Assembly: GCF_000376865.1 (NCBI RefSeq)
Contig: NZ_AQXQ01000007.1
Location: 62,001-126,000 of the forward strand
Reading direction: 5' to 3'
Origin: Thioalkalivibrio sp. ALJ7
GTDB lineage: Bacteria; Pseudomonadota; Gammaproteobacteria; Ectothiorhodospirales; Ectothiorhodospiraceae
DNA: 64,000 nt
Under the pieces are notes generated by a model, which saw nothing but the letters and a program-made list of their open reading frames with translations, did not search any database and was not told the origin of the DNA. The position numbers and the translations under genes were made by a program. Positions 1-64,000 of this stretch are shown one piece after another. The first letter of the stretch is position 1. Every line of letters starts with the position of its first letter.

Positions 1-172
1 CCAGACCATCACTGGCCTCCGCCAGGGCCTCGGCCGCCCACGTGAGGCCATGCCCGTAACCCTCGGCCTTGACCACGGACCACATCGGGACCGCTGGCGC
101 GAGGTGGCGCGCCACGGACAGGTTGTGCCGGAGGGCATCGGGATGGAGCTGGATGGTGGCCGCGCGTCTCAC
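1..172 (-). CDS. alr: Alanine racemase, N-terminal part (cut by window edge)
   Basis: Only the first 57 codons are present; the rest lies beyond position 1. The product is a PLP enzyme interconverting L- and D-alanine for peptidoglycan. The visible sequence has the family N-terminus: a basic start, DALRHNL, then VVKAEGYGHG, in which the lysine is the residue that forms the PLP Schiff base. The start chosen is GTG at 172-170, because a GAGG Shine-Dalgarno (182-179) sits six bases upstream and overlaps the dnaB stop, suggesting translational coupling. It is the last visible gene of the rpsF-rpsR-rplI-dnaB set, and dnaB-alr is a common gammaproteobacterial order. Confidence 0.9.
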   Translation of the reverse strand, partial: MRRAATIQLHPDALRHNLSVARHLAPAVPMWSVVKAEGYGHGLTWAAEALAEASDGL

Positions 173-180
173 GCCGTGCC

Positions 181-1545
181 TCAGGCCTCGTGGCCGATCT
201 CGCCGTAGACGTCGGGAGCGTAGTTCTCGAAGCGGGTGAACTGCCCGCGGAACGTCAGGCGCACGGTCCCGATAGGGCCGTTACGCTGTTTGGCGATAAT
301 GATCTCGGCCGTGCCCTTATCGGGCGATTCGTCGTTGTAGACCTCGTCACGGTAGACGAAGGCGATCACATCGGCGTCTTGCTCGATGGCCCCGGACTCG
401 CGCAGGTCCGACATGACCGGACGTTTGTTGGGGCGCTGTTCCAGTGAGCGATTGAGCTGTGAAAGCGCAATCATCGGCACGCTCAACTCCTTGGCCAGGG
501 CCTTCAGCCCGCGCGAGATCTCGGAGATCTCGTGGGCACGGCTCTCGCCGCTACCGGGAAACTGCATGAGCTGCAGATAGTCGACCACGATCAGCCCCAG
601 GCCCTTGTGCTCGCGCATCAGACGGCGGGTCCGTGCCCGCAGCTCGGTTGGGCTGAGCGCCGGGCTGTCGTCGATGAACAGGGGCGCCTCGGACAGCATC
701 TGCACCGCGCTGGTCAGCCGCGGCCAATCGCCATCATCCAGACGCCCCGAACGCAGCTTCTGCTGATTGATACGCCCCATGGAGGACAGCAGACGCATCG
801 CCAGCTGTTCGCCAGGCATTTCCATGGAGAAGATCGCGACCGGGGCGGTGTTCTTCATCGCCACGTATTCGGCGATGTTCATCGCGAAACTGGTCTTGCC
901 CATGGAAGGCCGCCCGGCGACGATCACCAAGTCCCCCGGATTCAGCCCGGACGTCAGGTTGTCGAGATCCTGATACCCGGTCGCCAGACCGGTGATCGGG
1001 TTTTTGCTCTCGTAGAGGTGCTCGATCTGATCGACGGCCGCGGTGAGCAACGGCTTCATGCCACGGAAACCCTGCGCACCCCGCGCGCCCTGCTCGGCGA
1101 TGCGGAACACCTTCTGCTCCGCTACGTCCAGCAGCTCCTTGGAGTCGCGGCCTTCGGGGGTAAACGCGGAATCGGCAATCTCGGTGCCGACCGAGATCAG
1201 CGAGCGCAGGATGGAACGCTCGCGAACGATGTCGGCATAGGCCACGATATTCGCGGCACTCGGGGTCTCGGATGCAAGACGTCCGAGGTAGGCCATGCCG
1301 CCCGCGGACTCCAGCTCGTCCATGCGGTCGAGCTGTTCCGAGACGGTCACCATGTCGAACGGGGCGTTACGATCCGCCAGCGACGACACCGCCCGAAAGA
1401 TCAGGCGGTGGTCGTGGCGATAGAAGTCTTCTGCGGTGATGCGGTCGGCCACCCGATCCCAGGCACCGTTGTCCAGCATCAGCCCCCCGAGGACCGCCTG
1501 CTCGGCCTCCTCGGAATGCGGGGGTACCCGCGGATTCGGGATCAT
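181..1545 (-). CDS. dnaB: Replicative DNA helicase DnaB
   Basis: 454-residue ring helicase that unwinds DNA at the replication fork, loaded by DnaC or an equivalent and bound to primase DnaG. The N-terminal primase-interaction domain starts near residue 8 (PPHSEEAEQAVLG). The RecA-like C-terminal domain carries Walker A GRPSMGKTS at residues 211-219 and Walker B LIVVDYLQLM around 318-327, followed by the SQLNRSLEQR and DLRESGAIEQDAD motifs typical of DnaB. The length is close to that of E. coli DnaB (471), and no intein is present. It follows rplI by 79 bases and is followed directly by alr. Confidence 0.97.
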   Translation of the reverse strand: MIPNPRVPPHSEEAEQAVLGGLMLDNGAWDRVADRITAEDFYRHDHRLIFRAVSSLADRNAPFDMVTVSEQLDRMDELESAGGMAYLGRLASETPSAANIVAYADIVRERSILRSLISVGTEIADSAFTPEGRDSKELLDVAEQKVFRIAEQGARGAQGFRGMKPLLTAAVDQIEHLYESKNPITGLATGYQDLDNLTSGLNPGDLVIVAGRPSMGKTSFAMNIAEYVAMKNTAPVAIFSMEMPGEQLAMRLLSSMGRINQQKLRSGRLDDGDWPRLTSAVQMLSEAPLFIDDSPALSPTELRARTRRLMREHKGLGLIVVDYLQLMQFPGSGESRAHEISEISRGLKALAKELSVPMIALSQLNRSLEQRPNKRPVMSDLRESGAIEQDADVIAFVYRDEVYNDESPDKGTAEIIIAKQRNGPIGTVRLTFRGQFTRFENYAPDVYGEIGHEA

Positions 1546-1624
1546 GACCGGGCCGCTCCCGCGAACCCGCCCATGCGCCGGGTATCAGCGACCCGGTGGG
1601 GCCACCCTCCCGACATCCAGCCGA

Positions 1625-2074
1625 TCACTCTTCGCCGATCACGACGACGCGGATGTCGACGTCCACGTCCGAATGCAGGTGCAGAGTCAGCTCGAACTCC
1701 CCGGTCGTCCGCAGCGGGCCTTCCGGCATGCGCACCTCGCGCTTCTCGACTTCGGTGCCCTTGGCGGTCAGGGCATCGGCGATATCGGCCGGGCCGATGG
1801 AGCCGAACAGCTTGCCTTCGCCACCGGACTTCGCGGTGATCTCGAGCACCGTGCCATCCAGCTTTTCCTTGCGGGCTTCCGCCTCGGCCAGGGCTTCGGC
1901 GGCGGCCTTCTCCAGTTCGGCGCGGCGCGCTTCGAACTCGGCAATGTTCTCCGCGGTAGCGAACTTGGCCTTGCCCTGCGGCAGCAGGTAATTACGGGCA
2001 AAACCGGGGCGCACGGTGACGCGGTCACCGAGGGTGCCCAGGTTATCGATCTTTTCCAGCAGAATGACTTCCAT
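1625..2074 (-). CDS. rplI: 50S ribosomal protein L9
   Basis: 149 residues, the normal L9 length. The N-terminal rRNA-binding domain [17 protein letters not shown] and the following [18 protein letters not shown] are diagnostic. A long charged helix (about residues 40-75) links it to the C-terminal domain. L9 binds 23S rRNA at the base of the L1 stalk and limits frameshifting. It is preceded by the DUF2232 membrane protein gene and followed by dnaB. Confidence 0.97.
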
Positions 2075-2142
2075 CTTAGGTATTCCTGTAACGTTGGGTC
2101 AGCCCCCAAAAGGGCTCAGTTTACACCGGTCGCGGACCGGTC

Positions 2143-3090
2143 TCACGAATTGTTGTCACCGTCCGGTCCGTCACCCGGACCCTTGCGCCCGCCCAGCGCG
2201 CCAAGGCGCGAGCGGATGTCCGCCCAGGCATCGATCACCCCGATCGTCGCCAGCAGCAGAAACATCTGCGGCAGCGCCAGTGCCATCAGCAGATACATCC
2301 CGACCAGCCAGAAACTGCTCATTCCCTGGCGGAAGGTCAGCGCATGCATCAGCGCAACCCCCTGGAGGAAGAACAGCACCGCCAGGATGAACGCCAGCTC
2401 GGTCGCCAGCGGAACGGGTCCCAGGTGCCCGAGGCCCGCCAGCAACAAAGTGGCTGCGCTGGTCGTCCGGCCGAACTGCAACGCCCGGAATTCCTCGCCG
2501 AACGCCCCCGGGTTGTACAGCAGCGCCTGCCAATAGCGGCCTAGCAACACCGCCAGCGTCAGACTCAGCAGCACGATCCCGGCGAACAGGCCCGTCAGAT
2601 ACGGGGCCATCCGACGAAGCGCGGCCTCCAGCTCCTGGGGGCCGGTATCCGCACCCTCAACCAGCGGGCCCAGCAGGGCCATGCCTACCCGCGCCCAGGT
2701 CGCTTCCAGGTCCGGCACCAGCAGGTGCACCAGCAGCACCCCGGCCCCGGCAACCCCGGCGGCCACCTGCAGCGTCACCGGCCAAGAGACCGTGCGCCGC
2801 AAGAGCTCGGCAAGCAACGCCACCGGAGCCCACTGCACAAAGCCGGCCATCACGCCGGCGAACAATGGCGCCCCGGGCAGCAGAGCGAACATCGCCACGC
2901 CCAGCACCACAGACGACAGCGCCACCACCAGCACCGCCTGCCCGAGCCCGATACGCAGCCCGACCAGGGCTACCAATGCGCTACCCAGAATGGCGATCGG
3001 CGGCAGGAACAGCCCCACCACGCCAAAGCCGGAGACCGCGCCCACGGCGCGGCCCCGGCTCTTCATCGCAAAGTCGGCCAGTGCCCGCAT
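2143..3090 (-). CDS. DUF2232-type polytopic membrane protein
   Basis: About 315 residues, very hydrophobic, with roughly eight apparent transmembrane stretches and a charged C-terminus (GALGGRKGPGDGPDGDNNS). Proteins of this type lie between rpsR and rplI in many gammaproteobacteria and are placed in DUF2232 (YybS-like); their function is unknown. The frame stays open 25 codons further upstream but that part overlaps rpsR, so the ATG at 3090 (MRALADFAMKSRG) is preferred. An alternative ATG is at 3066. The family name comes from context and hydrophobic profile; I cannot confirm it by search. Confidence 0.75.
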   Translation of the reverse strand: MRALADFAMKSRGRAVGAVSGFGVVGLFLPPIAILGSALVALVGLRIGLGQAVLVVALSSVVLGVAMFALLPGAPLFAGVMAGFVQWAPVALLAELLRRTVSWPVTLQVAAGVAGAGVLLVHLLVPDLEATWARVGMALLGPLVEGADTGPQELEAALRRMAPYLTGLFAGIVLLSLTLAVLLGRYWQALLYNPGAFGEEFRALQFGRTTSAATLLLAGLGHLGPVPLATELAFILAVLFFLQGVALMHALTFRQGMSSFWLVGMYLLMALALPQMFLLLATIGVIDAWADIRSRLGALGGRKGPGDGPDGDNNS

Positions 3091-3121
3091 CACGACGGCC
3101 CCGGCAAAACCGGCGCGAGGT

Positions 3122-3346
3122 TTAGTGGTTGTCGCTGTACGGCAGCAGGGCGAGGAAGCGCGCACGCTTCACGGCGGTAGCCAGCTGACGCTGATACTTG
3201 GCGCTGGTGCCAGTCACACGACTGGGCACGATCTTGCCGGTCTCGGTAACAAAACCCTTGAGCAGGTTCAGATCCTTGTAATCGATGTAATCGATGCCTT
3301 CGGCGGTGAACTTGCAGTACTTACGGCGACGCGGAAAACGGGCCAT
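3122..3346 (-). CDS. rpsR: 30S ribosomal protein S18
   Basis: 74 residues. [36 protein letters not shown] and the basic [11 protein letters not shown] segment are standard S18. It binds 16S rRNA in the platform next to S6. The GGAGAT ribosome-binding site lies just before the ATG, and rpsF is immediately upstream, so both S6 and S18 are made from one message as usual. Confidence 0.97.
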
Positions 3347-3388
3347 GTCAGATCTCCTTCAACAATTCGGTCAGTGAACGGGCAGGAC

Positions 3389-3793
3389 TTACTCGGCGAC
3401 GGCCGAGTCGTCGAGAGCGGACTCGCCACCCTCGTCGTCGCGCTCGCGGCGACGGCCCTTGGCGTTCTCCTCTTCCTGGCCCTTGGCCAGCGGGGAGGTC
3501 TCGGTCACGGCCTCTTCCATGCGCATCGCCAGATGGCGCAGCACGGCATCGTTGAAACGGAATGCGCTGGCGAGCTCTTCCATCGCCTCTTCCGAGGCTT
3601 CGATGTTCATGAGCACGTAGTGCGCCTTCACCAGCTTCTGAATCGGGTAGGCCAGCTGACGGCGGCCCCAGTCTTCCAGGCGATGGATCTTGCCTTCATG
3701 GCCTTCGACCAGGCCCTTGTAGCGCTCGATCATCGCCGGGACCTGCTCGCTCTGGTCGGGGTGGACCAGGAACACAACTTCGTAATGACGCAT
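3389..3793 (-). CDS. rpsF: 30S ribosomal protein S6
   Basis: 134 residues. It begins [18 protein letters not shown] and contains [14 protein letters not shown] and [10 protein letters not shown], all typical of S6. The tail after residue ~100 is acidic and Glu-rich, as in E. coli, where RimK adds further glutamates. An AAGGAG ribosome-binding site precedes the ATG. First gene of the ribosomal operon, with a candidate promoter about 90 bases upstream. Confidence 0.97.
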
Positions 3794-3885
3794 TGGGAAC
3801 TCCTTGCGGGTATCAGCCTCCCGTCCACGCGGTGAGGCAAGGGTTCGGCCGCGCGGGGTTCGCCCGCGGGGCAGAAAGGCGCGAT

Positions 3886-3914
3886 ACGATAACCGAAGCG
3901 CAGCTCGGCAACAA
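3886..3914 (-). promoter_or_regulatory. Candidate sigma-70 promoter of the rpsF operon
   Basis: On the minus strand TTGTTG (3914-3909) and TATCGT (3891-3886) are separated by exactly 17 bases, and rpsF starts about 90 bases downstream. This is pattern matching only. The region 3794-3962 holds no gene. Confidence 0.5.
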
Positions 3915-3962
3915 GCCTGGCCCTAGCCCCACTTCCCGTGCGGGGTCAGGACTGCGATGCAA

Positions 3963-4418
3963 TCAGTCACCTCCCACGGGCCATTCGTGATCCGGGATGA
4001 TCCCGTCATCCCGCTGCTCATGACGAACCCAGGCAACGATGTCGGCCACGTCCTCGTGCTCCAGCCCAGGGATCGGCGGCATGTCACCGTACTCCCAGTG
4101 ATGCGCGACGACCCCACGCTCCACGGCGATAAAGAAGGTAATGTCGGCGTGGTGCGACGGCTCGTAGATCCGATGGACGATCGCCGGCCCCTGGTCCGTC
4201 CCGCGGGCATCCGCTCCATGACACTCCGAGCAACTCTGCTGGAAGCCCTCCTGACCCGCGCGTGGATCGCCATACAGCTCGACATTGGCAAGCCCCTGGA
4301 TCGGATAGGGCGCGCGCTCCTTCGCCGCCTCCGGGGCCTGCTCGCCACATCCGGCGAGCAGGCCGGCAAGGGCCAGCGCGACCACCAGTGCCCCGACCGA
4401 CTTAATGCGCATGCCCAT
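3963..4418 (-). CDS. c-type cytochrome lipoprotein
   Basis: 151 residues from the ATG at 4418. A signal peptide (MGMRIKSVGALVVALALAG) ends in the lipobox LLAGC, so Cys24 is the predicted lipidated residue and the protein should face the periplasm as a lipoprotein. A single haem motif CSECH lies at residues 63-67, and GDMPPI near 112-116 provides a plausible distal methionine ligand: a class I cytochrome c fold. Its start lies within the last 17 bases of the upstream His-rich cytochrome gene, so the two are probably translated together. The partner and electron route are unknown; the protein is a likely periplasmic electron carrier. Confidence 0.82.
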   Translation of the reverse strand: MGMRIKSVGALVVALALAGLLAGCGEQAPEAAKERAPYPIQGLANVELYGDPRAGQEGFQQSCSECHGADARGTDQGPAIVHRIYEPSHHADITFFIAVERGVVAHHWEYGDMPPIPGLEHEDVADIVAWVRHEQRDDGIIPDHEWPVGGD

Positions 4419-5028
4419 GATGGCCCCCGTTGTGGTGGTCGTGGTCGTCGTGCCGCTCAGGCGCGTGCTGGCCATCGTGGTCATCCGAGGGGTCGTCGCC
4501 GGCATCGGCCAGCTCGTAGCGGATGTAATTGACCACGTGCCAGATCTCGTCGTCGTCCAGCACACCGGCAAAGGCGGGCATCTCGCCCGAACCCTCGCGA
4601 ATCATCCAGTGGTATTCGCCTGCGGTGTGCCCCCCGGCGTGTTCCCGAAAATCGGCTGGACGCGACTCCAGCGCACGCGCCCGCGGGCCGTCACCGGCGC
4701 CGGCCTCCCCGTGGCAGACCAGGCACTGGGCCTTGTAGGCATCCCGGCCCATGCGAATGGATACCTCGTCCGCCGCGTGGGGGTTATCGCGCTCGGCCGC
4801 ATCGGAAGGTGCCTCCCAGCGATGTTCATGCGCGTCGTGGTCGTGCATGGGGTCATCGTGCGCGTGATGGTCATGGCCGTGGTGGTCACCCTGGCCGGAA
4901 TGGTCATGGTGATCATGGGTCGGCTCACCGTGATGGTGGTCGTGGCCCTCGCTCGCCGCGAGCGGCGTGGCCAGGGTCAGGCTCGTGGCCAGCAGGACGC
5001 TGACCGGAAAAGCGGTTGCAAAAGACAT
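4402..5028 (-). CDS. Periplasmic c-type cytochrome with histidine-rich flanks
   Basis: 208 residues from the ATG at 5028, which has a GAGGA Shine-Dalgarno. A signal peptide ends near ATPLAAS. Residues ~29-70 hold 18 histidines interspersed with Asp/Gly. The haem motif CLVCH is at 102-106 and GEMPAF (Met ~150) supplies the sixth ligand. The last ~26 residues contain ten more histidines. The core is an ordinary class I cytochrome c; the two His-rich arms look like metal-binding additions, as in metal chaperones and ZIP/CDF transporters. It overlaps the downstream lipoprotein cytochrome and follows a secreted Cys/His-rich gene. The metal role is inference. Confidence 0.82.
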   Translation of the reverse strand: MSFATAFPVSVLLATSLTLATPLAASEGHDHHHGEPTHDHHDHSGQGDHHGHDHHAHDDPMHDHDAHEHRWEAPSDAAERDNPHAADEVSIRMGRDAYKAQCLVCHGEAGAGDGPRARALESRPADFREHAGGHTAGEYHWMIREGSGEMPAFAGVLDDDEIWHVVNYIRYELADAGDDPSDDHDGQHAPERHDDHDHHNGGHHGHAH

Positions 5029-5051
5029 CTCGATTCCTCGCTGTCGCAATC

Positions 5052-5080
5052 ATCAAAACGGACGCGGCCAGGCCGCGTCC
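5052..5080 (-). terminator. Rho-independent terminator after the Cys/His-rich gene
   Basis: A perfect 10 bp inverted repeat, GGACGCGGCC with its partner (5060-5069 and 5071-5080, so the real loop is about five bases), is followed on the minus strand by GTTTTG. It lies 14 bases after the stop of the 5094-5408 gene and ahead of the His-rich cytochrome. It should end or attenuate that transcript before the cytochromes. Confidence 0.6.
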
Positions 5081-5093
5081 CGGGACAGGGGAA

Positions 5094-5408
5094 TCAGGAT
5101 CTCGGTGGAGGGCTCGGGGGCTCGACGGACAACCGGGTCGGCTGGACCAGGGGGTCGGCGAGCACCCGGGTCAGCTTCGTCGCAAGCGAGACAACAGTCG
5201 CCAGCGGGGCCATGCAACAGCCACCGTGGCTGGAACATTCATGCTCGGCGTGATGATCGCAGTGCGCGCCCTCGCAGTGCATGGAGGCCTCCATCTCCAC
5301 GGGCTCGGTGTGCATAGTCGCCATGTCGGCCGCATGCGCGGTTTGCGCCATCACCAGCAGGGGCAACAGCAGCAACAGCCAGAGGAACGGTCGAGGACGT
5401 ACGCGCAT
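5094..5408 (-). CDS. Small secreted Cys/His-rich protein
   Basis: 104 residues, not assigned to a family. An N-terminal signal peptide (WLLLLLPLLVMAQTAHA) is followed by a Met/His/Cys segment at residues ~29-66 containing MHCEGAHCDHH, HECSSHGGCC and several MxxM-like methionines, then a Pro-rich tail. The composition resembles periplasmic copper- or heavy-metal-binding peptides found near metal-resistance genes. The gene starts 27 bases after the rlmB stop, so rnr-rlmB readthrough may express it. The link to metals is inferred from residues and from the His-rich cytochrome next door. Confidence 0.7.
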   Translation of the reverse strand: MRVRPRPFLWLLLLLPLLVMAQTAHAADMATMHTEPVEMEASMHCEGAHCDHHAEHECSSHGGCCMAPLATVVSLATKLTRVLADPLVQPTRLSVEPPSPPPRS

Positions 5409-5435
5409 GTACCGAGTGTATCAGGGCCGGCGCCG

Positions 5436-6191
5436 TCAGCATTGGCGCTGGCGGCGGACCTCGAACAGCGTGATGCCCGTCGCCACCGAGACGTTCAGGC
5501 TCTCCACCGTGCCGCCCATCGGGATCCTGGCGAGATGATCGCAGGCCTCGCGGGTCAGACGGCGCAGCCCTTCGCCCTCGGCCCCCATCACGATGGCGGT
5601 GGGTACACGCAGGTCCACCTGGTAGAGGCTTTGCTCCGCCTCCCCGGCCAGCCCCACCGTCCACATCCCGGCGTCTTTCAGCCCCGACAGGGTGCGGGCA
5701 AGGTTCCCAACACTGACGACGGGAACCGTCTCGGCTGCACCGGAGGCGACCTTGATAGCCGCGGGGGTCAGAGCCGCACTGTGATGGCGCGGCATCACCA
5801 CCGCACCGGCGCCGGCAGCATCCGCAGTGCGCAGGCAAGCCCCAAGGTTATGCGGGTCGGTCACGCCATCCAGCACCAGAATCAGATCAAGCCCGTCGCG
5901 GACGCGCTCCACCAGGGTCCGCTCGTCCACGACCGGCCGCGGTTTGCAATGCGCAATTACACCCTGGTTCTGAAACCCGGGATGGTGCTGATCCAGGCGC
6001 TCGCGGCCGACGCGCTCGACCGATATCCCGCTCGATTCGGCCAGCCGAAGCAGCCGCTCCAGCGCGGGCTCGATCGGGTCGGTCGCCAGCTGCAGGCTTT
6101 TGACGCGCTCGGGCGCCTGCTGCAACACAGCCGCCACCGCATGGATACCGCCAAACGTCTCGGCCCGGCTACCCTTGCCACCCTTGCTCAT
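5436..6191 (-). CDS. rlmB: 23S rRNA (guanosine-2'-O-)-methyltransferase RlmB
   Basis: 251 residues. SpoU/TrmH-family knotted methyltransferase that methylates G2251 of 23S rRNA in E. coli. The N-terminal substrate-binding domain (FGGIHAVAAVLQ) is followed by motif 1 DGVTDPHNLGACLRTADAAG, motif 2 IVMGAEGEGLRRL and motif 3 IPMGGTVESLNVSVATGI, all intact. It lies downstream of rnr, the usual rnr-rlmB pair. Confidence 0.95.
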   Translation of the reverse strand: MSKGGKGSRAETFGGIHAVAAVLQQAPERVKSLQLATDPIEPALERLLRLAESSGISVERVGRERLDQHHPGFQNQGVIAHCKPRPVVDERTLVERVRDGLDLILVLDGVTDPHNLGACLRTADAAGAGAVVMPRHHSAALTPAAIKVASGAAETVPVVSVGNLARTLSGLKDAGMWTVGLAGEAEQSLYQVDLRVPTAIVMGAEGEGLRRLTREACDHLARIPMGGTVESLNVSVATGITLFEVRRQRQC

Positions 6192-6270
6192 CGTGCGCTC
6201 CCGACCCGTCCAGCGGCAGTAGCGGACGCGGATCTTGCAAGATGGCTACGCGAAGTCGGCACGCGGCCCC

Positions 6271-9000
6271 TCAGGACGGGCGCCGGCGCCGTCCCCGGCG
6301 ACGCGGAGACTTGGACGCCTCGTCGGTCGGACCGGACTCGACAATCGTATTGCCATCCTTGTCGCTTTCTGGCTTCGGCGGGGGCACCGCCTCGTTGCCA
6401 GGCTCCGGAGCATCCGGGACGGCCTCGGCCTGGTGATCCGCATGCGTATCCGCCTGGGAATCCGGCTGTGCGTCGGACGCACCGGAATCGCCACCACCAC
6501 CGCCGCGACGGCGCCCCCCACGACGACGGCGTTTCTTCTTTGGCGCCGGCGTCTCATCGGCATCCGGTTTCCCGACAGGCGCTTTCGGTGCTGACTCGAC
6601 TGGAGCCGATTCGGCAGCAGACGCATCGGCATCCTGGCGCCGCTTGCCGCGACGGTTGCGCTTCTTCGGCGCGGGTGCCGCTTCGTGCGACGGTTTCTCG
6701 GTGGTGGCTTCCGCTGTCGCTTCGGCCGCGGCGGACTCGGCACTGGGCGCGTCGGCGTCCTTGCGGCGTTTGCTGCGGCGACTGCGCTTCTTCGGCGGCG
6801 GATCCGACGACCGGGGCTTGCCGGCCTCTTCGGCCAGGGCCAGGTCGATCTTGCGATCGTCCAGGCTGACCCGTGCCACCTGCACCTTCAGCACATCACC
6901 AATACGGAACACGCGACCACCGCGCTCGCCGGTCAGCGAATGGCGCGAGGGATCGAAGTGATAGAAGTCGTTGTCCAGGCTGGTCACATGGACCAGCCCC
7001 TCGATATAGACATCCTTGATCTCGACGAACAAACCGAATCCGGTGACGCCCGAGACCACGCCCTCGAAGGTCTCCCCGACCTTGTCCTGCATGTACTCGG
7101 CCTTGAGCCAGGCGATGGCGTCACGGGTGGCATCGTCCGCACGCCGCTCGGCCATGGAGCAGTGCTCACCCAGCTGTTCCATCTCGGTGTGCGAATACGG
7201 GAAACCCTTGCGACTGCCCTTGCGCAGGACGTGGCGGATACCGCGATGCACCAGGAGATCCGGATAGCGACGGATCGGCGAGGTGAAGTGCGCGTAGTCA
7301 TCCAGGGCCAGGCCAAAATGCCCATCGAGCTCCGGCGCATAGACCGCCTGACTCAGCGACCGCAGGAGGACGGTCTGGATCAGTTGCTGATCGGTGCGCT
7401 GGCGCGCGGCCTTCAGGACCGTCGTGTAGTCGGCCGGGGTCGGTTCGGCACCACCCCCCAGGTTCAGACCGGCACCATTCAGGAATTCTCGCAGGTCGTC
7501 GATCTTGTCCGACGGCGGCTGATCATGGATGCGGTACAAGGCCGGCACCTTGTGCTTCTTCAGGAAGCGTGCGGCGGCCACGTTCGCCATGATCATGCAT
7601 TCCTCGACCAGGCGGTGCGCGTCGGTACGCTCGGTCGGGACGATCTTCTCGATCTTGCGGTCCTCACCGAAGACGATTTTCGTCTCGGTGGTATCAAAAT
7701 CGATCGCCCCGCGCCGATTGCGCGACGCGTGCAGCGCCTTGAACACCTGCTGCAGCGTCTCCAAGTGCGGCATCACGTGCGCATTCTTCTCACGCAGCGC
7801 GGAATCGCCCTGGAGCATCTGCGCCACATCTTCATAAATCAGTCGCGCATGCGAACGAATCAGGCCCTCGTGAAAACGGAAGCCCTTCAGTGCACCGCGG
7901 GCGCCGATTTCCATCTCGCACACCATACTGAGGCGGTCGACGTTCGGGTTCAGCGAGCACAGTCCGTTGGACAGGGCCTCCGGCAGCATCGGGATCACGT
8001 TGTTCGGGAAGTACACCGAGGTGCCACGAGTCCGTCCCTCGCGGTCCAGGGCCGAATCGCGTTCGACGTAATGCGATACGTCGGCAATCGCGACCCACAA
8101 ACGCCAGCCCTTGCCTTCCGGCTCGCAGTACAGGGCGTCGTCGAAGTCGCGGGCATCGTCCCCGTCAATGGTCACGAAGGGCTTGTCGCGCAGATCCAGG
8201 CGACCCTTCTTGTCCTTCTCCGCCACCTCGGCGCCAAGGGAATCAGCTGCGGCGATCACTTCGTCCGGCCACTCGTGCGGAAGACTGTGGGCACGGATGG
8301 CAATGTCGATCTCCATACCCGGCGCCATGTGCTCGCCGAGCACCTCGACCACGTCGCCCTTTAGGCGCGCGGTACGCGAAGCGGACTCGCGAATGCGCAC
8401 GACCACGATCTGGTCGTCGTCGGCCTCGCCCAGACCATCCGGCGGCACCAGGATCTCGTGGGTAATGCGCTTGTTGTCCGGGGTCAGAAGACCCACGCCG
8501 TCCTCGATCTTGAGGCGCCCGACCACTTGGGTGGTATTGCGCTCGAGCACCTCGACAATCCCGCCCTCGCGGCGACCACGACGATCCACGCCCATGACAC
8601 GAGCCAGCGCGCGGTCGCCATGAAACACGCCGCGCATCTGCTTGGGCGACAGGAACAAGTCATCGTCCTGCTCGTCCGGCACGAGGAAGCCAAAACCGTC
8701 CGGGTGACCGATCACGCGACCGCGGATCAGGTCTTCCTGGTTCACGGGCAGATAGGCACCACGCCGGTTGCAAAGGGCCTGGCCGTCTCGCTCCATCGCC
8801 TTCAGGCGGCGGCGCAGGGCCTCGAGACGATCATCGTCGTCGATCTTCAGCCGTTCCGCGATCTCGTCGTAGGACAGCGGATTGTCGGCTTCCTGCAGGA
8901 GCCCGAGAATGAACTCGCGGCTGGGGATGGGGTTGTCGTACTTCTGCGCCTCGCGCTCGAAATTCGGATCGGCGGGGGTCTTGCGACGTTGTCTTGGCAT
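6271..9000 (-). CDS. rnr: Ribonuclease R with long basic repeat tail
   Basis: 909 residues against 813 in E. coli. 3'-to-5' exoribonuclease of the RNB family that degrades structured RNA and helps in rRNA quality control. Order: N-terminal winged helix (~25-90), two cold-shock domains, the RNB catalytic domain (DDARDFDDALYCE near 280, with the metal-binding aspartates), an S1 domain ending near residue 725, then a ~180-residue low-complexity tail. The tail repeats Pro-Ala-Pro-Lys-Lys-Arg blocks three times (PPPKKRSRRSKRRKDAD, PAPKKRNRRGKRRQDAD, PAPKKKRRRRGGRRRGG) and ends PRRRGRRRRPS. E. coli RNase R also has a Lys-rich tail that aids duplex unwinding; here it is longer. Confidence 0.95.
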   Translation of the reverse strand: MPRQRRKTPADPNFEREAQKYDNPIPSREFILGLLQEADNPLSYDEIAERLKIDDDDRLEALRRRLKAMERDGQALCNRRGAYLPVNQEDLIRGRVIGHPDGFGFLVPDEQDDDLFLSPKQMRGVFHGDRALARVMGVDRRGRREGGIVEVLERNTTQVVGRLKIEDGVGLLTPDNKRITHEILVPPDGLGEADDDQIVVVRIRESASRTARLKGDVVEVLGEHMAPGMEIDIAIRAHSLPHEWPDEVIAAADSLGAEVAEKDKKGRLDLRDKPFVTIDGDDARDFDDALYCEPEGKGWRLWVAIADVSHYVERDSALDREGRTRGTSVYFPNNVIPMLPEALSNGLCSLNPNVDRLSMVCEMEIGARGALKGFRFHEGLIRSHARLIYEDVAQMLQGDSALREKNAHVMPHLETLQQVFKALHASRNRRGAIDFDTTETKIVFGEDRKIEKIVPTERTDAHRLVEECMIMANVAAARFLKKHKVPALYRIHDQPPSDKIDDLREFLNGAGLNLGGGAEPTPADYTTVLKAARQRTDQQLIQTVLLRSLSQAVYAPELDGHFGLALDDYAHFTSPIRRYPDLLVHRGIRHVLRKGSRKGFPYSHTEMEQLGEHCSMAERRADDATRDAIAWLKAEYMQDKVGETFEGVVSGVTGFGLFVEIKDVYIEGLVHVTSLDNDFYHFDPSRHSLTGERGGRVFRIGDVLKVQVARVSLDDRKIDLALAEEAGKPRSSDPPPKKRSRRSKRRKDADAPSAESAAAEATAEATTEKPSHEAAPAPKKRNRRGKRRQDADASAAESAPVESAPKAPVGKPDADETPAPKKKRRRRGGRRRGGGGGDSGASDAQPDSQADTHADHQAEAVPDAPEPGNEAVPPPKPESDKDGNTIVESGPTDEASKSPRRRGRRRRPS

Positions 9001-9165
9001 TCAGTGAACTCTGTGGATGTTGCAATGGGCAGCCCCTTGCCGGGAATCCGGCCGGGCGCGCAAGTAAACGCCCATTATGAGGCATGCGGAATTTTGTTGC
9101 GCAGAACGGCATTTGCAGGGCGTCGACCGCCTACCCCGGGCGCGCAGATTTAAGGCCGCGGGGCG

Positions 9166-9194
9166 TTGACAGCCTCTCGGCCGCACACTATATT
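9166..9194 (+). promoter_or_regulatory. Strong sigma-70 promoter of tRNA-Leu
   Basis: Consensus TTGACA (9166-9171), exactly 17 bases of spacer, then TATATT (9189-9194). The expected start point is near 9201, about 36 bases ahead of the mature tRNA. It is the best -35/-10 match that I noticed. Confidence 0.85.
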
Positions 9195-9236
9195 GCGCGC
9201 TCCTGAAGCGCAGGACCCCTCAAGGTCCAACCTCGT

Positions 9237-9323
9237 GCCGAGGTGGCGGAATTGGTAGACGCGCTAGCTTCAGGTGCTAGTGAGCGAAAGCTCGTGGAGG
9301 TTCAAGTCCTCTCCTCGGCACCA
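9237..9323 (+). tRNA. tRNA-Leu (anticodon CAG)
   Basis: 87 bases including an encoded CCA. The acceptor stem GCCGAGG pairs with the 3' CCTCGGC. The anticodon stem CTAGC/GCTAG encloses loop TTCAGGT, giving CAG, which reads the CTG codon dominant in these genes. A long variable arm (GTGAGCGAAAGCTCGT) marks a class II tRNA, and GGTTCAAGTCC forms the T arm. A TTTTT run follows directly (9324-9328) and may help termination. Confidence 0.97.
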
Positions 9324-9484
9324 TTTTTCAGCTTCACCAAAACCCTTCTGCTGATCTGACTCGCGCGACATCCGAACGGATGACGTCGATTTTCGCGTGT
9401 GCAATCCCGATTGAATCGCACATGGGACCCGCGAGGGTAGCCCCGGGCCGGAGGCGACACGCCCCGACCTCGCGACCCCAAGAA

Positions 9485-11973
<2,489 letters not shown>

Positions 11974-12020
11974 CTCGTCCCTGTTCGTGTCCTGTGGTGC
12001 ATCACGCGCGGGCGCCCGGC

Positions 12021-12050
12021 AAAAGACGGGCCCGGAATGTTCCGGGCCCG
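12021..12050 (-). terminator. Rho-independent terminator downstream of hflC
   Basis: An 11 bp perfect inverted repeat, CGGGCCCGGAA (12027-12037) with its complement at 12040-12050, is followed on the minus strand by TCTTTT. It sits 54 bases after the hflC stop and before hisZ, so it should separate hflKC from hisZ-purA transcription. Confidence 0.75.
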
Positions 12051-12103
12051 ATGCGAACGGCCTGCCTCAATGCGGCCGCTGCCGCTTGCCCTCGGAGGCC
12101 GAG

Positions 12104-12988
12104 CTAGCGAGCCGGCAACGGGGCCGGACGTTCACCGCCGGGCGCGTTGAAGAACTGGAAGAACTCTGAGTTCGGTTCCAGGATAAAGGTGCTGTTCTCG
12201 CCGCTCATGCTGTTGCGATAGGCAATCAGGCTGCGGTAGAAGCGGAAGAACTCTTCGTCCTCGCCGAACGACTGCCCGAGCGTTTCGGTGGCGCGGGCGT
12301 CACCCGCACCCCGGATCTCCTCGGAATCGCGATAGGCATTCGCCAGGATCACGGTGCGGTCGCGGTCAGCACGCGAGCGAATGCGCTCGGCCTCTTCCTG
12401 CCCTCGGGCGCGGAAGTCCTGCGCCACACGCTGACGCTCGGCCCGCATACGCTCGTACACCGACTCGGAGACCTCCTCCGGCAGGTCCATCCGGCGGATA
12501 CGCACATCGACCAGATCGATCCCCAGCTCTTGCGCAGTCTCCAGCGCTGTCTGACGCACTGCACCCATGATGGTCAGGCGTTCGCCCGCCACCACATCCT
12601 GGAGCTCGAAACGGGCAAACTCGTTTCGCATCCCGTCGCGCAGGATCTGCGCCAAACGCTCCTCGGCCAGGCGCTCGTCGCCGCGGGTTGCGCGGTAGAA
12701 CTGGCCGACATCGTCAATCCGCCACTTGGCATAGAAATCGACGATGATGTTTTTCGCCTCGGAGGTCAGGAACCGATCCGGCGGGATGTTCAGCGTCATG
12801 ATCCGGGCGTCGAATTTCTCGACGTTCTGGATCAGCGGGAACTTGAAATGCAGACCCGGGGAGGGATCCACCTCGCGGATCTCCCCCAGGGCGAACTTGA
12901 TCACGCGATCACGCTCGTCGACGGTGTAGGTCGACAACGCGACCACGATACCGAGCACGACCACGGCAATACCGGCTATGCGGAACAT
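12104..12988 (-). CDS. hflC: HflC, SPFH membrane protease modulator
   Basis: 294 residues. One N-terminal transmembrane helix (FRIAGIAVVVLGIVVALSTYTV) anchors a periplasmic SPFH/prohibitin domain, then a coiled-coil-rich region around 190-245 (EEAERIRSRADRDRTVIL). With HflK it forms the cage around FtsH that tunes its proteolysis. The stop of hflK and the start of hflC share one base (TAATG), so translation is coupled. Confidence 0.95.
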   Translation of the reverse strand: MFRIAGIAVVVLGIVVALSTYTVDERDRVIKFALGEIREVDPSPGLHFKFPLIQNVEKFDARIMTLNIPPDRFLTSEAKNIIVDFYAKWRIDDVGQFYRATRGDERLAEERLAQILRDGMRNEFARFELQDVVAGERLTIMGAVRQTALETAQELGIDLVDVRIRRMDLPEEVSESVYERMRAERQRVAQDFRARGQEEAERIRSRADRDRTVILANAYRDSEEIRGAGDARATETLGQSFGEDEEFFRFYRSLIAYRNSMSGENSTFILEPNSEFFQFFNAPGGERPAPLPAR

Positions 12989-14223
12989 TAGCGCACCTCC
13001 CGCGAACGCTGGGTGGCCGGGTTGCGATCACCCAGACGGCCCGTGCTCGTGCCACTGTTGGTAAAACTACCGCGACTGGTGTCCAGCGGCTGCGGCGTCG
13101 GGCCATCACTCGAACGGTTGCCGGTACGCCCGCCCTGGAACAACTGATCCAGCGGGAGCATCATCAGGTTGTTGCTGCTCCCGACATCCAGCATCAGCTT
13201 GCGCGAATCCTCAAGTACAGCCTCGACCGCTTCCAGGTAGAGACGATCCCGGGTCACTTCCGGGTACTGCTGGTATTCGACCAGCAGCTGGTCGAAGCGG
13301 GATGCATCACCCTCGGCACGGGCAATGACCTGGTCCCGATAGCCCTCGGCCTCTTCGATGATGCGCGCCGCCTGACCGCGAGCCCGCGGGATCACGCCGT
13401 TGGCGTAGGCCTCGGCCTCGTTACGGAAACGAACCTCGTCCTCACGCGCGCGGATGGCGTCGGCGAAGGACTCCTGCACCGGTTCCGGCGGCTGCGCCTG
13501 CTGCATGGACACGGCGGTCACCACGATCCCGGCGCCATAGGCATCCAGGTTCTCCTGCATCACCGTCCGCGCCGTCGAGGCGATCTCGCCACGCCCCTCG
13601 CCGAGGATGAAATCGAGGTTCGACCGGCCCACTCGCTCACGAATCGCCGACTCCATCACCTGGTTCACGGTGGAGTCGGGGTTACGCACGTTGAACAGGA
13701 AGTCGACCAGATCAAGGATGCGGTACTGCACCGCGATATCCACATCAATGATGTTCTCGTCACGAGTCAGCATCAGCGCGCGGTGCTCCAACGTACGCAC
13801 GTTGTCGACGTTCTCGATCTCGATGCGCTCGATGGGATAGGGCAGGTGCCAGCCCGGCCCCGGATTCTTCACTTGCTGGAATTCACCGAACCGGAGCACG
13901 ACGCCGCGCTCGCCTTCCGAGATGATATGAAAACCGGAGGCCAGCCAGACGACCAGGGCGATGATCAAACCAAGGCTGACCAGCGCCTGGGTACCACGCC
14001 CCATGCCACCGGAACTGGAACCGTCGGAACCGCCACTGCCGCCCCCGCCAAAGATCCCGTTCAGCTGACGCGACAGCTTGCGCATCATCTCTTCGAGATC
14101 GGGGGGCTGGTTGCCCCCACCACCGCCACCGCTACCGCGCTGGCCGCCACCACCTCCACTCCAGGGGTCGCGGTTGTTGTTTCCCGGTTCATTCCAGGGC
14201 ATGGACTGGACTCCGTCACTCAC
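12988..14223 (-). CDS. hflK: HflK, SPFH membrane protease modulator
   Basis: 411 residues. The N-terminus is very Gly-rich (SGGGGGQRGSGGGGGGNQPPDLEEMMRKLS, about residues 17-50), as in other HflK proteins, followed by one transmembrane helix (~79-97) and the SPFH domain (SEGERGVVLRFGEFQQVKNPGPGWHLPYPIE). A coiled coil and a disordered tail follow. It partners HflC around FtsH. First gene of the pair; the 14224-14355 gap upstream contains no gene and probably its promoter. Confidence 0.95.
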   Translation of the reverse strand: MSDGVQSMPWNEPGNNNRDPWSGGGGGQRGSGGGGGGNQPPDLEEMMRKLSRQLNGIFGGGGSGGSDGSSSGGMGRGTQALVSLGLIIALVVWLASGFHIISEGERGVVLRFGEFQQVKNPGPGWHLPYPIERIEIENVDNVRTLEHRALMLTRDENIIDVDIAVQYRILDLVDFLFNVRNPDSTVNQVMESAIRERVGRSNLDFILGEGRGEIASTARTVMQENLDAYGAGIVVTAVSMQQAQPPEPVQESFADAIRAREDEVRFRNEAEAYANGVIPRARGQAARIIEEAEGYRDQVIARAEGDASRFDQLLVEYQQYPEVTRDRLYLEAVEAVLEDSRKLMLDVGSSNNLMMLPLDQLFQGGRTGNRSSDGPTPQPLDTSRGSFTNSGTSTGRLGDRNPATQRSREVR

Positions 14224-14355
14224 TCAGGGCTGCGCCCGACACGGAATCCAGAGACACCGTGGCAGGCATAAGGGGACACATTCTAGGGAGCCACCCCCGG
14301 CCCGGCAAGCGCGCCCGGCGGGGATTGCGGGTATAGGCCCTCAGCGGAGCGTCGA

Positions 14356-14748
14356 TCAGGGTCTGGCGACGCCCGCGGACTCGATAATCACAAACGCCTG
14401 GGCGTATTCGCGTTCGTCACTGATACTCAGATGGATCACCCCCGCCCCAAGGCGCTCGGCGGTCGCCCCAGCACGGCCCTCCAGCAAAAACTCCGGGCGC
14501 CCTCGACTATCGTGCGTCACCGCCGCTTCCGCCAGGGCCATGTCCGCTCCCACCCCGCAGCCCAGCGCCTTGGAAAGGGCCTCCTTGGCGGCGAAGCGGC
14601 GCGCCAGGAACCCGGCGGGATTCTGCTCGGGCAACTCCAGGCGCTCCTGCGGATGCAGGATGCGCTCCGCCAGCCGGCGGCCGTGGCGCTCCCACATGCC
14701 CTGCATGCGTGCCACCTGCACCAGATCGGTCCCGATGCCGAGGATCAT
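14356..14748 (-). CDS. acpS: Holo-[acyl-carrier-protein] synthase
   Basis: 130 residues from the ATG at 14748 (MILGIGTDLVQVARM). Transfers 4'-phosphopantetheine from CoA to ACP. The Mg-binding GIGTDLV near residues 4-10 and FAAKEALSKALGCGV around 50-64 are the two family motifs. The start lies eight bases after the pdxJ stop; an upstream ATG at 14799 falls inside pdxJ and is not used. pdxJ-acpS is a standard pair. Confidence 0.96.
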   Translation of the reverse strand: MILGIGTDLVQVARMQGMWERHGRRLAERILHPQERLELPEQNPAGFLARRFAAKEALSKALGCGVGADMALAEAAVTHDSRGRPEFLLEGRAGATAERLGAGVIHLSISDEREYAQAFVIIESAGVARP

Positions 14749-14755
14749 CGCGCGC

Positions 14756-15523
14756 TCAGACCGGATACTGTCCGGCCGGCAGCCCTTGCCGCGCGGCATC
14801 CATCAGACCACGCATATGACTGACCGCCTCCGGCAAGCCCGTGAACAGGGCGCGGGCCACGATCGAGTGGCCGATGTTCAGTTCGTGGAATACCGGGTTG
14901 GCGGCGATAGGACGAACATTGTCGTAATCCAGACCGTGTCCGGCATTGATGATCAAGCCCATCTGTCGACCTGCCTCGGCCGCATCGTTAATCCCGGCCA
15001 GGAGACGTTCGCGCTCGCCCGCATCACGGGCATTGGCGTAGGCGCCCGTGTGCAGTTCCACAACCGGGGCGCCGATCGCCACGGCGGCCTCCAGCTGGCG
15101 AGCATCCGGCTCCACGAACAGCGAGACCTCGATCCCGGCGGCCGTCAGCGGCTCGACAAACGCGCGCAGCCGCTCCCGCTGCCCCACCGCATCCAGCCCA
15201 CCTTCGGTGGTCAGCTCCTCGCGCTTTTCCGGCACGATGCAGCAGGCCTCCGGGCGCAGTTTCAGGGCAATCGCCTGCATCCCTTCGGTTGCCGCCATCT
15301 CCAGGTTCATCGGGACCTTGAGCCGGGGTTTGATCCCGAACACATCGTCATCCTGGATGTGGCGGCGGTCCTCGCGTAGATGCAGGGTGATCGAGTCCGC
15401 ACCGCTCGCCTCGGCCAGGCGCACCGCCTGCATCAGATCCGGATACGGCGTATGCCGCGCCTGCCGAATCGTGGCGATATGATCGAGATTGACCCCGAGC
15501 TTCAACGGAGCTGGATGCGACAT
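14756..15523 (-). CDS. pdxJ: Pyridoxine 5'-phosphate synthase
   Basis: 255 residues. Condenses 1-deoxyxylulose-5-phosphate with the aminoacetone phosphate made by PdxA, closing the PLP ring. LGVNLDHIATIRQAR is at residues 9-23, HLREDRRHIQDDD at ~48-60, and VELHTGAYA and INAGHGLDYDN later; all are family hallmarks of this TIM barrel. pdxA is also in the window (49203-50261), so both ring-forming enzymes are encoded here but 34 kb apart. Confidence 0.97.
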   Translation of the reverse strand: MSHPAPLKLGVNLDHIATIRQARHTPYPDLMQAVRLAEASGADSITLHLREDRRHIQDDDVFGIKPRLKVPMNLEMAATEGMQAIALKLRPEACCIVPEKREELTTEGGLDAVGQRERLRAFVEPLTAAGIEVSLFVEPDARQLEAAVAIGAPVVELHTGAYANARDAGERERLLAGINDAAEAGRQMGLIINAGHGLDYDNVRPIAANPVFHELNIGHSIVARALFTGLPEAVSHMRGLMDAARQGLPAGQYPV

Positions 15524-15558
15524 GATGCGGTGCCCTTGTGTGGCTGCGACGCGAGTGA

Positions 15559-16215
15559 CTACAGCAGACCGCGGGTCCGCAGAGGCCGCCCGGCCAGATG
15601 GGTGTCGATCAACCAGCGCATGAAATCGCGGCTGACGCGGGACTGATTATCCGGCACGTCGTGCCCGCTGACCAGCGCCCGCAAGGCGGCACCGGGTATG
15701 GTCGCCCCGCGACCGGCGGGTGCCGGTTCCAGACCGGCCTCGGGGTCGTAGCGATACCAGGCGTCCGGGTCGAGCTCTTCCGGATCCACGTGTTCCATCC
15801 CGGAATCGAGCGGCGCGAGCAATGCCCATTCGGCTCGCCGGAGCACGGTATCGGCCCGTTCCCCGGCGGCAAGTCGTGCGTACGCCCCCAACAGGGCCGG
15901 CAAGGCCTCCGGGATCGGCGCTTCGCGCGGATAAAGCCGCAGAATCAGTTCGTTCAGGTACAGGCCGCAGACCAGCGAACGTCCGGTGAGCGGGAACACG
16001 CGCTGCTGCTCGGCCACGCTCAGTGTTGGCAGCTCGCCACGCCCACGCCAGCCCAGATCCAGCAACACGAAGGGCTGCACCGAGCCCGCCTTGCCCCGCA
16101 CCACGGCCGACAGGCGACCGGATTCGGCGGTCAACAAATCGAGTATGCGGCTGTTCTCGCGCAGCGGACGTGCATGCAGTACCACCCCCTGGGTGACGCT
16201 GATACCTGCACTCAT
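15559..16215 (-). CDS. recO: DNA repair protein RecO
   Basis: 218 residues from the ATG at 16215 (MSAGISVTQGVVLHARPLRENS). The N-terminal OB fold (GVVLHARPLRENSRILDLLT) is followed by a helical C-terminal domain. With RecR it helps load RecA on SSB-coated DNA in the RecF pathway. No zinc-finger cysteines are visible, as in E. coli. An upstream ATG at 16260 would overlap era, so the shorter form is chosen. The order era-recO-pdxJ is conserved. Confidence 0.92.
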   Translation of the reverse strand: MSAGISVTQGVVLHARPLRENSRILDLLTAESGRLSAVVRGKAGSVQPFVLLDLGWRGRGELPTLSVAEQQRVFPLTGRSLVCGLYLNELILRLYPREAPIPEALPALLGAYARLAAGERADTVLRRAEWALLAPLDSGMEHVDPEELDPDAWYRYDPEAGLEPAPAGRGATIPGAALRALVSGHDVPDNQSRVSRDFMRWLIDTHLAGRPLRTRGLL

Positions 16216-16237
16216 GGCGCGTCGCGGGACCCGCGCC

Positions 16238-17158
16238 TCAACGGGACTCTTCGATCCCAAGCTCGCGCAGGGCCCGCGGATTACGCGTCCAGTCCGCCTC
16301 CACGCGCACCGTCAAGCGCAGCATCACCTTGCGTCCGAGGAGTTCCTCGAGCTGGATGCGGGCAGCCTGCCCAATGCGCTTGAGCCGCTGCCCGCCCTTA
16401 CCGATAACGATCCCCTTCTGGCTATCGCGCTCGACCAGGATCACCGCGTCGATATGCGTGGTACGCGGCTCGTCGGCCCAGTCCTCCACGCGCACCGCCA
16501 CCGAGTACGGAACCTCCTGCCCCAGGTGCTCCAGCATGGACTCACGGATCATCTCCCCGGCGCGGAAACGTTCCGGGCGATCCGAGAGTTGCTCCGGGTC
16601 ATACAGAAATGGCCCCTCCGGGATGCGCGCGCGGATCTCGGCGATCAGGCCGTCCAGGTTAGAACCGGTCTTGGCCGACAGGGGCACCACGCCACCATAA
16701 TCAAAGGCGGCCATACGCTCTTCGATGAACGGCAGCATCGCCTCCTTGTCGCGGAACTGGTCAACCTTATTGATCACCAACAAAGCCGGGCGTCCGGACT
16801 GCCGTATGGTCTCCTCGATCCGCTCGTCCCCAACGCCGAACTGACCGGCCTCGACAATGAAACAAACCAGGTCCGCATCCGCCAGCGCCTGGCTGGCCGT
16901 GCGATTGAGGACGCGATTGACCAACCGGGTACGCTCAGTGTCGATCCCCGGGGTGTCCATCAGGACGACCTGATCCGAGCCCTCGGTCACGATCCCGAGG
17001 ATACGGTTGCGGGTGGTGTGTGGGCGTCGGGTCGTGGCCGCCAGCTTCTCGCCGACCAGGCGATTCATCAGCGTGGTCTTGCCTACGTTGGGTCGACCGA
17101 TCAGCGCGACCAGCCCGCAGCGCGTGGCGGCGGACTCGGATCCTTCAGTTTCGCTCAT
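16238..17158 (-). CDS. era: GTPase Era
   Basis: 306 residues from the ATG at 17158, which overlaps the rnc stop in ATGA. G1 GRPNVGKT is at ~residues 20-27, then the G2 region TRRPHTTRNRILG, G3 DTPGID, and G4 NKVD near 128. The C-terminal KH domain contains GIVIGKGGQRLKRIG and binds the 3' end of 16S rRNA during 30S maturation. The extra 31 upstream codons of the open frame lie in rnc and lack family similarity. Confidence 0.97.
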   Translation of the reverse strand: MSETEGSESAATRCGLVALIGRPNVGKTTLMNRLVGEKLAATTRRPHTTRNRILGIVTEGSDQVVLMDTPGIDTERTRLVNRVLNRTASQALADADLVCFIVEAGQFGVGDERIEETIRQSGRPALLVINKVDQFRDKEAMLPFIEERMAAFDYGGVVPLSAKTGSNLDGLIAEIRARIPEGPFLYDPEQLSDRPERFRAGEMIRESMLEHLGQEVPYSVAVRVEDWADEPRTTHIDAVILVERDSQKGIVIGKGGQRLKRIGQAARIQLEELLGRKVMLRLTVRVEADWTRNPRALRELGIEESR

Positions 17159-17847
17159 TGTTCCTGTACCTGTTGCAGGCGTTTCAGGGCGGCCTCGGCC
17201 GCGGCCTGCTCGGCGCGGCGCCGACTGGAACCCTGGCCCCGCTGCCCCCACCCTTGCGTGGGCAGATGCACGGCCACGGTGAATTGACGTTGGTGATCGG
17301 GACCGGCGACCTCCAGCACTTCATAGACCGGGAGATCGGCATTGCGCCCCTGAAGCTGTTCCTGCAGCCGGGTCTTCGGGTCCTTCAGCGATTCGGCCGA
17401 AGGAAGATCCTGCAAGCGCTCGGCATACAGGGCCAGGGTAAATTCGCGGGCTGCCTGCATGCCGGCCTCGCGGTAGGTCACCCCGATCAGGGCCTCCACC
17501 GCATCAGCCAGAATCGAGTCGCGTCGCTGCCCGCCACTCTTGCGTTCACCCTGTCCCAGATTCAGCGTGCCCTCGAGCCCGGTCTCGCGTGCCAGGGCCG
17601 CCAGCGACTCGCGATTGACCAGCGCGGCGCGCAGACGGGTGAGGTCGCCCTCCGGCGCCTCGGGCAACTGCTCGTACAGGGCATCGGCGATCACCAGGCC
17701 CAACACCGCATCGCCCAGGAACTCCAGGCGCTCGTTGTTGCGCCCACCGGCACTGCGATGGGTCAGCGCCTGACCAATCCCCTCGCCATCGCGCACGGCG
17801 GGCGGCAATAGACTGCGGAAATCACGACTCACAGAACAACCTGGCAC
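17155..17847 (-). CDS. rnc: Ribonuclease III
   Basis: 230 residues. The RNase III domain carries the signature NERLEFLGDAVLG (~38-50), with the second catalytic set DAVEALIG around 115-122. The C-terminal dsRNA-binding domain (DPKTRLQEQLQG to the end) includes GWGQRGQGSSRRRAEQAAA. It processes rRNA precursors and other duplex RNAs. The start is ATG 17847 (MPGCSVSRDF); a GTG five codons later is possible. Coupled to era by a 4-base overlap. Confidence 0.97.
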   Translation of the reverse strand: MPGCSVSRDFRSLLPPAVRDGEGIGQALTHRSAGGRNNERLEFLGDAVLGLVIADALYEQLPEAPEGDLTRLRAALVNRESLAALARETGLEGTLNLGQGERKSGGQRRDSILADAVEALIGVTYREAGMQAAREFTLALYAERLQDLPSAESLKDPKTRLQEQLQGRNADLPVYEVLEVAGPDHQRQFTVAVHLPTQGWGQRGQGSSRRRAEQAAAEAALKRLQQVQEQ

Positions 17848-17874
17848 CCGCTGCCGAGAACCCGAACGACCCCA

Positions 17875-18252
17875 TCAGGGAGCAAGGGTCTCGGTATTCG
17901 AAAATCGGGCCACGACATCGACATTCCCGAGGAATTCGCGCCGCACCTCGTACTCCAGATGCAAACGGCGGGTCTCACCATTCTCGGTCACACTGAAATT
18001 GTCTTCGTCGATCCCGTCGTACACGGAATTGATCTGAAACCGTCGATTAATCTCGCGCCACAGCTCGCGCTCACTCTTCTCGGCGGCGCCGGTCTGGGTG
18101 GCCACGTCCTGCATGATGGAGCGCACGGTCAGAAACTGGGTGTACTGCGTACCCATCTTGATCACAAAGGTCCCCACCAGCAGCGCCAGAAAGATCAGCG
18201 CCAGAATGGTGACCGCGCCAGCGCCCTGCATCGAGTGTCTGGAATGTCGCAT
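17875..18252 (-). CDS. DUF4845 single-pass membrane protein
   Basis: 125 residues. One N-terminal transmembrane helix (GAVTILALIFLALLVGTFVIK, ~13-33) is followed by a soluble ~90-residue domain (FLTVRSIMQDVATQTG ... WREINRRFQINSVYDG). Proteins of this architecture sit between lepB and rnc in many gammaproteobacteria and are classed as DUF4845. Function unknown; the operon suggests a membrane or translation-linked role, but that is only context. Confidence 0.8.
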   Translation of the reverse strand: MRHSRHSMQGAGAVTILALIFLALLVGTFVIKMGTQYTQFLTVRSIMQDVATQTGAAEKSERELWREINRRFQINSVYDGIDEDNFSVTENGETRRLHLEYEVRREFLGNVDVVARFSNTETLAP

Positions 18253-18290
18253 CGTTGTCCCGCCCCTGTTGCCACGCCCTTGAGAACGGA

Positions 18291-19061
18291 CTAGCGAATG
18301 GCCTGCCCGATCCGGGAAAAGTCCCGATAACCTTCATTGTAATCCCAATGCAGCCAGATGAAGAGCGCCCGACCTACCAGTAGCTCCTCGGCGACAAATC
18401 CCCACGAACGACTGTCGTTGGAATTGTCGCGATTGTCGCCGACCATAAAGTAATGGCCCTTGGGGACCGTCACGGAGCCGTCCAGGCTGGCCTGCTGCTC
18501 GCGCATCAGGGTGTTGTAGGTGCGCCCATCCAGGGTCTCCTCGAACATCGAGGCACCCGACATCACCTGCCCGGACCCCTCGCCTTCAAAGGTGCCCACA
18601 CGCTCGGCCGGCTGCGGCTCGTCATTCACGTACAGCACGCGATCACGGAACGCGATGGTGTCCCCCGGAAGACCGACCACCCGCTTGATGTAGTCCTCTT
18701 GCGGGTTCCTCGGGTACTTGAACACCGCGACCTCGCCACGCTCCGGCGCGCCCGTATCGAAAATCTTGGTGCGCGTGACCGGGAGGTGAATCCCATAGGA
18801 AAACTTGCTGACCATAATGAAATCGCCCACCAGCAGCGTCGGCATCATCGAACCGGAGGGGATACGGAACGGCTCGGCCACGAACGAGCGCAGGATCAGT
18901 ACGATCAGCAGCACCGGGAAGAACGAACGCGAGTAATCGACAAACCAGGGCATCGCCCGCTGCCGCTCCGGGCTCCGGCGCCGCCGCAGGATCAACCAGC
19001 CCAGCCAGATCAGGCCGGTGACGGCGGTTGCCAGCACCAGGATCAGTTCAAGATTCGCCAT
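18291..19061 (-). CDS. lepB: Signal peptidase I
   Basis: 256 residues. Two N-terminal membrane segments (~6-26 and ~50-65) precede the periplasmic catalytic domain. Box B PSGSMMPTLLVGD holds the nucleophilic serine, box D YIKRVVGLPGD the catalytic lysine, and box E GDNRDNSNDSRSWG follows. It removes Sec and Tat signal peptides, including those of the many exported proteins in this window. Shorter than E. coli LepB (324), as in many relatives. Follows lepA. Confidence 0.96.
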   Translation of the reverse strand: MANLELILVLATAVTGLIWLGWLILRRRRSPERQRAMPWFVDYSRSFFPVLLIVLILRSFVAEPFRIPSGSMMPTLLVGDFIMVSKFSYGIHLPVTRTKIFDTGAPERGEVAVFKYPRNPQEDYIKRVVGLPGDTIAFRDRVLYVNDEPQPAERVGTFEGEGSGQVMSGASMFEETLDGRTYNTLMREQQASLDGSVTVPKGHYFMVGDNRDNSNDSRSWGFVAEELLVGRALFIWLHWDYNEGYRDFSRIGQAIR

Positions 19062-19098
19062 GCCGTGTCCTCTGTTACCGGTATTACCGGCCCTGTCT

Positions 19099-19117
19099 GG
19101 CAGGCCGGTGGCCTGCC
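19099..19117. other. Hairpin between lepA and lepB
   Basis: Perfect 8 bp inverted repeat GGCAGGCC/GGCCTGCC with a three-base loop in the lepA-lepB spacer. No T run follows on either strand, so it is not a clear terminator. It may be a pausing or processing site. Confidence 0.4.
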
Positions 19118-19130
19118 GACTCGATTGTGA

Positions 19131-20936
19131 TTACTTGTCGTCGTCCACCGACAGTACCGCAAGAAAGGCCTCCTGCGGCACGTCCACCTTGCCGATGGAC
19201 TTCATGCGCTTCTTGCCGGCCTTCTGCTTCTCCAGCAGCTTGCGCTTGCGGCTCACGTCGCCGCCGTAGCACTTGGCCAGCACGTTCTTGCGCAACGCCT
19301 TGACGGTAGAACGCGCGATGATCTTGGAGCCGATGGCCGCCTGGATCGCGACTTCGTACATCTGGCGCGGGATGATCTTGGCCATGCGCTCGATCATCTC
19401 GCGCCCGCGGGACTCCGCGTGGTCGCGGTGGACGATCGCGGACAGCGCATCCACCCGGTCCCCATTGATCAGCACATCCACGCGTACCAACGGCGCGGCC
19501 TGGAAGCGCAACGGCTGATAGTCGAAAGAGGCATACCCACGGGTCGCCGATTTCAGGCGATCAAAGAAATCCAGCATCACCTCGGACATCGGCAGCTCGT
19601 AGACCAATTGCACCTGGCGCCCCAGGTACACCATCTTGGTCTGCACACCGCGTTTCTCCACGCACAGGGTGATGACCGCACCCACGTACTCCTGTGGCAC
19701 CAGGATGTTCGCCTCGATGATGGGCTCGCGAACCTCGGCAATCTCGTTGTTCGCCGGCAGTTCGGAGGGGTTGTGCACGGTGACGATCGCGCCATCGAGC
19801 CTTTCCACCTCGTAGACCACCGTGGGTGCCGTGTTGATCAGCTCCAACCCGTACTCGCGCTCCAGACGCTCCTGCACGATCTCCATGTGCAACATGCCCA
19901 GGAAGCCGCAGCGAAACCCAAAGCCCAAAGCCTTGGAGGTCTCGGGCTCGAAGCTCAGAGCGGCATCGTTCAGGCGCAGCTTGTCCAGCGCATCGCGCAG
20001 GTCATTGAAGTCGTCCGAACTAATCGGGAACAAGCCCGAGAACACCCGTGGCTGGACCTCCTGAAACCCTGGCACCGCCTCGCTCGCCGGGTTATGGAAG
20101 TCGGTAAAGGTATCCCCGACCTTGGCCCCCGAAATATCCTTGATGGTGGCAATGAGGTAGCCGACCTCGCCCACTTCCAGGGTCTCGCGATCCACCGGTT
20201 TCGGCGTAAACACCCCGACCCGGCTCACCTCGTGCGCCCGCCCCACCGACATCGCCTTGATCTTCTGCTTGGCATAGAAGCGCCCAGCCTTGACGCGCAC
20301 TAACGCCACCACACCCAAGTAATTGTCGTACCAGGAGTCGATCACCAGCGCCTTGGGCGCAGCCTCGGCATCCCCCTCCGGCGGCGGGATCCGGCGCACG
20401 ATCTCTTCCAGAAGTTCGGCCATCCCCTCGCCGGTCTTGGCGGAGACCCGCAGGGCATCCGCCGCCTCAATACCGATCACGTCCTCGATCTCGGCCGCCA
20501 CCCGGTCCGGCTCGGCAGCCGGCAGGTCAATCTTGTTCAGGACCGGCACGACTTCCAGGCCCTGATCGATCGCGGTGTAGCAGTTCGCCACACTCTGCGC
20601 CTCGACACCCTGGGAGGCATCGACCACCAGCAGCGCACCCTCGCAGGCGTACAGCGAGCGCGAGACCTCGTACGAGAAGTCCACGTGCCCTGGGGTGTCG
20701 ATGAGATTCAACTGATAGCGCTCACCGTCCTGGGCGTCGTAGAACAGCGACACGCTCTGCGCCTTGATGGTGATTCCGCGCTCGCGTTCCAGGTCCATCG
20801 AGTCCAGCACCTGCTCCGACATCTCGCGTTCGGTCAGGCCGTTGCAACCCTGGATCAGGCGGTCCGCCAGCGTGGACTTGCCGTGGTCGATATGCGCGAT
20901 GATGGAGAAATTGCGGGTGAGGCGGGTTTCGGTCAT
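19131..20936 (-). CDS. lepA: Elongation factor 4 (LepA)
   Basis: 601 residues, E. coli length 599. Translational GTPase acting on stalled or initiating ribosomes. G1 [10 protein letters not shown] is at ~residues 13-22, G3 DTPGHVDF near 80, and G4 NKID near 134; domains II-IV and the LepA-specific C-terminal domain ([16 protein letters not shown]) follow. Its ATG overlaps the stop of the upstream glutaredoxin-like gene by four bases. lepA-lepB is the conserved pair. Confidence 0.98.
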
Positions 20937-21172
20937 GCAGGGGCCAGTTGGTCCAGCAGTGCCTTTCGGTCGAGGAAATGGCAGCAGAGAATGTCGCCGT
21001 CGACCGCAAGCACCGGGACCTTGACGTTAAAACGCGCCTGCAGCTCCGGGTCCTCATCGATATCGACGACCGTAAGCGCGAAAGTATAACGGCTTTTGAG
21101 CGCCATGATCTCCGCCAGCATGTCGTGGCAGAGACCACAGCTCTCCCGATGGTAAAGCGTCAGTTCAGTCAT
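20933..21172 (-). CDS. Glutaredoxin-like thioredoxin-fold protein (DUF836 type)
   Basis: 79 residues: [18 protein letters not shown] with a CGLC redox motif at residues 12-15, then the thioredoxin-fold cis-proline stretch [11 protein letters not shown]. Small proteins like this with C-x-x-C near the N-terminus belong to the glutaredoxin-like family PF05768. A thiol-disulfide role is likely; the target is unknown. Overlaps lepA by ATGA. Confidence 0.85.
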
Positions 21173-21240
21173 GCGGATGCCTGTGAGTCGGCCCAGGCAG
21201 GCCCATACGCAGTGGCCGCCGCCGCGAGCCTTCGCACCGG

Positions 21241-21285
21241 GCGCTGTCGACCCGGGCGCTGTCGACCCGGACGCTGTCGACCCGG
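21241..21285. repeat. Three tandem copies of a 15 bp unit
   Basis: GCGCTGTCGACCCGG at 21241-21255 and 21256-21270, and ACGCTGTCGACCCGG at 21271-21285: identical apart from the first base of the last copy. Each copy contains the palindrome GTCGAC. It lies in the mucD to glutaredoxin spacer (21173-21307), which has no gene. Confidence 0.85.
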
Positions 21286-21307
21286 GCGAGGCCCGTCCGA
21301 AATCGGC

Positions 21308-22729
21308 TCAATCCCGAGGCACGCGCAAGGCGATGTAAGTCGGGTTGCCGCCGCGGTAGACCAGCACCGGCACCGTGCGGCGATCCCCAACCTCTTCAAT
21401 CAGGCGCTCCAAGGTTTCTACCGAATCCACCGCGTCGCCGCCGAATTGGACGATCACGTCGCCGGAGCGCACCCCTGCCGAACGCGCCGGATTATCGGTG
21501 ACCTCTCGCACGACGAGTCCGCTGTCGACATCCAGCTCCTCGGCCTGAGCCGCATCCAGCGGCTCCAGGACCATGCCCAGCAAGCTCTGCGGCTGGGTGG
21601 GCTCCGGCTCGCTCGGACGCTGCCCACCGCGCTCGGCGGAGATGTCCTCTGGCAGGCGCTCGATCTCGACGTTGATCGTGATGGTCTCGTCACCCCGACG
21701 CACCTCGACCTCGGCCTCGGTACCCACCGGCGTGCGCCCAACAATCGGCGGTAGCGCGGAGGAATTGGGGACCTCGATCCCGTTGAACGAAAGGATCACG
21801 TCCCCGGTCTCGAACCCGGCCTTCTTGGCCGGGCTGTCCGCCTGAACGCGCGCGACCAGGGCCCCGGTGGGCTTATCCATGCCGAAGGAGTCGGCCAGCT
21901 CGCGCGTCACCTCCTGGATCAGGACGCCCAGCCAACCACGTGTGACCTCGCCATGCTCACGCAGTTGCTGGACCACGTCCTCGACCATTTCGATCGGCAC
22001 GGCGAAGGACAACCCCATGAAGCCGCCCGTGCGGCTGTAAATCTGGGCGTTCACCCCGATGACCTCTCCATCCATGTTCAGCAGGGGCCCACCGGAGTTC
22101 CCCGGGTTGATGGCGACGTCCGTCTGAATGAACGGGACATAGTTCTCGGTCGGCAGGTTGCGACCCTTGGCGCTGACGATACCGGCCGTGACCGAGTGAT
22201 CGAAGCCGAACGGCGAACCGATCGCCAACACCCACTCGCCCACTTTCAGATCCGACGACGAGCCCAGCTTCAGGGTCGGGAGGTCTTCGGCGTCGATCTT
22301 GAGGAGCGCGACATCGCTTTGCGGGTCTTTGCCGACGATTTCGGCGTCATACACGCGCCGATCCGACAGATGCACCACCACCTCCGTGGCACCCTCCACC
22401 ACGTGGTTCGCGGTGATGATGTAGCCGTCCTCGGTGTAAATGAAACCGGAGCCGAGGGAGTTGCGCTCGAAACTCTCCGGTGCACCGCGACCTTCGCCGC
22501 CGGGACCCCCGAAGAAGCGTTCGAACAGGTCTTCGAAGGGTGAGCCCTCGAAGTCCGGCATCTGACTACGATGCGGATTCTCGCGCTCGCGGGTGGTCGC
22601 AATGTTCACCACCGCTGGGCTGTGCTCCTCCGCCAGCGGTACGAAATCCGGCAACATGCGTGCCGAGGCCGGCAGGGAAAGGGCCAGGAAGGTCAGGGCC
22701 ACCAGGGCCCACTGCATCGGTTTCATCAT
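21308..22729 (-). CDS. mucD: Periplasmic serine protease MucD/DegP
   Basis: 473 residues. Signal peptide (MMKPMQWALVALTFLALSLPASA), then a trypsin-like domain with catalytic His in TANHVVEG, Asp in SDVALLKID and Ser in NPGNSGGPLL, then two PDZ domains (about 275-360 and 385-470). A linker rich in Pro/Glu (~365-385) separates them. It degrades or refolds damaged envelope proteins. Downstream of rpoE-rseABC, as in Pseudomonas algU-mucABCD, so the symbol mucD is used. Confidence 0.93.
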   Translation of the reverse strand: MMKPMQWALVALTFLALSLPASARMLPDFVPLAEEHSPAVVNIATTRERENPHRSQMPDFEGSPFEDLFERFFGGPGGEGRGAPESFERNSLGSGFIYTEDGYIITANHVVEGATEVVVHLSDRRVYDAEIVGKDPQSDVALLKIDAEDLPTLKLGSSSDLKVGEWVLAIGSPFGFDHSVTAGIVSAKGRNLPTENYVPFIQTDVAINPGNSGGPLLNMDGEVIGVNAQIYSRTGGFMGLSFAVPIEMVEDVVQQLREHGEVTRGWLGVLIQEVTRELADSFGMDKPTGALVARVQADSPAKKAGFETGDVILSFNGIEVPNSSALPPIVGRTPVGTEAEVEVRRGDETITINVEIERLPEDISAERGGQRPSEPEPTQPQSLLGMVLEPLDAAQAEELDVDSGLVVREVTDNPARSAGVRSGDVIVQFGGDAVDSVETLERLIEEVGDRRTVPVLVYRGGNPTYIALRVPRD

Positions 22730-22815
22730 TATCTAACCCACATTGGGAAGTCGTCGATTCATCGCTCTAGAAAGCCGCAGCCACCCACAAGTTCCCGTGG
22801 GCAGATGCAATAGAG

Positions 22816-23304
22816 TCAGGGACGGGGCGTGAGCATGGATCCAGCGGGACGATGGGCCCCGGATTGGGGGTGGCGTTCCAACAATACCGGGGCCAGGTCC
22901 GGGGCACGGCGGCGTAACCAGGTGCGCACGCCCAACAATCCCAGGGCAAAGCCCAGGGCCCCGGCGAGCAGATGGAAACCTTCGCTCAGCCCCGGCGCCA
23001 TCAGCATTAACAACGCGGGCGCTGCCACCAACCCCGCCAGCGGCAACAGGTACATGGCCAGCGCGCCCGAGACGAGCGCCTGGTCGCGAATCCCCAGGGT
23101 CACGGTATCCCCAGGCTGTAGCGTCCCGGGATGACCGATGGACACCTCTACAGCCTTGCGGCCAAGCACCTCGGACAACACCCCGCTGCCACAGCCGCTG
23201 CGGGCCGAACAGCTACCGCAGGTGGACTGGCGTTCAATGCGTACCCGCGCCTCGTAGCCGGTGACCGACAGAACCGTCCCCTGCTCGCGGATCCATTCGC
23301 TCAT
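22816..23304 (-). CDS. rseC: SoxR-reducing / sigma-E modulator RseC (MucC)
   Basis: 162 residues from the ATG at 23304 (MSEWIREQGTVLSV). The N-terminal soluble part has the cysteine cluster STCGSCSARSGCGSG (~27-41), and two transmembrane helices follow (~78-98, ~101-122). RseC/MucC proteins affect sigma-E signalling and, in E. coli, SoxR reduction. Fourth gene after rpoE-rseA-rseB. Upstream codons of the open frame run into rseB and are not used. Confidence 0.9.
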   Translation of the reverse strand: MSEWIREQGTVLSVTGYEARVRIERQSTCGSCSARSGCGSGVLSEVLGRKAVEVSIGHPGTLQPGDTVTLGIRDQALVSGALAMYLLPLAGLVAAPALLMLMAPGLSEGFHLLAGALGFALGLLGVRTWLRRRAPDLAPVLLERHPQSGAHRPAGSMLTPRP

Positions 23305-23332
23305 GGCATTCGCTTCGGGTGAGACACGGCAG

Positions 23333-24319
23333 TCAATCGCCGGCGTGATAGACCGCGGCATCGAGCACGGCCTGCACCGTGTCATGGGGTACGTCCCCCA
23401 CCGCCGTCACTTGGTGGCCAGCGATCGAACGTGCCGCCCCATGAGTGGCACCCGCCCGGGTTGTACCTTCGAACATCTGCTCACCGCTGGTCTTTTCAAT
23501 GTAGACCGACACCGAGGCCAGACCGTCGCTCAGCACGAAATGGCGCAGGGAAGACTCATCATCGCCCACGCGGCGATCGGTCGCCGCGATGGCGGTGAAG
23601 CCATCCGGAAGCCCCTCGAACAACCAGCCGTCCACGCCAGTACGTTCGTCCCAGTCCGGCTTCTTGTGCCCGTGATCGGCACGCACTTCCACGCGCTCGG
23701 CATCCTCGCGGGTGGCTTGCAGATCAGACTCCGAAACGGTGTCAAGACGCTGGAGATCGGTGAAGGCCAGACGCTCCAGCAGCTTCCCATGGCCATCGTA
23801 CAGCTCGCTCAGAAGCGGCAGAGCCGTGGACACGTCAAGGCAGTAGCGATGACTGTAGCGCAGGGTGTCGCGGGCGCGAGCCAGGACCATGCGGCAATCG
23901 AGCCCGGCCACGCGATCCAGACCCATGTCTTTCAGGGCGTAGTGGTCATGACCTTCCAACAGGAAGACCGGCGCGCCCGCCGGCCAGTGCGGAGCACCGG
24001 ACGAGCCCTCGCCCGCCGGGGCCCGGGCACCCTTCTGGGCGCTCACACGATCCACCGAGCGCAGGATTTCGCGGGCGGGTCCGGTCAACGTCTCGAGGCG
24101 TTCGCGATAGCCCCCGTTCTCGGCGGCATGCACAACCCGGATGGTGTCCAGTCGGTCATCACGCTGGAGCACAAAGGTGCCCTTATAGCTCTGGGCATGC
24201 AGGCTGCTGGTCATCCTCTCCAGCCACTCGGCCGGAGACGAATCTCCAGCCAGTAGCGACGGCGGAAGACAGCTAAGCGCAGCGGCAATCAGGAAGAGCG
24301 GCAGGCCGCGGCGCATCAC
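23333..24319 (-). CDS. rseB: Sigma-E factor regulatory protein RseB (MucB)
   Basis: 328 residues. Signal peptide (PLFLIAAALSCLPPSLLAG), then the MucB/RseB N-terminal LolA-like domain starting SPAEWLERMTSSLHAQSYKGTFVLQ, and the C-terminal domain with HFVLSDGLASVSVYIE and GATHGAARSIAGHQVTAVGDVP. In the periplasm it binds RseA and shields it from DegS, and it senses mislocalised lipids or LPS. Three bases separate it from rseA. Confidence 0.94.
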   Translation of the reverse strand: MMRRGLPLFLIAAALSCLPPSLLAGDSSPAEWLERMTSSLHAQSYKGTFVLQRDDRLDTIRVVHAAENGGYRERLETLTGPAREILRSVDRVSAQKGARAPAGEGSSGAPHWPAGAPVFLLEGHDHYALKDMGLDRVAGLDCRMVLARARDTLRYSHRYCLDVSTALPLLSELYDGHGKLLERLAFTDLQRLDTVSESDLQATREDAERVEVRADHGHKKPDWDERTGVDGWLFEGLPDGFTAIAATDRRVGDDESSLRHFVLSDGLASVSVYIEKTSGEQMFEGTTRAGATHGAARSIAGHQVTAVGDVPHDTVQAVLDAAVYHAGD

Positions 24320-24322
24320 GCG

Positions 24323-24883
24323 TTACTCGTCACCAACCGTGTAGCGGACTCGGCCCAGGGCGGTGGAGCCCGGTCCGGTCAGTTCCGCATGGTTCTCGAG
24401 ATAGCGGGCAAAGCGCGGGTCCAGCGACTCGCGCTCGACGGCGGGCGCCTCACCCGTGCTGGCGCGCTGCACGCCGTCGGCAATCTGTGCCGGGGCGCTG
24501 GTCTCGCTCGCCACCGGGGTCGCCTCGGGCGAACCCGACTCGGGACCGACCATCTGCATGCCGACCAGAGTGACCATGGCCACGGTGGCGGCTACGCCGG
24601 TACCCGCCACCGGCTTCAACCAGCGGGGCTGGGCCGGCTTGTCCGCGACGGCCAGCGGGGACTCGTTGGCCAGGGCGGCATGAATGCCGTCCATGAAATT
24701 CGCGGGGGCTGTGCGACGCAACCCGCCGCGCAAACTGTCGCCGATCAGGTGATAGCGTTCCCACTGGGCCCGGTCCTCCTCGGACTTGGCCAGTTCATCC
24801 ATCAGGCGACGCGTCTCGAAGTCATCCGTTTCTCCGTCCACCAGGGCCGACAGACGTTCGTTCTTGGAGACTTGTTCTTTCAT
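24323..24883 (-). CDS. rseA: Anti-sigma-E factor RseA (MucA)
   Basis: 186 residues. The N-terminal cytoplasmic domain (NERLSALVDGETDDFETRRLMDELAKSEEDRAQWERYHLIGDSLRGG) binds RpoE, a central transmembrane helix lies near residues 92-112 (GTGVAATVAMVTLVGMQMVG), and the periplasmic tail binds RseB. Regulated proteolysis by DegS and RseP frees sigma-E. Between rpoE and rseB as expected. Confidence 0.94.
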   Translation of the reverse strand: MKEQVSKNERLSALVDGETDDFETRRLMDELAKSEEDRAQWERYHLIGDSLRGGLRRTAPANFMDGIHAALANESPLAVADKPAQPRWLKPVAGTGVAATVAMVTLVGMQMVGPESGSPEATPVASETSAPAQIADGVQRASTGEAPAVERESLDPRFARYLENHAELTGPGSTALGRVRYTVGDE

Positions 24884-24895
24884 GGCGCTACTCGT

Positions 24896-25477
24896 TCAGT
24901 TGTCGTCTAACAACGGACGCAAGGTCCGATCGATGGCCTCGCGGGCCCGGAAGATGCGCGACCGGACCGTACCGATCGGACATCCCATCGTCTGCGCGAT
25001 TTCCTCGTAACTCAGTCCTTCGATCTCGCGCAATGTGATGGCCATCCGAAGGTCGTCGGGCAATTCCTCGATGGTGCGACGCACCGCCCCTTCAATCTCT
25101 TCGGACAACAGCTCCCCCTCCGGGGTTGCACTGTCCTTCAGGGCGGAGTCACCGCCCATCTGTTCCGCATCCTGCGCATCGACCTCGGCCTCGGGCCGCC
25201 GCCGTCCCTGAGAGACAAGGTGGTTCTTGGCCGTGTTGATGGCGATGCGGTAAAGCCACGTATAGAACGCGCTCTCGCCGCGAAAGTTCGCCAGCCCCCG
25301 GTAGGCCTTGATAAAAGCCTCCTGGGACACGTCCAGGGCCGCCGCATGGTCGTGGACATACCGCCCGACCAAGTTGACGATCTTGTGCTGGTATTTCAGC
25401 ACCAGAATGTCGAACGCCGCCTTGTCGCCTTTCTGAACTCGCTTGACCAGGGCCTCGTCGGAAGCCTTCTCGCTCAT
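24896..25477 (-). CDS. rpoE: RNA polymerase sigma factor RpoE (AlgU)
   Basis: 193 residues. ECF sigma factor: region 2 has DALVKRVQKGDKAAFDILVLKYQHKI and the DVSQEAFIKAYRGL -10-recognition helix (~49-62); region 4 has PDDLRMAITLREIEGLSYEEIAQTMGCPIGTVRSRIFRARE. It drives the envelope stress regulon. First gene of rpoE-rseA-rseB-rseC-mucD. A candidate sigma-E promoter lies 46-73 bases upstream, which fits the autoregulation known for this factor. Confidence 0.97.
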   Translation of the reverse strand: MSEKASDEALVKRVQKGDKAAFDILVLKYQHKIVNLVGRYVHDHAAALDVSQEAFIKAYRGLANFRGESAFYTWLYRIAINTAKNHLVSQGRRRPEAEVDAQDAEQMGGDSALKDSATPEGELLSEEIEGAVRRTIEELPDDLRMAITLREIEGLSYEEIAQTMGCPIGTVRSRIFRAREAIDRTLRPLLDDN

Positions 25478-25522
25478 GCGGGGACTCCCGCCAGCACACC
25501 GGTCTCCGGTAATCTATGGTGC

Positions 25523-25550
25523 ATGGACCGCCTGACTCGCATTAAGTTCG
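25523..25550 (-). promoter_or_regulatory. Candidate sigma-E autoregulatory promoter of rpoE
   Basis: On the minus strand CGAACTT (25550-25544), 16 bases, then TCCAT (25527-25523). The sigma-E consensus is GGAACTT, about 16 bases, TCnAA; here the invariant AACTT and TC are present. The match precedes rpoE and overlaps the region upstream of divergent nadB. Confidence 0.6.
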
Positions 25551-25621
25551 CTTTGCGCACAACACTGTTGCGCAAGGGCCACAATTTGCTCTGGCAACAA
25601 GCGCAGCACGTTACCTGACCC

Positions 25622-27262
25622 ATGGGGACAGTACAACAACCGCGCCTGTCGGACGTCCTCGTGATCGGAAGCGGCGCGGCGGGACTTTCCGCAGCTCTGC
25701 ACCTGGCGCCGCACCGGCGTGTCACTGTAATCAGCAAGGGGCCGGTCGATGAGGGCTCCACCCGCTATGCTCAGGGCGGGATCTCCGCGGTCCTGGACCG
25801 CACCGACTCCTTTGATGCCCACATCCAGGACACCCTGGACGCTGGCGCCGGCCTGTGTGACCCGGACGCGGTACGCCGCGCCGTGGCGGCAGGCCCTGAG
25901 GCCATCCACTGGCTGCTGAATCTCGGGGTCCCCTTCACCCGCGAGCCCCTGGAGGGACGCAGCCGGCTGCACCTGACCCGCGAGGGCGGCCACAGCGCCC
26001 GGCGCGTAGCGCATGCGGCGGATGCCACCGGGCGTGCAATCGAGGAGGCGCTGGTGCGCAATGCCTCCGGCCAGGCGAGCATCGAAGTCTTTGAACGCCA
26101 CGTGGCGGTGGACCTGATCACCCAGGTGATCGACGGCCACCGCCGGGTCGTCGGCGCCTACGTGCAGGATGGCAAGACCCGCGAGGTGGAGACCTTCCTC
26201 GCCCCCACCGTGATCCTCGCAACCGGTGGCGCCAGCAAGGTCTATCTGTACAGCTCCAACCCGGACGGCTCCACCGGTGATGGGATCGCGATCGCCTGGC
26301 GCGCCGGCTGCCGCATCGCGAACATGGAGTTCATGCAGTTCCACCCAACCTGCCTGTTCCACCCCCGGGCCAAGTCGTTCCTGATCTCCGAGGCGGTGCG
26401 CGGCGAAGGCGGGGTGCTGGTGTTGCCGAATGGCGAGCGCTTCATGCCGCGTTTCGATGAACGTGCCGAGCTGGCCCCGCGCGACATCGTGGCACGCGCA
26501 GTCGACCACGAAATGAAGCGCCTGGGCATCGATCACGTGAATCTCGACATCAGCCACCAACCGGCCGAGTTCATCCGCGAGCACTTCCCCACGATTCACG
26601 AACGCTGCCTGGAATACGGCTTCGACATGACCCGAGAACCGCTGCCCGTGGTCCCGGCCGCGCACTACACCTGCGGTGGCGTGATGGTGAATCACTATGG
26701 CCAGACCGACCTGCCCGGACTGTATGCCGCTGGCGAGGTCTCCTACACTGGCCTGCACGGCGCCAATCGCATGGCCAGTAACTCTTTGCTGGAGTGCCTG
26801 GTGTACGCGCGTGCGGCCGTCGATCACATCCTGTCGCAGACCGACCTGCCCACCCCCGAAAAGCTGCCGGTCCCGCCGGCCTGGGACGAATCCCGGGTAA
26901 CCGAGTCACAGGAAGAGGTGGTGGTCGCCCACGACTGGGACGAGCTACGCCGGCTGATGTGGGACTACGTCGGCATCGTGCGCGCCCGCGAACGCCTGCA
27001 TCGCGCCGAGCGCCGCATCCGTATCCTGCAGGAAGAGATCCACGAGTATTACAGCCACTTCCGCATCTCGCCGGACCTGCTGGAGCTGCGCAACCTGGCC
27101 ATGGTCGCCGAGATCATCGTGAAGAGCGCCCTGTCGCGGAAGGAAAGCCGCGGGCTGCACTATATCCGCGACTACCCGGACACCGATCCGGCCCTGGACG
27201 GCCAGCCGACCATCCTGGCACCGGAAAACGCCCTGCGCCCGAGCGACAACCGCCGCCCGTAG
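25622..27262 (+). CDS. nadB: L-aspartate oxidase
   Basis: 546 residues (E. coli 540). FAD enzyme oxidising L-aspartate to iminoaspartate, the first step of NAD synthesis. The FAD-binding [14 protein letters not shown] is at ~residues 16-29, then [12 protein letters not shown], the active-site region [24 protein letters not shown] split over ~240-263, AAHYTCGGV and [18 protein letters not shown]. nadB diverging from rpoE is the usual gammaproteobacterial arrangement. The Shine-Dalgarno is weak, but the ATG position fits family alignments. Confidence 0.96.
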
Positions 27263-27467
27263 GCCGCTCCGTCATTGCGACTCGCCGCAGGCGACGAAGC
27301 ACAAAAGCAGCGAAGCTGCGTTGAACGGCCACAGGCCGGCCCGAAGGGCGAGCGGAGCGAGCAATCTCCCACAGCTGGCAGAGCACTGGGATGCGGTGGC
27401 TTGCGGATACCGATTGCTTCGTCGCGATGCTCCTCGCAATGACGAATCCAGGGCGGCGCCTGGCGCG
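27263..27467. repeat. Composite dispersed repeat between nadB and the reductase
   Basis: Non-coding and bounded by inverted copies of GTCATTGCGA...GACGAAGC (27271-27300) and its complement (27413-27443). The middle contains GCACAAAAGC, GTTGAACGGCCACAGGCC and a GGGCGAGCGGAGCGAG stretch that recur, inverted and diverged, near 57017-57080. This is a genome repeat family, not a gene. Lying between convergent nadB and the reductase gene, its structure may also stop transcription. Confidence 0.75.
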
Positions 27468-28196
27468 TTACCACCACTTCTCGTACTTCAGCTGGGCCTC
27501 GGGAATGCCCCATTCCGCCAGCAGGGCTGCCATGTCCTCGATGAACTCGCGCGAGCCACAAAAGTAGAACAGCGCATCGCGCGGCAGATCCAGCGACTCC
27601 AGCAGCGTGTGACTGATGCGACCCGTGTGGCCCAGCCAGTCCTCGGCCTCGCGGGTTACGGTCAGGCTGACATCGATATTCGGCGCCTCCGCCATGGCGG
27701 CGAGCTCCTGCGGGAAGAGCACCTCGTCCTGGTGCGCCACGCTGTACACCAGATGCGCATAGACCTCGGGCATATCGGCGTGGATCGCGCGCAGGATGCC
27801 GAACAGCGGGGTCACCCCGATGCCGGCCCCCAGCAACACCACGTTCTTCGCCATTCCGGGCTCGAAGTAGAAGCTGCCTTGACCTGGGGTGATATACACG
27901 GTGTCACCCTCTTGCGTGACGCTGTGCAGGTAATGGGTCGCGTGGTGATGGTCGGCGTACTTGATGGCCAGCTGCAGACGGCCATCGGCACGCGGTGGCG
28001 AAACCACCGAATAACCACCGACAAACGGCTTGCCCTCCGGCTGCGGGACCACCAAGTCCAGCCACTGCCCGGCCTTGCTGGTAAACCGCTGCGGATCTGC
28101 GGCCAGGGTGAACACCTTGATCAGCGGGGTGACTTGTTCGATCGTCTCGATGCGGGCCGGCAGAAAGTGGTCGGGCAATTCGACGGCGTGGCTCAT
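27468..28196 (-). CDS. Ferredoxin-NADP+ reductase-family oxidoreductase
   Basis: 242 residues. An FNR-type two-domain flavoprotein: the FAD-binding barrel has FVGGYSVVSPP (RxYS-like, ~59-69), the NAD(P)-binding domain has VVLLGAGIGVTPLFGILRA (~119-137), and the C-terminus has YFCGSREFIEDMAALLAEWG and ends in aromatic KYEKWW. It moves electrons between NAD(P)H and a carrier such as ferredoxin or flavodoxin. The exact partner is unclear, so I give no symbol. It overlaps mazG by ATGA. Confidence 0.85.
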   Translation of the reverse strand: MSHAVELPDHFLPARIETIEQVTPLIKVFTLAADPQRFTSKAGQWLDLVVPQPEGKPFVGGYSVVSPPRADGRLQLAIKYADHHHATHYLHSVTQEGDTVYITPGQGSFYFEPGMAKNVVLLGAGIGVTPLFGILRAIHADMPEVYAHLVYSVAHQDEVLFPQELAAMAEAPNIDVSLTVTREAEDWLGHTGRISHTLLESLDLPRDALFYFCGSREFIEDMAALLAEWGIPEAQLKYEKWW

Positions 28197-29062
28197 CTCG
28201 GGTCCTTGGTCTCGTTTTCCGTTCGCCCACCTCGTTCGCGGCGGCGCGCTTCCTGATAAAGGGCCTCCTGGGCATCAAAGTCCAGTTCCCCCAATCCCTG
28301 CCCGCGCTCGGCCGCCAGGGCCTCCATGTCCCGAAAGCGGGCCTCGAACTTGCGTGTACTCGCGCGCAACGCGCTTTCCGGATCCACCCCCAGGTGGCGC
28401 GCCCAGTTGCTAACGGCGAACAGCACGTCGCCCACTTCCTCGGCGACCCGTTCCGGGGGCTCTCCGTCATCCACGGCGGCCTGCACCTCAGCCAATTCCT
28501 CTTGGATCTTGTCGACCACCGGTGCCGGATCATCCCAGTCAAAACCCAGACGCGCCGCGCGCCGCTGACTCTTCATCGCGCGCGCTAGTGCCGGCAGGGC
28601 CAACGGAATATCATCCATGGCACTGGTCTGGGCACGCTCTGCGCGTTCACTGGCCTTCCCCGCCTCCCAGGCGGCCTCGCGCTCCGCGTCCGAGCCGTGT
28701 TCGGCGTCGGCAAACACATGCGGATGCCGGCGAACAAGCTTGTCCCCGATGGCACGCGCCACGTCGTCGAGATCGAAGCGTCCCCCCTCCTCGGCAATAC
28801 GGGCCTGAAATACCACCTGGAACAACAAGTCACCCAGTTCGTCGCGCAGCTCGCGGGCATCCCCCGGCTCGCCCTGGTCGCGCGCGATCACGTCGGCCAG
28901 CTCGTAGGCTTCTTCCAGGGTAAAGGGGACGATGGTCCCGGCCGTCTGCGCCCGGTCCCAGGCGCAGCCAGAGTCAGGGTCACGCAGACGCGCCATGATC
29001 GCGCGCAGGCGATCCAGCGGGCCGAGCGCATCCGGGGAATCAAGCGGGGTGTTGTCGGCCAT
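28193..29062 (-). CDS. mazG: Nucleoside triphosphate pyrophosphohydrolase MazG
   Basis: 289 residues from the ATG at 29062. Two MazG domains: the first contains LEEAYELADVI and ELRDELGDLLFQVVF (EExxE and ExxD metal ligands, ~50-90); the second repeats KIQEELAEVQAAVDDGEPPERVAEEVGDVLFAVSNWAR at ~205-240. It hydrolyses NTPs to NMP and PPi and protects against damaged nucleotides. Slightly longer than E. coli (263). The PPi made here is a substrate for the ppa and hppA products also encoded in this window. Confidence 0.95.
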   Translation of the reverse strand: MADNTPLDSPDALGPLDRLRAIMARLRDPDSGCAWDRAQTAGTIVPFTLEEAYELADVIARDQGEPGDARELRDELGDLLFQVVFQARIAEEGGRFDLDDVARAIGDKLVRRHPHVFADAEHGSDAEREAAWEAGKASERAERAQTSAMDDIPLALPALARAMKSQRRAARLGFDWDDPAPVVDKIQEELAEVQAAVDDGEPPERVAEEVGDVLFAVSNWARHLGVDPESALRASTRKFEARFRDMEALAAERGQGLGELDFDAQEALYQEARRRERGGRTENETKDPR

Positions 29063-29115
29063 CGCGGGAGTGTACGAGGTCCGACGGGCGGGAAAAACCG
29101 CCCGGCGGATGAACA

Positions 29116-29150
29116 TTCACAACCCTCGGCCCTGCGGGTGGGTCGAGGGT
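29116..29150 (-). terminator. Weak terminator-like hairpin after the persulfide dioxygenase gene
   Basis: ACCCTCG (29122-29128) pairs with CGAGGGT (29144-29150), followed on the minus strand by TTGTGAATGTT. The stem is modest and the T run broken. A second hairpin with an A5 loop lies at 29085-29104. Confidence 0.35.
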
Positions 29151-29160
29151 CACGCCGGAA

Positions 29161-29913
29161 TCAGCCCTGCTTATCGGTCTCGCAGAGACGTTGCTTGTCC
29201 TCGGGCAGGTTATCCGGGCAGCTGCCGCAGCCCTCGTTGCCGGGCAGGGCCCAGTCGATCTTCTTGGGATAGGGCAGGTCCATTTCGTCCATGATCTTCA
29301 CGAACTCGTCTTCCGACTTGCCCTTGCCCAGACGCGGATTGCGCATCTTCTCCTGACCGATCGTCGTGATCTGACGCTCTTCGTAGTCGTGCGCGGGATA
29401 GACCAGGGTCTCGTCCGGAAGCGTAAAGAACTTGTCATGAATCGAGTGGTACAGGGTCTTCGCGTCTCCCGACTGGAAGTCCGTGCGGCCACAGGCTTCG
29501 ATCAACAACGCATCGCCCGAGAACAGCATCTTCAGTCCCACGTGATCCATCAGATAGGCGTGGTGGGCATCGGTATGCCCCGGGGTGTACAGCGGATTGA
29601 CCACCAGGTTGCCCACCTGGAAAGGCTCGCCCTCGCGCAGGCCGAAATCACGGCAGGGGAGCTCGTCCATCGCCGGCCCGCCGACCTTGCAGCCGGTCTT
29701 CTCGCGCAGCATCCGCGCACCGGTGATGTGGTCGGCGTGAATGTGCGTCTCGACCACGTAGTCCAGGCTCAGGCCCATCTCCTGCAGTACGCGCAGATCA
29801 CGGTCCACGGTCTCGATGACCGGATCGATCAGCGCCGTCTTCCCGGTATCGGGGCAACTCAAGAGATAGGTATAGGTGGACGATTCGTCTTCGAACAGTT
29901 GCTTGAAGATCAT
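29161..29913 (-). CDS. ETHE1-type persulfide dioxygenase (metallo-beta-lactamase fold)
   Basis: 250 residues. The start is the ATG at 29913 because GGAGG lies eight bases upstream; an ATG at 29928 is also in frame. The iron-binding motif ETHIHADH is at ~58-65, then TPGHTDAHH, and SGDALLIEACGRTDFQ (~133-148). The GRTDFQ stretch is characteristic of ETHE1/SDO enzymes, which oxidise glutathione persulfide to sulfite. The C-terminus is longer than in human ETHE1 and contains CGSCPDN. The role fits a sulfur-oxidising host, but no other sulfur gene adjoins it. Confidence 0.88.
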   Translation of the reverse strand: MIFKQLFEDESSTYTYLLSCPDTGKTALIDPVIETVDRDLRVLQEMGLSLDYVVETHIHADHITGARMLREKTGCKVGGPAMDELPCRDFGLREGEPFQVGNLVVNPLYTPGHTDAHHAYLMDHVGLKMLFSGDALLIEACGRTDFQSGDAKTLYHSIHDKFFTLPDETLVYPAHDYEERQITTIGQEKMRNPRLGKGKSEDEFVKIMDEMDLPYPKKIDWALPGNEGCGSCPDNLPEDKQRLCETDKQG

Positions 29914-30111
29914 CGTGTTTTCCTCCATGGCCCGGCGGGCCGCAATGACTTGGTTCGATGCTAGCGAGCCGCACAGGTTCAACCCAAACTACCCCGACTT
30001 TCCATGCAGGTGTTTCTGGGGAGACGCATGCGCGGCGCGGGCACTTCTGTCCGGAAACCCATCCCGCTATCATGCCCCGTTCACCGACACGCACCAACCA
30101 GGGGACGCATC

Positions 30112-30351
30112 ATGGACGCCAATCAAGTGGCCGAACTCATCCGCGCCGGCCTGCCGGAGGCCGAAAAGGTCGAGGTCACCGGCGGCGAGGGCAAATTCGA
30201 GGCCCTGGTCGTAAGCCCGCAGTTTGCCGGCATGAACGCGGTGAAGAAGCACCAGACGGTCTACGCGACCGTGCGCAGCCAGATCGACTCCGGCGAGGTG
30301 CACGCCCTGTCCATCCGTGCCTTCACGCCTGAGGACGCCCCGAACGCCTAA
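30112..30351 (+). CDS. BolA-family protein (IbaG-like)
   Basis: 79 residues from the ATG at 30112. The BolA fold is visible: a VAELIRAGLPEAEKVEV helix-strand, VVSPQFAGMNAVKKHQTVYATV with the conserved histidine, and HALSIRAFTPED (typically ALS.....). IbaG/YrbA proteins bind monothiol glutaredoxins and Fe-S clusters. It has an atypically short FEALVVSP loop. First gene of a plus-strand set that includes two unknown proteins and two HDOD proteins; it is about 200 bases from the divergent persulfide dioxygenase gene. Confidence 0.88.
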   Translation: MDANQVAELIRAGLPEAEKVEVTGGEGKFEALVVSPQFAGMNAVKKHQTVYATVRSQIDSGEVHALSIRAFTPEDAPNA

Positions 30352-30371
30352 GGCGTTCGCCACGAGCGCCG

Positions 30372-30776
30372 ATGCTGTCACCCAAGGGCCGCGAGGAGAT
30401 TGAGCGCCTGCTCGAGGGCGGCCTGGTCCACGACTGGGGCGAGGCCGAGGCCACCCTGCGCAATGTCACGCGGATGCTGCTGACCACCCGACCGGACCTG
30501 CTGCGGCTGTATTTCACACCCGAGGCCTGGGAACAGATTACCGGCTGGCCACAGAAGAAGGCGGCCAATGCCATTATCGCGGCACTGCGCACGGGGGTCG
30601 CGGACACCCTCGGTCGCCCCGCTATCGCCAATCGCGAACAGGCCCGCTTCTACCTGCTTTGCTTTCAGGACGACCTGACCGAACGCGTCGACGCCTGGTG
30701 TCGCGAGCATCCCGAGGAGTGCCCGCGCCGCACGCGCAAGCGCAGTACCGCCCTACCGAGCGAACCCAAGCCGTGA
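30372..30776 (+). CDS. Uncharacterised 134-residue soluble protein
   Basis: Family not recognised. Soluble, mostly helical in appearance, with a conserved-looking core (EEIERLLEGGLVHDWGEAE ... YFTPEAWEQITGWPQKKAANAIIAAL ... REQARFYLLCFQDDLTERVDAW) and a basic tail (CPRRTRKRS). No signal peptide or membrane segment. It starts 20 bases after the BolA gene and its TGA overlaps the GTG of the next gene, so it is most likely in that operon. Codon use looks like its neighbours. Confidence 0.72.
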   Translation: MLSPKGREEIERLLEGGLVHDWGEAEATLRNVTRMLLTTRPDLLRLYFTPEAWEQITGWPQKKAANAIIAALRTGVADTLGRPAIANREQARFYLLCFQDDLTERVDAWCREHPEECPRRTRKRSTALPSEPKP

Positions 30777-31327
30777 GTAATGCCCCTGTCCTGACCTGCG
30801 GCGACCCGGGCATAGGCGATGCACTCGCGGCCCTGCTCGACCGCTACGGTCTACAGCTGAAACGCCACCCGGAACAGGCCCCGCTGCCCGGTAGCTGGTG
30901 GGGCGAGCCCGAGGCAGGGATCGTCGGCACCACCGTGCACGTACGCCCGGACACCCCACTCCACTCAGCCCTGCACGAGGCCGGTCACGTCATCTGCATG
31001 GATGCTGGACGGCGCGCCAAATTGCATACCAACGCCGGTGGCGATGACCTCGAGGAATGCGGCGTCTGTTACCTGCAGATCCTGCTGGCCGACGCGTTGC
31101 CGAATGTGGGCCGCGAACGCCTGATGCGGGACATGGACGCCTGGGGCTACAGCTTCCGCCTGGGGAGCACGAAGGCCTGGTTCCTCGAAGATGCGGCCGA
31201 TGCGCGCGCCTTCCTGCTGGCCCATGGACTGCTCGACACCGACGACCGCCTGGGTTTCGCCTGCCGCCAGGCGCCGCCGCCGGTTTCCGCGGGCGAATCG
31301 GATGCTACACTGGCGCCAATCAAATAA
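30773..31327 (+). CDS. Uncharacterised protein with HEAGH metal-binding motif
   Basis: 184 residues from the GTG at 30773, which overlaps the upstream stop (GTGA). The central stretch PLHSALHEAGHVICMD (~64-79) has the HExxH pattern of zinc metallopeptidases, and ECGVCYLQILLAD and MDAWGYSFRLGS follow. A third zinc ligand could be the Glu/Cys of DLEECGVC, but that is a guess. No signal peptide, so probably cytoplasmic. I recall similar HEAxH proteins as conserved hypotheticals in gammaproteobacteria; I give no function. Confidence 0.75.
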   Translation: MSNAPVLTCGDPGIGDALAALLDRYGLQLKRHPEQAPLPGSWWGEPEAGIVGTTVHVRPDTPLHSALHEAGHVICMDAGRRAKLHTNAGGDDLEECGVCYLQILLADALPNVGRERLMRDMDAWGYSFRLGSTKAWFLEDAADARAFLLAHGLLDTDDRLGFACRQAPPPVSAGESDATLAPIK

Positions 31328-31417
31328 TCGCCCCCAAGCCAGCAGGCTTCACTGCGCATCATGCGGCGCCGTAACGAGGGGGAATGGATTGGCACAGCAC
31401 GGATCGGGAACCGCCCC

Positions 31418-32629
31418 ATGGACAGCACCAGCATTGATGCCCTGCTAAAGGACCTGGACCTGACCTCCAGCCTATCGGAGCAAGCCCGCAACGAACTGGC
31501 CCAGGCCTGCGAATCCAGGGAACTGGACGCAGGCCGACGCCTGCGCCCGCAGGATGTCGACGACCGCTATCTGTTCCTGGTACAGGGCCAATTGGTCCGC
31601 GTCAGCGGCGGCAATCCGTCCCGCATTACCCTCGACGCGGCCGATCCGGACAGCCCGATGCAGATGTTCGATCACAACATTGGTCAGCAGGACTTCATCA
31701 TCACCGAGAAGCCCTGCCACGTACTGGAGGTCCCGACAGCCGCGCTGGAAAAGGCCCACAGCGCTTCACTGGTGGTACACGGCACCGATCTGGATGACAC
31801 CGAAGGCGCCTTTTTCGGCGAGCTTTACGACCTGATCACCAGTAATCGGCTGGAGCTGCCGACCATGCCGGAGATCGCGCTGCGCATCCAGGAGCTGACT
31901 AACGATCCGGACGCCGACCTCGACAAGCTGACCGAGGTCATCCAGCGCGACGGCACCATCGCCGGTGCCCTTCTGCACGCCACCAACAGCCCATTGTTCC
32001 GCGCCGCCAAGCAGATTCAGTCGGTCCGCGATGCAGTCAACCGACTGGGCTTTCGCAATACCCGCATGCTGGCGATGAACATGGCCCTGCGGCAGGCTTT
32101 CAAGGCCAAACACGCCAGCACCCGGGATGCGATGGAGGCCAGCTGGAAATACGGTGCCCTGCAGTCGGCCTACAGCTACCTGATCGCCGACTCGCTGAAG
32201 CAACTGGACCGCGAGCGCGCATTGTTGGCCGGCCTGGTCGCCGGCATCGGTGCAGTGCCCATCATTCAATTCGTCGAATTACGCGAGGATCACCCCGACA
32301 CCGAACGCGTGCAGTCGCTGGTGCGACGCCTGCGCAACCTCGCGGGCGTACTGGTCATCAACTACTGGGATCTCGGCGGGGATCTCGTCACCGTCGCCGA
32401 GCACGCTGGAGATTGGACCTACCGCGCGGATCAACCGGACTACACCAGCATCACACTGGTCGCCGAATGGGCCACCCGCCGCGCCGAGGGCGATACCGTC
32501 CCTGACGCTTCCGAGGTCGCCGCATTCGAGGTGCTGGGCGTTACCCCACCCGCCCCCGGCGAGCCGATTGCCTTCCTTGAAGAGCGCGCCGAAGACCTGG
32601 CGGAACTCCGCGCCATGTTCAACGTCTGA
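31418..32629 (+). CDS. HDOD protein with cNMP-binding-like N-terminus (paralogue 1)
   Basis: 403 residues from the ATG at 31418. Residues ~25-120 look like a degenerate cyclic-nucleotide-binding barrel (RYLFLVQGQLVRVSGG ... FIITEKPCHVLEVP). Residues ~145-345 form an HDOD domain (LELPTMPEIALRIQEL, VIQRDGTIAGALLHATNS, ALLAGLVAGIGAVPI). HDOD proteins lack the catalytic HD metal pair and act in signalling, often with c-di-GMP or stress sensing. A tandem paralogue begins eight bases downstream. The ligand and output are unknown. Confidence 0.82.
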   Translation: MDSTSIDALLKDLDLTSSLSEQARNELAQACESRELDAGRRLRPQDVDDRYLFLVQGQLVRVSGGNPSRITLDAADPDSPMQMFDHNIGQQDFIITEKPCHVLEVPTAALEKAHSASLVVHGTDLDDTEGAFFGELYDLITSNRLELPTMPEIALRIQELTNDPDADLDKLTEVIQRDGTIAGALLHATNSPLFRAAKQIQSVRDAVNRLGFRNTRMLAMNMALRQAFKAKHASTRDAMEASWKYGALQSAYSYLIADSLKQLDRERALLAGLVAGIGAVPIIQFVELREDHPDTERVQSLVRRLRNLAGVLVINYWDLGGDLVTVAEHAGDWTYRADQPDYTSITLVAEWATRRAEGDTVPDASEVAAFEVLGVTPPAPGEPIAFLEERAEDLAELRAMFNV

Positions 32630-32636
32630 TGTCGCG

Positions 32637-33842
32637 GTGATTGAGGAACGTCTTACCCAGCTACGCCCGCTTACCGAGCTCAGCGCACGAGCCCGGGAAA
32701 AGCTGCTGCAACATGCCCGCACCTTGACGGTGGACCCGGGCTTCAAGCTGCATGCACGCGACGAATTCCGCAGCATGATCTTCTTGCTGGAAGGCCGCCT
32801 GATCCTGGCCAGTGGCCGCAATTCCGTGATGTTGCGGGGCGGCAGCAGCGAGTCCCTCAGCCCGCTATTCGAGGCCAACGACTATCACAGCCATGCCATC
32901 GTGGCATCCCGGTCGACTCTGGCCATGCTGGACCGCAGGGTCTACGAAACACTGGTCGACGATGGCGATCAAGAGAGCGTCGAGGTCAGCGAAATCGAGT
33001 TATCCGACCTCGAGGGCGAATTATTCAGCCGCATCTACACCCACGCCTATTCCGGCGAGCTGGCCCTGCCCCAGCTGCCCGAGGTCGCCTTACATCTGCA
33101 GCAGGCCCTGAAGAAACCCGACGTCTCCATCGGTGAGGCCACCCGCATCATCGAGGAGGACCCAAGCGTCGCCGGTCGTTTGCTGAGTGTCGCCAACAGT
33201 CCCGCCATGGGCAGCCGCCGCGAGGTCGCACGGCTACAGGACGCGGTGGCGCGGCTCGGACTGGAACGCACACGTCAGCTGGTCATGGCCCTGGCGATGC
33301 ACCAGGTCTTCATCCATCGGGACAGTCCTTATCACGACCTGCTTGAGCGCCTGTGGCGCCGTTCAGCCCGCATTGCGGCGATCAGCTGCGTCCTGGCCGA
33401 CCAATCCGAGGCCGCCGACCCGCAAACTGCCCTGCTGGCCGGCTTACTGCATCGCGTAGGTGCGCTGCCGGTAATTGCCGAAGTCGCCCGCGCCCACCCA
33501 GACCGCAGCTCGGAAGAAGTGGAGCGAGTACTGTTCCGTCTGGAAGGCCTGATCGGCGAACTGGTTGCCCAGCAATGGGACCTGGCATCCGATATCATAA
33601 GCGCCATTCGCGATTCTGGCGGCCCGGAGAACCCCGAGGCCCACGCCCTGACCGATATCGTGCGAATCGCCCGCGCCGCTTGTCCGCGGGATGCCGAAGA
33701 CGACCCGCTCGCCGACCGCATCCCGCTCACTGACCTGCACGCGGTGCAGCGCCTTGGCTTTGTCGTCGACGAAGACGGCAACCTGCCCGCCATCGATACC
33801 GCACGGCAGGAAGTCGACACGCTGATCCGCGAGATCGCCTGA
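32637..33842 (+). CDS. HDOD protein with cNMP-binding-like N-terminus (paralogue 2)
   Basis: 401 residues. The chosen start is GTG 32637, which gives a length matching the upstream paralogue; the open frame runs further 5' only as a shadow inside that gene. The N-terminal barrel-like part has SMIFLLEGRLILASGRN (~44-60). The HDOD part has LALPQLPEVALHLQQAL, IIEEDPSVAGRLLSVANS and ALLAGLLHRVGALPVI. The two proteins share order and motifs but are clearly diverged, suggesting an old duplication and perhaps a heterodimer. lipA follows after 69 bases. Confidence 0.8.
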   Translation: MIEERLTQLRPLTELSARAREKLLQHARTLTVDPGFKLHARDEFRSMIFLLEGRLILASGRNSVMLRGGSSESLSPLFEANDYHSHAIVASRSTLAMLDRRVYETLVDDGDQESVEVSEIELSDLEGELFSRIYTHAYSGELALPQLPEVALHLQQALKKPDVSIGEATRIIEEDPSVAGRLLSVANSPAMGSRREVARLQDAVARLGLERTRQLVMALAMHQVFIHRDSPYHDLLERLWRRSARIAAISCVLADQSEAADPQTALLAGLLHRVGALPVIAEVARAHPDRSSEEVERVLFRLEGLIGELVAQQWDLASDIISAIRDSGGPENPEAHALTDIVRIARAACPRDAEDDPLADRIPLTDLHAVQRLGFVVDEDGNLPAIDTARQEVDTLIREIA

Positions 33843-33911
33843 CTCCGGTTCCGCCCGATCGCCCCATGTATCCGGATGCCCTCCGGCCGCCAAGAGATTC
33901 AGGGAAGGTCC

Positions 33912-34868
33912 ATGGAAACTCGAGCCCGCCCACAGCCTGGTGAAAAGCAGCGCGCCGCCGACAAGGTCGCGCGCATCCCGGTCAAGATCAACCCCACGGA
34001 ACGGCCACAGCGCAAGCCCAAGTGGATTCGCGCTCAGAGCCAGGCGCGTCCCGAGGTGCAACGCATCAAGGGCATCCTGCGCGAGCAAAAGCTGCACACC
34101 GTCTGTGAAGAGGCGAGCTGCCCGAACCTGGGAGAATGCTTCGCCCACGGCACCGCCACGTTCATGATCATGGGCGACATCTGCACCCGCCGCTGCCCGT
34201 TCTGCGATGTCGCACACGGCCGCCCGGAGGCACTGGACGCCGACGAACCACGCCACCTGGCCGAGACCATCCAGGCCCTGGGCCTGAAGTACGTGGTGAT
34301 TACCTCGGTGGACCGCGACGATCTGCGTGATGGTGGCGCCGGACACTTCGTCGACTGCATCCGCAAGGTCCGCGCCCTGAATCCGAACACCAAGATCGAG
34401 ATCCTGGTGCCGGACTTCCGCGGACGCATGGACCGTGCCCTGGACATCATGCATCAGGCCCCGCCGGACGTCTTCAACCACAACCTCGAGACCGTGCCGC
34501 GCCTGTATCGCGAGGCCCGGCCCGGCGCGGACTATACCTGGTCGCTGGAGCTCCTCAGGAAATTCCAGGAACAGCACCCGGGCGTCCCGACCAAGTCCGG
34601 CCTGATGCTGGGTCTGGGCGAAACTCGTGACGAGCTGCTGGAGGTTTTGCAGGACCTGCGCGATCACGGCTGCGACATGCTGACCCTGGGGCAGTATCTG
34701 CAGCCGTCGCGCCACCACCTGCCGGTTACGCGCTTCCTCTCGCCCGAGGAGTTCGACGAACTGGGCGAGCGCGCCCGCGAGATGGGTTTCAAGCAGGTGG
34801 CCAGCGGCCCGATGGTCCGCTCGTCCTACCACGCCGACCTCCAGGCCCAGGGCCTCGAAACCGCCTGA
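33912..34868 (+). CDS. lipA: Lipoyl synthase
   Basis: 318 residues from the ATG at 33912 with Shine-Dalgarno AGGGAAGG. Radical-SAM enzyme inserting two sulfurs into octanoyl-E2/GcvH. The auxiliary cluster ligands are [12 protein letters not shown] (~64-75) and the radical-SAM CxxxCxxC is CTRRCPFC (~90-97). The C-terminal [12 protein letters not shown] is a family hallmark. It faces lipB tail to tail across 0.9 kb of repeats, unlike the usual co-directional lipB-lipA. Confidence 0.97.
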
Positions 34869-35789
34869 CCCCTCCTGCCGTTCCCAGCCTCTGGGCCACC
34901 ATCCCGCGCCCCGAGGCTGGCGCTGGCGCTTCGAGCCCCGGTGATTGCGATGGCTTCGTCCAGCCGCCTGCCATGATGTGGCTGGGCCTAGTTCGTCGTT
35001 CGGTGTTTACGGTGCCTTCGGTCCGCATACTGCCCGGCGCTGACTCGCCAGCGCGCCCCGCCCGTTTTTGATCAACAACCGGCTTTCTTGCTTGCCCAAG
35101 AAAGGACCCAAAGAAGGGCACCCGGATTTCGCCCGGGAACCTTGCTCCAGGGCTCTCGGGCCGGCGGCGCTGAACTCGCTGCGCGGCGCTCCGCTCAGAC
35201 ATCCAGCGCCTTCTCCCGGCCCGAGAACCCCTCCGCAAGGGGCTCCATACGGGAGGCGAAGGTCAAGACAGAAGGTATTCCGGCTCCACGAAACAACAAT
35301 GGGCCCTGCCGCCTGAAAGCCCCCGGCGCCCGTGTGCGGGCGCGGCACGCAACGGCCAAAGGCCGAGCGTGCCGAAGATGTCCGAAGACCCAGCCTTCAT
35401 CCACTGGCACGATCGTCGGGACGGCCGTTGTCTTGACCTGCCTCCCCGTTGTCGTCGCGCCGAGTGGAGAGGGTTTTCGCGGGAGAAAAGGTGCTGGATG
35501 TCTGAGCGGAGCCGAAGGCGCAGCGAGTTCAGCGCCGCCCGCGAAAACCCTCGGAGCGAGGGAAACCCCGGCCCGCACAGCGGGCCGGGGTCGCGGCAGT
35601 CGGGCGTGTTTCTTGGGTACTTCTTTGCACGAGCAAAGAAGTACCTCGCGGCGCGCTGGCGAGTCAGCGCTCGGCAGTATGCGGACCGGAGGCACCGTAA
35701 ACACGGAGCCCAATCCAGGACCAGCCACAACATGGCAGGCGGCCGGACATAGCCACCGAAAACACTCGAGGTCGAACCAGGGGGAAGCC
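34869..35789. repeat. Non-coding region with a large diverged inverted repeat
   Basis: No credible gene in 921 bases. Left arm ~34943-35230 and right arm ~35470-35760 are inverted copies. The best block, 35003-35057 against 35650-35704, matches at 52 of 55 positions; another is 35163-35212 against 35488-35539. The right arm has a perfect 13 bp hairpin GGTACTTCTTTGC/GCAAAGAAGTACC (35616-35645, loop ACGA); the left arm has a smaller CTTTCTTG/CAAGAAAG one. A CCAGCCTC/GAGGCTGG hairpin (34884-34920) follows lipA. The conserved edge GATTGCGAT.GCTTCGTCCAG (34943-) recurs at 53442. This resembles dispersed intergenic repeats of gammaproteobacteria. Confidence 0.82.
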
Positions 35790-36500
35790 TCAGAGCGCGG
35801 GACAACGTCCCAGCGCCAGCACGCGGACCAACTCGGGCGGCAACACAGGTTCATGCCGGATGCTCTCAACCTCGGCGGGAAACAGCTGCGCGGTGAGATG
35901 TGCGAGCAACTGCTCGCGGACGCGGGCGGCGTCCAGCGGACCGAGCAGCTGCTGCATGGAGGTCGCGGCGAGCCCAGGATAGCCACAGGGATTCATGCGC
36001 TGAAACGGCGCCAGGTCCGGGGCAATGTTCAGCGCCAGCCCATGGATGCTGCGCCCATGCCGTATGCGCAGCCCCAGCGCCGCAATCTTGGCCCCATCGA
36101 CGTACACCCCTGGCGCCTTTTCCCGACGTTGCGCATGGATCCCCCATTGCGCCAGCGTATCGATCACCGCCTGCTCCAGACCCGCGACCAGGCGTCGAAC
36201 CCCGATCCCCAGGCGCGGCAGATCCACCAGCGTGTAGACGACCAGTTGTCCGGGGCCATGCCAGGTCACCTGCCCCCCGCGATCAATCGCCACCACCGGC
36301 GTCGCGCCGGGACCCAGAAGATGCTCGGGTCGGCCATTGCGGCCCTGGGTAAAGACGGGCGGATGCTCGACGCACCAGAACGCGTCCGAGCGGGCTGCAT
36401 CGCGCTCCCGCGCCTGGAGTTGCATCGCCTGCCAGACCGGGACGTAGGGCTGCGCGCCCAGCAGGCGGACCTCCGGACCAGGCACGAGCGCGTCGGTCAC
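35790..36500 (-). CDS. lipB: Octanoyl-ACP:protein octanoyltransferase
   Basis: 236 residues. Moves the octanoyl chain from ACP to lipoyl domains, upstream of Lip[17 protein letters not shown] (~83-98), the Lys in [12 protein letters not shown] (~149) and the catalytic Cys in NPCGYPG (~185) are all present. Slightly longer than E. coli (213). Its start overlaps the ybeD stop by four bases. Confidence 0.95.
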
Positions 36501-36760
36501 AGGATCATGCGCACCCGGTCGCAGCGGCCCAGCGAGCGGTAAAAGGCGTCCAACTGTTCCTGGCTGGTGGCGGTAAAGGTGATGGTGATGCCGACATAGC
36601 GTCCCGCGCGTGAGGCACGCTGCTCGATCACCGCGTCATCGGGGTCCAGATGTTCAGCGACACACCCTTCTACCGCCTCCATTAGCTCGGGATGAGCATC
36701 CCCCATCACCTTGACCGGGAATCGGCAGGGAAACTCGATCAGGGTTTCGCGGTCGCTCAT
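36497..36760 (-). CDS. ybeD: DUF493 / YbeD-family protein
   Basis: 87 residues, exactly the E. coli YbeD length. [24 protein letters not shown] and [22 protein letters not shown] are typical of the ACT-like DUF493 fold. Its role is unsettled; it is conserved between the dacA region and lipB. Four-base overlaps on both sides (dat upstream, lipB downstream) tie it into the operon. Confidence 0.93.
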
Positions 36761-37650
36761 GCGGCACCTCCTGACTGCATTGGCTCGCTCGCTGGGGCAC
36801 CCGGCTTGGCGTTCTGATAGGCCGTATGCACCGCCTGCCAGACCGGACCGGGACGCCCGCCACCCACGGCCCGTTCATCCAGGCGAGTAACCGGCAGAAT
36901 CTCGCGAGTGGAGCTAGTGAGCCAGATCTCTTCGGCCCGGGCCAGCTCATTTTCGCTGACCGGGCGTTCCGCGACCGCATAACCCAGTTCGCGCGCCAGA
37001 TCGAGGACCCGCGAACGGGTCACTCCCGGCAGAACGGAAGGCTCCAACGGTGGCGTGACAAGCTGTCCGTCAAGAACCAGCAGCACGTTACTCGCGGCAC
37101 CCTCGGTTAACTGGCCGTCGCGCAGCAGGATGGCCTCCGCAGCCCCCTGCTCGGTCGCGCTCTGACGCGTCAGGACATTGGCCAGCAACGTGGTGGCCTT
37201 GATGTCGCAATGTCCCCACCGTCGGTCCTCTGCGGAAATCGCGGCCACCCCTTCCGTACGAATGCGGTCCGGCAGGGGGCGAATCGGACTGACCATGGCC
37301 AGGATCGTGGGTTGTGCGTTCGCCGGGAAGGCGTGATCGCGCGGGGCCACGCCCCGGGTCACCTGCAGATAGACCCCCAGATCCGGGGTCGCAGGGTCGG
37401 CGTTGCGGGCCAGCAGTTCCGCGAGCAGCGCGGACCACGCTCCGGCGTCATGGGGATTGCGAATCCGGACGGCGGCGAGGGACCGCTGCAGACGCTCCAG
37501 ATGTTCGGCCAGGAGAAAGAACTCGCCCGCGTAGCTGGGGATCACCTCGTAGACCGAATCCCCGAACAGGAACCCACGATCCAGGGGCGAGATCCGCACC
37601 TCTTCCAGTGGCAGGTAGGCGCCGTTGAAGTAGGCAATGCTCACGCGCAA
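36757..37650 (-). CDS. dat: D-amino acid aminotransferase (class IV PLP)
   Basis: 297 residues. Class IV fold with YLPLEEVRISPLDRGFLFGDSVYEVI at the N-terminus, the PLP lysine in CDIKATTLLANVL (~150), EAILLRDGQLTEGAASNVLLV and TPPLEPSVLPGVTRSRVLDLA. The sequence fits D-alanine/branched-chain-like transaminases. Its place beside dacA, alr at the window edge and the peptidoglycan genes favours D-amino acid metabolism, but a branched-chain or ADC-lyase activity cannot be excluded. Overlaps ybeD by ATGA. Confidence 0.85.
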   Translation of the reverse strand: MRVSIAYFNGAYLPLEEVRISPLDRGFLFGDSVYEVIPSYAGEFFLLAEHLERLQRSLAAVRIRNPHDAGAWSALLAELLARNADPATPDLGVYLQVTRGVAPRDHAFPANAQPTILAMVSPIRPLPDRIRTEGVAAISAEDRRWGHCDIKATTLLANVLTRQSATEQGAAEAILLRDGQLTEGAASNVLLVLDGQLVTPPLEPSVLPGVTRSRVLDLARELGYAVAERPVSENELARAEEIWLTSSTREILPVTRLDERAVGGGRPGPVWQAVHTAYQNAKPGAPASEPMQSGGAA

Positions 37651-37659
37651 ACCCGAGGC

Positions 37660-38913
37660 TCAGAAAGGCCAGACTGCCTGAATCGACAATGCAGCGCCGT
37701 CCCACAGGCGACGGAAGAACCCACCTGACTCGACCGCCTGCAACGCCACCAGGGGCTGGGTGCTAAGAACCTCGCCATTCAGACGCACCACGACCTCGCC
37801 AACGGGATCGCCCACAGCCAGCGGCGCTTCCAGCGGCTGGCGCACCTCCATCGAGGCGTCCAGATTCTCTTCACGGCCAGGCGGCACCATCACCCAAAAA
37901 TCTTCGGCAAGGCCCACGGCGACTTCAGTATCCGCACCACGATAAACCCGCGGCGTGCCGAGCGCGTTACCCCCGTCGAACAGCTTGCGCGTCGCGGTGA
38001 AGCGCATCCCCCAATTCACCAGCGCCTGGGATTCATTTGCGCGCCGCGTCCCGCCCTGCTGATGATCGGACGCCTCGATCCCCATGACCACCGCAACCAG
38101 GCGGCGGTCATTCCGCTTGGCCGACGAGACGAGGTTGTAACCGGCGCCCGAGGTCCAGCCGGTCTTCAGACCGTCAAACCCGGCATCGCGCCAGAGCAGC
38201 ATATTGCGATTGCTTTGCGAGATGTCGTTGTACTCGAAGGAGCGCTCGCTGTAATAGCCATAGAGGTCCGGGTAGTCCCGGATCAGGGCGCGGGCGAGGA
38301 GGGCCATATCCTGCGCGGTGGTGTGCTGCGACTCATCCGACGGCAAGCCATGAGGGTTGGCGAAGTAGGATTGGCGCATGCCCAACTCGCGTGCCTGGGC
38401 ATTCATCATGTCGACGAAGGCGCCTTCGGATCCAGCAACGTGCTCGGCCAGAGCGGTGGAGGCATCATTACCGGACTGAACAATCATCCCGCGCAACAGG
38501 TCCTCGACCTCGACCTCCTCACCCACCTCGATAAACATGCGCGACGCCCCACGCATGCCGGTACGCCAGGCCCGTTCGCTCACCGTCACGATGTCGTCCA
38601 GCGCCATCCGACCCTCCGTGATCTCGCCGAACACTACGTAAGCGGTCATCAGTTTGGTCAGGCTCGCCGGCTCGCGCTCCACCTCTGGATCACGGGCAGC
38701 CAGCATCAGGCCGGAATCGAAATCCATCAGCGCATAACTGGCCGCCGTCACATCCGAAGGCGGACTTGGAATCCCGCTAGGAGTCGTCGGCCCGGAACCG
38801 GCCACGGGCAAACGCTCCGCCTGTGCCGACCCCAGCGCAGGCACCAGCATCAGAAAGGCCAGCAGGCAGGTGATCACGAGCGGCAGAAAAGGCATACGGG
38901 CGGACGAATTCAT
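37660..38913 (-). CDS. dacA: D-alanyl-D-alanine carboxypeptidase (PBP5/6)
   Basis: 417 residues from the ATG at 38913. Signal peptide (LPLVITCLLAFLMLVPALGSAQA), then a penicillin-binding domain with SLTK (catalytic Ser, ~83), SGNDAS (~140) and LKTGWTSGAG (~243). The C-terminal beta domain ends in an amphipathic helix (GGFFRRLWDGAALSIQAVWPF) for membrane attachment. It trims the terminal D-Ala from peptidoglycan stems. The ATG lies 12 bases after an AGGAGG; the open frame extends 70 codons upstream without similarity. Confidence 0.95.
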   Translation of the reverse strand: MNSSARMPFLPLVITCLLAFLMLVPALGSAQAERLPVAGSGPTTPSGIPSPPSDVTAASYALMDFDSGLMLAARDPEVEREPASLTKLMTAYVVFGEITEGRMALDDIVTVSERAWRTGMRGASRMFIEVGEEVEVEDLLRGMIVQSGNDASTALAEHVAGSEGAFVDMMNAQARELGMRQSYFANPHGLPSDESQHTTAQDMALLARALIRDYPDLYGYYSERSFEYNDISQSNRNMLLWRDAGFDGLKTGWTSGAGYNLVSSAKRNDRRLVAVVMGIEASDHQQGGTRRANESQALVNWGMRFTATRKLFDGGNALGTPRVYRGADTEVAVGLAEDFWVMVPPGREENLDASMEVRQPLEAPLAVGDPVGEVVVRLNGEVLSTQPLVALQAVESGGFFRRLWDGAALSIQAVWPF

Positions 38914-38998
38914 GGTGGGGCGGGGCCTCCTGAAGGGGTGAATACGATAGCAGAGTTCGAGGGCACGTCGGGGCACGACAAGAACGTCAACGCCGGCG

Positions 38999-40000
38999 TT
39001 ATGGGGCGTCCCGGACCACGCGGTAATCCACATGCGCGGCACCCTGGAGACGATCCGTGATGGCTCGCACCGCGTCAGCGTCCTCCAGTGGACCGATGCG
39101 CACGCGATGAAGCGCCGAATCATTGTCGCGCTCCACCGAGGAGATACGCACCGCCTCGAAGCCCAACGCCCTCAGATCATCGCGGACCTGCTCGGCCGAC
39201 TGGCGTTCCGCGAAGGCCCCGACCTGGACGAAGCGCCCATTGCCGGGTGTGGCGCCATTGGCCCCAGGCGCAGCCGCCGCCAGCTCGGTGGGTTCACGTG
39301 CCTCTTGCCTGGATGGCTCCGAGTCTTCGACGGCATCTTCTTCGGCGGTCGACTCCGGTAAGGGTTCGATCGCCGCGATGCGCTGCGAGGACGTATCACC
39401 CGGCCCCACCGCTCGTACGCGTACCCGTGCCACGCCGGCATCGGTCATATCGATGCGGTGGGCCGCGGCATAGGAAAGGTCGATGATCCGTTCGTCCACG
39501 AACGGGCCCCGGTCATTCACCCGCACGACCACGCGTTTATTGTTCTCCAGGTTGGTGACCTCCACGTAACTCGGCAGCGGCAGTGACTTGTGCGCGGCGG
39601 TCATCGCATACATGTCGTACGGCTCACCGCTGGAAGTACGCCGGCCATGGAACTTGGTGCCATACCAGGACGCGAGACCCTCTTCCTCGAAGCCATCGCT
39701 GGTCCGCAAGGTACGGTAGCGCTGCCCGAACACCTCGTACTCGGGCGGGTTGCCATAACGGCTCGGCGGCTCGTCGCGCGGCTCGGGCTCCGGGATCAGC
39801 GCCAAGTCCTGCGGGATATCGTCCGGATCGGGGTAGCTATCGTAGGCGGCGTCGCCCAGGGGGCGCGGGTCACGCTCCGGAGTGCCGGAACAGCCCACCA
39901 ACGCCAGCAACACCGCCGCCAGCAGGATGGCCCCGGGCGCGAACCCGGGTGCTCGACTACTCGGCCAGTGCCTCGGCCAGTTGGTGCACGGCCATCGCAT
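38999..40000 (-). CDS. rlpA: Septal ring lytic transglycosylase RlpA
   Basis: 333 residues. A lipoprotein signal peptide ends in LLALVGC (Cys ~37). The double-psi beta-barrel domain includes [37 protein letters not shown] (~108-145) and [10 protein letters not shown]; a linker is followed by a C-terminal SPOR domain ([26 protein letters not shown]) that binds denuded septal glycan. The only in-frame start, ATG 40000, overlaps mltB by 44 bases. Confidence 0.94.
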
Positions 40001-40988
40001 ACAGCGGGCTCCGGTTGTAGCGGGTAATCACGTAGAAGTTCGGATACCCAAGATAGTACTCGTAGCCGTCATCGCCCTCGAGACGGATAAAAGAATACTG
40101 ACCATCCTCATCCACTGCCTCATCGGGGTAGATACCGTGCTCGGCCAGCTCATCCAGGTCGAAGCGCGCCTGGTAATTGCGGCTAATCAGGTCCTCGTGG
40201 GCATCGCCTTCAACCCGGGCCCGTGCCACCACCGGCTCACCGTGGTTCCAGTGATGCTCGCGGAAATAGTTGGCCACCGATCCGATCGCGTCCGGCCAGG
40301 AGTTCAACAGGTCGCGGCGACCGCTCCCGTCGAAATCCACGGCATAGTGGCGGTAGCTGGACGAGATGAACTGGCCACGCCCCATAGCCCCGGCGTAGGA
40401 GCCACGGGTCTCGCGCGGATCCAGGTCCTCCTCATCCACCAGGGTCAGAAACTCGCCGAGTTCACGGCGAAAGAAGTCCGACCGTGGCGGGTAGTCGAAA
40501 CCCAGCGTCACCAGGGCATCCAACACACGGAAACCCCCGGTGTTACGACCGTAATAGGTCTCGATCCCGATGATGGAAGCGATGACGGTTTTCTCGACGC
40601 CAAACCGATCCTCCGCCCGCTTCAGCCAGAGGTCATGCTCTTCCATGAACTCGCGGCCGCGCTCGATACGCTCGTCGGTGATAAAGATCGGCCGGTAATC
40701 CTTCCATGGCCGCGCCTCGGCGGGACTGGAGATCAAGTCAAGGATACGCTGCTGGGGATCCGCCGCGGCAAACATCGACTCCAGCGCCTCGCGGTCGCGG
40801 CCGGCCTCCACCTGCTCGTCGATGAACGCCTGCACCTCGTCACGCTCCAGGTAGGGCGGGTCACCGGCGCGAAACTCGCTCTCGGCCATCAGTGGGAGGG
40901 AGATCACAGCAAGGGACAGGCCCAAGCCGGCCTGCAACAGAGCGGGTCGTACAAGGGAGGCCCACAGGGCACTCGGATTCGGGTTCAT
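39957..40988 (-). CDS. mltB: Membrane-bound lytic murein transglycosylase B
   Basis: 343 residues from the ATG at 40988, overlapping the rodA stop (ATGA). Signal sequence [19 protein letters not shown] without an obvious lipobox, then an SLT_2 domain with the catalytic Glu in [14 protein letters not shown] (~148-161) and [17 protein letters not shown]. It cleaves glycan strands to 1,6-anhydro ends. The longer open frame upstream is a shadow within rodA. Confidence 0.94.
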
Positions 40989-42103
40989 CGATTCACCAGG
41001 CGTTTCTGGGAGGCTATGCTCATGAGAATACCGAAGGCGACCATCAGGGTCACCAGCGAAGTCCCCCCGTAACTGACCAGGGGTAGCGGCACGCCAACGA
41101 CCGGCAAGAGTCCGGTCACCATGCCGATATTGACCACCATGTAGACCGCAAAGGTCAGGCTGATACTCCCGCCCAGCAGCCGCGCGTAGCGGTCCTGTGC
41201 CAGCGCGGCGATCCAGAGCCCCCGCGCCACAATCGCAAAATACAGCAGCAGCAGCAGCGCGACACCAATAAAGCCAAATTCCTCGGCATACACCGCAAAA
41301 ATAAAGTCGGTGGAGCGCTCCGGAAGAAAATCCAGCTGCGACTGGGTCCCGTTCAACCAGCCCTTGCCATAGAGCCCGCCGGACCCGATCGCGATCTTCG
41401 ACTGGATGATGTGATAGCCCGCTCCCAACGGATCGGACTCCGGGTTGAACAGGGTCAGCACGCGCTGGCGCTGATAGTCGAGCATCTGCGACCACAGAAT
41501 CGGGATGGCGGCCGCCACCACCACACCCAACCCCAGGAACCAGCGCCAACCCAGCCCCGCGAGGAAGATCACCATGAAACCGGCGGCCCCCACCAGCATC
41601 GAGGTACCCAGATCCGGCTGCTGCATGATTAAGTACACCGGCACCAAAATCAGGGTCACGGTGATCAGCAGATCCCGGATTCGCGGACAACCATGACGTT
41701 GCGACAGGTACCAAGCGACCATCATAGGCACTGCCAGCTTCATGATCTCGGAAGGCTGGAAGCGCATAAAACCGAGGTCCAGCCAGCGTTGTGCCCCCTT
41801 GCCCACATCCCCAACAAACATGACCGCCAGGAGCAGGAGGATCCCGGCCGCGAACAGCCAGGGCGAGATGGCGCGCAGGGTATGCATCGACACCTGGGCC
41901 ACCAACAGCATCGCCGCCACCCCCAGACCGATACGCATAATCTGACGCTCCACGGCCAGGACACTCTCGCCGGAGGCGCTGAACAAGACCGCCAGCCCCA
42001 ACAACAGCAGGATCGACAGCAGGACCAGCAGCACACTATCCAGGCGCAGACTGCGCAGCGCCCACTGGCTGACGGACATCTCGCGACCGGTCACGCTGAT
42101 CAT
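40985..42103 (-). CDS. rodA: Rod-shape SEDS glycosyltransferase RodA
   Basis: 372 residues, E. coli 370. Ten or so membrane helices; RWLDLGFMRFQPSEIMKLAVPMMVAWYLS (~86-114), QPDLGTSMLVG and GVPLPLVSYGGTSLVTLMVAFGILMS are SEDS hallmarks. It polymerises lipid II for the lateral wall with PBP2. Start and stop overlap mrdA and mltB by four bases each. Confidence 0.96.
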   Translation of the reverse strand: MISVTGREMSVSQWALRSLRLDSVLLVLLSILLLLGLAVLFSASGESVLAVERQIMRIGLGVAAMLLVAQVSMHTLRAISPWLFAAGILLLLAVMFVGDVGKGAQRWLDLGFMRFQPSEIMKLAVPMMVAWYLSQRHGCPRIRDLLITVTLILVPVYLIMQQPDLGTSMLVGAAGFMVIFLAGLGWRWFLGLGVVVAAAIPILWSQMLDYQRQRVLTLFNPESDPLGAGYHIIQSKIAIGSGGLYGKGWLNGTQSQLDFLPERSTDFIFAVYAEEFGFIGVALLLLLYFAIVARGLWIAALAQDRYARLLGGSISLTFAVYMVVNIGMVTGLLPVVGVPLPLVSYGGTSLVTLMVAFGILMSIASQKRLVNR

Positions 42104-43977
42104 TCATCCTCCGGGACGTTGATCGTCATGCCGGCATCATCCAACAAATAGGCATCCATCACCTGACGCGCTACCGGCGCGGCCACGCGCCCGCCCGAAC
42201 CACCGTGCTCCACCAGCACCGCCACCGCGATACGCGGATCCTCGGCCGGGGCATACCCCACGAACAAGGCATGGTCCCAAAGGCGCCGGGCCAGCTCGTC
42301 CTCGTCATACTCTTCATCCTCGCCCAGGCTGAACACCTGGGAAGTACCGGTCTTGCCGGCAATGGTGTACGCCGGCCGGGTGCTACCCACACTGCCCCAG
42401 GCCGTGCCGTGGCGGGCGTGGACAGCCTCGATCAGAGAATCGTGTATCGAATCCCAATGCTTTTCGTCCACAGTCACCGGATCACGAGCCACCGGAAGCG
42501 GATACTCCGGTTCGCCGCTGCCGTTGTCCATGGCCCGCAACAAATGCGGCTGGTAGCGCTGTCCGCGGGTCGCAAGTGCCGCAGTGAAATCCGCCATCTG
42601 GAGTGGCGTCGACAGCATGTAGCCCTGACCGATGGCGGTGATCAGGGTCTCGCCCGGAAACCACACCTGGTCATGGGTCGCGCGCTTCCAGTCCCGGCTG
42701 GGGAGGATACCCGGCCGCTCGCCAGTGGAGTCGATCCCGACGCGCTGGCCCAGCCCGAAGGCCCCGAGGATCGGCACCATGCGGTCGATCCCCATGGTGT
42801 GGGCCAAGTCGTAGAAATAGACGTCCGACGACACCGCGATGGCGCGCGACATATCCACCCGGCCATGACCCTCACGGCGCCAGTCGCGGTAGCGCCGCTC
42901 GTGACCGGGGAGCTGGAAGTAACCACGAGCGAACATCTCGCGCTCGGCGGTAGTGACCCCTTCATCCAGCGCTGCCAGGGCGACGAGCGGCTTGATCGTC
43001 GAGCCCGGCGGATACTGGCCGGTCAGGGCACGATTGAACAATGGCCGCCGCGGGTCATCGCGCACGGCCGCAAAGTCCGCCTGCGAGATCCCATGAACGA
43101 AGGCCCCCGGATCAAAGCCTGGGGCACTCACCAGCGCCAGGACCTCCCCGTTGTTCGGGTCCAGGGCCACGATGGCGCCATCCTGTCCGGCCAGCGCGCG
43201 ATACGCCGCCTGTTGCAGGTTGACGTCCAGGGTCAGGGTCAAGTCCGTACCCGGTTGCGGCGGCGTCACCGACAGCTCGCGGATTACCCGACCCTGGGCA
43301 TTCACTTCCACCTGGCGATAGCCCGGCCTGCCGTGAAGCAGGTCCTCGTAGAAGCGCTCGACCCCGCTCTTGCCAATATGCGTTGTACCGGCGTAGGCCC
43401 GCCGGTCGATGCGCTGCAGATCCTGCTGATTGATACGCCCGACATAACCCACGGCATGGGACAGCGTGGAGCCCTGGGGATAGAAACGCTGTGGCCGTGC
43501 CTCGATCTCGACACCCGGGAGTTCATGCCGCGAGACGGCAATGCGGGCTACCGTCTCGTCATCCAGCCCCGCCTTCAATAACACCGGCTGGAAAGGCCGG
43601 CGCTGGCGAACACCGCGGCGGAAGCGCTCGACATCCGCCTCGCTCAATTCCACATAGCCCCGCAGGCGCGCAAGCAGCGAATCCAGATCGCGCACCTGCT
43701 CGACGGTCACTTCCAGCTGGTAGGAGGCTCGATTCCCCGCGAGCAACACACCATTGCGATCACGGATCACGCCGCGGGTTGGGGCAATGGGCTCTACTCG
43801 AAGGCGGTTATTCTCCGACAGCGTGGTGAAGTGGGAATGGGCGCCCACTTGCAGACCTGACAGCCGCCAGCCCAGTGCCAGAACGATCGCTAACAGGACC
43901 ACCAGAGCCAGCAGGATGCGCACGACAAAGCGTTCACGATCCTGCTGTTCTTCACCGTAGGCGTCGCGTTCCGCCAT
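42100..43977 (-). CDS. mrdA: Penicillin-binding protein 2
   Basis: 625 residues, E. coli 633. A cytoplasmic tail and one transmembrane helix (RILLALVVLLAIVLALGW), the dimerisation domain, then the transpeptidase domain with SxxK PPGSTIKPLVALAAL (~329), SSD in AIAVSSDVYFYDLAH (~385) and AGKTGTSQVF (~545). Crosslinks the lateral wall together with RodA. It starts the mrdA-rodA-mltB-rlpA-dacA cluster; mreBCD is not in the window. Confidence 0.96.
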   Translation of the reverse strand: MAERDAYGEEQQDRERFVVRILLALVVLLAIVLALGWRLSGLQVGAHSHFTTLSENNRLRVEPIAPTRGVIRDRNGVLLAGNRASYQLEVTVEQVRDLDSLLARLRGYVELSEADVERFRRGVRQRRPFQPVLLKAGLDDETVARIAVSRHELPGVEIEARPQRFYPQGSTLSHAVGYVGRINQQDLQRIDRRAYAGTTHIGKSGVERFYEDLLHGRPGYRQVEVNAQGRVIRELSVTPPQPGTDLTLTLDVNLQQAAYRALAGQDGAIVALDPNNGEVLALVSAPGFDPGAFVHGISQADFAAVRDDPRRPLFNRALTGQYPPGSTIKPLVALAALDEGVTTAEREMFARGYFQLPGHERRYRDWRREGHGRVDMSRAIAVSSDVYFYDLAHTMGIDRMVPILGAFGLGQRVGIDSTGERPGILPSRDWKRATHDQVWFPGETLITAIGQGYMLSTPLQMADFTAALATRGQRYQPHLLRAMDNGSGEPEYPLPVARDPVTVDEKHWDSIHDSLIEAVHARHGTAWGSVGSTRPAYTIAGKTGTSQVFSLGEDEEYDEDELARRLWDHALFVGYAPAEDPRIAVAVLVEHGGSGGRVAAPVARQVMDAYLLDDAGMTINVPEDE

Positions 43978-44025
43978 CTCAGTGGTTCAGACCACCACGA
44001 TGAGCGCGGCTGACGACCGCCCACA

Positions 44026-44064
44026 CGCAAGCCGAGCCGGCCCACAGGTCCGGCCCGGCTTGCG
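44026..44064. other. Strong hairpin between ppa and mrdA
   Basis: CGCAAGCCGAGCCGG (44026-44040) pairs with CCGGCCCGGCTTGCG (44050-44064) at 14 of 15 positions with a nine-base loop. It lies about 30 bases after the ppa stop. No T tract follows, so it may be an RNA-stabilising or Rho-linked end rather than an intrinsic terminator. Confidence 0.5.
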
Positions 44065-44093
44065 TCGGCCGCTGAATACAGCGGGGGGCGACG

Positions 44094-44630
44094 TCAGATC
44101 TTGCTCTTCTGATAACGCTTGTAGCTGGCAACAATCTCCGCCTTGGCTTCCTCGGCGCCAACCCAGCCTTCTACTTTGACCCACTTGCCCTTCTCCAGCT
44201 CCTTGTAGCGCTCGAAGAAGTGCTTGATGGACTCCAGCAATTCCTTCGGCACGTCTTCCGGGCCCTTGAATCGCTCGGACTGCGAACACAGCTTACTCAC
44301 CGGCACCGCGAGGATCTTCGCATCCACCCCGGCCTCGTCGGTCATTTTCAGCATACCGATCGGGCGCGAACGCACGACCGAACCCGGCAGCAGCGGCACC
44401 GGGGTGATCACCAAAACGTCCACCGGGTCGTTGTCTTCCGACTCCGTGTTCGGGATGAATCCGTAGTTACACGGGTAGAACATCGCGACCGCCATAAAGC
44501 GATCGACCACCAGAGCCCCGCTGTCCTTGTCCATCTCGTATTTGACGGGCTGGCCCTGGGTGGGGATCTCGATCACCACGTTGATGTCGTGGGGGAGATC
44601 CTTGCCGGCTTCGATCTGGTTGAGGTCCAT
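44094..44630 (-). CDS. ppa: Inorganic pyrophosphatase (soluble)
   Basis: 178 residues from the ATG at 44630 ([23 protein letters not shown]). Family I Mg-dependent PPase; the metal ligands are in [12 protein letters not shown] (~68-79), with [15 protein letters not shown] and [11 protein letters not shown] before it. It removes PPi from biosynthesis in the cytoplasm. Divergent from adk. A proton-pumping PPase is also encoded at the right edge. Confidence 0.97.
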
Positions 44631-44915
44631 GCTTGAGTACTTTCCGATTGCTTTGAAGAGCGGGCGATTATACAGGGGACCACGCCCGCAATGGCACCCA
44701 TCATCAGGCAACCTAAGGAAACTCTGATAAATGCGTGCGGTTGCGGCGCATCGGCCCCAGGCGGTATAAGACCGCGCTCGGGAAACGGTTTGCACAGGGA
44801 GCCATCCGCGGTCTCCCTGGCGCGCGACAAACCGTTCACCAGGGCCATTCACCGCGCCGCTCGATACCCGGCTTGTGCTGCGGGTCGGCGGCACACCGGG
44901 CAGCAGGAGTCAGTC
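44631..44915. promoter_or_regulatory. Divergent ppa/adk promoter region with nested hairpin
   Basis: For ppa, the minus strand has TATAAT at 44672-44667 (an exact -10 match; no good -35). For adk, TTGCGG (44741-44746) and TATAAG (44765-44770) are 18 bases apart. Between that promoter and adk there is a nested hairpin: AACGGTTTG (44784-44792) with CAAACCGTT (44828-44836), enclosing CAGGGAG (44795-44801) with CTCCCTG (44813-44819). It would form in the adk leader RNA. Confidence 0.5.
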
Positions 44916-45557
44916 ATGCGTATCGTCCTGATGGGCGCCCCGGGTTCCGGCAAAGGCACCCAGGCCAAGAAGATGGTCGCCACCTTCGGCATTCCCCAGA
45001 TCTCCACCGGGGATCTGCTCCGCGCCGCGATCGCCGCCGAGACCAAACTGGGTCTCAAGGTCAAAAGCGCGATGGATGCCGGCCAGCTGGTCCCGGACGA
45101 CCTGGTCCTGGGGATGATCCGCGAACGCCTGCAGGAACCCGACGCACAACAGGGTTTCATCCTCGACGGATTTCCGCGCAATGTTGCGCAGGCCGAGGCG
45201 CTGGACGCCATGCTCGCCGATATCGAATCGCCCCTGGACCGCGCGATCCAGATCGACGTCCCGTTCGACGAGCTCAAGCAACGCCTGACCGGCCGCGTCT
45301 CCTGCGGGGATTGCGGCGCCGTGTTCAACACACACACCTTCCCGCCCCAGAAAGAAGGTGTGTGCGATCTCTGTGGCGGCGCCCTGATCCATCGCGCGGA
45401 TGACAATGAAGAGACCGTCGTCAACCGCCTCAAGGTGTACGAAGAACAGACCCAGCCCCTGATCGAATACTACGATCGTCACGGCTTGCTCAACCATGTC
45501 AACGGCACACGCGACATCGAGCTGATCTTCGACGAGATCCGCCAACTGCTGTCCTGA
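44916..45557 (+). CDS. adk: Adenylate kinase with four-cysteine lid
   Basis: 213 residues from the ATG at 44916 with AGGAGT upstream. The P-loop GAPGSGKGTQ is at residues 7-16, then STGDLLRAAI, GFPRNVAQAEALD, and ARG-type catalytic residues. The LID has CGDCGAVFN and CDLCGG (~129-152), a tetracysteine set that binds zinc in Gram-positive adenylate kinases; E. coli Adk lacks it. It interconverts ATP, ADP and AMP. lptD follows after seven bases. Confidence 0.97.
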   Translation: MRIVLMGAPGSGKGTQAKKMVATFGIPQISTGDLLRAAIAAETKLGLKVKSAMDAGQLVPDDLVLGMIRERLQEPDAQQGFILDGFPRNVAQAEALDAMLADIESPLDRAIQIDVPFDELKQRLTGRVSCGDCGAVFNTHTFPPQKEGVCDLCGGALIHRADDNEETVVNRLKVYEEQTQPLIEYYDRHGLLNHVNGTRDIELIFDEIRQLLS

Positions 45558-45564
45558 ACGCGGA

Positions 45565-47817
45565 ATGAGCCACCGGCCTGCCCGCTCCGCGCCACTCCAT
45601 CGCCCTCGCAGACGGAAGATCGCTGCGAGCCTGGGCGTAGTGGCGGCTAGCCTGATGCCATTGGCCGCCCCCGCCATCGAGCGGCCCGCGGGCTGCGAAT
45701 TCGCCCCCGGGGTGGAGTGGCCGGAACTGCGCACCCTCGAAAGTGAACTCACCGAGATCGACGCCGACTATGTTCGCCGTGATGGCGAGCGCCTATCGGC
45801 CTCGGGCAATGTCCAGCTATTTGAGACCGGGCGGCGTCTGGACGCCGACTTCCTCGAATACGATCGAGCCTCTGGCACGGCCCGCACTGAAGGCGACACT
45901 CGCCTGTTCGATGGCGACCTGCTGCTGCACACCCAGGGCGGGGAATACCGCCTGGACGCTGAAACCGGCGAATTCCGCCAGATTGACTTCCTGGTGCAGT
46001 CCGTTCCCGCTCGCGGCAGCGCCGCGCGCGGAGTTCAGCACACCTCGAACCGTCATGATTTCGAGGATGCCGAATACACTACCTGTCCAGTCGGCAACGA
46101 CGCCTGGTGGTTGCGTACGGGCAATCTGGAACTGGATCGCGAGAGTGGCGTGGGCGTAGCCCGCAACGCCACCATCCACTTCAAGGGTGTGCCCATCGCC
46201 TACACCCCTTACATCAACTTCCCACTGGACGACCGGCGCAAGAGTGGGTTCCTGCTGCCCAGCGCCGGCACCAGCAGCCGGACCGGAGTGGATGTCAGCA
46301 CGCCCTGGTACTGGAATATCGCGCCCAACTACGACGCCACCTTCACCCCGCGCGTCATGTCCGATCGCGGGGTCATGCTGGGCACCGAGTTTCGCTACCT
46401 GCAACCGCGACACGAAGGCATCGCAGACGTCCGCTACCTACCGAGTGATCGCGAGTTCGGTGATGATCGGCACTACATCCAGTGGGATCATCGCACCCGC
46501 ATCACCTCGAACCTCAACTTTCGCCTCGATGTGGCCGATGCATCCGACGGCGACTATTTCCGCGATTTCGGCGGCGCCGACCGCTATTCCGGCAGCACTC
46601 CGTATCTGCGTCGGCGCGCGGATCTGACCTGGAACCAACCCGCCTATCGCCTGCGCACCCGGATCGAGGACTACCAGATCATCGATCCTGACCTGAGCGC
46701 CAGTGGCGAGCCGTATCAACGCCTGCCGCAAGTCACACTGGAAGCCGGCGAGTACCTCGGTCACGGCCTGTCCTGGGACCTGGACACCGAACTCGTACGC
46801 TTTGACCTCGACGAGACCCGCTCGGATCGCCCGGTGGGCACCCGCGTGGATATCAATCCAGAGGTTTCCTGGCGTTACGATTCCGGCGGCTTCTTCTTCT
46901 CGCCCAGCGCTGGCGTGCGCCATACACATTACGATCTCGACCGTCGCGGCCTGGATACCGGCCCGGAATCGATCAGTCGCACAGTGCCGCGTGCCTCCAT
47001 CGACACCGGGTTGATCTTCGAACGTCCGATCGCCGACGGCCGCCGCCTGCAAACCCTGGAGCCGCGCATCTTCTACGGCTACGTGCCCTACCGGGATCAG
47101 GACAACATCCCGATCTTTGATACCGGCGAGGCCGACTTCAGCTTTGACAACCTGTTCAGTCTGGACCGCTTTGTCGGCGCCGACCGCGTGGGTGATACCC
47201 ACCAGGTCACCACCGCCCTGACCACGCGCATCTTCGACCAGCAGACAGGCCGGGAACGCCTGAGCCTCTCCGCCGGACAGATCCATTACCTCGCCGACCG
47301 CGAAGTGCGTCGCGCCCCCGATGCCCCGGCCCTGGATGCCTCCACCTCCGACCTGGCACTGGAAGGCCGAGTCCGCATCGGCGACGCCTGGGACGGACGC
47401 GGCTCGATCCTCTACAACGTCGACCGCGACGAAACGACCCTGGCAGCCGTTTCGGTCGGCTACAGCCCCCATGACAGGGCGCGGATCAATGTGGGTTATC
47501 GCCAACGCGAGGCGGGCGCACGCTCCATCGACCAGACCGATGTCTCGGTGATGTGGCCGGTGACCGAGCGCATCGACGCCATCGGACGCTGGAACTACAG
47601 CCTGCAAGAGGAACGCGATCTCGAACTTCTGGCCGGGCTTCAGTATCGTAGTTGCTGCTATGGTATCCGCGTGGTTGCGCGCCGCGCGTATTCCTTCGAC
47701 GAGACCTACGACAATTCGATCTATTTCCAACTCACGCTGGACGGCCTGGCACGGTTCGATTCCGGCGTGGATTCGCTATTACGCGAGGGTATTGCCGGAT
47801 ATGACGCACGCTACTAA
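45565..47817 (+). CDS. lptD: LPS-assembly protein LptD
   Basis: 750 residues. A signal peptide (to ~38), then a LptA-like jellyroll (ADYVRRDGERLSASGNVQLFE, ~65-85), a plug with GVPIAYTPYINFPLDDRRKSGFLLPS (~207-232) and an outer-membrane barrel. Cys44, Cys~174 and the Cys697-Cys698 pair (RSCCYG) match the disulfide cysteines of E. coli LptD. It inserts LPS into the outer leaflet with LptE. surA, which helps fold it, follows with a 17-base overlap. Confidence 0.95.
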   Translation: MSHRPARSAPLHRPRRRKIAASLGVVAASLMPLAAPAIERPAGCEFAPGVEWPELRTLESELTEIDADYVRRDGERLSASGNVQLFETGRRLDADFLEYDRASGTARTEGDTRLFDGDLLLHTQGGEYRLDAETGEFRQIDFLVQSVPARGSAARGVQHTSNRHDFEDAEYTTCPVGNDAWWLRTGNLELDRESGVGVARNATIHFKGVPIAYTPYINFPLDDRRKSGFLLPSAGTSSRTGVDVSTPWYWNIAPNYDATFTPRVMSDRGVMLGTEFRYLQPRHEGIADVRYLPSDREFGDDRHYIQWDHRTRITSNLNFRLDVADASDGDYFRDFGGADRYSGSTPYLRRRADLTWNQPAYRLRTRIEDYQIIDPDLSASGEPYQRLPQVTLEAGEYLGHGLSWDLDTELVRFDLDETRSDRPVGTRVDINPEVSWRYDSGGFFFSPSAGVRHTHYDLDRRGLDTGPESISRTVPRASIDTGLIFERPIADGRRLQTLEPRIFYGYVPYRDQDNIPIFDTGEADFSFDNLFSLDRFVGADRVGDTHQVTTALTTRIFDQQTGRERLSLSAGQIHYLADREVRRAPDAPALDASTSDLALEGRVRIGDAWDGRGSILYNVDRDETTLAAVSVGYSPHDRARINVGYRQREAGARSIDQTDVSVMWPVTERIDAIGRWNYSLQEERDLELLAGLQYRSCCYGIRVVARRAYSFDETYDNSIYFQLTLDGLARFDSGVDSLLREGIAGYDARY

Positions 47818-49237
47818 CTGCCGCCGCGGGGCCCGCGCCCTGCTGCCGCTTCTGGCCGCCCTGGTCTACGGGTTCGGGCTCCCGGCCCTGGCCCAGACCC
47901 CCGGTCCAGCCGCCGGCGAGCTCTCGCAGGGCGCGGTGGAGGCCCCGGTGACGCCGGGGGCCGCCACCGAGGGCGGCGCGCCGGCCGCCCCGATCACGCC
48001 CGAGGGCGATCGCTTCACCGACCGCATCCTGGCCGTGGTCGGCGACGACGTGATCACCCAGCGCGAGTTGGTGGAGCGCATGAATCTGGTCGCCCAGCAG
48101 ATGATCGAACGCGGCAACCGTCCGCCGGACCAGGACACGCTGGCGCGCCAGGTCATGGAACGTCTCATTGTCGAGCGCGTGCAACTGCAGGAGGCCGACC
48201 GGGTCGGCATCAACATCGATGAGATGACCCTGAACCGGGCGATGGAAAACATCGCCCGCGAGAATCGCATGAACCTCCCGCAACTGCGCCAGGCCCTGAT
48301 GCAGGATGGCGTCGACTTCAACGCCTTCCGCGAACAGATCCGCCACGAGTTGACCGTCAACCAACTTCAGCGGCGGCAGGTCGACCAGCGCATTCGCGTC
48401 TCCGACCAGGAGATCGCCGACCTGATTGCCTCGGAAAGCGGCGCCATTGACCGCGGCGTGCGCTACCGCATTGCACAGATCATGGTCGCACTGCCCCAGG
48501 GGGCCGATGCTCGCCAGATCGCCGAGGCCCGCGAAAAGGCCACCGCGATCCGCGAGCGGGTGCGTGAAGGTGAAGATTTCGCCACCGTGGCGATTAGCGA
48601 GTCGGAAGGGCCACAAGCCCTGGAAGGTGGCGACCTGGGCTGGCGTTCGGCGGGCGAAATTCCGACCGTGTTCGCCCGCGAGGCGGTACTGATGCGCACC
48701 GGCGAAGTCAGCGACGTTCTACGTTCACCCAGCGGCTTCCACATCATGAAGCTGCTGGACCGCGAAGGCGGCGACCAGACCCGCGTACAACAGACGCGCG
48801 TACGCCACATCCTGATCAGCCCGGACCAGGTCCGCAGCGAACAGGACGCCCAACGCCAGGCGCAGTCGCTGTACAACCGTATCCGCGAAGGGGCGAGCTT
48901 CGAAGACCTGGCGCGCGCCAACTCGGATGACCCCGGTTCGGCCGCTCAAGGCGGCGCCCTCGGCTGGGTCAGCCCGGGCGAGCTGGTACCCGGCTTCGAA
49001 GAGGCTATGGACGCATTGGAACCTGGCGTGGTCAGCGAACCGGTGGAGAGCCAGTTCGGCTGGCACATCATCGAGGTCCTGGAACGCCGCGAGGTCGATA
49101 CCTCGAGAGAACAGATCCGGGCCCGTGCCCGAGAAATCCTGCAAAATCGCAAGCGCGACGAAGAGCTCGAGCTGTGGCTGCGCCGCCTGCGGGACGAGGC
49201 CTATGTCGAATACCGGGTCGACGGCTTCGAATCCTGA
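47801..49237 (+). CDS. surA: Periplasmic chaperone / peptidyl-prolyl isomerase SurA
   Basis: 478 residues from the ATG at 47801 (MTHATNCRRGARALLPLLAALVYG), overlapping lptD by 17 bases. Signal peptide to ALAQ, then a 45-residue Pro/Ala/Glu linker not found in E. coli, the SurA N-domain (FTDRILAVVGDDVITQRELVERM), and two parvulin domains (~218-320 and ~330-430, the latter with VRHILISPDQVRSEQDA and DDPGSAAQGGALGWVSPGELVPGFE). It escorts outer-membrane proteins including LptD. Confidence 0.94.
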   Translation: MTHATNCRRGARALLPLLAALVYGFGLPALAQTPGPAAGELSQGAVEAPVTPGAATEGGAPAAPITPEGDRFTDRILAVVGDDVITQRELVERMNLVAQQMIERGNRPPDQDTLARQVMERLIVERVQLQEADRVGINIDEMTLNRAMENIARENRMNLPQLRQALMQDGVDFNAFREQIRHELTVNQLQRRQVDQRIRVSDQEIADLIASESGAIDRGVRYRIAQIMVALPQGADARQIAEAREKATAIRERVREGEDFATVAISESEGPQALEGGDLGWRSAGEIPTVFAREAVLMRTGEVSDVLRSPSGFHIMKLLDREGGDQTRVQQTRVRHILISPDQVRSEQDAQRQAQSLYNRIREGASFEDLARANSDDPGSAAQGGALGWVSPGELVPGFEEAMDALEPGVVSEPVESQFGWHIIEVLERREVDTSREQIRARAREILQNRKRDEELELWLRRLRDEAYVEYRVDGFES

Positions 49238-50261
49238 TCGACGCAGGGCTCACCCGGTCCCTCGCCTGGCCCTGACCGCGGGCGATCCGGCCGGGATCGG
49301 CCCCGATCTGCTGATTGCCATGGCCCGGAAACCGGGGCAGGCCCAGCGTGTTGCGATCGCGGACCCAAGCGTCCTCGCGGCCCGCTCCCGGCAGCTCGGC
49401 GAACCCCTGCATCTGGTCTACTTCGACCCCAATCGCCCGCGTCAGGCCACCCCGGCCCACACCCTGGAGATTCTGCCAATCCCGGCCGCCGCACCCGTCG
49501 TCCCCGGCAGCCTGGAGCCGGCCAACGCCGAACATGTGCTGGCCCTACTCGCCACCGCCGCTGATGGCTGCCTCGATGGCACCTTCGAGGCGATGGTCAC
49601 CGGGCCCGTGCACAAGGGGGTGATCAATCGCGCCGGCTTCGCCTTCAGCGGCCATACCGAATGGCTCGCCGAGCGGGCGGACGCCCCCATGCCGGTCATG
49701 ATGCTGGCGACCGAGCACCTGCGGGTCGCGCTGGTGACCACCCACCTCTCGTTGCGCGCTGTTCCCGATGCCATCACGGTCGAACGTCTTGAGACCGTGA
49801 CCCGCGTCCTGCACCACGACCTTCGGCGTGACTTCGGGATCGAGGACCCCGTCATCTCGGTCTGTGGGCTGAATCCACATGCCGGTGAAGACGGCGTTCT
49901 CGGACGCGAGGAAATCGAGATCATCACCCCCACGCTCGACCGCCTACGGGATGCCGGCATGCGCCTGCGCGGCCCGCTGCCGGCCGATACCGCGTTCACT
50001 CCGCGCGCCCTGGAAGGGGTCGATGCCGTGCTCGCCATGTATCACGACCAAGGCCTGCCGGTGCTCAAACATGCCGGCTTCGGTAGCGCAATCAATGTAA
50101 CCCTGGGCCTGCCCTTCATCCGCACCTCGGTCGACCATGGAACGGCCCTGGACCTGGCCGGCACCGGACGTGCCGAGGTCGGCAGTTTCCTGGCCGCCGA
50201 ACGCCTGGCCGAAACCCTCGCGGCGCGCGCCGCCGCTTGTCGGAGCTCCCTCAGGGCATGA
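49203..50261 (+). CDS. pdxA: 4-hydroxythreonine-4-phosphate dehydrogenase
   Basis: 352 residues. Conserved sequence begins LALTAGDPAGIGPDLL; the only ATG in frame before it is at 49203, inside surA (35-base overlap), with GAGG just upstream, so I use it. SGHTEWLAE, TTHLSLRAVPDAI, CGLNPHAGEDG and MYHDQGLPVLKHAGFG supply the substrate and metal-binding residues. NAD-dependent oxidation feeding PdxJ in PLP synthesis. rsmA overlaps its stop. Confidence 0.94.
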   Translation: MSNTGSTASNPDRRRAHPVPRLALTAGDPAGIGPDLLIAMARKPGQAQRVAIADPSVLAARSRQLGEPLHLVYFDPNRPRQATPAHTLEILPIPAAAPVVPGSLEPANAEHVLALLATAADGCLDGTFEAMVTGPVHKGVINRAGFAFSGHTEWLAERADAPMPVMMLATEHLRVALVTTHLSLRAVPDAITVERLETVTRVLHHDLRRDFGIEDPVISVCGLNPHAGEDGVLGREEIEIITPTLDRLRDAGMRLRGPLPADTAFTPRALEGVDAVLAMYHDQGLPVLKHAGFGSAINVTLGLPFIRTSVDHGTALDLAGTGRAEVGSFLAAERLAETLAARAAACRSSLRA

Positions 50262-51061
50262 CCCAAATCAAGACCGCGTCGCCAATCCGCAAGCGTTTCG
50301 GCCAGAACTTTCTCCACGACTCGAGCATCCTCGAACGCATCGTGTCCGCCATCGACCCGCAACCGGGGGACGCGGTGTTGGAGATCGGGCCAGGCCGCGG
50401 CGCATTGACGGCCGCTCTACTGCAACGCCTGGAACGTTTGGTTGCCGTGGAGATCGACCGCGACCTGGCCGCGGGGCTGCGCGCCGGGTTTTCACCCGAA
50501 CAGCTGGAGTTGCACGTGGGCGACGCCCTGGATATGCAGCTGGCGGACCTCGGTGCACTACCCGAACGCGGCTGGCGCGTAGTCGGCAACCTGCCTTACA
50601 ACATCTCCACCCCATTGATGTTCCATCTGCTGGGGCAGGTTGGCGCTATCCACGACATGCATTTCCTGCTGCAACGCGAAGTCGTGGAACGCATGACCGC
50701 AACCCCTGGCAGCAAGCGCTATGGGCGCCTGACCGTCATGCTGGCGGCCCGTGCCAAGGCCCAGGCACTGTTCACGGTGCCCCCTGGGGCCTTCCACCCC
50801 CCACCAAAGGTCTATTCCAGCGTCGTGCGCATTACGCCTCTGGCCGAACCACGTGTCTCTGAAGCCCTCTACCCCACCTTCGCACGCGTGGTGAATCAAG
50901 CGTTCTCCAACCGCCGCAAGACCTTGCGGCGCGGGCTCTCGGGACTGGCGGAGATCGCCGACCTCGAGGCAGCCGGACTGGACCCAGGTGAACGCCCCGA
51001 GAACATCGACATCACGGGCTTCGAGGCCCTCGCCCGACGCATCGACCACACAGAGGCCTGA
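50258..51061 (+). CDS. rsmA: 16S rRNA dimethyladenosine transferase RsmA (KsgA)
   Basis: 267 residues; its ATG overlaps the pdxA stop (ATGA). SAM motif I EIGPGRGALT (~44-53), FGQNFLHD at the N-terminus, and catalytic motif NLPYNIS (~107-113). It dimethylates A1518 and A1519 of 16S rRNA late in 30S assembly. A normal member in length and motifs, within the conserved lptD-surA-pdxA-rsmA-apaG-apaH order. Confidence 0.97.
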   Translation: MTQIKTASPIRKRFGQNFLHDSSILERIVSAIDPQPGDAVLEIGPGRGALTAALLQRLERLVAVEIDRDLAAGLRAGFSPEQLELHVGDALDMQLADLGALPERGWRVVGNLPYNISTPLMFHLLGQVGAIHDMHFLLQREVVERMTATPGSKRYGRLTVMLAARAKAQALFTVPPGAFHPPPKVYSSVVRITPLAEPRVSEALYPTFARVVNQAFSNRRKTLRRGLSGLAEIADLEAAGLDPGERPENIDITGFEALARRIDHTEA

Positions 51062-51095
51062 GCCGCCCGGCGCCGCGATCCGTTACCATGACTTT

Positions 51096-52073
51096 ATGGA
51101 TCTGATCGTTGCCGATGTTGGCGGGACCAACACTCGCGTCGCCCGCGCCCGCCACGATGCGGGCGGCTGGGCTTTGCACGACGCGCAACGCTACCCGAGC
51201 CGGGAATACCCCGACCTGGCCAGCATCCTCGAACGCTGGCGCAGTGAACAATCCTCCGTGGATCGCTTTTCCGGGGCGGGCCTCGCCGTCGCCGGCCCCG
51301 TGCGACAGGGTCGGACACGCGTCACCAACCTGGCCTGGCCACCACTGGAGACGACCCACCTGAGCGAACGACTCGGCGTACCGGTCACGCTACTGAACGA
51401 CTTCGCAGCCATTGGCTCCAGCCTGGACGCCCTGCAACCCGAGGACTACGAGATACTGCAGAAGGCCCCTCAGGATCCCGCCGGCTTGCGCCTGGTCGCG
51501 GGTGCTGGCACCGGACTCGGGACCTGTCTGGTGGGCCCAGCCGGCGCGGCCACCATCTATCCCGGCGAGGGCGGGCACGCCCGATTTTCGCCCTGCGGCA
51601 CAGAAGAGTCCGCACTGGCGGACTTCGTCAGCCGCGAGACCGGATACTGCACACGGGAACATCTTCTCAGTGGTCGGGGAATCGCTCGTATTGGCCATTT
51701 CGAACTCGAACGTCAACCGGATCCAGACCTGCAACAAGCCTTGGCCACAGCGGACCCAGCCGCCGCTATTGCTCAGCTGGCCCACGCCGAGCATCCGGCA
51801 GCCAAGGCCGTGATCGATCGCTTCGTGAGTGTGTACGCCGGTCAACTGGCCGACATGGCCCTGACCGCACTCCCCACCGGCGGCGTATTTCTGGCCGGTG
51901 GCATCGCCCCGCGCTGGGTCGAAACCTTCCGCGAACCACGCTTTCGCAGCGCGTTTCGTAATCGCCCACCAATGACCCACCTGCTTGAGCAATTGCCCGT
52001 GGCCCTTATCATGCACCCTGAACCGGGCCTGCTTGGCGCTGCTGTTTGCGCCAGTCGGTCCGTGAAACCCTGA
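51096..52073 (+). CDS. glk: Glucokinase
   Basis: 325 residues from the ATG at 51096. The ATP-binding DVGGTNTRVA is at 6-15, LNDFAAIGSSLDAL near 97, GAGTGLGTCLV near 135, and EGGHARFSP near 155: the hexokinase/Glk family. Phosphorylates glucose to glucose-6-phosphate. Its insertion between rsmA and apaG departs from the E. coli order, where apaG follows rsmA directly. Confidence 0.93.
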   Translation: MDLIVADVGGTNTRVARARHDAGGWALHDAQRYPSREYPDLASILERWRSEQSSVDRFSGAGLAVAGPVRQGRTRVTNLAWPPLETTHLSERLGVPVTLLNDFAAIGSSLDALQPEDYEILQKAPQDPAGLRLVAGAGTGLGTCLVGPAGAATIYPGEGGHARFSPCGTEESALADFVSRETGYCTREHLLSGRGIARIGHFELERQPDPDLQQALATADPAAAIAQLAHAEHPAAKAVIDRFVSVYAGQLADMALTALPTGGVFLAGGIAPRWVETFREPRFRSAFRNRPPMTHLLEQLPVALIMHPEPGLLGAAVCASRSVKP

Positions 52074-52131
52074 TGCCGGATTGGCCCCGTGCGCAGGCGT
52101 TTCCCGCTCACGAACCTGGAGCCGCAACCGC

Positions 52132-52530
52132 ATGAACCAGCCCCAAGAGCACGACCCCGAGGCCCACACCATCGAGATCGAGGTCTCGACGGCCTACGTG
52201 GAAGACCAATCCGAACCCGATGACGACCGCTACGTCTTCGCCTACCACGTGGTGATCCGTAACGCGGGCGCCCTGACCGTGCAGCTGATCAATCGTCACT
52301 GGATTATCCGTGACGGTCGCGACCAGACCCAGGAGGTCCGTGGCGAGGGGGTGGTCGGTGAACAGCCCAGCATCGAACCCGGGGACAGCTTCGAATACAC
52401 CAGTGGCACCGTGATCGAGACCCCGGTCGGAACGATGGAGGGCTCCTACGGCATGCGCGACGAACGCGGCAACAGCTTCGACGCACCCATCCCGCCGTTC
52501 ACCCTCTCCGTCCCGCGCACCCTTCACTAG
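52132..52530 (+). CDS. apaG: ApaG protein
   Basis: 132 residues from the ATG at 52132. The immunoglobulin-like ApaG domain is clear: FAYHVVIRNAGALTVQLINRHWIIRDG, VRGEGVVGEQPSIEPGDSFEYTSG and GTMEGSYGMRDERG. Its function in bacteria is unclear; the operon with apaH links it to diadenosine polyphosphate metabolism. apaH follows after 14 bases. Confidence 0.95.
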   Translation: MNQPQEHDPEAHTIEIEVSTAYVEDQSEPDDDRYVFAYHVVIRNAGALTVQLINRHWIIRDGRDQTQEVRGEGVVGEQPSIEPGDSFEYTSGTVIETPVGTMEGSYGMRDERGNSFDAPIPPFTLSVPRTLH

Positions 52531-52544
52531 AGGGACAAGCAAAG

Positions 52545-53378
52545 ATGGCGCTCTACGCCGTCGGCGACCTCCAAGGTTGCCTGGATCCTCTGGACCGCCT
52601 ACTGGAACAGGTCCACTTCGATCCTGCCAACGATCATCTGTGGCTAGTGGGCGACCTAGTCAACCGTGGGCCGGATTCACTCGGCTGCCTGCGCCGGGTC
52701 CGCGCGCTAGGCGCTGCCGCGACCGCGGTACTGGGTAACCATGACCTGCACCTACTGGCGACCGCCGCGGGCGTCCGCGAGTCCGGCGGCAAGGACACCC
52801 TGCGCCCGGTACTGGATGCCCCGGACGCTGGCGACCTGCTGGACTGGCTGGCGCAGCGCCCTCTGCTGCATTCCGACCCGGCCACCGGATGGACGATGGT
52901 GCATGCCGGCATCCCGCCAGCATGGGACCTGGAGGCAGCGCAAGCCGAGGCACGACAGGTCGAGACCGAGCTGAGCGAGCCAAAGCGCCGTCACGCCTTC
53001 CTGGAAGTAATGTTTGGCAACGAGCCAGCGCAATGGCATCCCGATCTCGCCGGCTACGACCGCCTGCGCTACACCGTCAACGCCCTAACGCGCATGCGCT
53101 ATCTCACCGCCAATGGAGCCCTGGAGTTCACTGGAAACGGTCCACCCGAAGAGGCCTCGCCGGACCTGACCCCCTGGTTCCGCATGCCCGACCGCGCGGC
53201 GGCCGGCCAGGCAATCGTGTTCGGTCACTGGGCCGCGCTTGGGCACCGGGTCGGGCCGGACTGGTTGGCACTCGACAGTGGCTGCGTCTGGGGCAATTGC
53301 ATGACACTTGCGCGCCTCGACGAGGCCGAAGGCAATCCCGCGCACGTGACGACATGGCAGGCTCCCTGTCCTCGCTAA
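52545..53378 (+). CDS. apaH: Symmetrical diadenosine tetraphosphatase
   Basis: 277 residues. A PPP-type metallophosphatase: GDLQGCLDPLD (GDxHG variant, ~7-17), GDLVNRGPDS (~35-44) and GNHDLHLLA (~65-73) hold the metal ligands, and FGHWAALG follows. It cleaves Ap4A to two ADP. Last gene of the plus-strand operon; a strong hairpin lies downstream. Confidence 0.95.
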   Translation: MALYAVGDLQGCLDPLDRLLEQVHFDPANDHLWLVGDLVNRGPDSLGCLRRVRALGAAATAVLGNHDLHLLATAAGVRESGGKDTLRPVLDAPDAGDLLDWLAQRPLLHSDPATGWTMVHAGIPPAWDLEAAQAEARQVETELSEPKRRHAFLEVMFGNEPAQWHPDLAGYDRLRYTVNALTRMRYLTANGALEFTGNGPPEEASPDLTPWFRMPDRAAAGQAIVFGHWAALGHRVGPDWLALDSGCVWGNCMTLARLDEAEGNPAHVTTWQAPCPR

Positions 53379-53441
53379 CCCGGCACCGGCACCGCCATCC
53401 CCACGCCTGCCCGCGCCGCACCACCACCTTCGTCACCTGAC

Positions 53442-53495
53442 GATTGCGATCGCTTCGTCCAGCCGCCTGCCAAAATTGGCTGGACGAAGCGATCG
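53442..53495. repeat. 18 bp perfect hairpin between apaH and the ABC permease
   Basis: CGATCGCTTCGTCCAGCC (53447-53464) and its exact complement (53478-53495) surround a 13-base loop. The left part (53442-53472) matches 34943-34973 at 30 of 31 positions, so it belongs to the same dispersed repeat family. Placed between convergent genes, it could act as a two-way transcription stop, though T runs are absent. Confidence 0.75.
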
Positions 53496-53520
53496 GAAAC
53501 GTCGAAGCGAGGCCCACCGC

Positions 53521-55881
53521 TCACTCGGCGGCTTTCAGCGCCTGTACGCGGTCGAGCTGCTGCAGGCGCCGCCAGGCGAGGAAGGCGGTCAGACTGGCCG
53601 CGACCAGGATACCGAGGGCGGCGAAGCCGTAGGCCTGCGGCGTGATCACCAGCGGCACGCGGAACAGGTCCATCGCAAAGGCCTGGTTCAGCAGCCAGGC
53701 GAAGCCCGTGCCGGTCAGCCAGGCGACCGGGATCGCGGCCAGGGTCAGCACCGCGATCTCGCCGAGCAGGATCCAGCTGACCTGGCCGCGCGAGTAGCCC
53801 AGCACCTCCAGCGTGGCCAGGTCGCGGGCGCGCTCGGCATAGGTGATGCGTGCGTTGTTGTAGGTCACGGCAAAGGCGATGGACACGGCCAGCGCGACGA
53901 ACACCATCGCGAACACGATGACGGTCTCGCCGATGTATTGGCGGATGTTGCGCTCGGCCTCGGCGATCAGTCCGACGCTGGCGACCCGCGGGCGGTCGGA
54001 CAGGCTGCGGAACAGCGCATCCTCCTGTGCGCGGTCGGTCAGCAGCCAGGCGCCGGAGACCGCCGGACCCTCGCCGATCAGGCGGTTCAGCGCCGGGCGA
54101 TACATATAGGCGCCGACACCGATCGGCTCCTCCACCACACCGGCCAGCGGCACCGTGACCGTGCGGCGGCGCCCTTCCAGGATCTCCACCTCCACCGGGT
54201 CGCCCACGCGCAGCCCGAGCTGTTCGGCCAGGTAGTCGGTCAGCAGGATGCCCTCGTCGGGCAGTCGGCCGCGCCCGCCGCCCATCGGCAGTTGCCGCAG
54301 GCGCGGCTCGGCATCCAGGCCCAGCAGGCGCACACGCTCCTCGCGGTTCACGCCGATCAGCCGCACCGGTACCGCGCGGAAGGTCTCCACCGCCAGCACG
54401 CCTGGTTCGTGGCGCAGCTCGCCGGCCGCGCGCGCCGGCACCGGGTCGGTGAACTGCAGGTCGATGTCCATCTGCAGCACCTGCCCGTACTGGGTGTCCA
54501 ACATCTGGGTCACCGCGTTCAGTTGGTAGGCGCCCATCAGCAGCAGACCGCCGGACAGGCCGATGCCGATCACCGACAGCACGGACTTGAGCCGGTGGCG
54601 CGCGAGGTTGCGCAGGATGATCCGGGTCGGCTGGTCAAACGCGCCCCAGGCCGCCGAGCGCTCCAGCCAGCCGCGGTGAAAGCGCTCCGGGGCCGGCGGA
54701 CGCATGGCCTCGGCCGGCTGCATGCGCACCGCCTGCCAGACCGCGCGGAAGGTGCCGAGCATGGCCGCGCCCATGGCCACGCCCACGGCCAGCACCATCA
54801 CCCAGCCCTGCAGACGAAAGCTCATCTCGGGGAAGCGGAAGTACTCCGCGTAGATCCCGGCCAGGCCCTGCGCGGCCCAGGCCCCGAATGCGAGCCCCAG
54901 CGCGCAGCCCACCAGCACGATGCCGCCGGTCAGCAGGGCATAGTGCCCGGCGATCGCGCCGTTGCCGTAGCCGAAGGCCTTGAGCACGGCGATCGGCTCG
55001 CGCTGGGAGCGGATGATGCGGCCGACGACGACGTTCAGCAGGAAGGCCGCAACGGCCAGGAAGATGGTCGGCAGGATCGCTGCCTGCGCCCGCAACTGGG
55101 TCAGCTCCTCGGACAGAAAGCGATGCGAGAACTGGTCGTCGCGACCATAGGCCCCCACGCCGCCGTAGCGCGCCAGTTCCCGGTCCATCGCCTCGATCAC
55201 GGGTGCCGGGTCCGCACCCGCCTCCAGGCTCACGGCCACCGAGTTGAATGCCCCCTCCATCCCGTAGGCGGCGGCCAGCGCGCGGCGGTTCATCCACAGG
55301 ATGCCGTAGCGCTCGTAGTCCGGCAGCAGATCGGTGGGGCTGATCTGATAGACAAACTCCGGCGACAGCGCGATGCCACTGATCTGCAGATCGGTCAGGC
55401 GCCCGTCGATGATCGCGCGCAGGGAGTCGCCGGCCCGCAGCTCGTGGGCCTCCGCGAAGGCCTCGCTGACGACCGCCTCGCGCTCGCGCCCGGCCTCCGG
55501 CAGCCGCCCCTCGCGCAGGTAGAGCCGGTTCAGCAGTGGCTCGCCGCCGTCCGGTATCGAGAGCACGGTGCCGCGGATCGGGTCGTCAAAATCGGCGACC
55601 TCCAGGCGCACCGGCGCCTGCACCCGGGTCTCGATCTGGTTGATCCCCGGCGTATCGCGAAAGCGTTCCACCGCGCTCTCCGGCGCGCGCTTGATCTCCG
55701 CGAACACGTCGGCGAACTGGTATTCCGAGTAGAAGCGGTCCTTGGTGATCGTCAGGGCGTCGAGGCTGGTGACCGCGATCACCAGCGTCATCACGCCGCT
55801 GGCGATCACCAGCGCGATCGCGGCCGCCTGCCCCTTCAGGTGGCCGAGATCACGCAGGATCTTGCGGTTCAGCGCGCGCAT
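53521..55881 (-). CDS. FtsX-type ABC transporter permease
   Basis: 786 residues. A membrane segment near the N-terminus (AAAIALVIASGVMTLVIAV), a large periplasmic MacB-like domain (~40-250), three helices around 270-380, a second periplasmic region and three final helices (~660-770): two FtsX units in one chain. This DUF214/FtsX architecture is found in lipoprotein, peptide or lipid exporters that work from the periplasmic side. The ATPase gene is 15 bases upstream. The substrate is unknown. Confidence 0.88.
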   Translation of the reverse strand: MRALNRKILRDLGHLKGQAAAIALVIASGVMTLVIAVTSLDALTITKDRFYSEYQFADVFAEIKRAPESAVERFRDTPGINQIETRVQAPVRLEVADFDDPIRGTVLSIPDGGEPLLNRLYLREGRLPEAGREREAVVSEAFAEAHELRAGDSLRAIIDGRLTDLQISGIALSPEFVYQISPTDLLPDYERYGILWMNRRALAAAYGMEGAFNSVAVSLEAGADPAPVIEAMDRELARYGGVGAYGRDDQFSHRFLSEELTQLRAQAAILPTIFLAVAAFLLNVVVGRIIRSQREPIAVLKAFGYGNGAIAGHYALLTGGIVLVGCALGLAFGAWAAQGLAGIYAEYFRFPEMSFRLQGWVMVLAVGVAMGAAMLGTFRAVWQAVRMQPAEAMRPPAPERFHRGWLERSAAWGAFDQPTRIILRNLARHRLKSVLSVIGIGLSGGLLLMGAYQLNAVTQMLDTQYGQVLQMDIDLQFTDPVPARAAGELRHEPGVLAVETFRAVPVRLIGVNREERVRLLGLDAEPRLRQLPMGGGRGRLPDEGILLTDYLAEQLGLRVGDPVEVEILEGRRRTVTVPLAGVVEEPIGVGAYMYRPALNRLIGEGPAVSGAWLLTDRAQEDALFRSLSDRPRVASVGLIAEAERNIRQYIGETVIVFAMVFVALAVSIAFAVTYNNARITYAERARDLATLEVLGYSRGQVSWILLGEIAVLTLAAIPVAWLTGTGFAWLLNQAFAMDLFRVPLVITPQAYGFAALGILVAASLTAFLAWRRLQQLDRVQALKAAE

Positions 55882-55896
55882 GGTCGGCCGCTGTCG

Positions 55897-56631
55897 CTAC
55901 CAGTGCAGCTCGGCCGGCGACTGGCGCGTGGCGTTCTCGTGGATCTCGCTCACACGCCCGTCGCTCAGTTGAATGACCCGATCCGCCATCTCGCCGATCA
56001 CCGCGTTGTGGGTAATGATCGCCACCGTCGTGTCCAGGCGCTCGTTGATGTGCTGCAGGACCTCCAGCACGCGGATGCCGGTCTTCGAATCCAGCGCACC
56101 GGTCGGCTCGTCGCACAACAGCACCGCCGGCTGCTTGGCGATGGCGCGGGCAATCGCCACGCGCTGCTGCTCGCCGCCGGAGAGCTGCGAGGGGAAGTGG
56201 TCCATGCGGTCCGCCAGCCCGACCAGCGCCAGCGCCTCCTCCGGTGGCATCGGGTCGCGCGAGATCTCGGTGACGATCGCCACGTTCTCGCGCGCGGTCA
56301 GGCTCGCGATCAGGTTGTAGAACTGGAACACGAAGCCGACATGGTCACGGCGAAAGGCCGTCAGCGTGCGCTCGGAGGCCTGCGCCATGTCCTGGTCGCG
56401 ATAACGCACCTCACCCTCGGTCGCGGTGTCCAGCCCGCCCATGATGTTCAACAGCGTCGACTTGCCGGAGCCCGAGGCCCCCAGCATCACCACCAGCTCG
56501 CCGGTGTAGAGCTCCAGGTCCACCCCGCGCAGGGCGTGGATGGTCACCTCGCCCATGCGGTAGACCTTGGTTACCCCCGCCGCGCGGAAGATCACCTCCC
56601 GCGTGGGCACAGGAGCCGGGGACGCGCTCAT
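55897..56631 (-). CDS. ABC transporter ATPase (LolD/MacB family)
   Basis: 244 residues. Walker [10 protein letters not shown] (~52-60), the Q-loop, signature [15 protein letters not shown] (~149-163), Walker [15 protein letters not shown] (~168-181) and the H-loop in [28 protein letters not shown] is typical of LolD/MacB ATPases. Partners the FtsX permease downstream; its start overlaps the small membrane protein gene by four bases. Confidence 0.93.
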
Positions 56632-56786
56632 ACGGGGGCGGCTACCAGGTGCGTGGTCGGCGGCGTCGCGCCCCCCGGCTCGGGCGCGCTTGGCAGGATG
56701 CCGCCCTCACCGTCCAGGCTCATGGACCACAGGCTCAGCAGCAACAGCAGGATGATCAGGATCGGTATCAAGATGCGCGGTTTCAT
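56628..56786 (-). CDS. 52-residue single-pass membrane peptide of the ABC operon
   Basis: From the ATG at 56786, with GAGGG eight bases upstream: [24 protein letters not shown], a transmembrane segment (~5-23), then a Gly/Pro-rich tail ending THLVAAPV. Its stop overlaps the ATPase start (ATGA), which strongly suggests real translation. A longer start at 56819 is possible. Family unknown; it could be an accessory subunit or membrane anchor of the exporter. Confidence 0.62.
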
Positions 56787-57415
56787 CGGACGGGCCCTCG
56801 CTCGCGGCAATACCTCCATGCTGCCACAAAGCCTCCGGCACGGCCTCGCCCCGGCCGGGCCAACGTCGGGGTCGCGCCCGGAGATCGCCACGTCGCCTTC
56901 GGCTCCTCGCGATGACGTTGCTTTTGCCCCCGTCATTGCGAGGAGCGCAGCGACGAAGCAGCCTCCGAAAGCTGGCAGGGCATCCACGATTCACCTTCGG
57001 GGACAGCGTCGGGAAATGACTCGCTTCGCTCTCCCTGCGGGCCGGCCTGCGGCCGTTCAACCCTCTGCGCGCTTTTGTGCCACGGCCCCTGAAGGGGCCT
57101 CGCAATGGCAGGACAGCAAGCAACGTCATTGCGATGAGCCGAAGGCGACGTGGCAATCGGCCAAGGCTGTCTGCACGCAGGAACAAGCGGCTTCGGATGG
57201 AGATCGCCACATCGCTTCGCGACTCGCGATGACGGGGGGTACGAACGACGTCGCGCGAACCCCCGATTTGTTGTTTTGCGCCCAAATATTTACCCTATGC
57301 GCACCGTCCGGCCTGCCGCAGACGCGCCGAGCATCCCGAAATCGCGCGCCGCAGAGCCGCTTTGGCACCACAAGCGGTGCCATGCCAACCCGTTTCATCA
57401 ACGCAAGGAGTCAAC
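56787..57415. repeat. Repeat patchwork upstream of the sugar kinase
   Basis: No gene in 629 bases. Units of the GTCATTGCGA family occur at 56931-56960 and 57125-57155, with inverse copies ending CTCGCGATGACG at 56903-56917 and 57222-57234. The block 57017-57080 is an inverted, diverged copy of the middle of the 27263-27467 repeat (GCACAAAAGC, GTTGAACGGCC). The last ~150 bases before the kinase are unique and AT-richer (57288-57300) and may hold its promoter. Confidence 0.75.
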
Positions 57416-58348
57416 ATGTCCGCACTCATCTGTGGGTCCATCGCCTACGACACCATCATGGTGTTCCCCGACCGCTTCAAGAACCACATCCTCCCGGACA
57501 AGGTGCACATGCTGAATGTGTCCTTCCTGGTCCCGGATATGCGCCGTGAGTTCGGCGGCTGCGCCGGCAACATCGCCTACAACATGAAGCTGCTGGGCGC
57601 GGACCCGACCATCATGGCCACCGTGGGCGGCGATTTCGCGCCTTATGGGGACTGGATGGACAAGCACGGCATCTCGCGCACGTTCGTCAAGGAGCTGAAG
57701 GACACCTACACCGGTCAGGCCTTCATCACCACTGACCAGGACGACAACCAGATCACCGCATTCCACCCGGGCGCGATGGGCTTCTCGCACCAGCAGAAGG
57801 TCACCGACGCCAGCGGCATCAAGGTCGGCATCGTGTCCCCGGACGGCCGTGACGGCATGATCGAGCACGCCCAGCAGTTTGCCGACGCCGGCATCCCGTT
57901 CATGTTCGACCCGGGCCAGGGTCTGCCGATGTTCGACGGCGACGATCTCAAGCGCTTCATGGAGAACGCTACCTACGCCGCGTTCAACGACTACGAGGCG
58001 CAGCTCACCGCCGATCGCACCGGCCTGAGCCTGGAACAGTTGGCCGAGATGGTCGACGCCATGATCGTCACCCGCGGCGGCGAAGGCTCCGACATCTACA
58101 CCGGCGGCAAGAAGATCACCATTCCGTCAGTCGAGCCGGCAGCGATCAAGGACCCGACCGGCTGTGGCGACTCCTACCGCGCCGGCATCCTGTTCGGCCT
58201 GGAAAAGGGCTATGACTGGGAGACCACCGGTCGCATCGCCTCGCTGATCGGCTCGATCAAGATCGCCCATTCCGGCACTCAGAACCACCACTTCACGCCG
58301 GAAGCGTTCGCCGACCAGTTCGAAAAGGCCTTCGGCTACCGCTACTAA
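57416..58348 (+). CDS. PfkB-family carbohydrate/nucleoside kinase
   Basis: 310 residues from the ATG at 57416 with AAGGAG upstream. Ribokinase fold: GGCAGNIAYNMKLLGADPTIMATVGGDF (~41-68) is the first PfkB signature, and DPTGCGDSYRAGILFG (~242-257) holds the catalytic Asp and anion hole. The N-terminus SGSIAYDTIM and substrate region resemble bacterial adenosine kinases more than ribokinase; the substrate is not certain. A monocistronic unit: repeats precede it and a strong terminator follows. Confidence 0.85.
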   Translation: MSALICGSIAYDTIMVFPDRFKNHILPDKVHMLNVSFLVPDMRREFGGCAGNIAYNMKLLGADPTIMATVGGDFAPYGDWMDKHGISRTFVKELKDTYTGQAFITTDQDDNQITAFHPGAMGFSHQQKVTDASGIKVGIVSPDGRDGMIEHAQQFADAGIPFMFDPGQGLPMFDGDDLKRFMENATYAAFNDYEAQLTADRTGLSLEQLAEMVDAMIVTRGGEGSDIYTGGKKITIPSVEPAAIKDPTGCGDSYRAGILFGLEKGYDWETTGRIASLIGSIKIAHSGTQNHHFTPEAFADQFEKAFGYRY

Positions 58349-58386
58349 GCGACCTCACGCCGCCCCGGGCACCCGCCCGGGAACGC

Positions 58387-58427
58387 AAAAGGCCCGGCCC
58401 GGGCCCCCCTCGGTCCGGGCCTTTTTT
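58387..58427 (+). terminator. Rho-independent terminator of the PfkB kinase gene
   Basis: AAAAGGCCCGG (58387-58397) pairs with CCGGGCCTTTT (58415-58425), and the T run continues to 58427. The A run on the left makes it usable from the other strand as well. Confidence 0.85.
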
Positions 58428-58443
58428 GTTGCAATCCTGCAAG

Positions 58444-58520
58444 AGCCTGCTTGCAGGCGAATGCTCCTGCCCAAGCCGGACTATGGCGGGAGGCATTCGC
58501 GGGCAAGCCCGCTCCCACAG
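58444..58520. repeat. REP-like palindrome pair
   Basis: GAGCCTGCTTGCAGGCGAAT (58444-58463) and TTCGCGGGCAAGCCCGCTCC (58496-58515, followed by CACAG) are two short palindromic units about 30 bases apart. The second has the same form as the common Pseudomonas REP core. No RAYT transposase is present nearby. Confidence 0.75.
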
Positions 58521-58556
58521 CCCTCGCCCACCCAAAACCTGAAGGCGTTCAAGGCA

Positions 58557-59033
58557 TCAGTCGCGCTGGTAGGTGCCCACCAGGCGGTTCATGCCGATCA
58601 CGTGGGGCTCGGCGCGTTCCAGGAACTGCCCCAGCGTCAGGCCGGGCGGCAGCTGCAGATCGGCGTCCAGCGCCAGCAGCCAGAAAAAGTAGTGGTGTTT
58701 GCCGTGACCCTCGGGTGGCATAGGTCCGCCATAGCCGGTACGGCCAAAATCCGTCTGCCCGGTCGCGCCGAGGTCGGTGCCTTCGGGCAGGCCGCCCAGA
58801 TCCGGCGGCAGGTTGTACAGCACCCAGTGCACGAAACCATAGGTGCCCGGCTGGATTAGTGGGGCATCCGGGTCATGGCAGATCACGGCCAGACCCTTGG
58901 TGCCCTGCGGCAGGTCTCGCCACTGCAGGGCCGGCGAGGTGTCCTCGCCTTCGCCGCTATGCCGCTTCGGAATCGGCTGGCCCGGGCCAAAGGCGGAACT
59001 CGACAGCTGCAAATCGGATAGCGCAAAACCCAT
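58557..59033 (-). CDS. PEBP (YbhB/YbcL) family protein
   Basis: 158 residues from the ATG at 59033, preceded by GAGGAG. Phosphatidylethanolamine-binding fold: SPALQWRDLPQGTKGLAVICHDPDAP (~34-59), YGFVHWVLYNLPPD (~66-79), GYGGPMPPEGHGKHHYFFWLLALD (~102-125). These ligand-pocket motifs are intact. E. coli YbhB/YbcL have no settled role. It lies alone between repeats and an unknown plus-strand gene. Confidence 0.92.
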   Translation of the reverse strand: MGFALSDLQLSSSAFGPGQPIPKRHSGEGEDTSPALQWRDLPQGTKGLAVICHDPDAPLIQPGTYGFVHWVLYNLPPDLGGLPEGTDLGATGQTDFGRTGYGGPMPPEGHGKHHYFFWLLALDADLQLPPGLTLGQFLERAEPHVIGMNRLVGTYQRD

Positions 59034-59150
59034 GACTCGCTCCTCGTCGTCTCCAATACCCGCACCGTAACGCGGCGAGGCACCGGCATCCAAGCCGGGG
59101 CGCGATCGCCGCCGCTTGCGTGCAGGCGAGCAGATACGGATGATCGCGCC

Positions 59151-59582
59151 ATGCGTGCGAAACTGAAAAAGTGGCTCGGTCGCCGGGATCCTCTGGAGCG
59201 TGCGGCCCAGGCGGTCGACCGCGGACGTTCCGGTATCGAAACGGTCCTGGGGCTCCCCCACCGGCTTTCGGTACCCCTGCTCCGCCGCCACTTCGGCGAT
59301 GCCGCACAACCTTCCGACGAGGCCTTTCGCGAGACCGGATGCGATGGCTACTGGGAACTGCCCGCGCCTGGCCCCGAGTTCGAGGTAAGGCTGCACGGGA
59401 ACGCCGAAGGCCGCCTGATGCTGGGGACCATTAGCGGACTTGGTCCGTACGCCGGCCTGTTGGTGTTCAGCGAGTGGTCTCCGGATCACCCGTCTGCCGT
59501 CTGGCAACTACGCGTGGAGGAGCCGGCCGGCGAGTCCGCCCGAGCGTTGCACGACCACCTGCTGGACCCGGAGCGCGCATAG
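59151..59582 (+). CDS. Uncharacterised 143-residue protein
   Basis: Family not recognised. It begins with a basic amphipathic stretch (MRAKLKKWLGRRDPLERAAQAVDRGRSG), then a likely beta-rich domain (GYWELPAPGPEFEVRLHGNAEGRLMLGTISGLGPYAGLLVFSEWS). No signal peptide or transmembrane helix. Diverges from the PEBP gene (118 bases between starts), and REP-like repeats follow. Base composition is like the neighbours. Confidence 0.6.
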   Translation: MRAKLKKWLGRRDPLERAAQAVDRGRSGIETVLGLPHRLSVPLLRRHFGDAAQPSDEAFRETGCDGYWELPAPGPEFEVRLHGNAEGRLMLGTISGLGPYAGLLVFSEWSPDHPSAVWQLRVEEPAGESARALHDHLLDPERA

Positions 59583-59670
59583 CAAACCCCTGGAATAAGC
59601 ATCGACCTCGGCTGCGAACTCGCCGACCGTAAGCTGGGCCATCAGAGGCCCTAGACCTCTGTTCGCCCCT

Positions 59671-59750
59671 GTGGGAGCCTGCTCGCAGGCGAAGCCCCTG
59701 CCAGATCTGGACGCAGGCAAGGGTGCTCGCCTGCAAGCAGGCTCCCACAT
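59671..59750. repeat. REP-like inverted pair
   Basis: GTGGGAGCCTGCTCGCAGGC (59671-59690) and, inverted, GCCTGCAAGCAGGCTCCCAC (59729-59748) form a BIME-like pair about 40 bases apart. Same family as the units at 58444. A CAGAGG/CCTCTG hairpin lies just upstream (59644-59661). Confidence 0.8.
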
Positions 59751-59777
59751 CCAGACCGCAGGAGGCCGGCGCAGGGT

Positions 59778-60032
59778 TCAGTGTTTGAAATGCACGAACA
59801 GTCGTCCGTGGTTCTTGGAATCCTTCTCCACGCGGTGATAGCGCGCTTTGATTTCCGGCTGATCGAGAAAGCGCAACACGCGCTTCTTCAGCTGCCCGCT
59901 GCCCTTGCCGTGGATAATCTCCACGGTCTTGATGCGCTTGTCGCAGGCCAGCTCGATCACACCGTTCAACTCGGCGTCGATCTGACGGCCGTTGCGGAAA
60001 CACTCGTGCAGGTCAATCGACAAGCGCGACAT
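59778..60032 (-). CDS. Small Smr-domain protein
   Basis: 84 residues. SIDLHECFRNGRQIDAELNGVI, then VEIIHGKGSGQLKKRVLRFLDQ, matches the Smr (MutS2 C-terminal) domain: the (L)DLHG-like start and the HGKGSG loop. Smr domains are nicking endonucleases or RNA/ribosome-binding modules. Here it stands alone, with 10 bases to the upstream UspA gene, so the two are probably one operon. Confidence 0.87.
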   Translation of the reverse strand: MSRLSIDLHECFRNGRQIDAELNGVIELACDKRIKTVEIIHGKGSGQLKKRVLRFLDQPEIKARYHRVEKDSKNHGRLFVHFKH

Positions 60033-60042
60033 CGCTGGTCGG

Positions 60043-60528
60043 TCAGTTCACCGTGACCACGATGCAGCGCGCCAGCTGCTGCACCTTGTGCGACACACTG
60101 CCGGACAGCAGCCCCTGAAGACCTCCAAGTCCACGCGAGCCCATCACCACCATATCCACGTCGTGGTACTCGGCCTGCTGCAGGATCACCTTGGCCGGAG
60201 AGCCATCTTCGACGTGGTGCTCGATATCGCTTACACCCAGCTCGGTAAAGTACGCCTCAGCCTGTTCGATCAGCTTCTTCGCGATATCCCGCAGCACCTT
60301 GGGCGGCACCGACGAACTCACCGCGGCTCCCCCGACCGCCAGCGGCGGATCATCCGGGTCCGGCAGGTCCGACATTTTGCGGATATGCGGCGGGACCTCG
60401 CCCTGCAACAGGACGCTGACCAGTACCACCCGGGCGTGATACTTGGACGCCAGATCCGCGGCCACCTCCACCGCTCGCCAGGCGTTGGCGGATCCATCCA
60501 CCGGCACCAACATGGTCTTCAGTTCCAT
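60043..60528 (-). CDS. Universal stress protein (UspA family)
   Basis: 161 residues. The N-terminal KTMLVPVDGSANAWRAVEVAADLA and C-terminal ATP-binding motif GSRGLGGLQGLLSGSVSHKV (G-2x-G-9x-G-S) show the ATP-binding UspA class. An insert at ~48-75 (PPHIRKMSDLPDPDDPPLAVGGAAV) is longer than in many Usp proteins. Cytoplasmic stress function. Just upstream of the Smr gene and divergent from corA. Confidence 0.93.
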   Translation of the reverse strand: MELKTMLVPVDGSANAWRAVEVAADLASKYHARVVLVSVLLQGEVPPHIRKMSDLPDPDDPPLAVGGAAVSSSVPPKVLRDIAKKLIEQAEAYFTELGVSDIEHHVEDGSPAKVILQQAEYHDVDMVVMGSRGLGGLQGLLSGSVSHKVQQLARCIVVTVN

Positions 60529-60655
60529 ACCGCACTCCTTGTCTCTTCCCCGTGGGACCCGCTGGCGGCCGGCCCGTTCAATCGCCGTCCAGACTGCCAG
60601 ACTCGTATCCCGCGCGCACCATTTTTCGCGCCCCTATACTGAGCGGAAAACCGGC

Positions 60656-61747
60656 ATGGAAACCGCGATGACCCGCCTATTCGAAAAGACCTACCTGAAG
60701 CCCGGGGCCGCACCCGGCCACGGGGCCCACACCACGGAACATCCGCACGCCGGTGATGCCACCGTCTCCGCCTGGCACTACCATCGCGAGGAGTTGCTAG
60801 AGCTCGACCCGCAGCGCACCCTGCGCGAAGGCGTGCCGGATCTCGACGGCGGCTTTGTCTGGCTGCATCTGCAAGGGGCGCCCGGTCCACGCCAGCTGCA
60901 CGAGCTGGGCGAGGCCTTCGACCTGCACCCACTGGCCCTGGAAGACGTGCGCCACCAGGGCCAGCGCCCCAAGGTCGACTTCTTCGACGAACAACTGGTG
61001 GCGATCCTGCGCCAGCCCCGCCACCACAACGGTGGCATCGAGCTCGACCAGATCAACCTGTTCGTGGGTAGCCACCTGGTCATCAGCATCCATAGCGGCG
61101 AAACCGACCCCTTCGACCCGGTCCGCGAGCGCATGCGCGGCGCCAATCGCAACTTCAACCGGCTCGGTGCCGCATACCTGGCCTACGCCTTGATGGACAG
61201 CGTGATCGACCAGGCCTTCCCGGTACTGGAGCAAATCAGCGAACGCCTGGAGACGCTGGAAGAACGCGTCCTCGAACGGCCCGACCGCCACACCCTCGGC
61301 GAAATCCACGTGCTGCGCCGCGAACTCCTGGTTCTGCGTCGCCAACTATGGCCCACGCGCGACGTGGTCGCCCGACTGATGCGCGATGACATGGAGCCCT
61401 TCACCCCCGAGCTCTTTCCGTATCTGCGCGACGCCCACGACCATACGATCCAGATCATGGACCTCCTCGAGTCCTACCGCGAGATGGCCGCCTCCCTGAT
61501 CGAGGCCTACATGTCCGCCATCAACCAGCGTTCCAACGACGTGATGCGCGTGCTGACCATCATCGCCACCATATTCATACCGCTGACCTTCATCGTCGGT
61601 ATCTACGGCATGAACTTCGACCACCCGGACAGCCCCTGGTCCATGCCCGAGCTCTATACCTACTACGGCTACCCCGTTGTCTGGCTGGTCATGCTCAGCG
61701 TCATCGCCGGCATGCTCTACTTCTTCCGCCGTCGCGGCTGGCTATAA
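60656..61747 (+). CDS. corA: CorA-type Mg2+/metal channel
   Basis: 363 residues from the ATG at 60656 (METAMTRLFEKTYL); the next in-frame ATG is at 60668. A large cytoplasmic alpha/beta domain with long helices (LEQISERLETLEERVLERPDRHTLGE), then two C-terminal membrane helices (~300-320 and ~336-355) and the pore-entry motif YGMNF (~322-326). CorA channels import Mg2+, sometimes Co2+ or Ni2+, as pentamers. Stands alone on the plus strand. Confidence 0.93.
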   Translation: METAMTRLFEKTYLKPGAAPGHGAHTTEHPHAGDATVSAWHYHREELLELDPQRTLREGVPDLDGGFVWLHLQGAPGPRQLHELGEAFDLHPLALEDVRHQGQRPKVDFFDEQLVAILRQPRHHNGGIELDQINLFVGSHLVISIHSGETDPFDPVRERMRGANRNFNRLGAAYLAYALMDSVIDQAFPVLEQISERLETLEERVLERPDRHTLGEIHVLRRELLVLRRQLWPTRDVVARLMRDDMEPFTPELFPYLRDAHDHTIQIMDLLESYREMAASLIEAYMSAINQRSNDVMRVLTIIATIFIPLTFIVGIYGMNFDHPDSPWSMPELYTYYGYPVVWLVMLSVIAGMLYFFRRRGWL

Positions 61748-61807
61748 GCCCCGACCGCGAGGGAAGCAAACAGGCCGCGTCCAGCGGCACCAGGCGAACC
61801 CGCGCAG

Positions 61808-62032
61808 TCAGTCGTCCTTGAGCTCATCGTGCCAGCCGCGGTCCAGCCCGAATTCGAAGCTGTAGATCCGCAGCCCCTCCGGGAAGGCGGCCTGCATGCG
61901 CCGCTCGAACTCCGCGTACACCTCCGCCTTGTGCTGCTGCACGTCCCAGTCCCTGTCGGGGTCGATCCCTTCGACCTCGAGTTCCATCTTCATTTCCATC
62001 TCGGGTGTCATCTGCAATCGAATTTTCGGCAT
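61808..62032 (-). CDS. Uncharacterised 74-residue acidic protein
   Basis: Not recognised. MPKIRLQMTPEMEMKMELEVEG is a strand-like start rich in Met/Glu, followed by DWDVQQHKAEVYAEFERRMQAAFPEG and EFGLDRGWHDELKDD. Soluble, no signal. Convergent with corA (60 bases between stops) and next to the MITE. Smooth coding composition and a clean start support a real gene, but it is short. Confidence 0.6.
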   Translation of the reverse strand: MPKIRLQMTPEMEMKMELEVEGIDPDRDWDVQQHKAEVYAEFERRMQAAFPEGLRIYSFEFGLDRGWHDELKDD

Positions 62033-62077
62033 GATCTTCGTCCTTATGGTCGGATGCGAAAATAGACCCGGTCTCGG

Positions 62078-62409
62078 CTAGAGAGACGCTGATTGAATCG
62101 CACGTCCGCGCTCGAGTCGCTTTTGCGTGCGAACAAGGCGCGGTGACTGCCGTGCAGTCATTCTGCACAAGGGAACCGCAACGCCGTTCCCACGCCCGTT
62201 TTTGATCAACAACGGGCGGCCGAGCCCCTGATACTAATGGCTTGTGGGGTTGGTGCCCCCGATTCTGAATGAATATGGCCCGATCCTGCGTTGCGCCCCG
62301 AATCCATCAGAAACGGGCGGGTAGAACCACTACCCGCTGCACGACGCGCCTTGTCTCGGAAAACAGGGGGCACCAACGCGGACGTGCGATTCAATCAGCG
62401 TCTCCCTAG
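62078..62409. mobile_element. MITE: non-autonomous IS5-like element with CTAG duplication
   Basis: The element is 324 bp (62082-62405), bounded by 29 bp terminal inverted repeats (62082-62110 and 62377-62405) identical at 28 of 29 positions, starting RGAGACGCTGATTGAATCGC. CTAG flanks both sides (62078-62081, 62406-62409); a 4 bp YTAR-type duplication is known for IS5-subgroup transposases. The interior has no transposase; it holds a palindrome around TTGATCAA (62193-62218), a GTGCAG/CTGCAC hairpin (62152-62168) and a 12 bp inverted pair GTTGGTGCCCCC (62249-62260 with 62366-62377). The right CTAG contains the hppA stop codon. Confidence 0.85.
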
Positions 62410-64000
62410 AGGACCGGAATGATCAGCAGCGCCATGATGTTGATCACCTTGATCAACGGATTGATCGCAGGCCCGGAGGTGTCCTTGTAGGGATCGCCCA
62501 CGGTATCGCCGGTCACCGCGGCCTTGTGCGCCTCGGAGCCCTTGCCCCCGTGGTTGTCATCCTCGATGTATTTCTTGGCGTTGTCCCAGGCACCACCGCC
62601 CGTGGTCATCGAGATCGCGACGAACAGGCCGGTCACAATGGTGCCGATCAGCAGACCGCCGAGTGCCTCCTTGCCAAGAAACACGCCCACCAGGATCGGT
62701 ACCAGCACCGGCATCAACGACGGGATGATCATTTCCCGAATCGCCCGCTTGGTCAGCATGTCGACCGCAAGGGTGTAGTCCGGCTTGGCGGTGCGATCCA
62801 TGATGCCGGGGATCTCGCGGAACTGGCGGCGAACCTCGTTCACGATGCCCGCGGCCGCACGCCCTACAGATTCCATCGTCATGGATGCGAACAGGTAGGG
62901 CACCAGTCCGCCGATAAACAAGCCGACAATCACCCGTGGATCACTCAACTCGAACACATGACCGATACCCGTATGGGCGGCCAAACCGTGGGTGTAGTCG
63001 GAGAACAGCACCAGCGCCGCGAGGCCCGCAGATCCAATCGCATAGCCCTTGGTGACCGCCTTGGTGGTATTGCCGACCGCATCCAGAGCATCGGTCACCT
63101 CTCTCACTTCGGACGGCAGGTCGCTCATCTCGGCGATACCACCGGCGTTATCGGTGACCGGCCCGTACGAATCCATCGCAACGATGATGCCAGTCATCGA
63201 CAGCATCGCGGTCGCGGCAATGGCAATGCCGTAGAGCCCACCCAGTGCATACGACACCAGGATCGCCACGCAGACCGCCAGTACTGGAGCAGCGGTCGCC
63301 TTCATCGAAATCGCCAGGCCCGCAATGATGTTGGTGGCGTGCCCCGTGGTGGAGGCAGCCGCCAAATGCCGTACGGGTCGGTACGAAGTGGAGGTGTAGT
63401 AATCCGTGACCATCATAATCACGGCGGTCAGTCCGAGACCGACCAGGGCCGCCCCGAACAACCGCAACGCGGCCCCACTTTCCACGCCCATGCTGCCGGC
63501 GAGTGCGTCATCCGGGATGATCAGCATAGTGATCGGCAGGAACGCGATTGCGGCCAGACCACCCGACACCGCCAGCCCCATGTACAGGGCCTTCATGATC
63601 TCGCCACCGTGGCGCGCGCGAACAAAGAACGTACCCACGATGGAAGCCAGGATCGCCGCACCCCCGAGCACCAGCGGGTAGACCGCCGCCATCACACCCA
63701 GGTCTCGCACCAGCAATGTTCCAAGCATCATCGTTGCGATAATCGTGACGGCGTAGGTCTCGAACAGGTCCGCGGCCATCCCGGCGCAGTCACCCACGTT
63801 GTCGCCCACGTTATCCGCGATCACTGCCGGGTTACGCGGGTCGTCCTCGGGGATGCCGGCCTCGACCTTGCCGACGAGGTCAGCACCCACATCCGCGCCC
63901 TTGGTAAAAATGCCTCCGCCCACACGCGCGAAGATCGAGATCAGGGAACCGCCAAGCGCAAGCCCCACCAGCGGAAACAGATCGACCGTCTCGCCGCTAG
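62406..64000 (-). CDS. hppA: Proton-pumping membrane pyrophosphatase, 3' part (K+-independent type)
   Basis: 531 C-terminal codons are visible, with no start; the gene continues beyond 64000. A many-helix V-type PPase: [20 protein letters not shown] (the D-x7-K-x-E PPi site), [37 protein letters not shown], and [19 protein letters not shown]-like C-terminal motifs. The stretch [17 protein letters not shown] (near 63020-63070) has Lys and Thr at the positions that mark K+-independent H+-pumping enzymes. It uses PPi energy to export protons. Its TAG stop lies in the MITE target duplication. Confidence 0.95.

Follow-up and report, generated by a model that had tools for sequence, protein, structure and literature searches.

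A CutF-like leader peptide ahead of two cytochromes c in Thioalkalivibrio sp. ALJ7: a candidate copper-responsive electron relay

Bacteria have been described in which a small exported peptide senses copper on its way out of the cell. In CutF, copper is reported to be bound during export, the resulting delay acting through the proline-rich end of the peptide to open a hairpin that hides the cutO Shine-Dalgarno sequence (PMC9973294); the wider set of CutF-like proteins includes Cys variants of the CXXXC motif (PMC8456105). A second described system, from the genus considered here, is CytC552, the acceptor of a copper-containing thiocyanate dehydrogenase. Its disordered His-rich ends have a role that its authors call unclear, and the same account treats such His-armed cytochromes as unlike all other cytochromes c (PMC9456337). 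As reported for the genus, copCD adjoin thiocyanate dehydrogenase (PMC5328954). Here we describe a locus in which a peptide resembling the first system precedes a cytochrome resembling the second, and consider what the pair, with a second cytochrome behind it, may do.

The locus and its two cytochromes

The window is the whole stretch of DNA analysed, 64,000 nucleotides of contig NZ_AQXQ01000007.1, from what is presumably a sulfur oxidiser of soda lakes. Positions 3963-5408 of its minus strand hold a peptide gene, then cytA, then cytB, flanked by rlmB-rnr-purA on one side and rpsF-rpsR-rplI-dnaB on the other (gene names from ORF reading). No copper gene was seen near the operon by ORF reading of window positions 1-14000 and of the 16 kb before the window. 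When 30 same-genus genomes, the window's own included, were searched for cytB, seven carried it in this rlmB...rpsF slot, and all seven have there a peptide of the same plan (signal peptide, Cys/His segment, proline-rich end). Peptide, cytA and cytB stand together in four of the seven (the window's own genome, G000, with G001, G023 and G025), at 71-94% identity by tblastn in the three further genomes; peptide and cytB occur without cytA in G005, G021 and G029. Since the same slot holds all three genes in three further genomes, they are real and not a chance arrangement. A conserved linkage of the trio, a point raised by an earlier sequence-only reading of this DNA, thus holds narrowly, the exact layout having been seen in these four close relatives alone.

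The features of the two cytochrome genes, all on the minus strand, are as follows.

4402..5028, minus strand: cytA (P0001), a periplasmic monohaem cytochrome c of 208 aa with His-rich arms (Pfam, homology, His counts)
4822..4950, minus strand: N-terminal arm of cytA, 18 His (His count)
4711..4725, minus strand: haem motif CLVCH of cytA (sequence)
4405..4497, minus strand: C-terminal arm of cytA, 10 His (His count)
3963..4418 (or start 4412), minus strand: cytB (P0002), a lipoprotein cytochrome c of a copper-operon family, its start overlapping the end of cytA (Pfam, alignment)
4218..4232, minus strand: haem motif CSECH of cytB (sequence)
4080..4154, minus strand: HH (4149-4154), HHW (4095-4103) and M (4080-4082) of cytB, a candidate metal-binding face by the presumed axial Met (alignment)

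The sequence-only reading had counted 18 histidines before and 10 after a normal haem domain in one cytochrome, and the counts are exact: cytA has 18 ahead of RWEAP, 6 more within the core and another 10 among its last 31 residues, with binomial probabilities for the two arms of 5e-18 and 3e-9 at an assumed His frequency of 2.5%. Pfam places the core among class I haem domains (Cytochrome_CBB3 1.6e-14, Cytochrom_C 3.2e-8), and among solved structures its nearest relative is CytC552 from Thioalkalivibrio paradoxus (E 7e-20, residues 56-204). At E 1e-15, a cytA profile found matches in 38 of the 369 genomes searched in the class, many of these matches being other subfamilies, and more relatives with His-rich ends lie in loci L211, L216, L218, L229 and L234. 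A tree built from 18 selected cores brings together in one part (support 83/87) the three-gene group, the CytC552 group and the G038, G128 and G199 copper copies, without settling the order in which they branch. Two relatives are unusual in build: that of G038 (L056:8703-9797) has an N-terminal part, rich in His, that runs to over 200 residues, and shares its cluster with cytB and a multicopper oxidase, and in G074 (L242:7377-9485) a cytA-like domain is found inside a multihaem protein of ~700 aa near RND efflux genes.

The second cytochrome gene was claimed to overlap the first and to encode a lipoprotein, and so it does: its start lies within the end of cytA, its product carries a lipobox-like LLAGC (judged by eye) and it matches Pfam Cytochrom_C at 4.1e-9. 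Its HH, HHW and M are invariant in 27/27 and 26/26 aligned rows, and the order CXXCH...HH...HHW...M recurs in 30/30 BLAST-found loci and in 80/80 profile-found loci (the best 80 of 513), of which only the BLAST-found loci are free of prior choice, since HHWx[FY]G[DN]M was among the two patterns with which the profile scan searched. We take the two His pairs to lie near the haem Met. The family is large. BLAST-type searching at E 0.001 hit 42 of 144 genomes, a figure that includes the own genome and weak matches. A profile scan that took one genome from each species confirmed at least 513 relatives; the best 80 of these were analysed and, going by record titles, come from Proteobacteria, Chloroflexi, Gemmatimonadetes, Nitrospirae and other groups. 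No NCBIfam model for the family scored above cut-off. That cytB might be a subunit of a known oxidase was considered and rejected, its best PDB matches being generic class I domains such as that of CcoP (profile E 1.5e-16). A structure model of cytB has a mean pLDDT of 78, and a fold search gave no match at E 0.001 or better.

These patterns of conservation bear on the simplest account of the arms, in which they sequester Cu(II) for storage or buffering and the haem domain is incidental. Such an account finds some encouragement in the CopI His-rich peptide, which prefers Cu(II) over Zn(II) (PMC13308877), and in the variation of arm length among cytA relatives with the core kept, but it leaves aside that CXXCH and a later Met are retained in 8/8 aligned cytA rows and that cytB, which has no His arms, is nonetheless conserved with its haem motif. 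We consider storage as the sole function improbable.

The leader peptide and its spacer

Upstream of cytA, the following features can be read from the sequence and from predicted RNA folds.

5094..5408, minus strand: secreted CutF-like peptide P0003, 104 aa, with a signal peptide, the Cys/His/Met segment HCEGAHCDHHAEHECSSHGGCC and the C-terminal EPPSPPPRS (sequence reading, residue counts, 7/7 slot genomes)
5084..5095, minus strand: GATTCCCCTGTC, overlapping the P0003 stop codon, predicted to pair with the cytA Shine-Dalgarno region (RNA fold)
5060..5080, minus strand: GC-rich hairpin GGACGCGGCCTGGCCGCGTCC followed by GTTTTGATGA, a terminator-like pattern (fold, pattern scan)
5032..5045, minus strand: GACAGCGAGGAATC, which includes the cytA Shine-Dalgarno sequence GAGGA, predicted to be sequestered (RNA fold, opening cost)

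A secreted peptide rich in Cys, Met and His had been proposed here, and P0003 has 5 Cys (positions 45, 50, 58, 64 and 65), 5 Met and 7 His among the 78 residues after position 26, behind a hydrophobic N-terminus judged by eye to be a signal peptide. In profile searches, Pfam gave a single match below cut-off (E 0.13), NCBIfam gave none at E up to 1, and neither did PF11162 (CruR / DUF2946) at E up to 1; the exact forms of the CXXXC motif of CutF and the CXXC motif of CruR are absent from P0003. The filters applied to CutF-like proteins in PMC9973294 were a length below 150 aa, an N-terminal signal peptide, PP in the last 15 residues and a same-strand gene at most 1000 nt away; the corresponding values for P0003 are 104 aa, a signal peptide, EPPSPPPRS and a 65 nt spacer to cytA. 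Though divergent, the G005, G021 and G029 peptides retain the signal peptide; their Cys/His segment closes with ECLGHGCC or DCLGHGCC, and their C-terminus reads PPNPPPKT or PPSPPPKT.

Within the spacer, GATTCCCCTGTC at the peptide stop is predicted to pair with GACAGCGAGGAATC, and between them lies a strong hairpin (z -3.8 against dinucleotide shuffles); one terminator-like pattern was observed where shuffles give 0.6, which alone is no evidence. The spacer of G023 is longer and has an extra hairpin, with the outer pairing retained. The predicted cost of opening the Shine-Dalgarno sequence is 11.0 kcal/mol in G000, 9.3 in G025, 10.9 in G001 and 10.4 in G023, against shuffle means of 6.1-6.5 kcal/mol, and is equalled by 1.0%, 7.0%, 0.5% and 3.5%, respectively, of 200 shuffles each, these shuffles preserving base counts only. 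With the bases that a ribosome would cover at the stop codon kept single-stranded, the cost becomes 6.2 kcal/mol in G000, 2.3 in G025, 8.3 in G001 and 4.9 in G023, so that G001, near-identical to G000 here, shows little drop (10.9 to 8.3). In the loci without cytA (G005, G021, G029) the Shine-Dalgarno sequence is not above shuffles, at 7.5, 4.1 and 7.6 kcal/mol with 20%, 35% and 44% as high; sites were picked by script, which in G021 chose ATGAGA at -16 and not the AGAGGA closer to the start. A CutF-type hairpin shielding the downstream Shine-Dalgarno sequence is thus predicted in the four cytA-type loci, the window's included, and not in the three cytB-only loci, and the four are close relatives and therefore not independent. 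Control of translation by peptide and spacer is plausible, with the fold signal missing from three sister loci.

The sequence-only reading had made the peptide a metal-carrying partner of the cytochromes. That part of it is probably wrong, a nascent copper sensor that governs translation being the more likely role of P0003, and by analogy with CutF we lean towards translational control of cytA and cytB. On that model the peptide would be exported while still on the ribosome, and copper on its Cys/His segment would slow export; the ribosome, lingering at the proline-rich end, would cover the stop-codon bases that pair with the cytA Shine-Dalgarno sequence, and the sequence so freed would allow translation of cytA and, via the overlap, of cytB too.

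Copper genes around the relatives

Gene contexts were surveyed for both cytochromes. For cytB, neighbours within 8 kb were assigned to families of our own labelling, with profiles built from neighbour clusters, in the best 80 of 513 loci. At least one of Cu-ATPase, multicopper oxidase, cupredoxin, DUF411 and CusF was found in 42 of the 80 (a raw count, for cytB loci alone) and none within 8 kb in 38, the loci without copper genes being somewhat shorter (median 14.1 vs 16.3 kb). By family in these best 80 of 513, Cu-ATPase was found in 29 loci, multicopper oxidase in 26, cupredoxin in 14, and DUF411 and CusF in 8 each; for scale, a single full Cu-ATPase match was found in the whole 2.7 Mb of the window's own genome. 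Same-strand genes outnumber those on the strand opposite cytB for multicopper oxidase (27 vs 1), Cu-ATPase (27 vs 8) and cupredoxin (13 vs 1). A count for the neighbour profile 'cytC6' was left out because that profile also matches cytB. Plasmids provide further cases: 162 plasmid records have a cytB match, and the three regions examined, whose cytB relatives share 46-54% identity over the core, hold a multicopper oxidase, two cytochromes and a copper-binding protein (Rhizobium), a multicopper oxidase, a Cu-ATPase and CueR (Leisingera), and CopA, CopB and a cupredoxin (Thalassobaculum). No His-armed cytochrome was found among the annotated neighbours whose sequences were examined in these three clusters. 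A plasmid region picked by cytA has cation transporters, with copper chaperones further off.

CutF-like candidates picked out by set rules at the same best 80 of 513 loci number 27 on the cytB strand, 8 on the opposite strand and 7 in total in a reversed-sequence control; a sift by eye, applied to the 27 same-strand candidates and to neither of the other sets, dropped five (L104:12805, L119, L143, L147, L153) and left 22 in 19 loci. Candidates stand directly ahead of the cytB ORF, touching it or within 180 nt, in L075, L099, L113, L132, L133 and L134, and directly after it in L091, L107, L108 and L154; in the last three, a cytochrome whose CXXCH is C-terminal comes next. G034 encodes a Cys/His peptide of 115 aa that ends in RPPDIA and stops 80 nt upstream of cytB. 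Because such peptides occur near cytB in further loci, the tie reaches beyond the window's genus, though in a minority of loci. What recurs across genomes is therefore cytB with copper genes and cytB with CutF-like peptides, and not the full trio.

Other cytochromes appear in these neighbourhoods. In copper clusters (L107, L108, L154, L118, L096, L040:8721-9314, L041:8758-9351) the cytochrome with a C-terminal CXXCH comes after cytB or after a CutF-like peptide, and several copies have a Met-rich, MMGGG-like insertion that is a possible metal-binding stretch. A different family near cytB (L090:3084-3740, L130:1283-1903, L145:8418-8990) ends in a His-rich tail, which is long in L090.

For cytA, 13 loci with cytA-type genes were scanned with profiles for copper genes, and five have a multicopper oxidase or Cu-ATPase (G128, G199, G038, G060, G171). 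In G128 and G199 the cytA relative comes directly after copA-copB, in the order copA-copB-cytA (the G199 copA reads as two ORFs, and CopB was called by 32-35% identity); in G038 a multicopper oxidase is followed by one other ORF, cytA and cytB, with a Cu-ATPase further on. The profiles found no copper genes in seven of the 13 (G010, G012, G021, G107, G133, G148, G369), and G074 has RND genes only. More distant subfamilies account for the copies of G060, G133, G171, G107 and G369.

A different explanation makes cytA and cytB the electron chain of a copper enzyme encoded elsewhere, with the copper signal doing no more than match cytochrome supply to cuproenzyme activity. The cytA core is homologous to CytC552, the cytA copies of G010, G012 and G021 are of CytC552 type, and some 10 kb away from that of G012 lies a gene that, from its Tat motif and other features, we take to be thiocyanate dehydrogenase-like. 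The window's own genome, however, has no match to a thiocyanate dehydrogenase-like gene (in a search run without a positive control) and none to Cu-oxidase_3, and cytA is nearer the copper-operon copies of G038 and G128 (48-49% identity) than the CytC552 type (40-41%), although the tree leaves their branching unsettled. This explanation we consider unlikely.

His-only arms occur in nickel and zinc handling too, and the metal might accordingly be nickel, zinc or cobalt in place of copper. CutF-like proteins with a His motif only precede HupE/UreJ genes, often nickel/cobalt (PMC9973294), and recombinant CytC552 was purified on Ni-NTA (PMC9456337); yet the leader peptide keeps 5 Cys and the gene contexts of the relatives are those of copper genes, which makes another metal very improbable indeed. 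Taken from the contexts of both cytochromes' relatives, a copper linkage of the operon is likely, and we are fairly confident that the locus serves copper homeostasis. The periplasmic unit of metal binding and electron transfer proposed from the sequence, with copper as the metal, draws its support from these gene contexts; nothing was seen that speaks for haem-protein maturation, which the sequence-only reading had offered as one example of its role.

A proposed copper-responsive relay and its nearest parallels

Our preferred reading, which we think probable, is a periplasmic cytochrome relay responsive to copper, in which the pair both buffers the metal and passes on electrons, Cu(I) being one possible source. 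Soluble cytA would hold copper on its His arms, as buffer and docking device, and exchange electrons through its haem; membrane-anchored cytB would pass electrons to the respiratory chain, by way of a cbb3 oxidase. That the electrons come from Cu(I) itself is a tentative suggestion, and Cu(I) oxidation is speculative.

The copper equipment of the window's genome was examined alongside. It has no match to PF07732 (multicopper oxidase), a profile that alone can miss oxidases, and is among five without one in 36 genomes searched, 31 having a match. No HME-RND match lies above cut-off and eight lie below, and its sole full Cu-ATPase match sits in a cluster that we name ccoNOQP-G-I-S-like. A lineage-wide replacement of the multicopper oxidase by cytA and cytB was rejected, since the three-gene genomes G001, G023 and G025 have a PF07732 match. 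Separately, G001, G005 and G029 carry, ~8-13 kb from cytB, a cassette that encodes a Cys-rich leader-like peptide together with a Cu-ATPase and a multicopper oxidase. This copper cassette (L205:7587-12295, L206:6211-10977, L207:6347-11067) lies by a 490-aa cls-like gene, between a metB-like and a second conserved gene; at the same place in the window's genome (L204, 13649 to 13818) it is absent.

A bolder version of the relay, doubtful when taken whole, would be a cuprous detoxification chain that needs no multicopper oxidase and makes no direct use of O2: the His arms would capture copper, Cu(I) would be oxidised at the cytA haem edge or the HH/HHW face of cytB, the electrons would go to the cbb3 oxidase, and a nascent peptide would be the switch. 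On that version the window's genome, having no PF07732 match and its only full Cu-ATPase match in a cco-like cluster, would rely on this chain. Were the cytB family to take electrons from Cu(I), it would explain safe periplasmic Cu(I) without a multicopper oxidase or at low oxygen; the family matters in any event as a widespread one, often among copper genes, with four conserved His before the presumed haem Met.

The sequence-only reading knew no named system with this layout. The parts do have names, as CutF-like regulators and CytC552, and neither the combination nor any account of such paired cytochromes in copper operons turned up in the open literature searched (subscription papers mostly fell outside the search). 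CruR of Bordetella pertussis resembles P0003 as a copper-related upstream peptide with a proline-containing C-terminus, and differs in its CXXC, its RAPP, its long spacer and its copper-triggered Rho-dependent termination (PMC9426467). CytC552 (7o9u, 9vr0; PMC9456337) shares with cytA a homologous haem core and His-rich N- and C-terminal arms, whereas cytA has CLVCH in place of C(V/L)RCH, a longer N-terminal arm, a cytB partner and a leader peptide; CytC552 serves, and is encoded beside the operon of, a thiocyanate dehydrogenase for which cytA's genome gave no counterpart in our search. The plasmid copper clusters of Rhizobium, Leisingera and Thalassobaculum are alike in having a cytB-family cytochrome among copper genes that include a multicopper oxidase, and the His-armed cytochromes, too, have relatives in copper operons. 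Closest of all is CutF with its cutFOG operon in Rhodobacter capsulatus, likewise a small Sec-exported peptide with a Cys motif, a proline-rich end and a short spacer that folds over the next Shine-Dalgarno sequence (PMC9973294, PMC8456105). P0003, whose copper role is a candidate one, has a different Cys spacing and precedes cytochromes where CutF precedes a multicopper oxidase, and the locus would thus extend CutF-like control to cytochromes.
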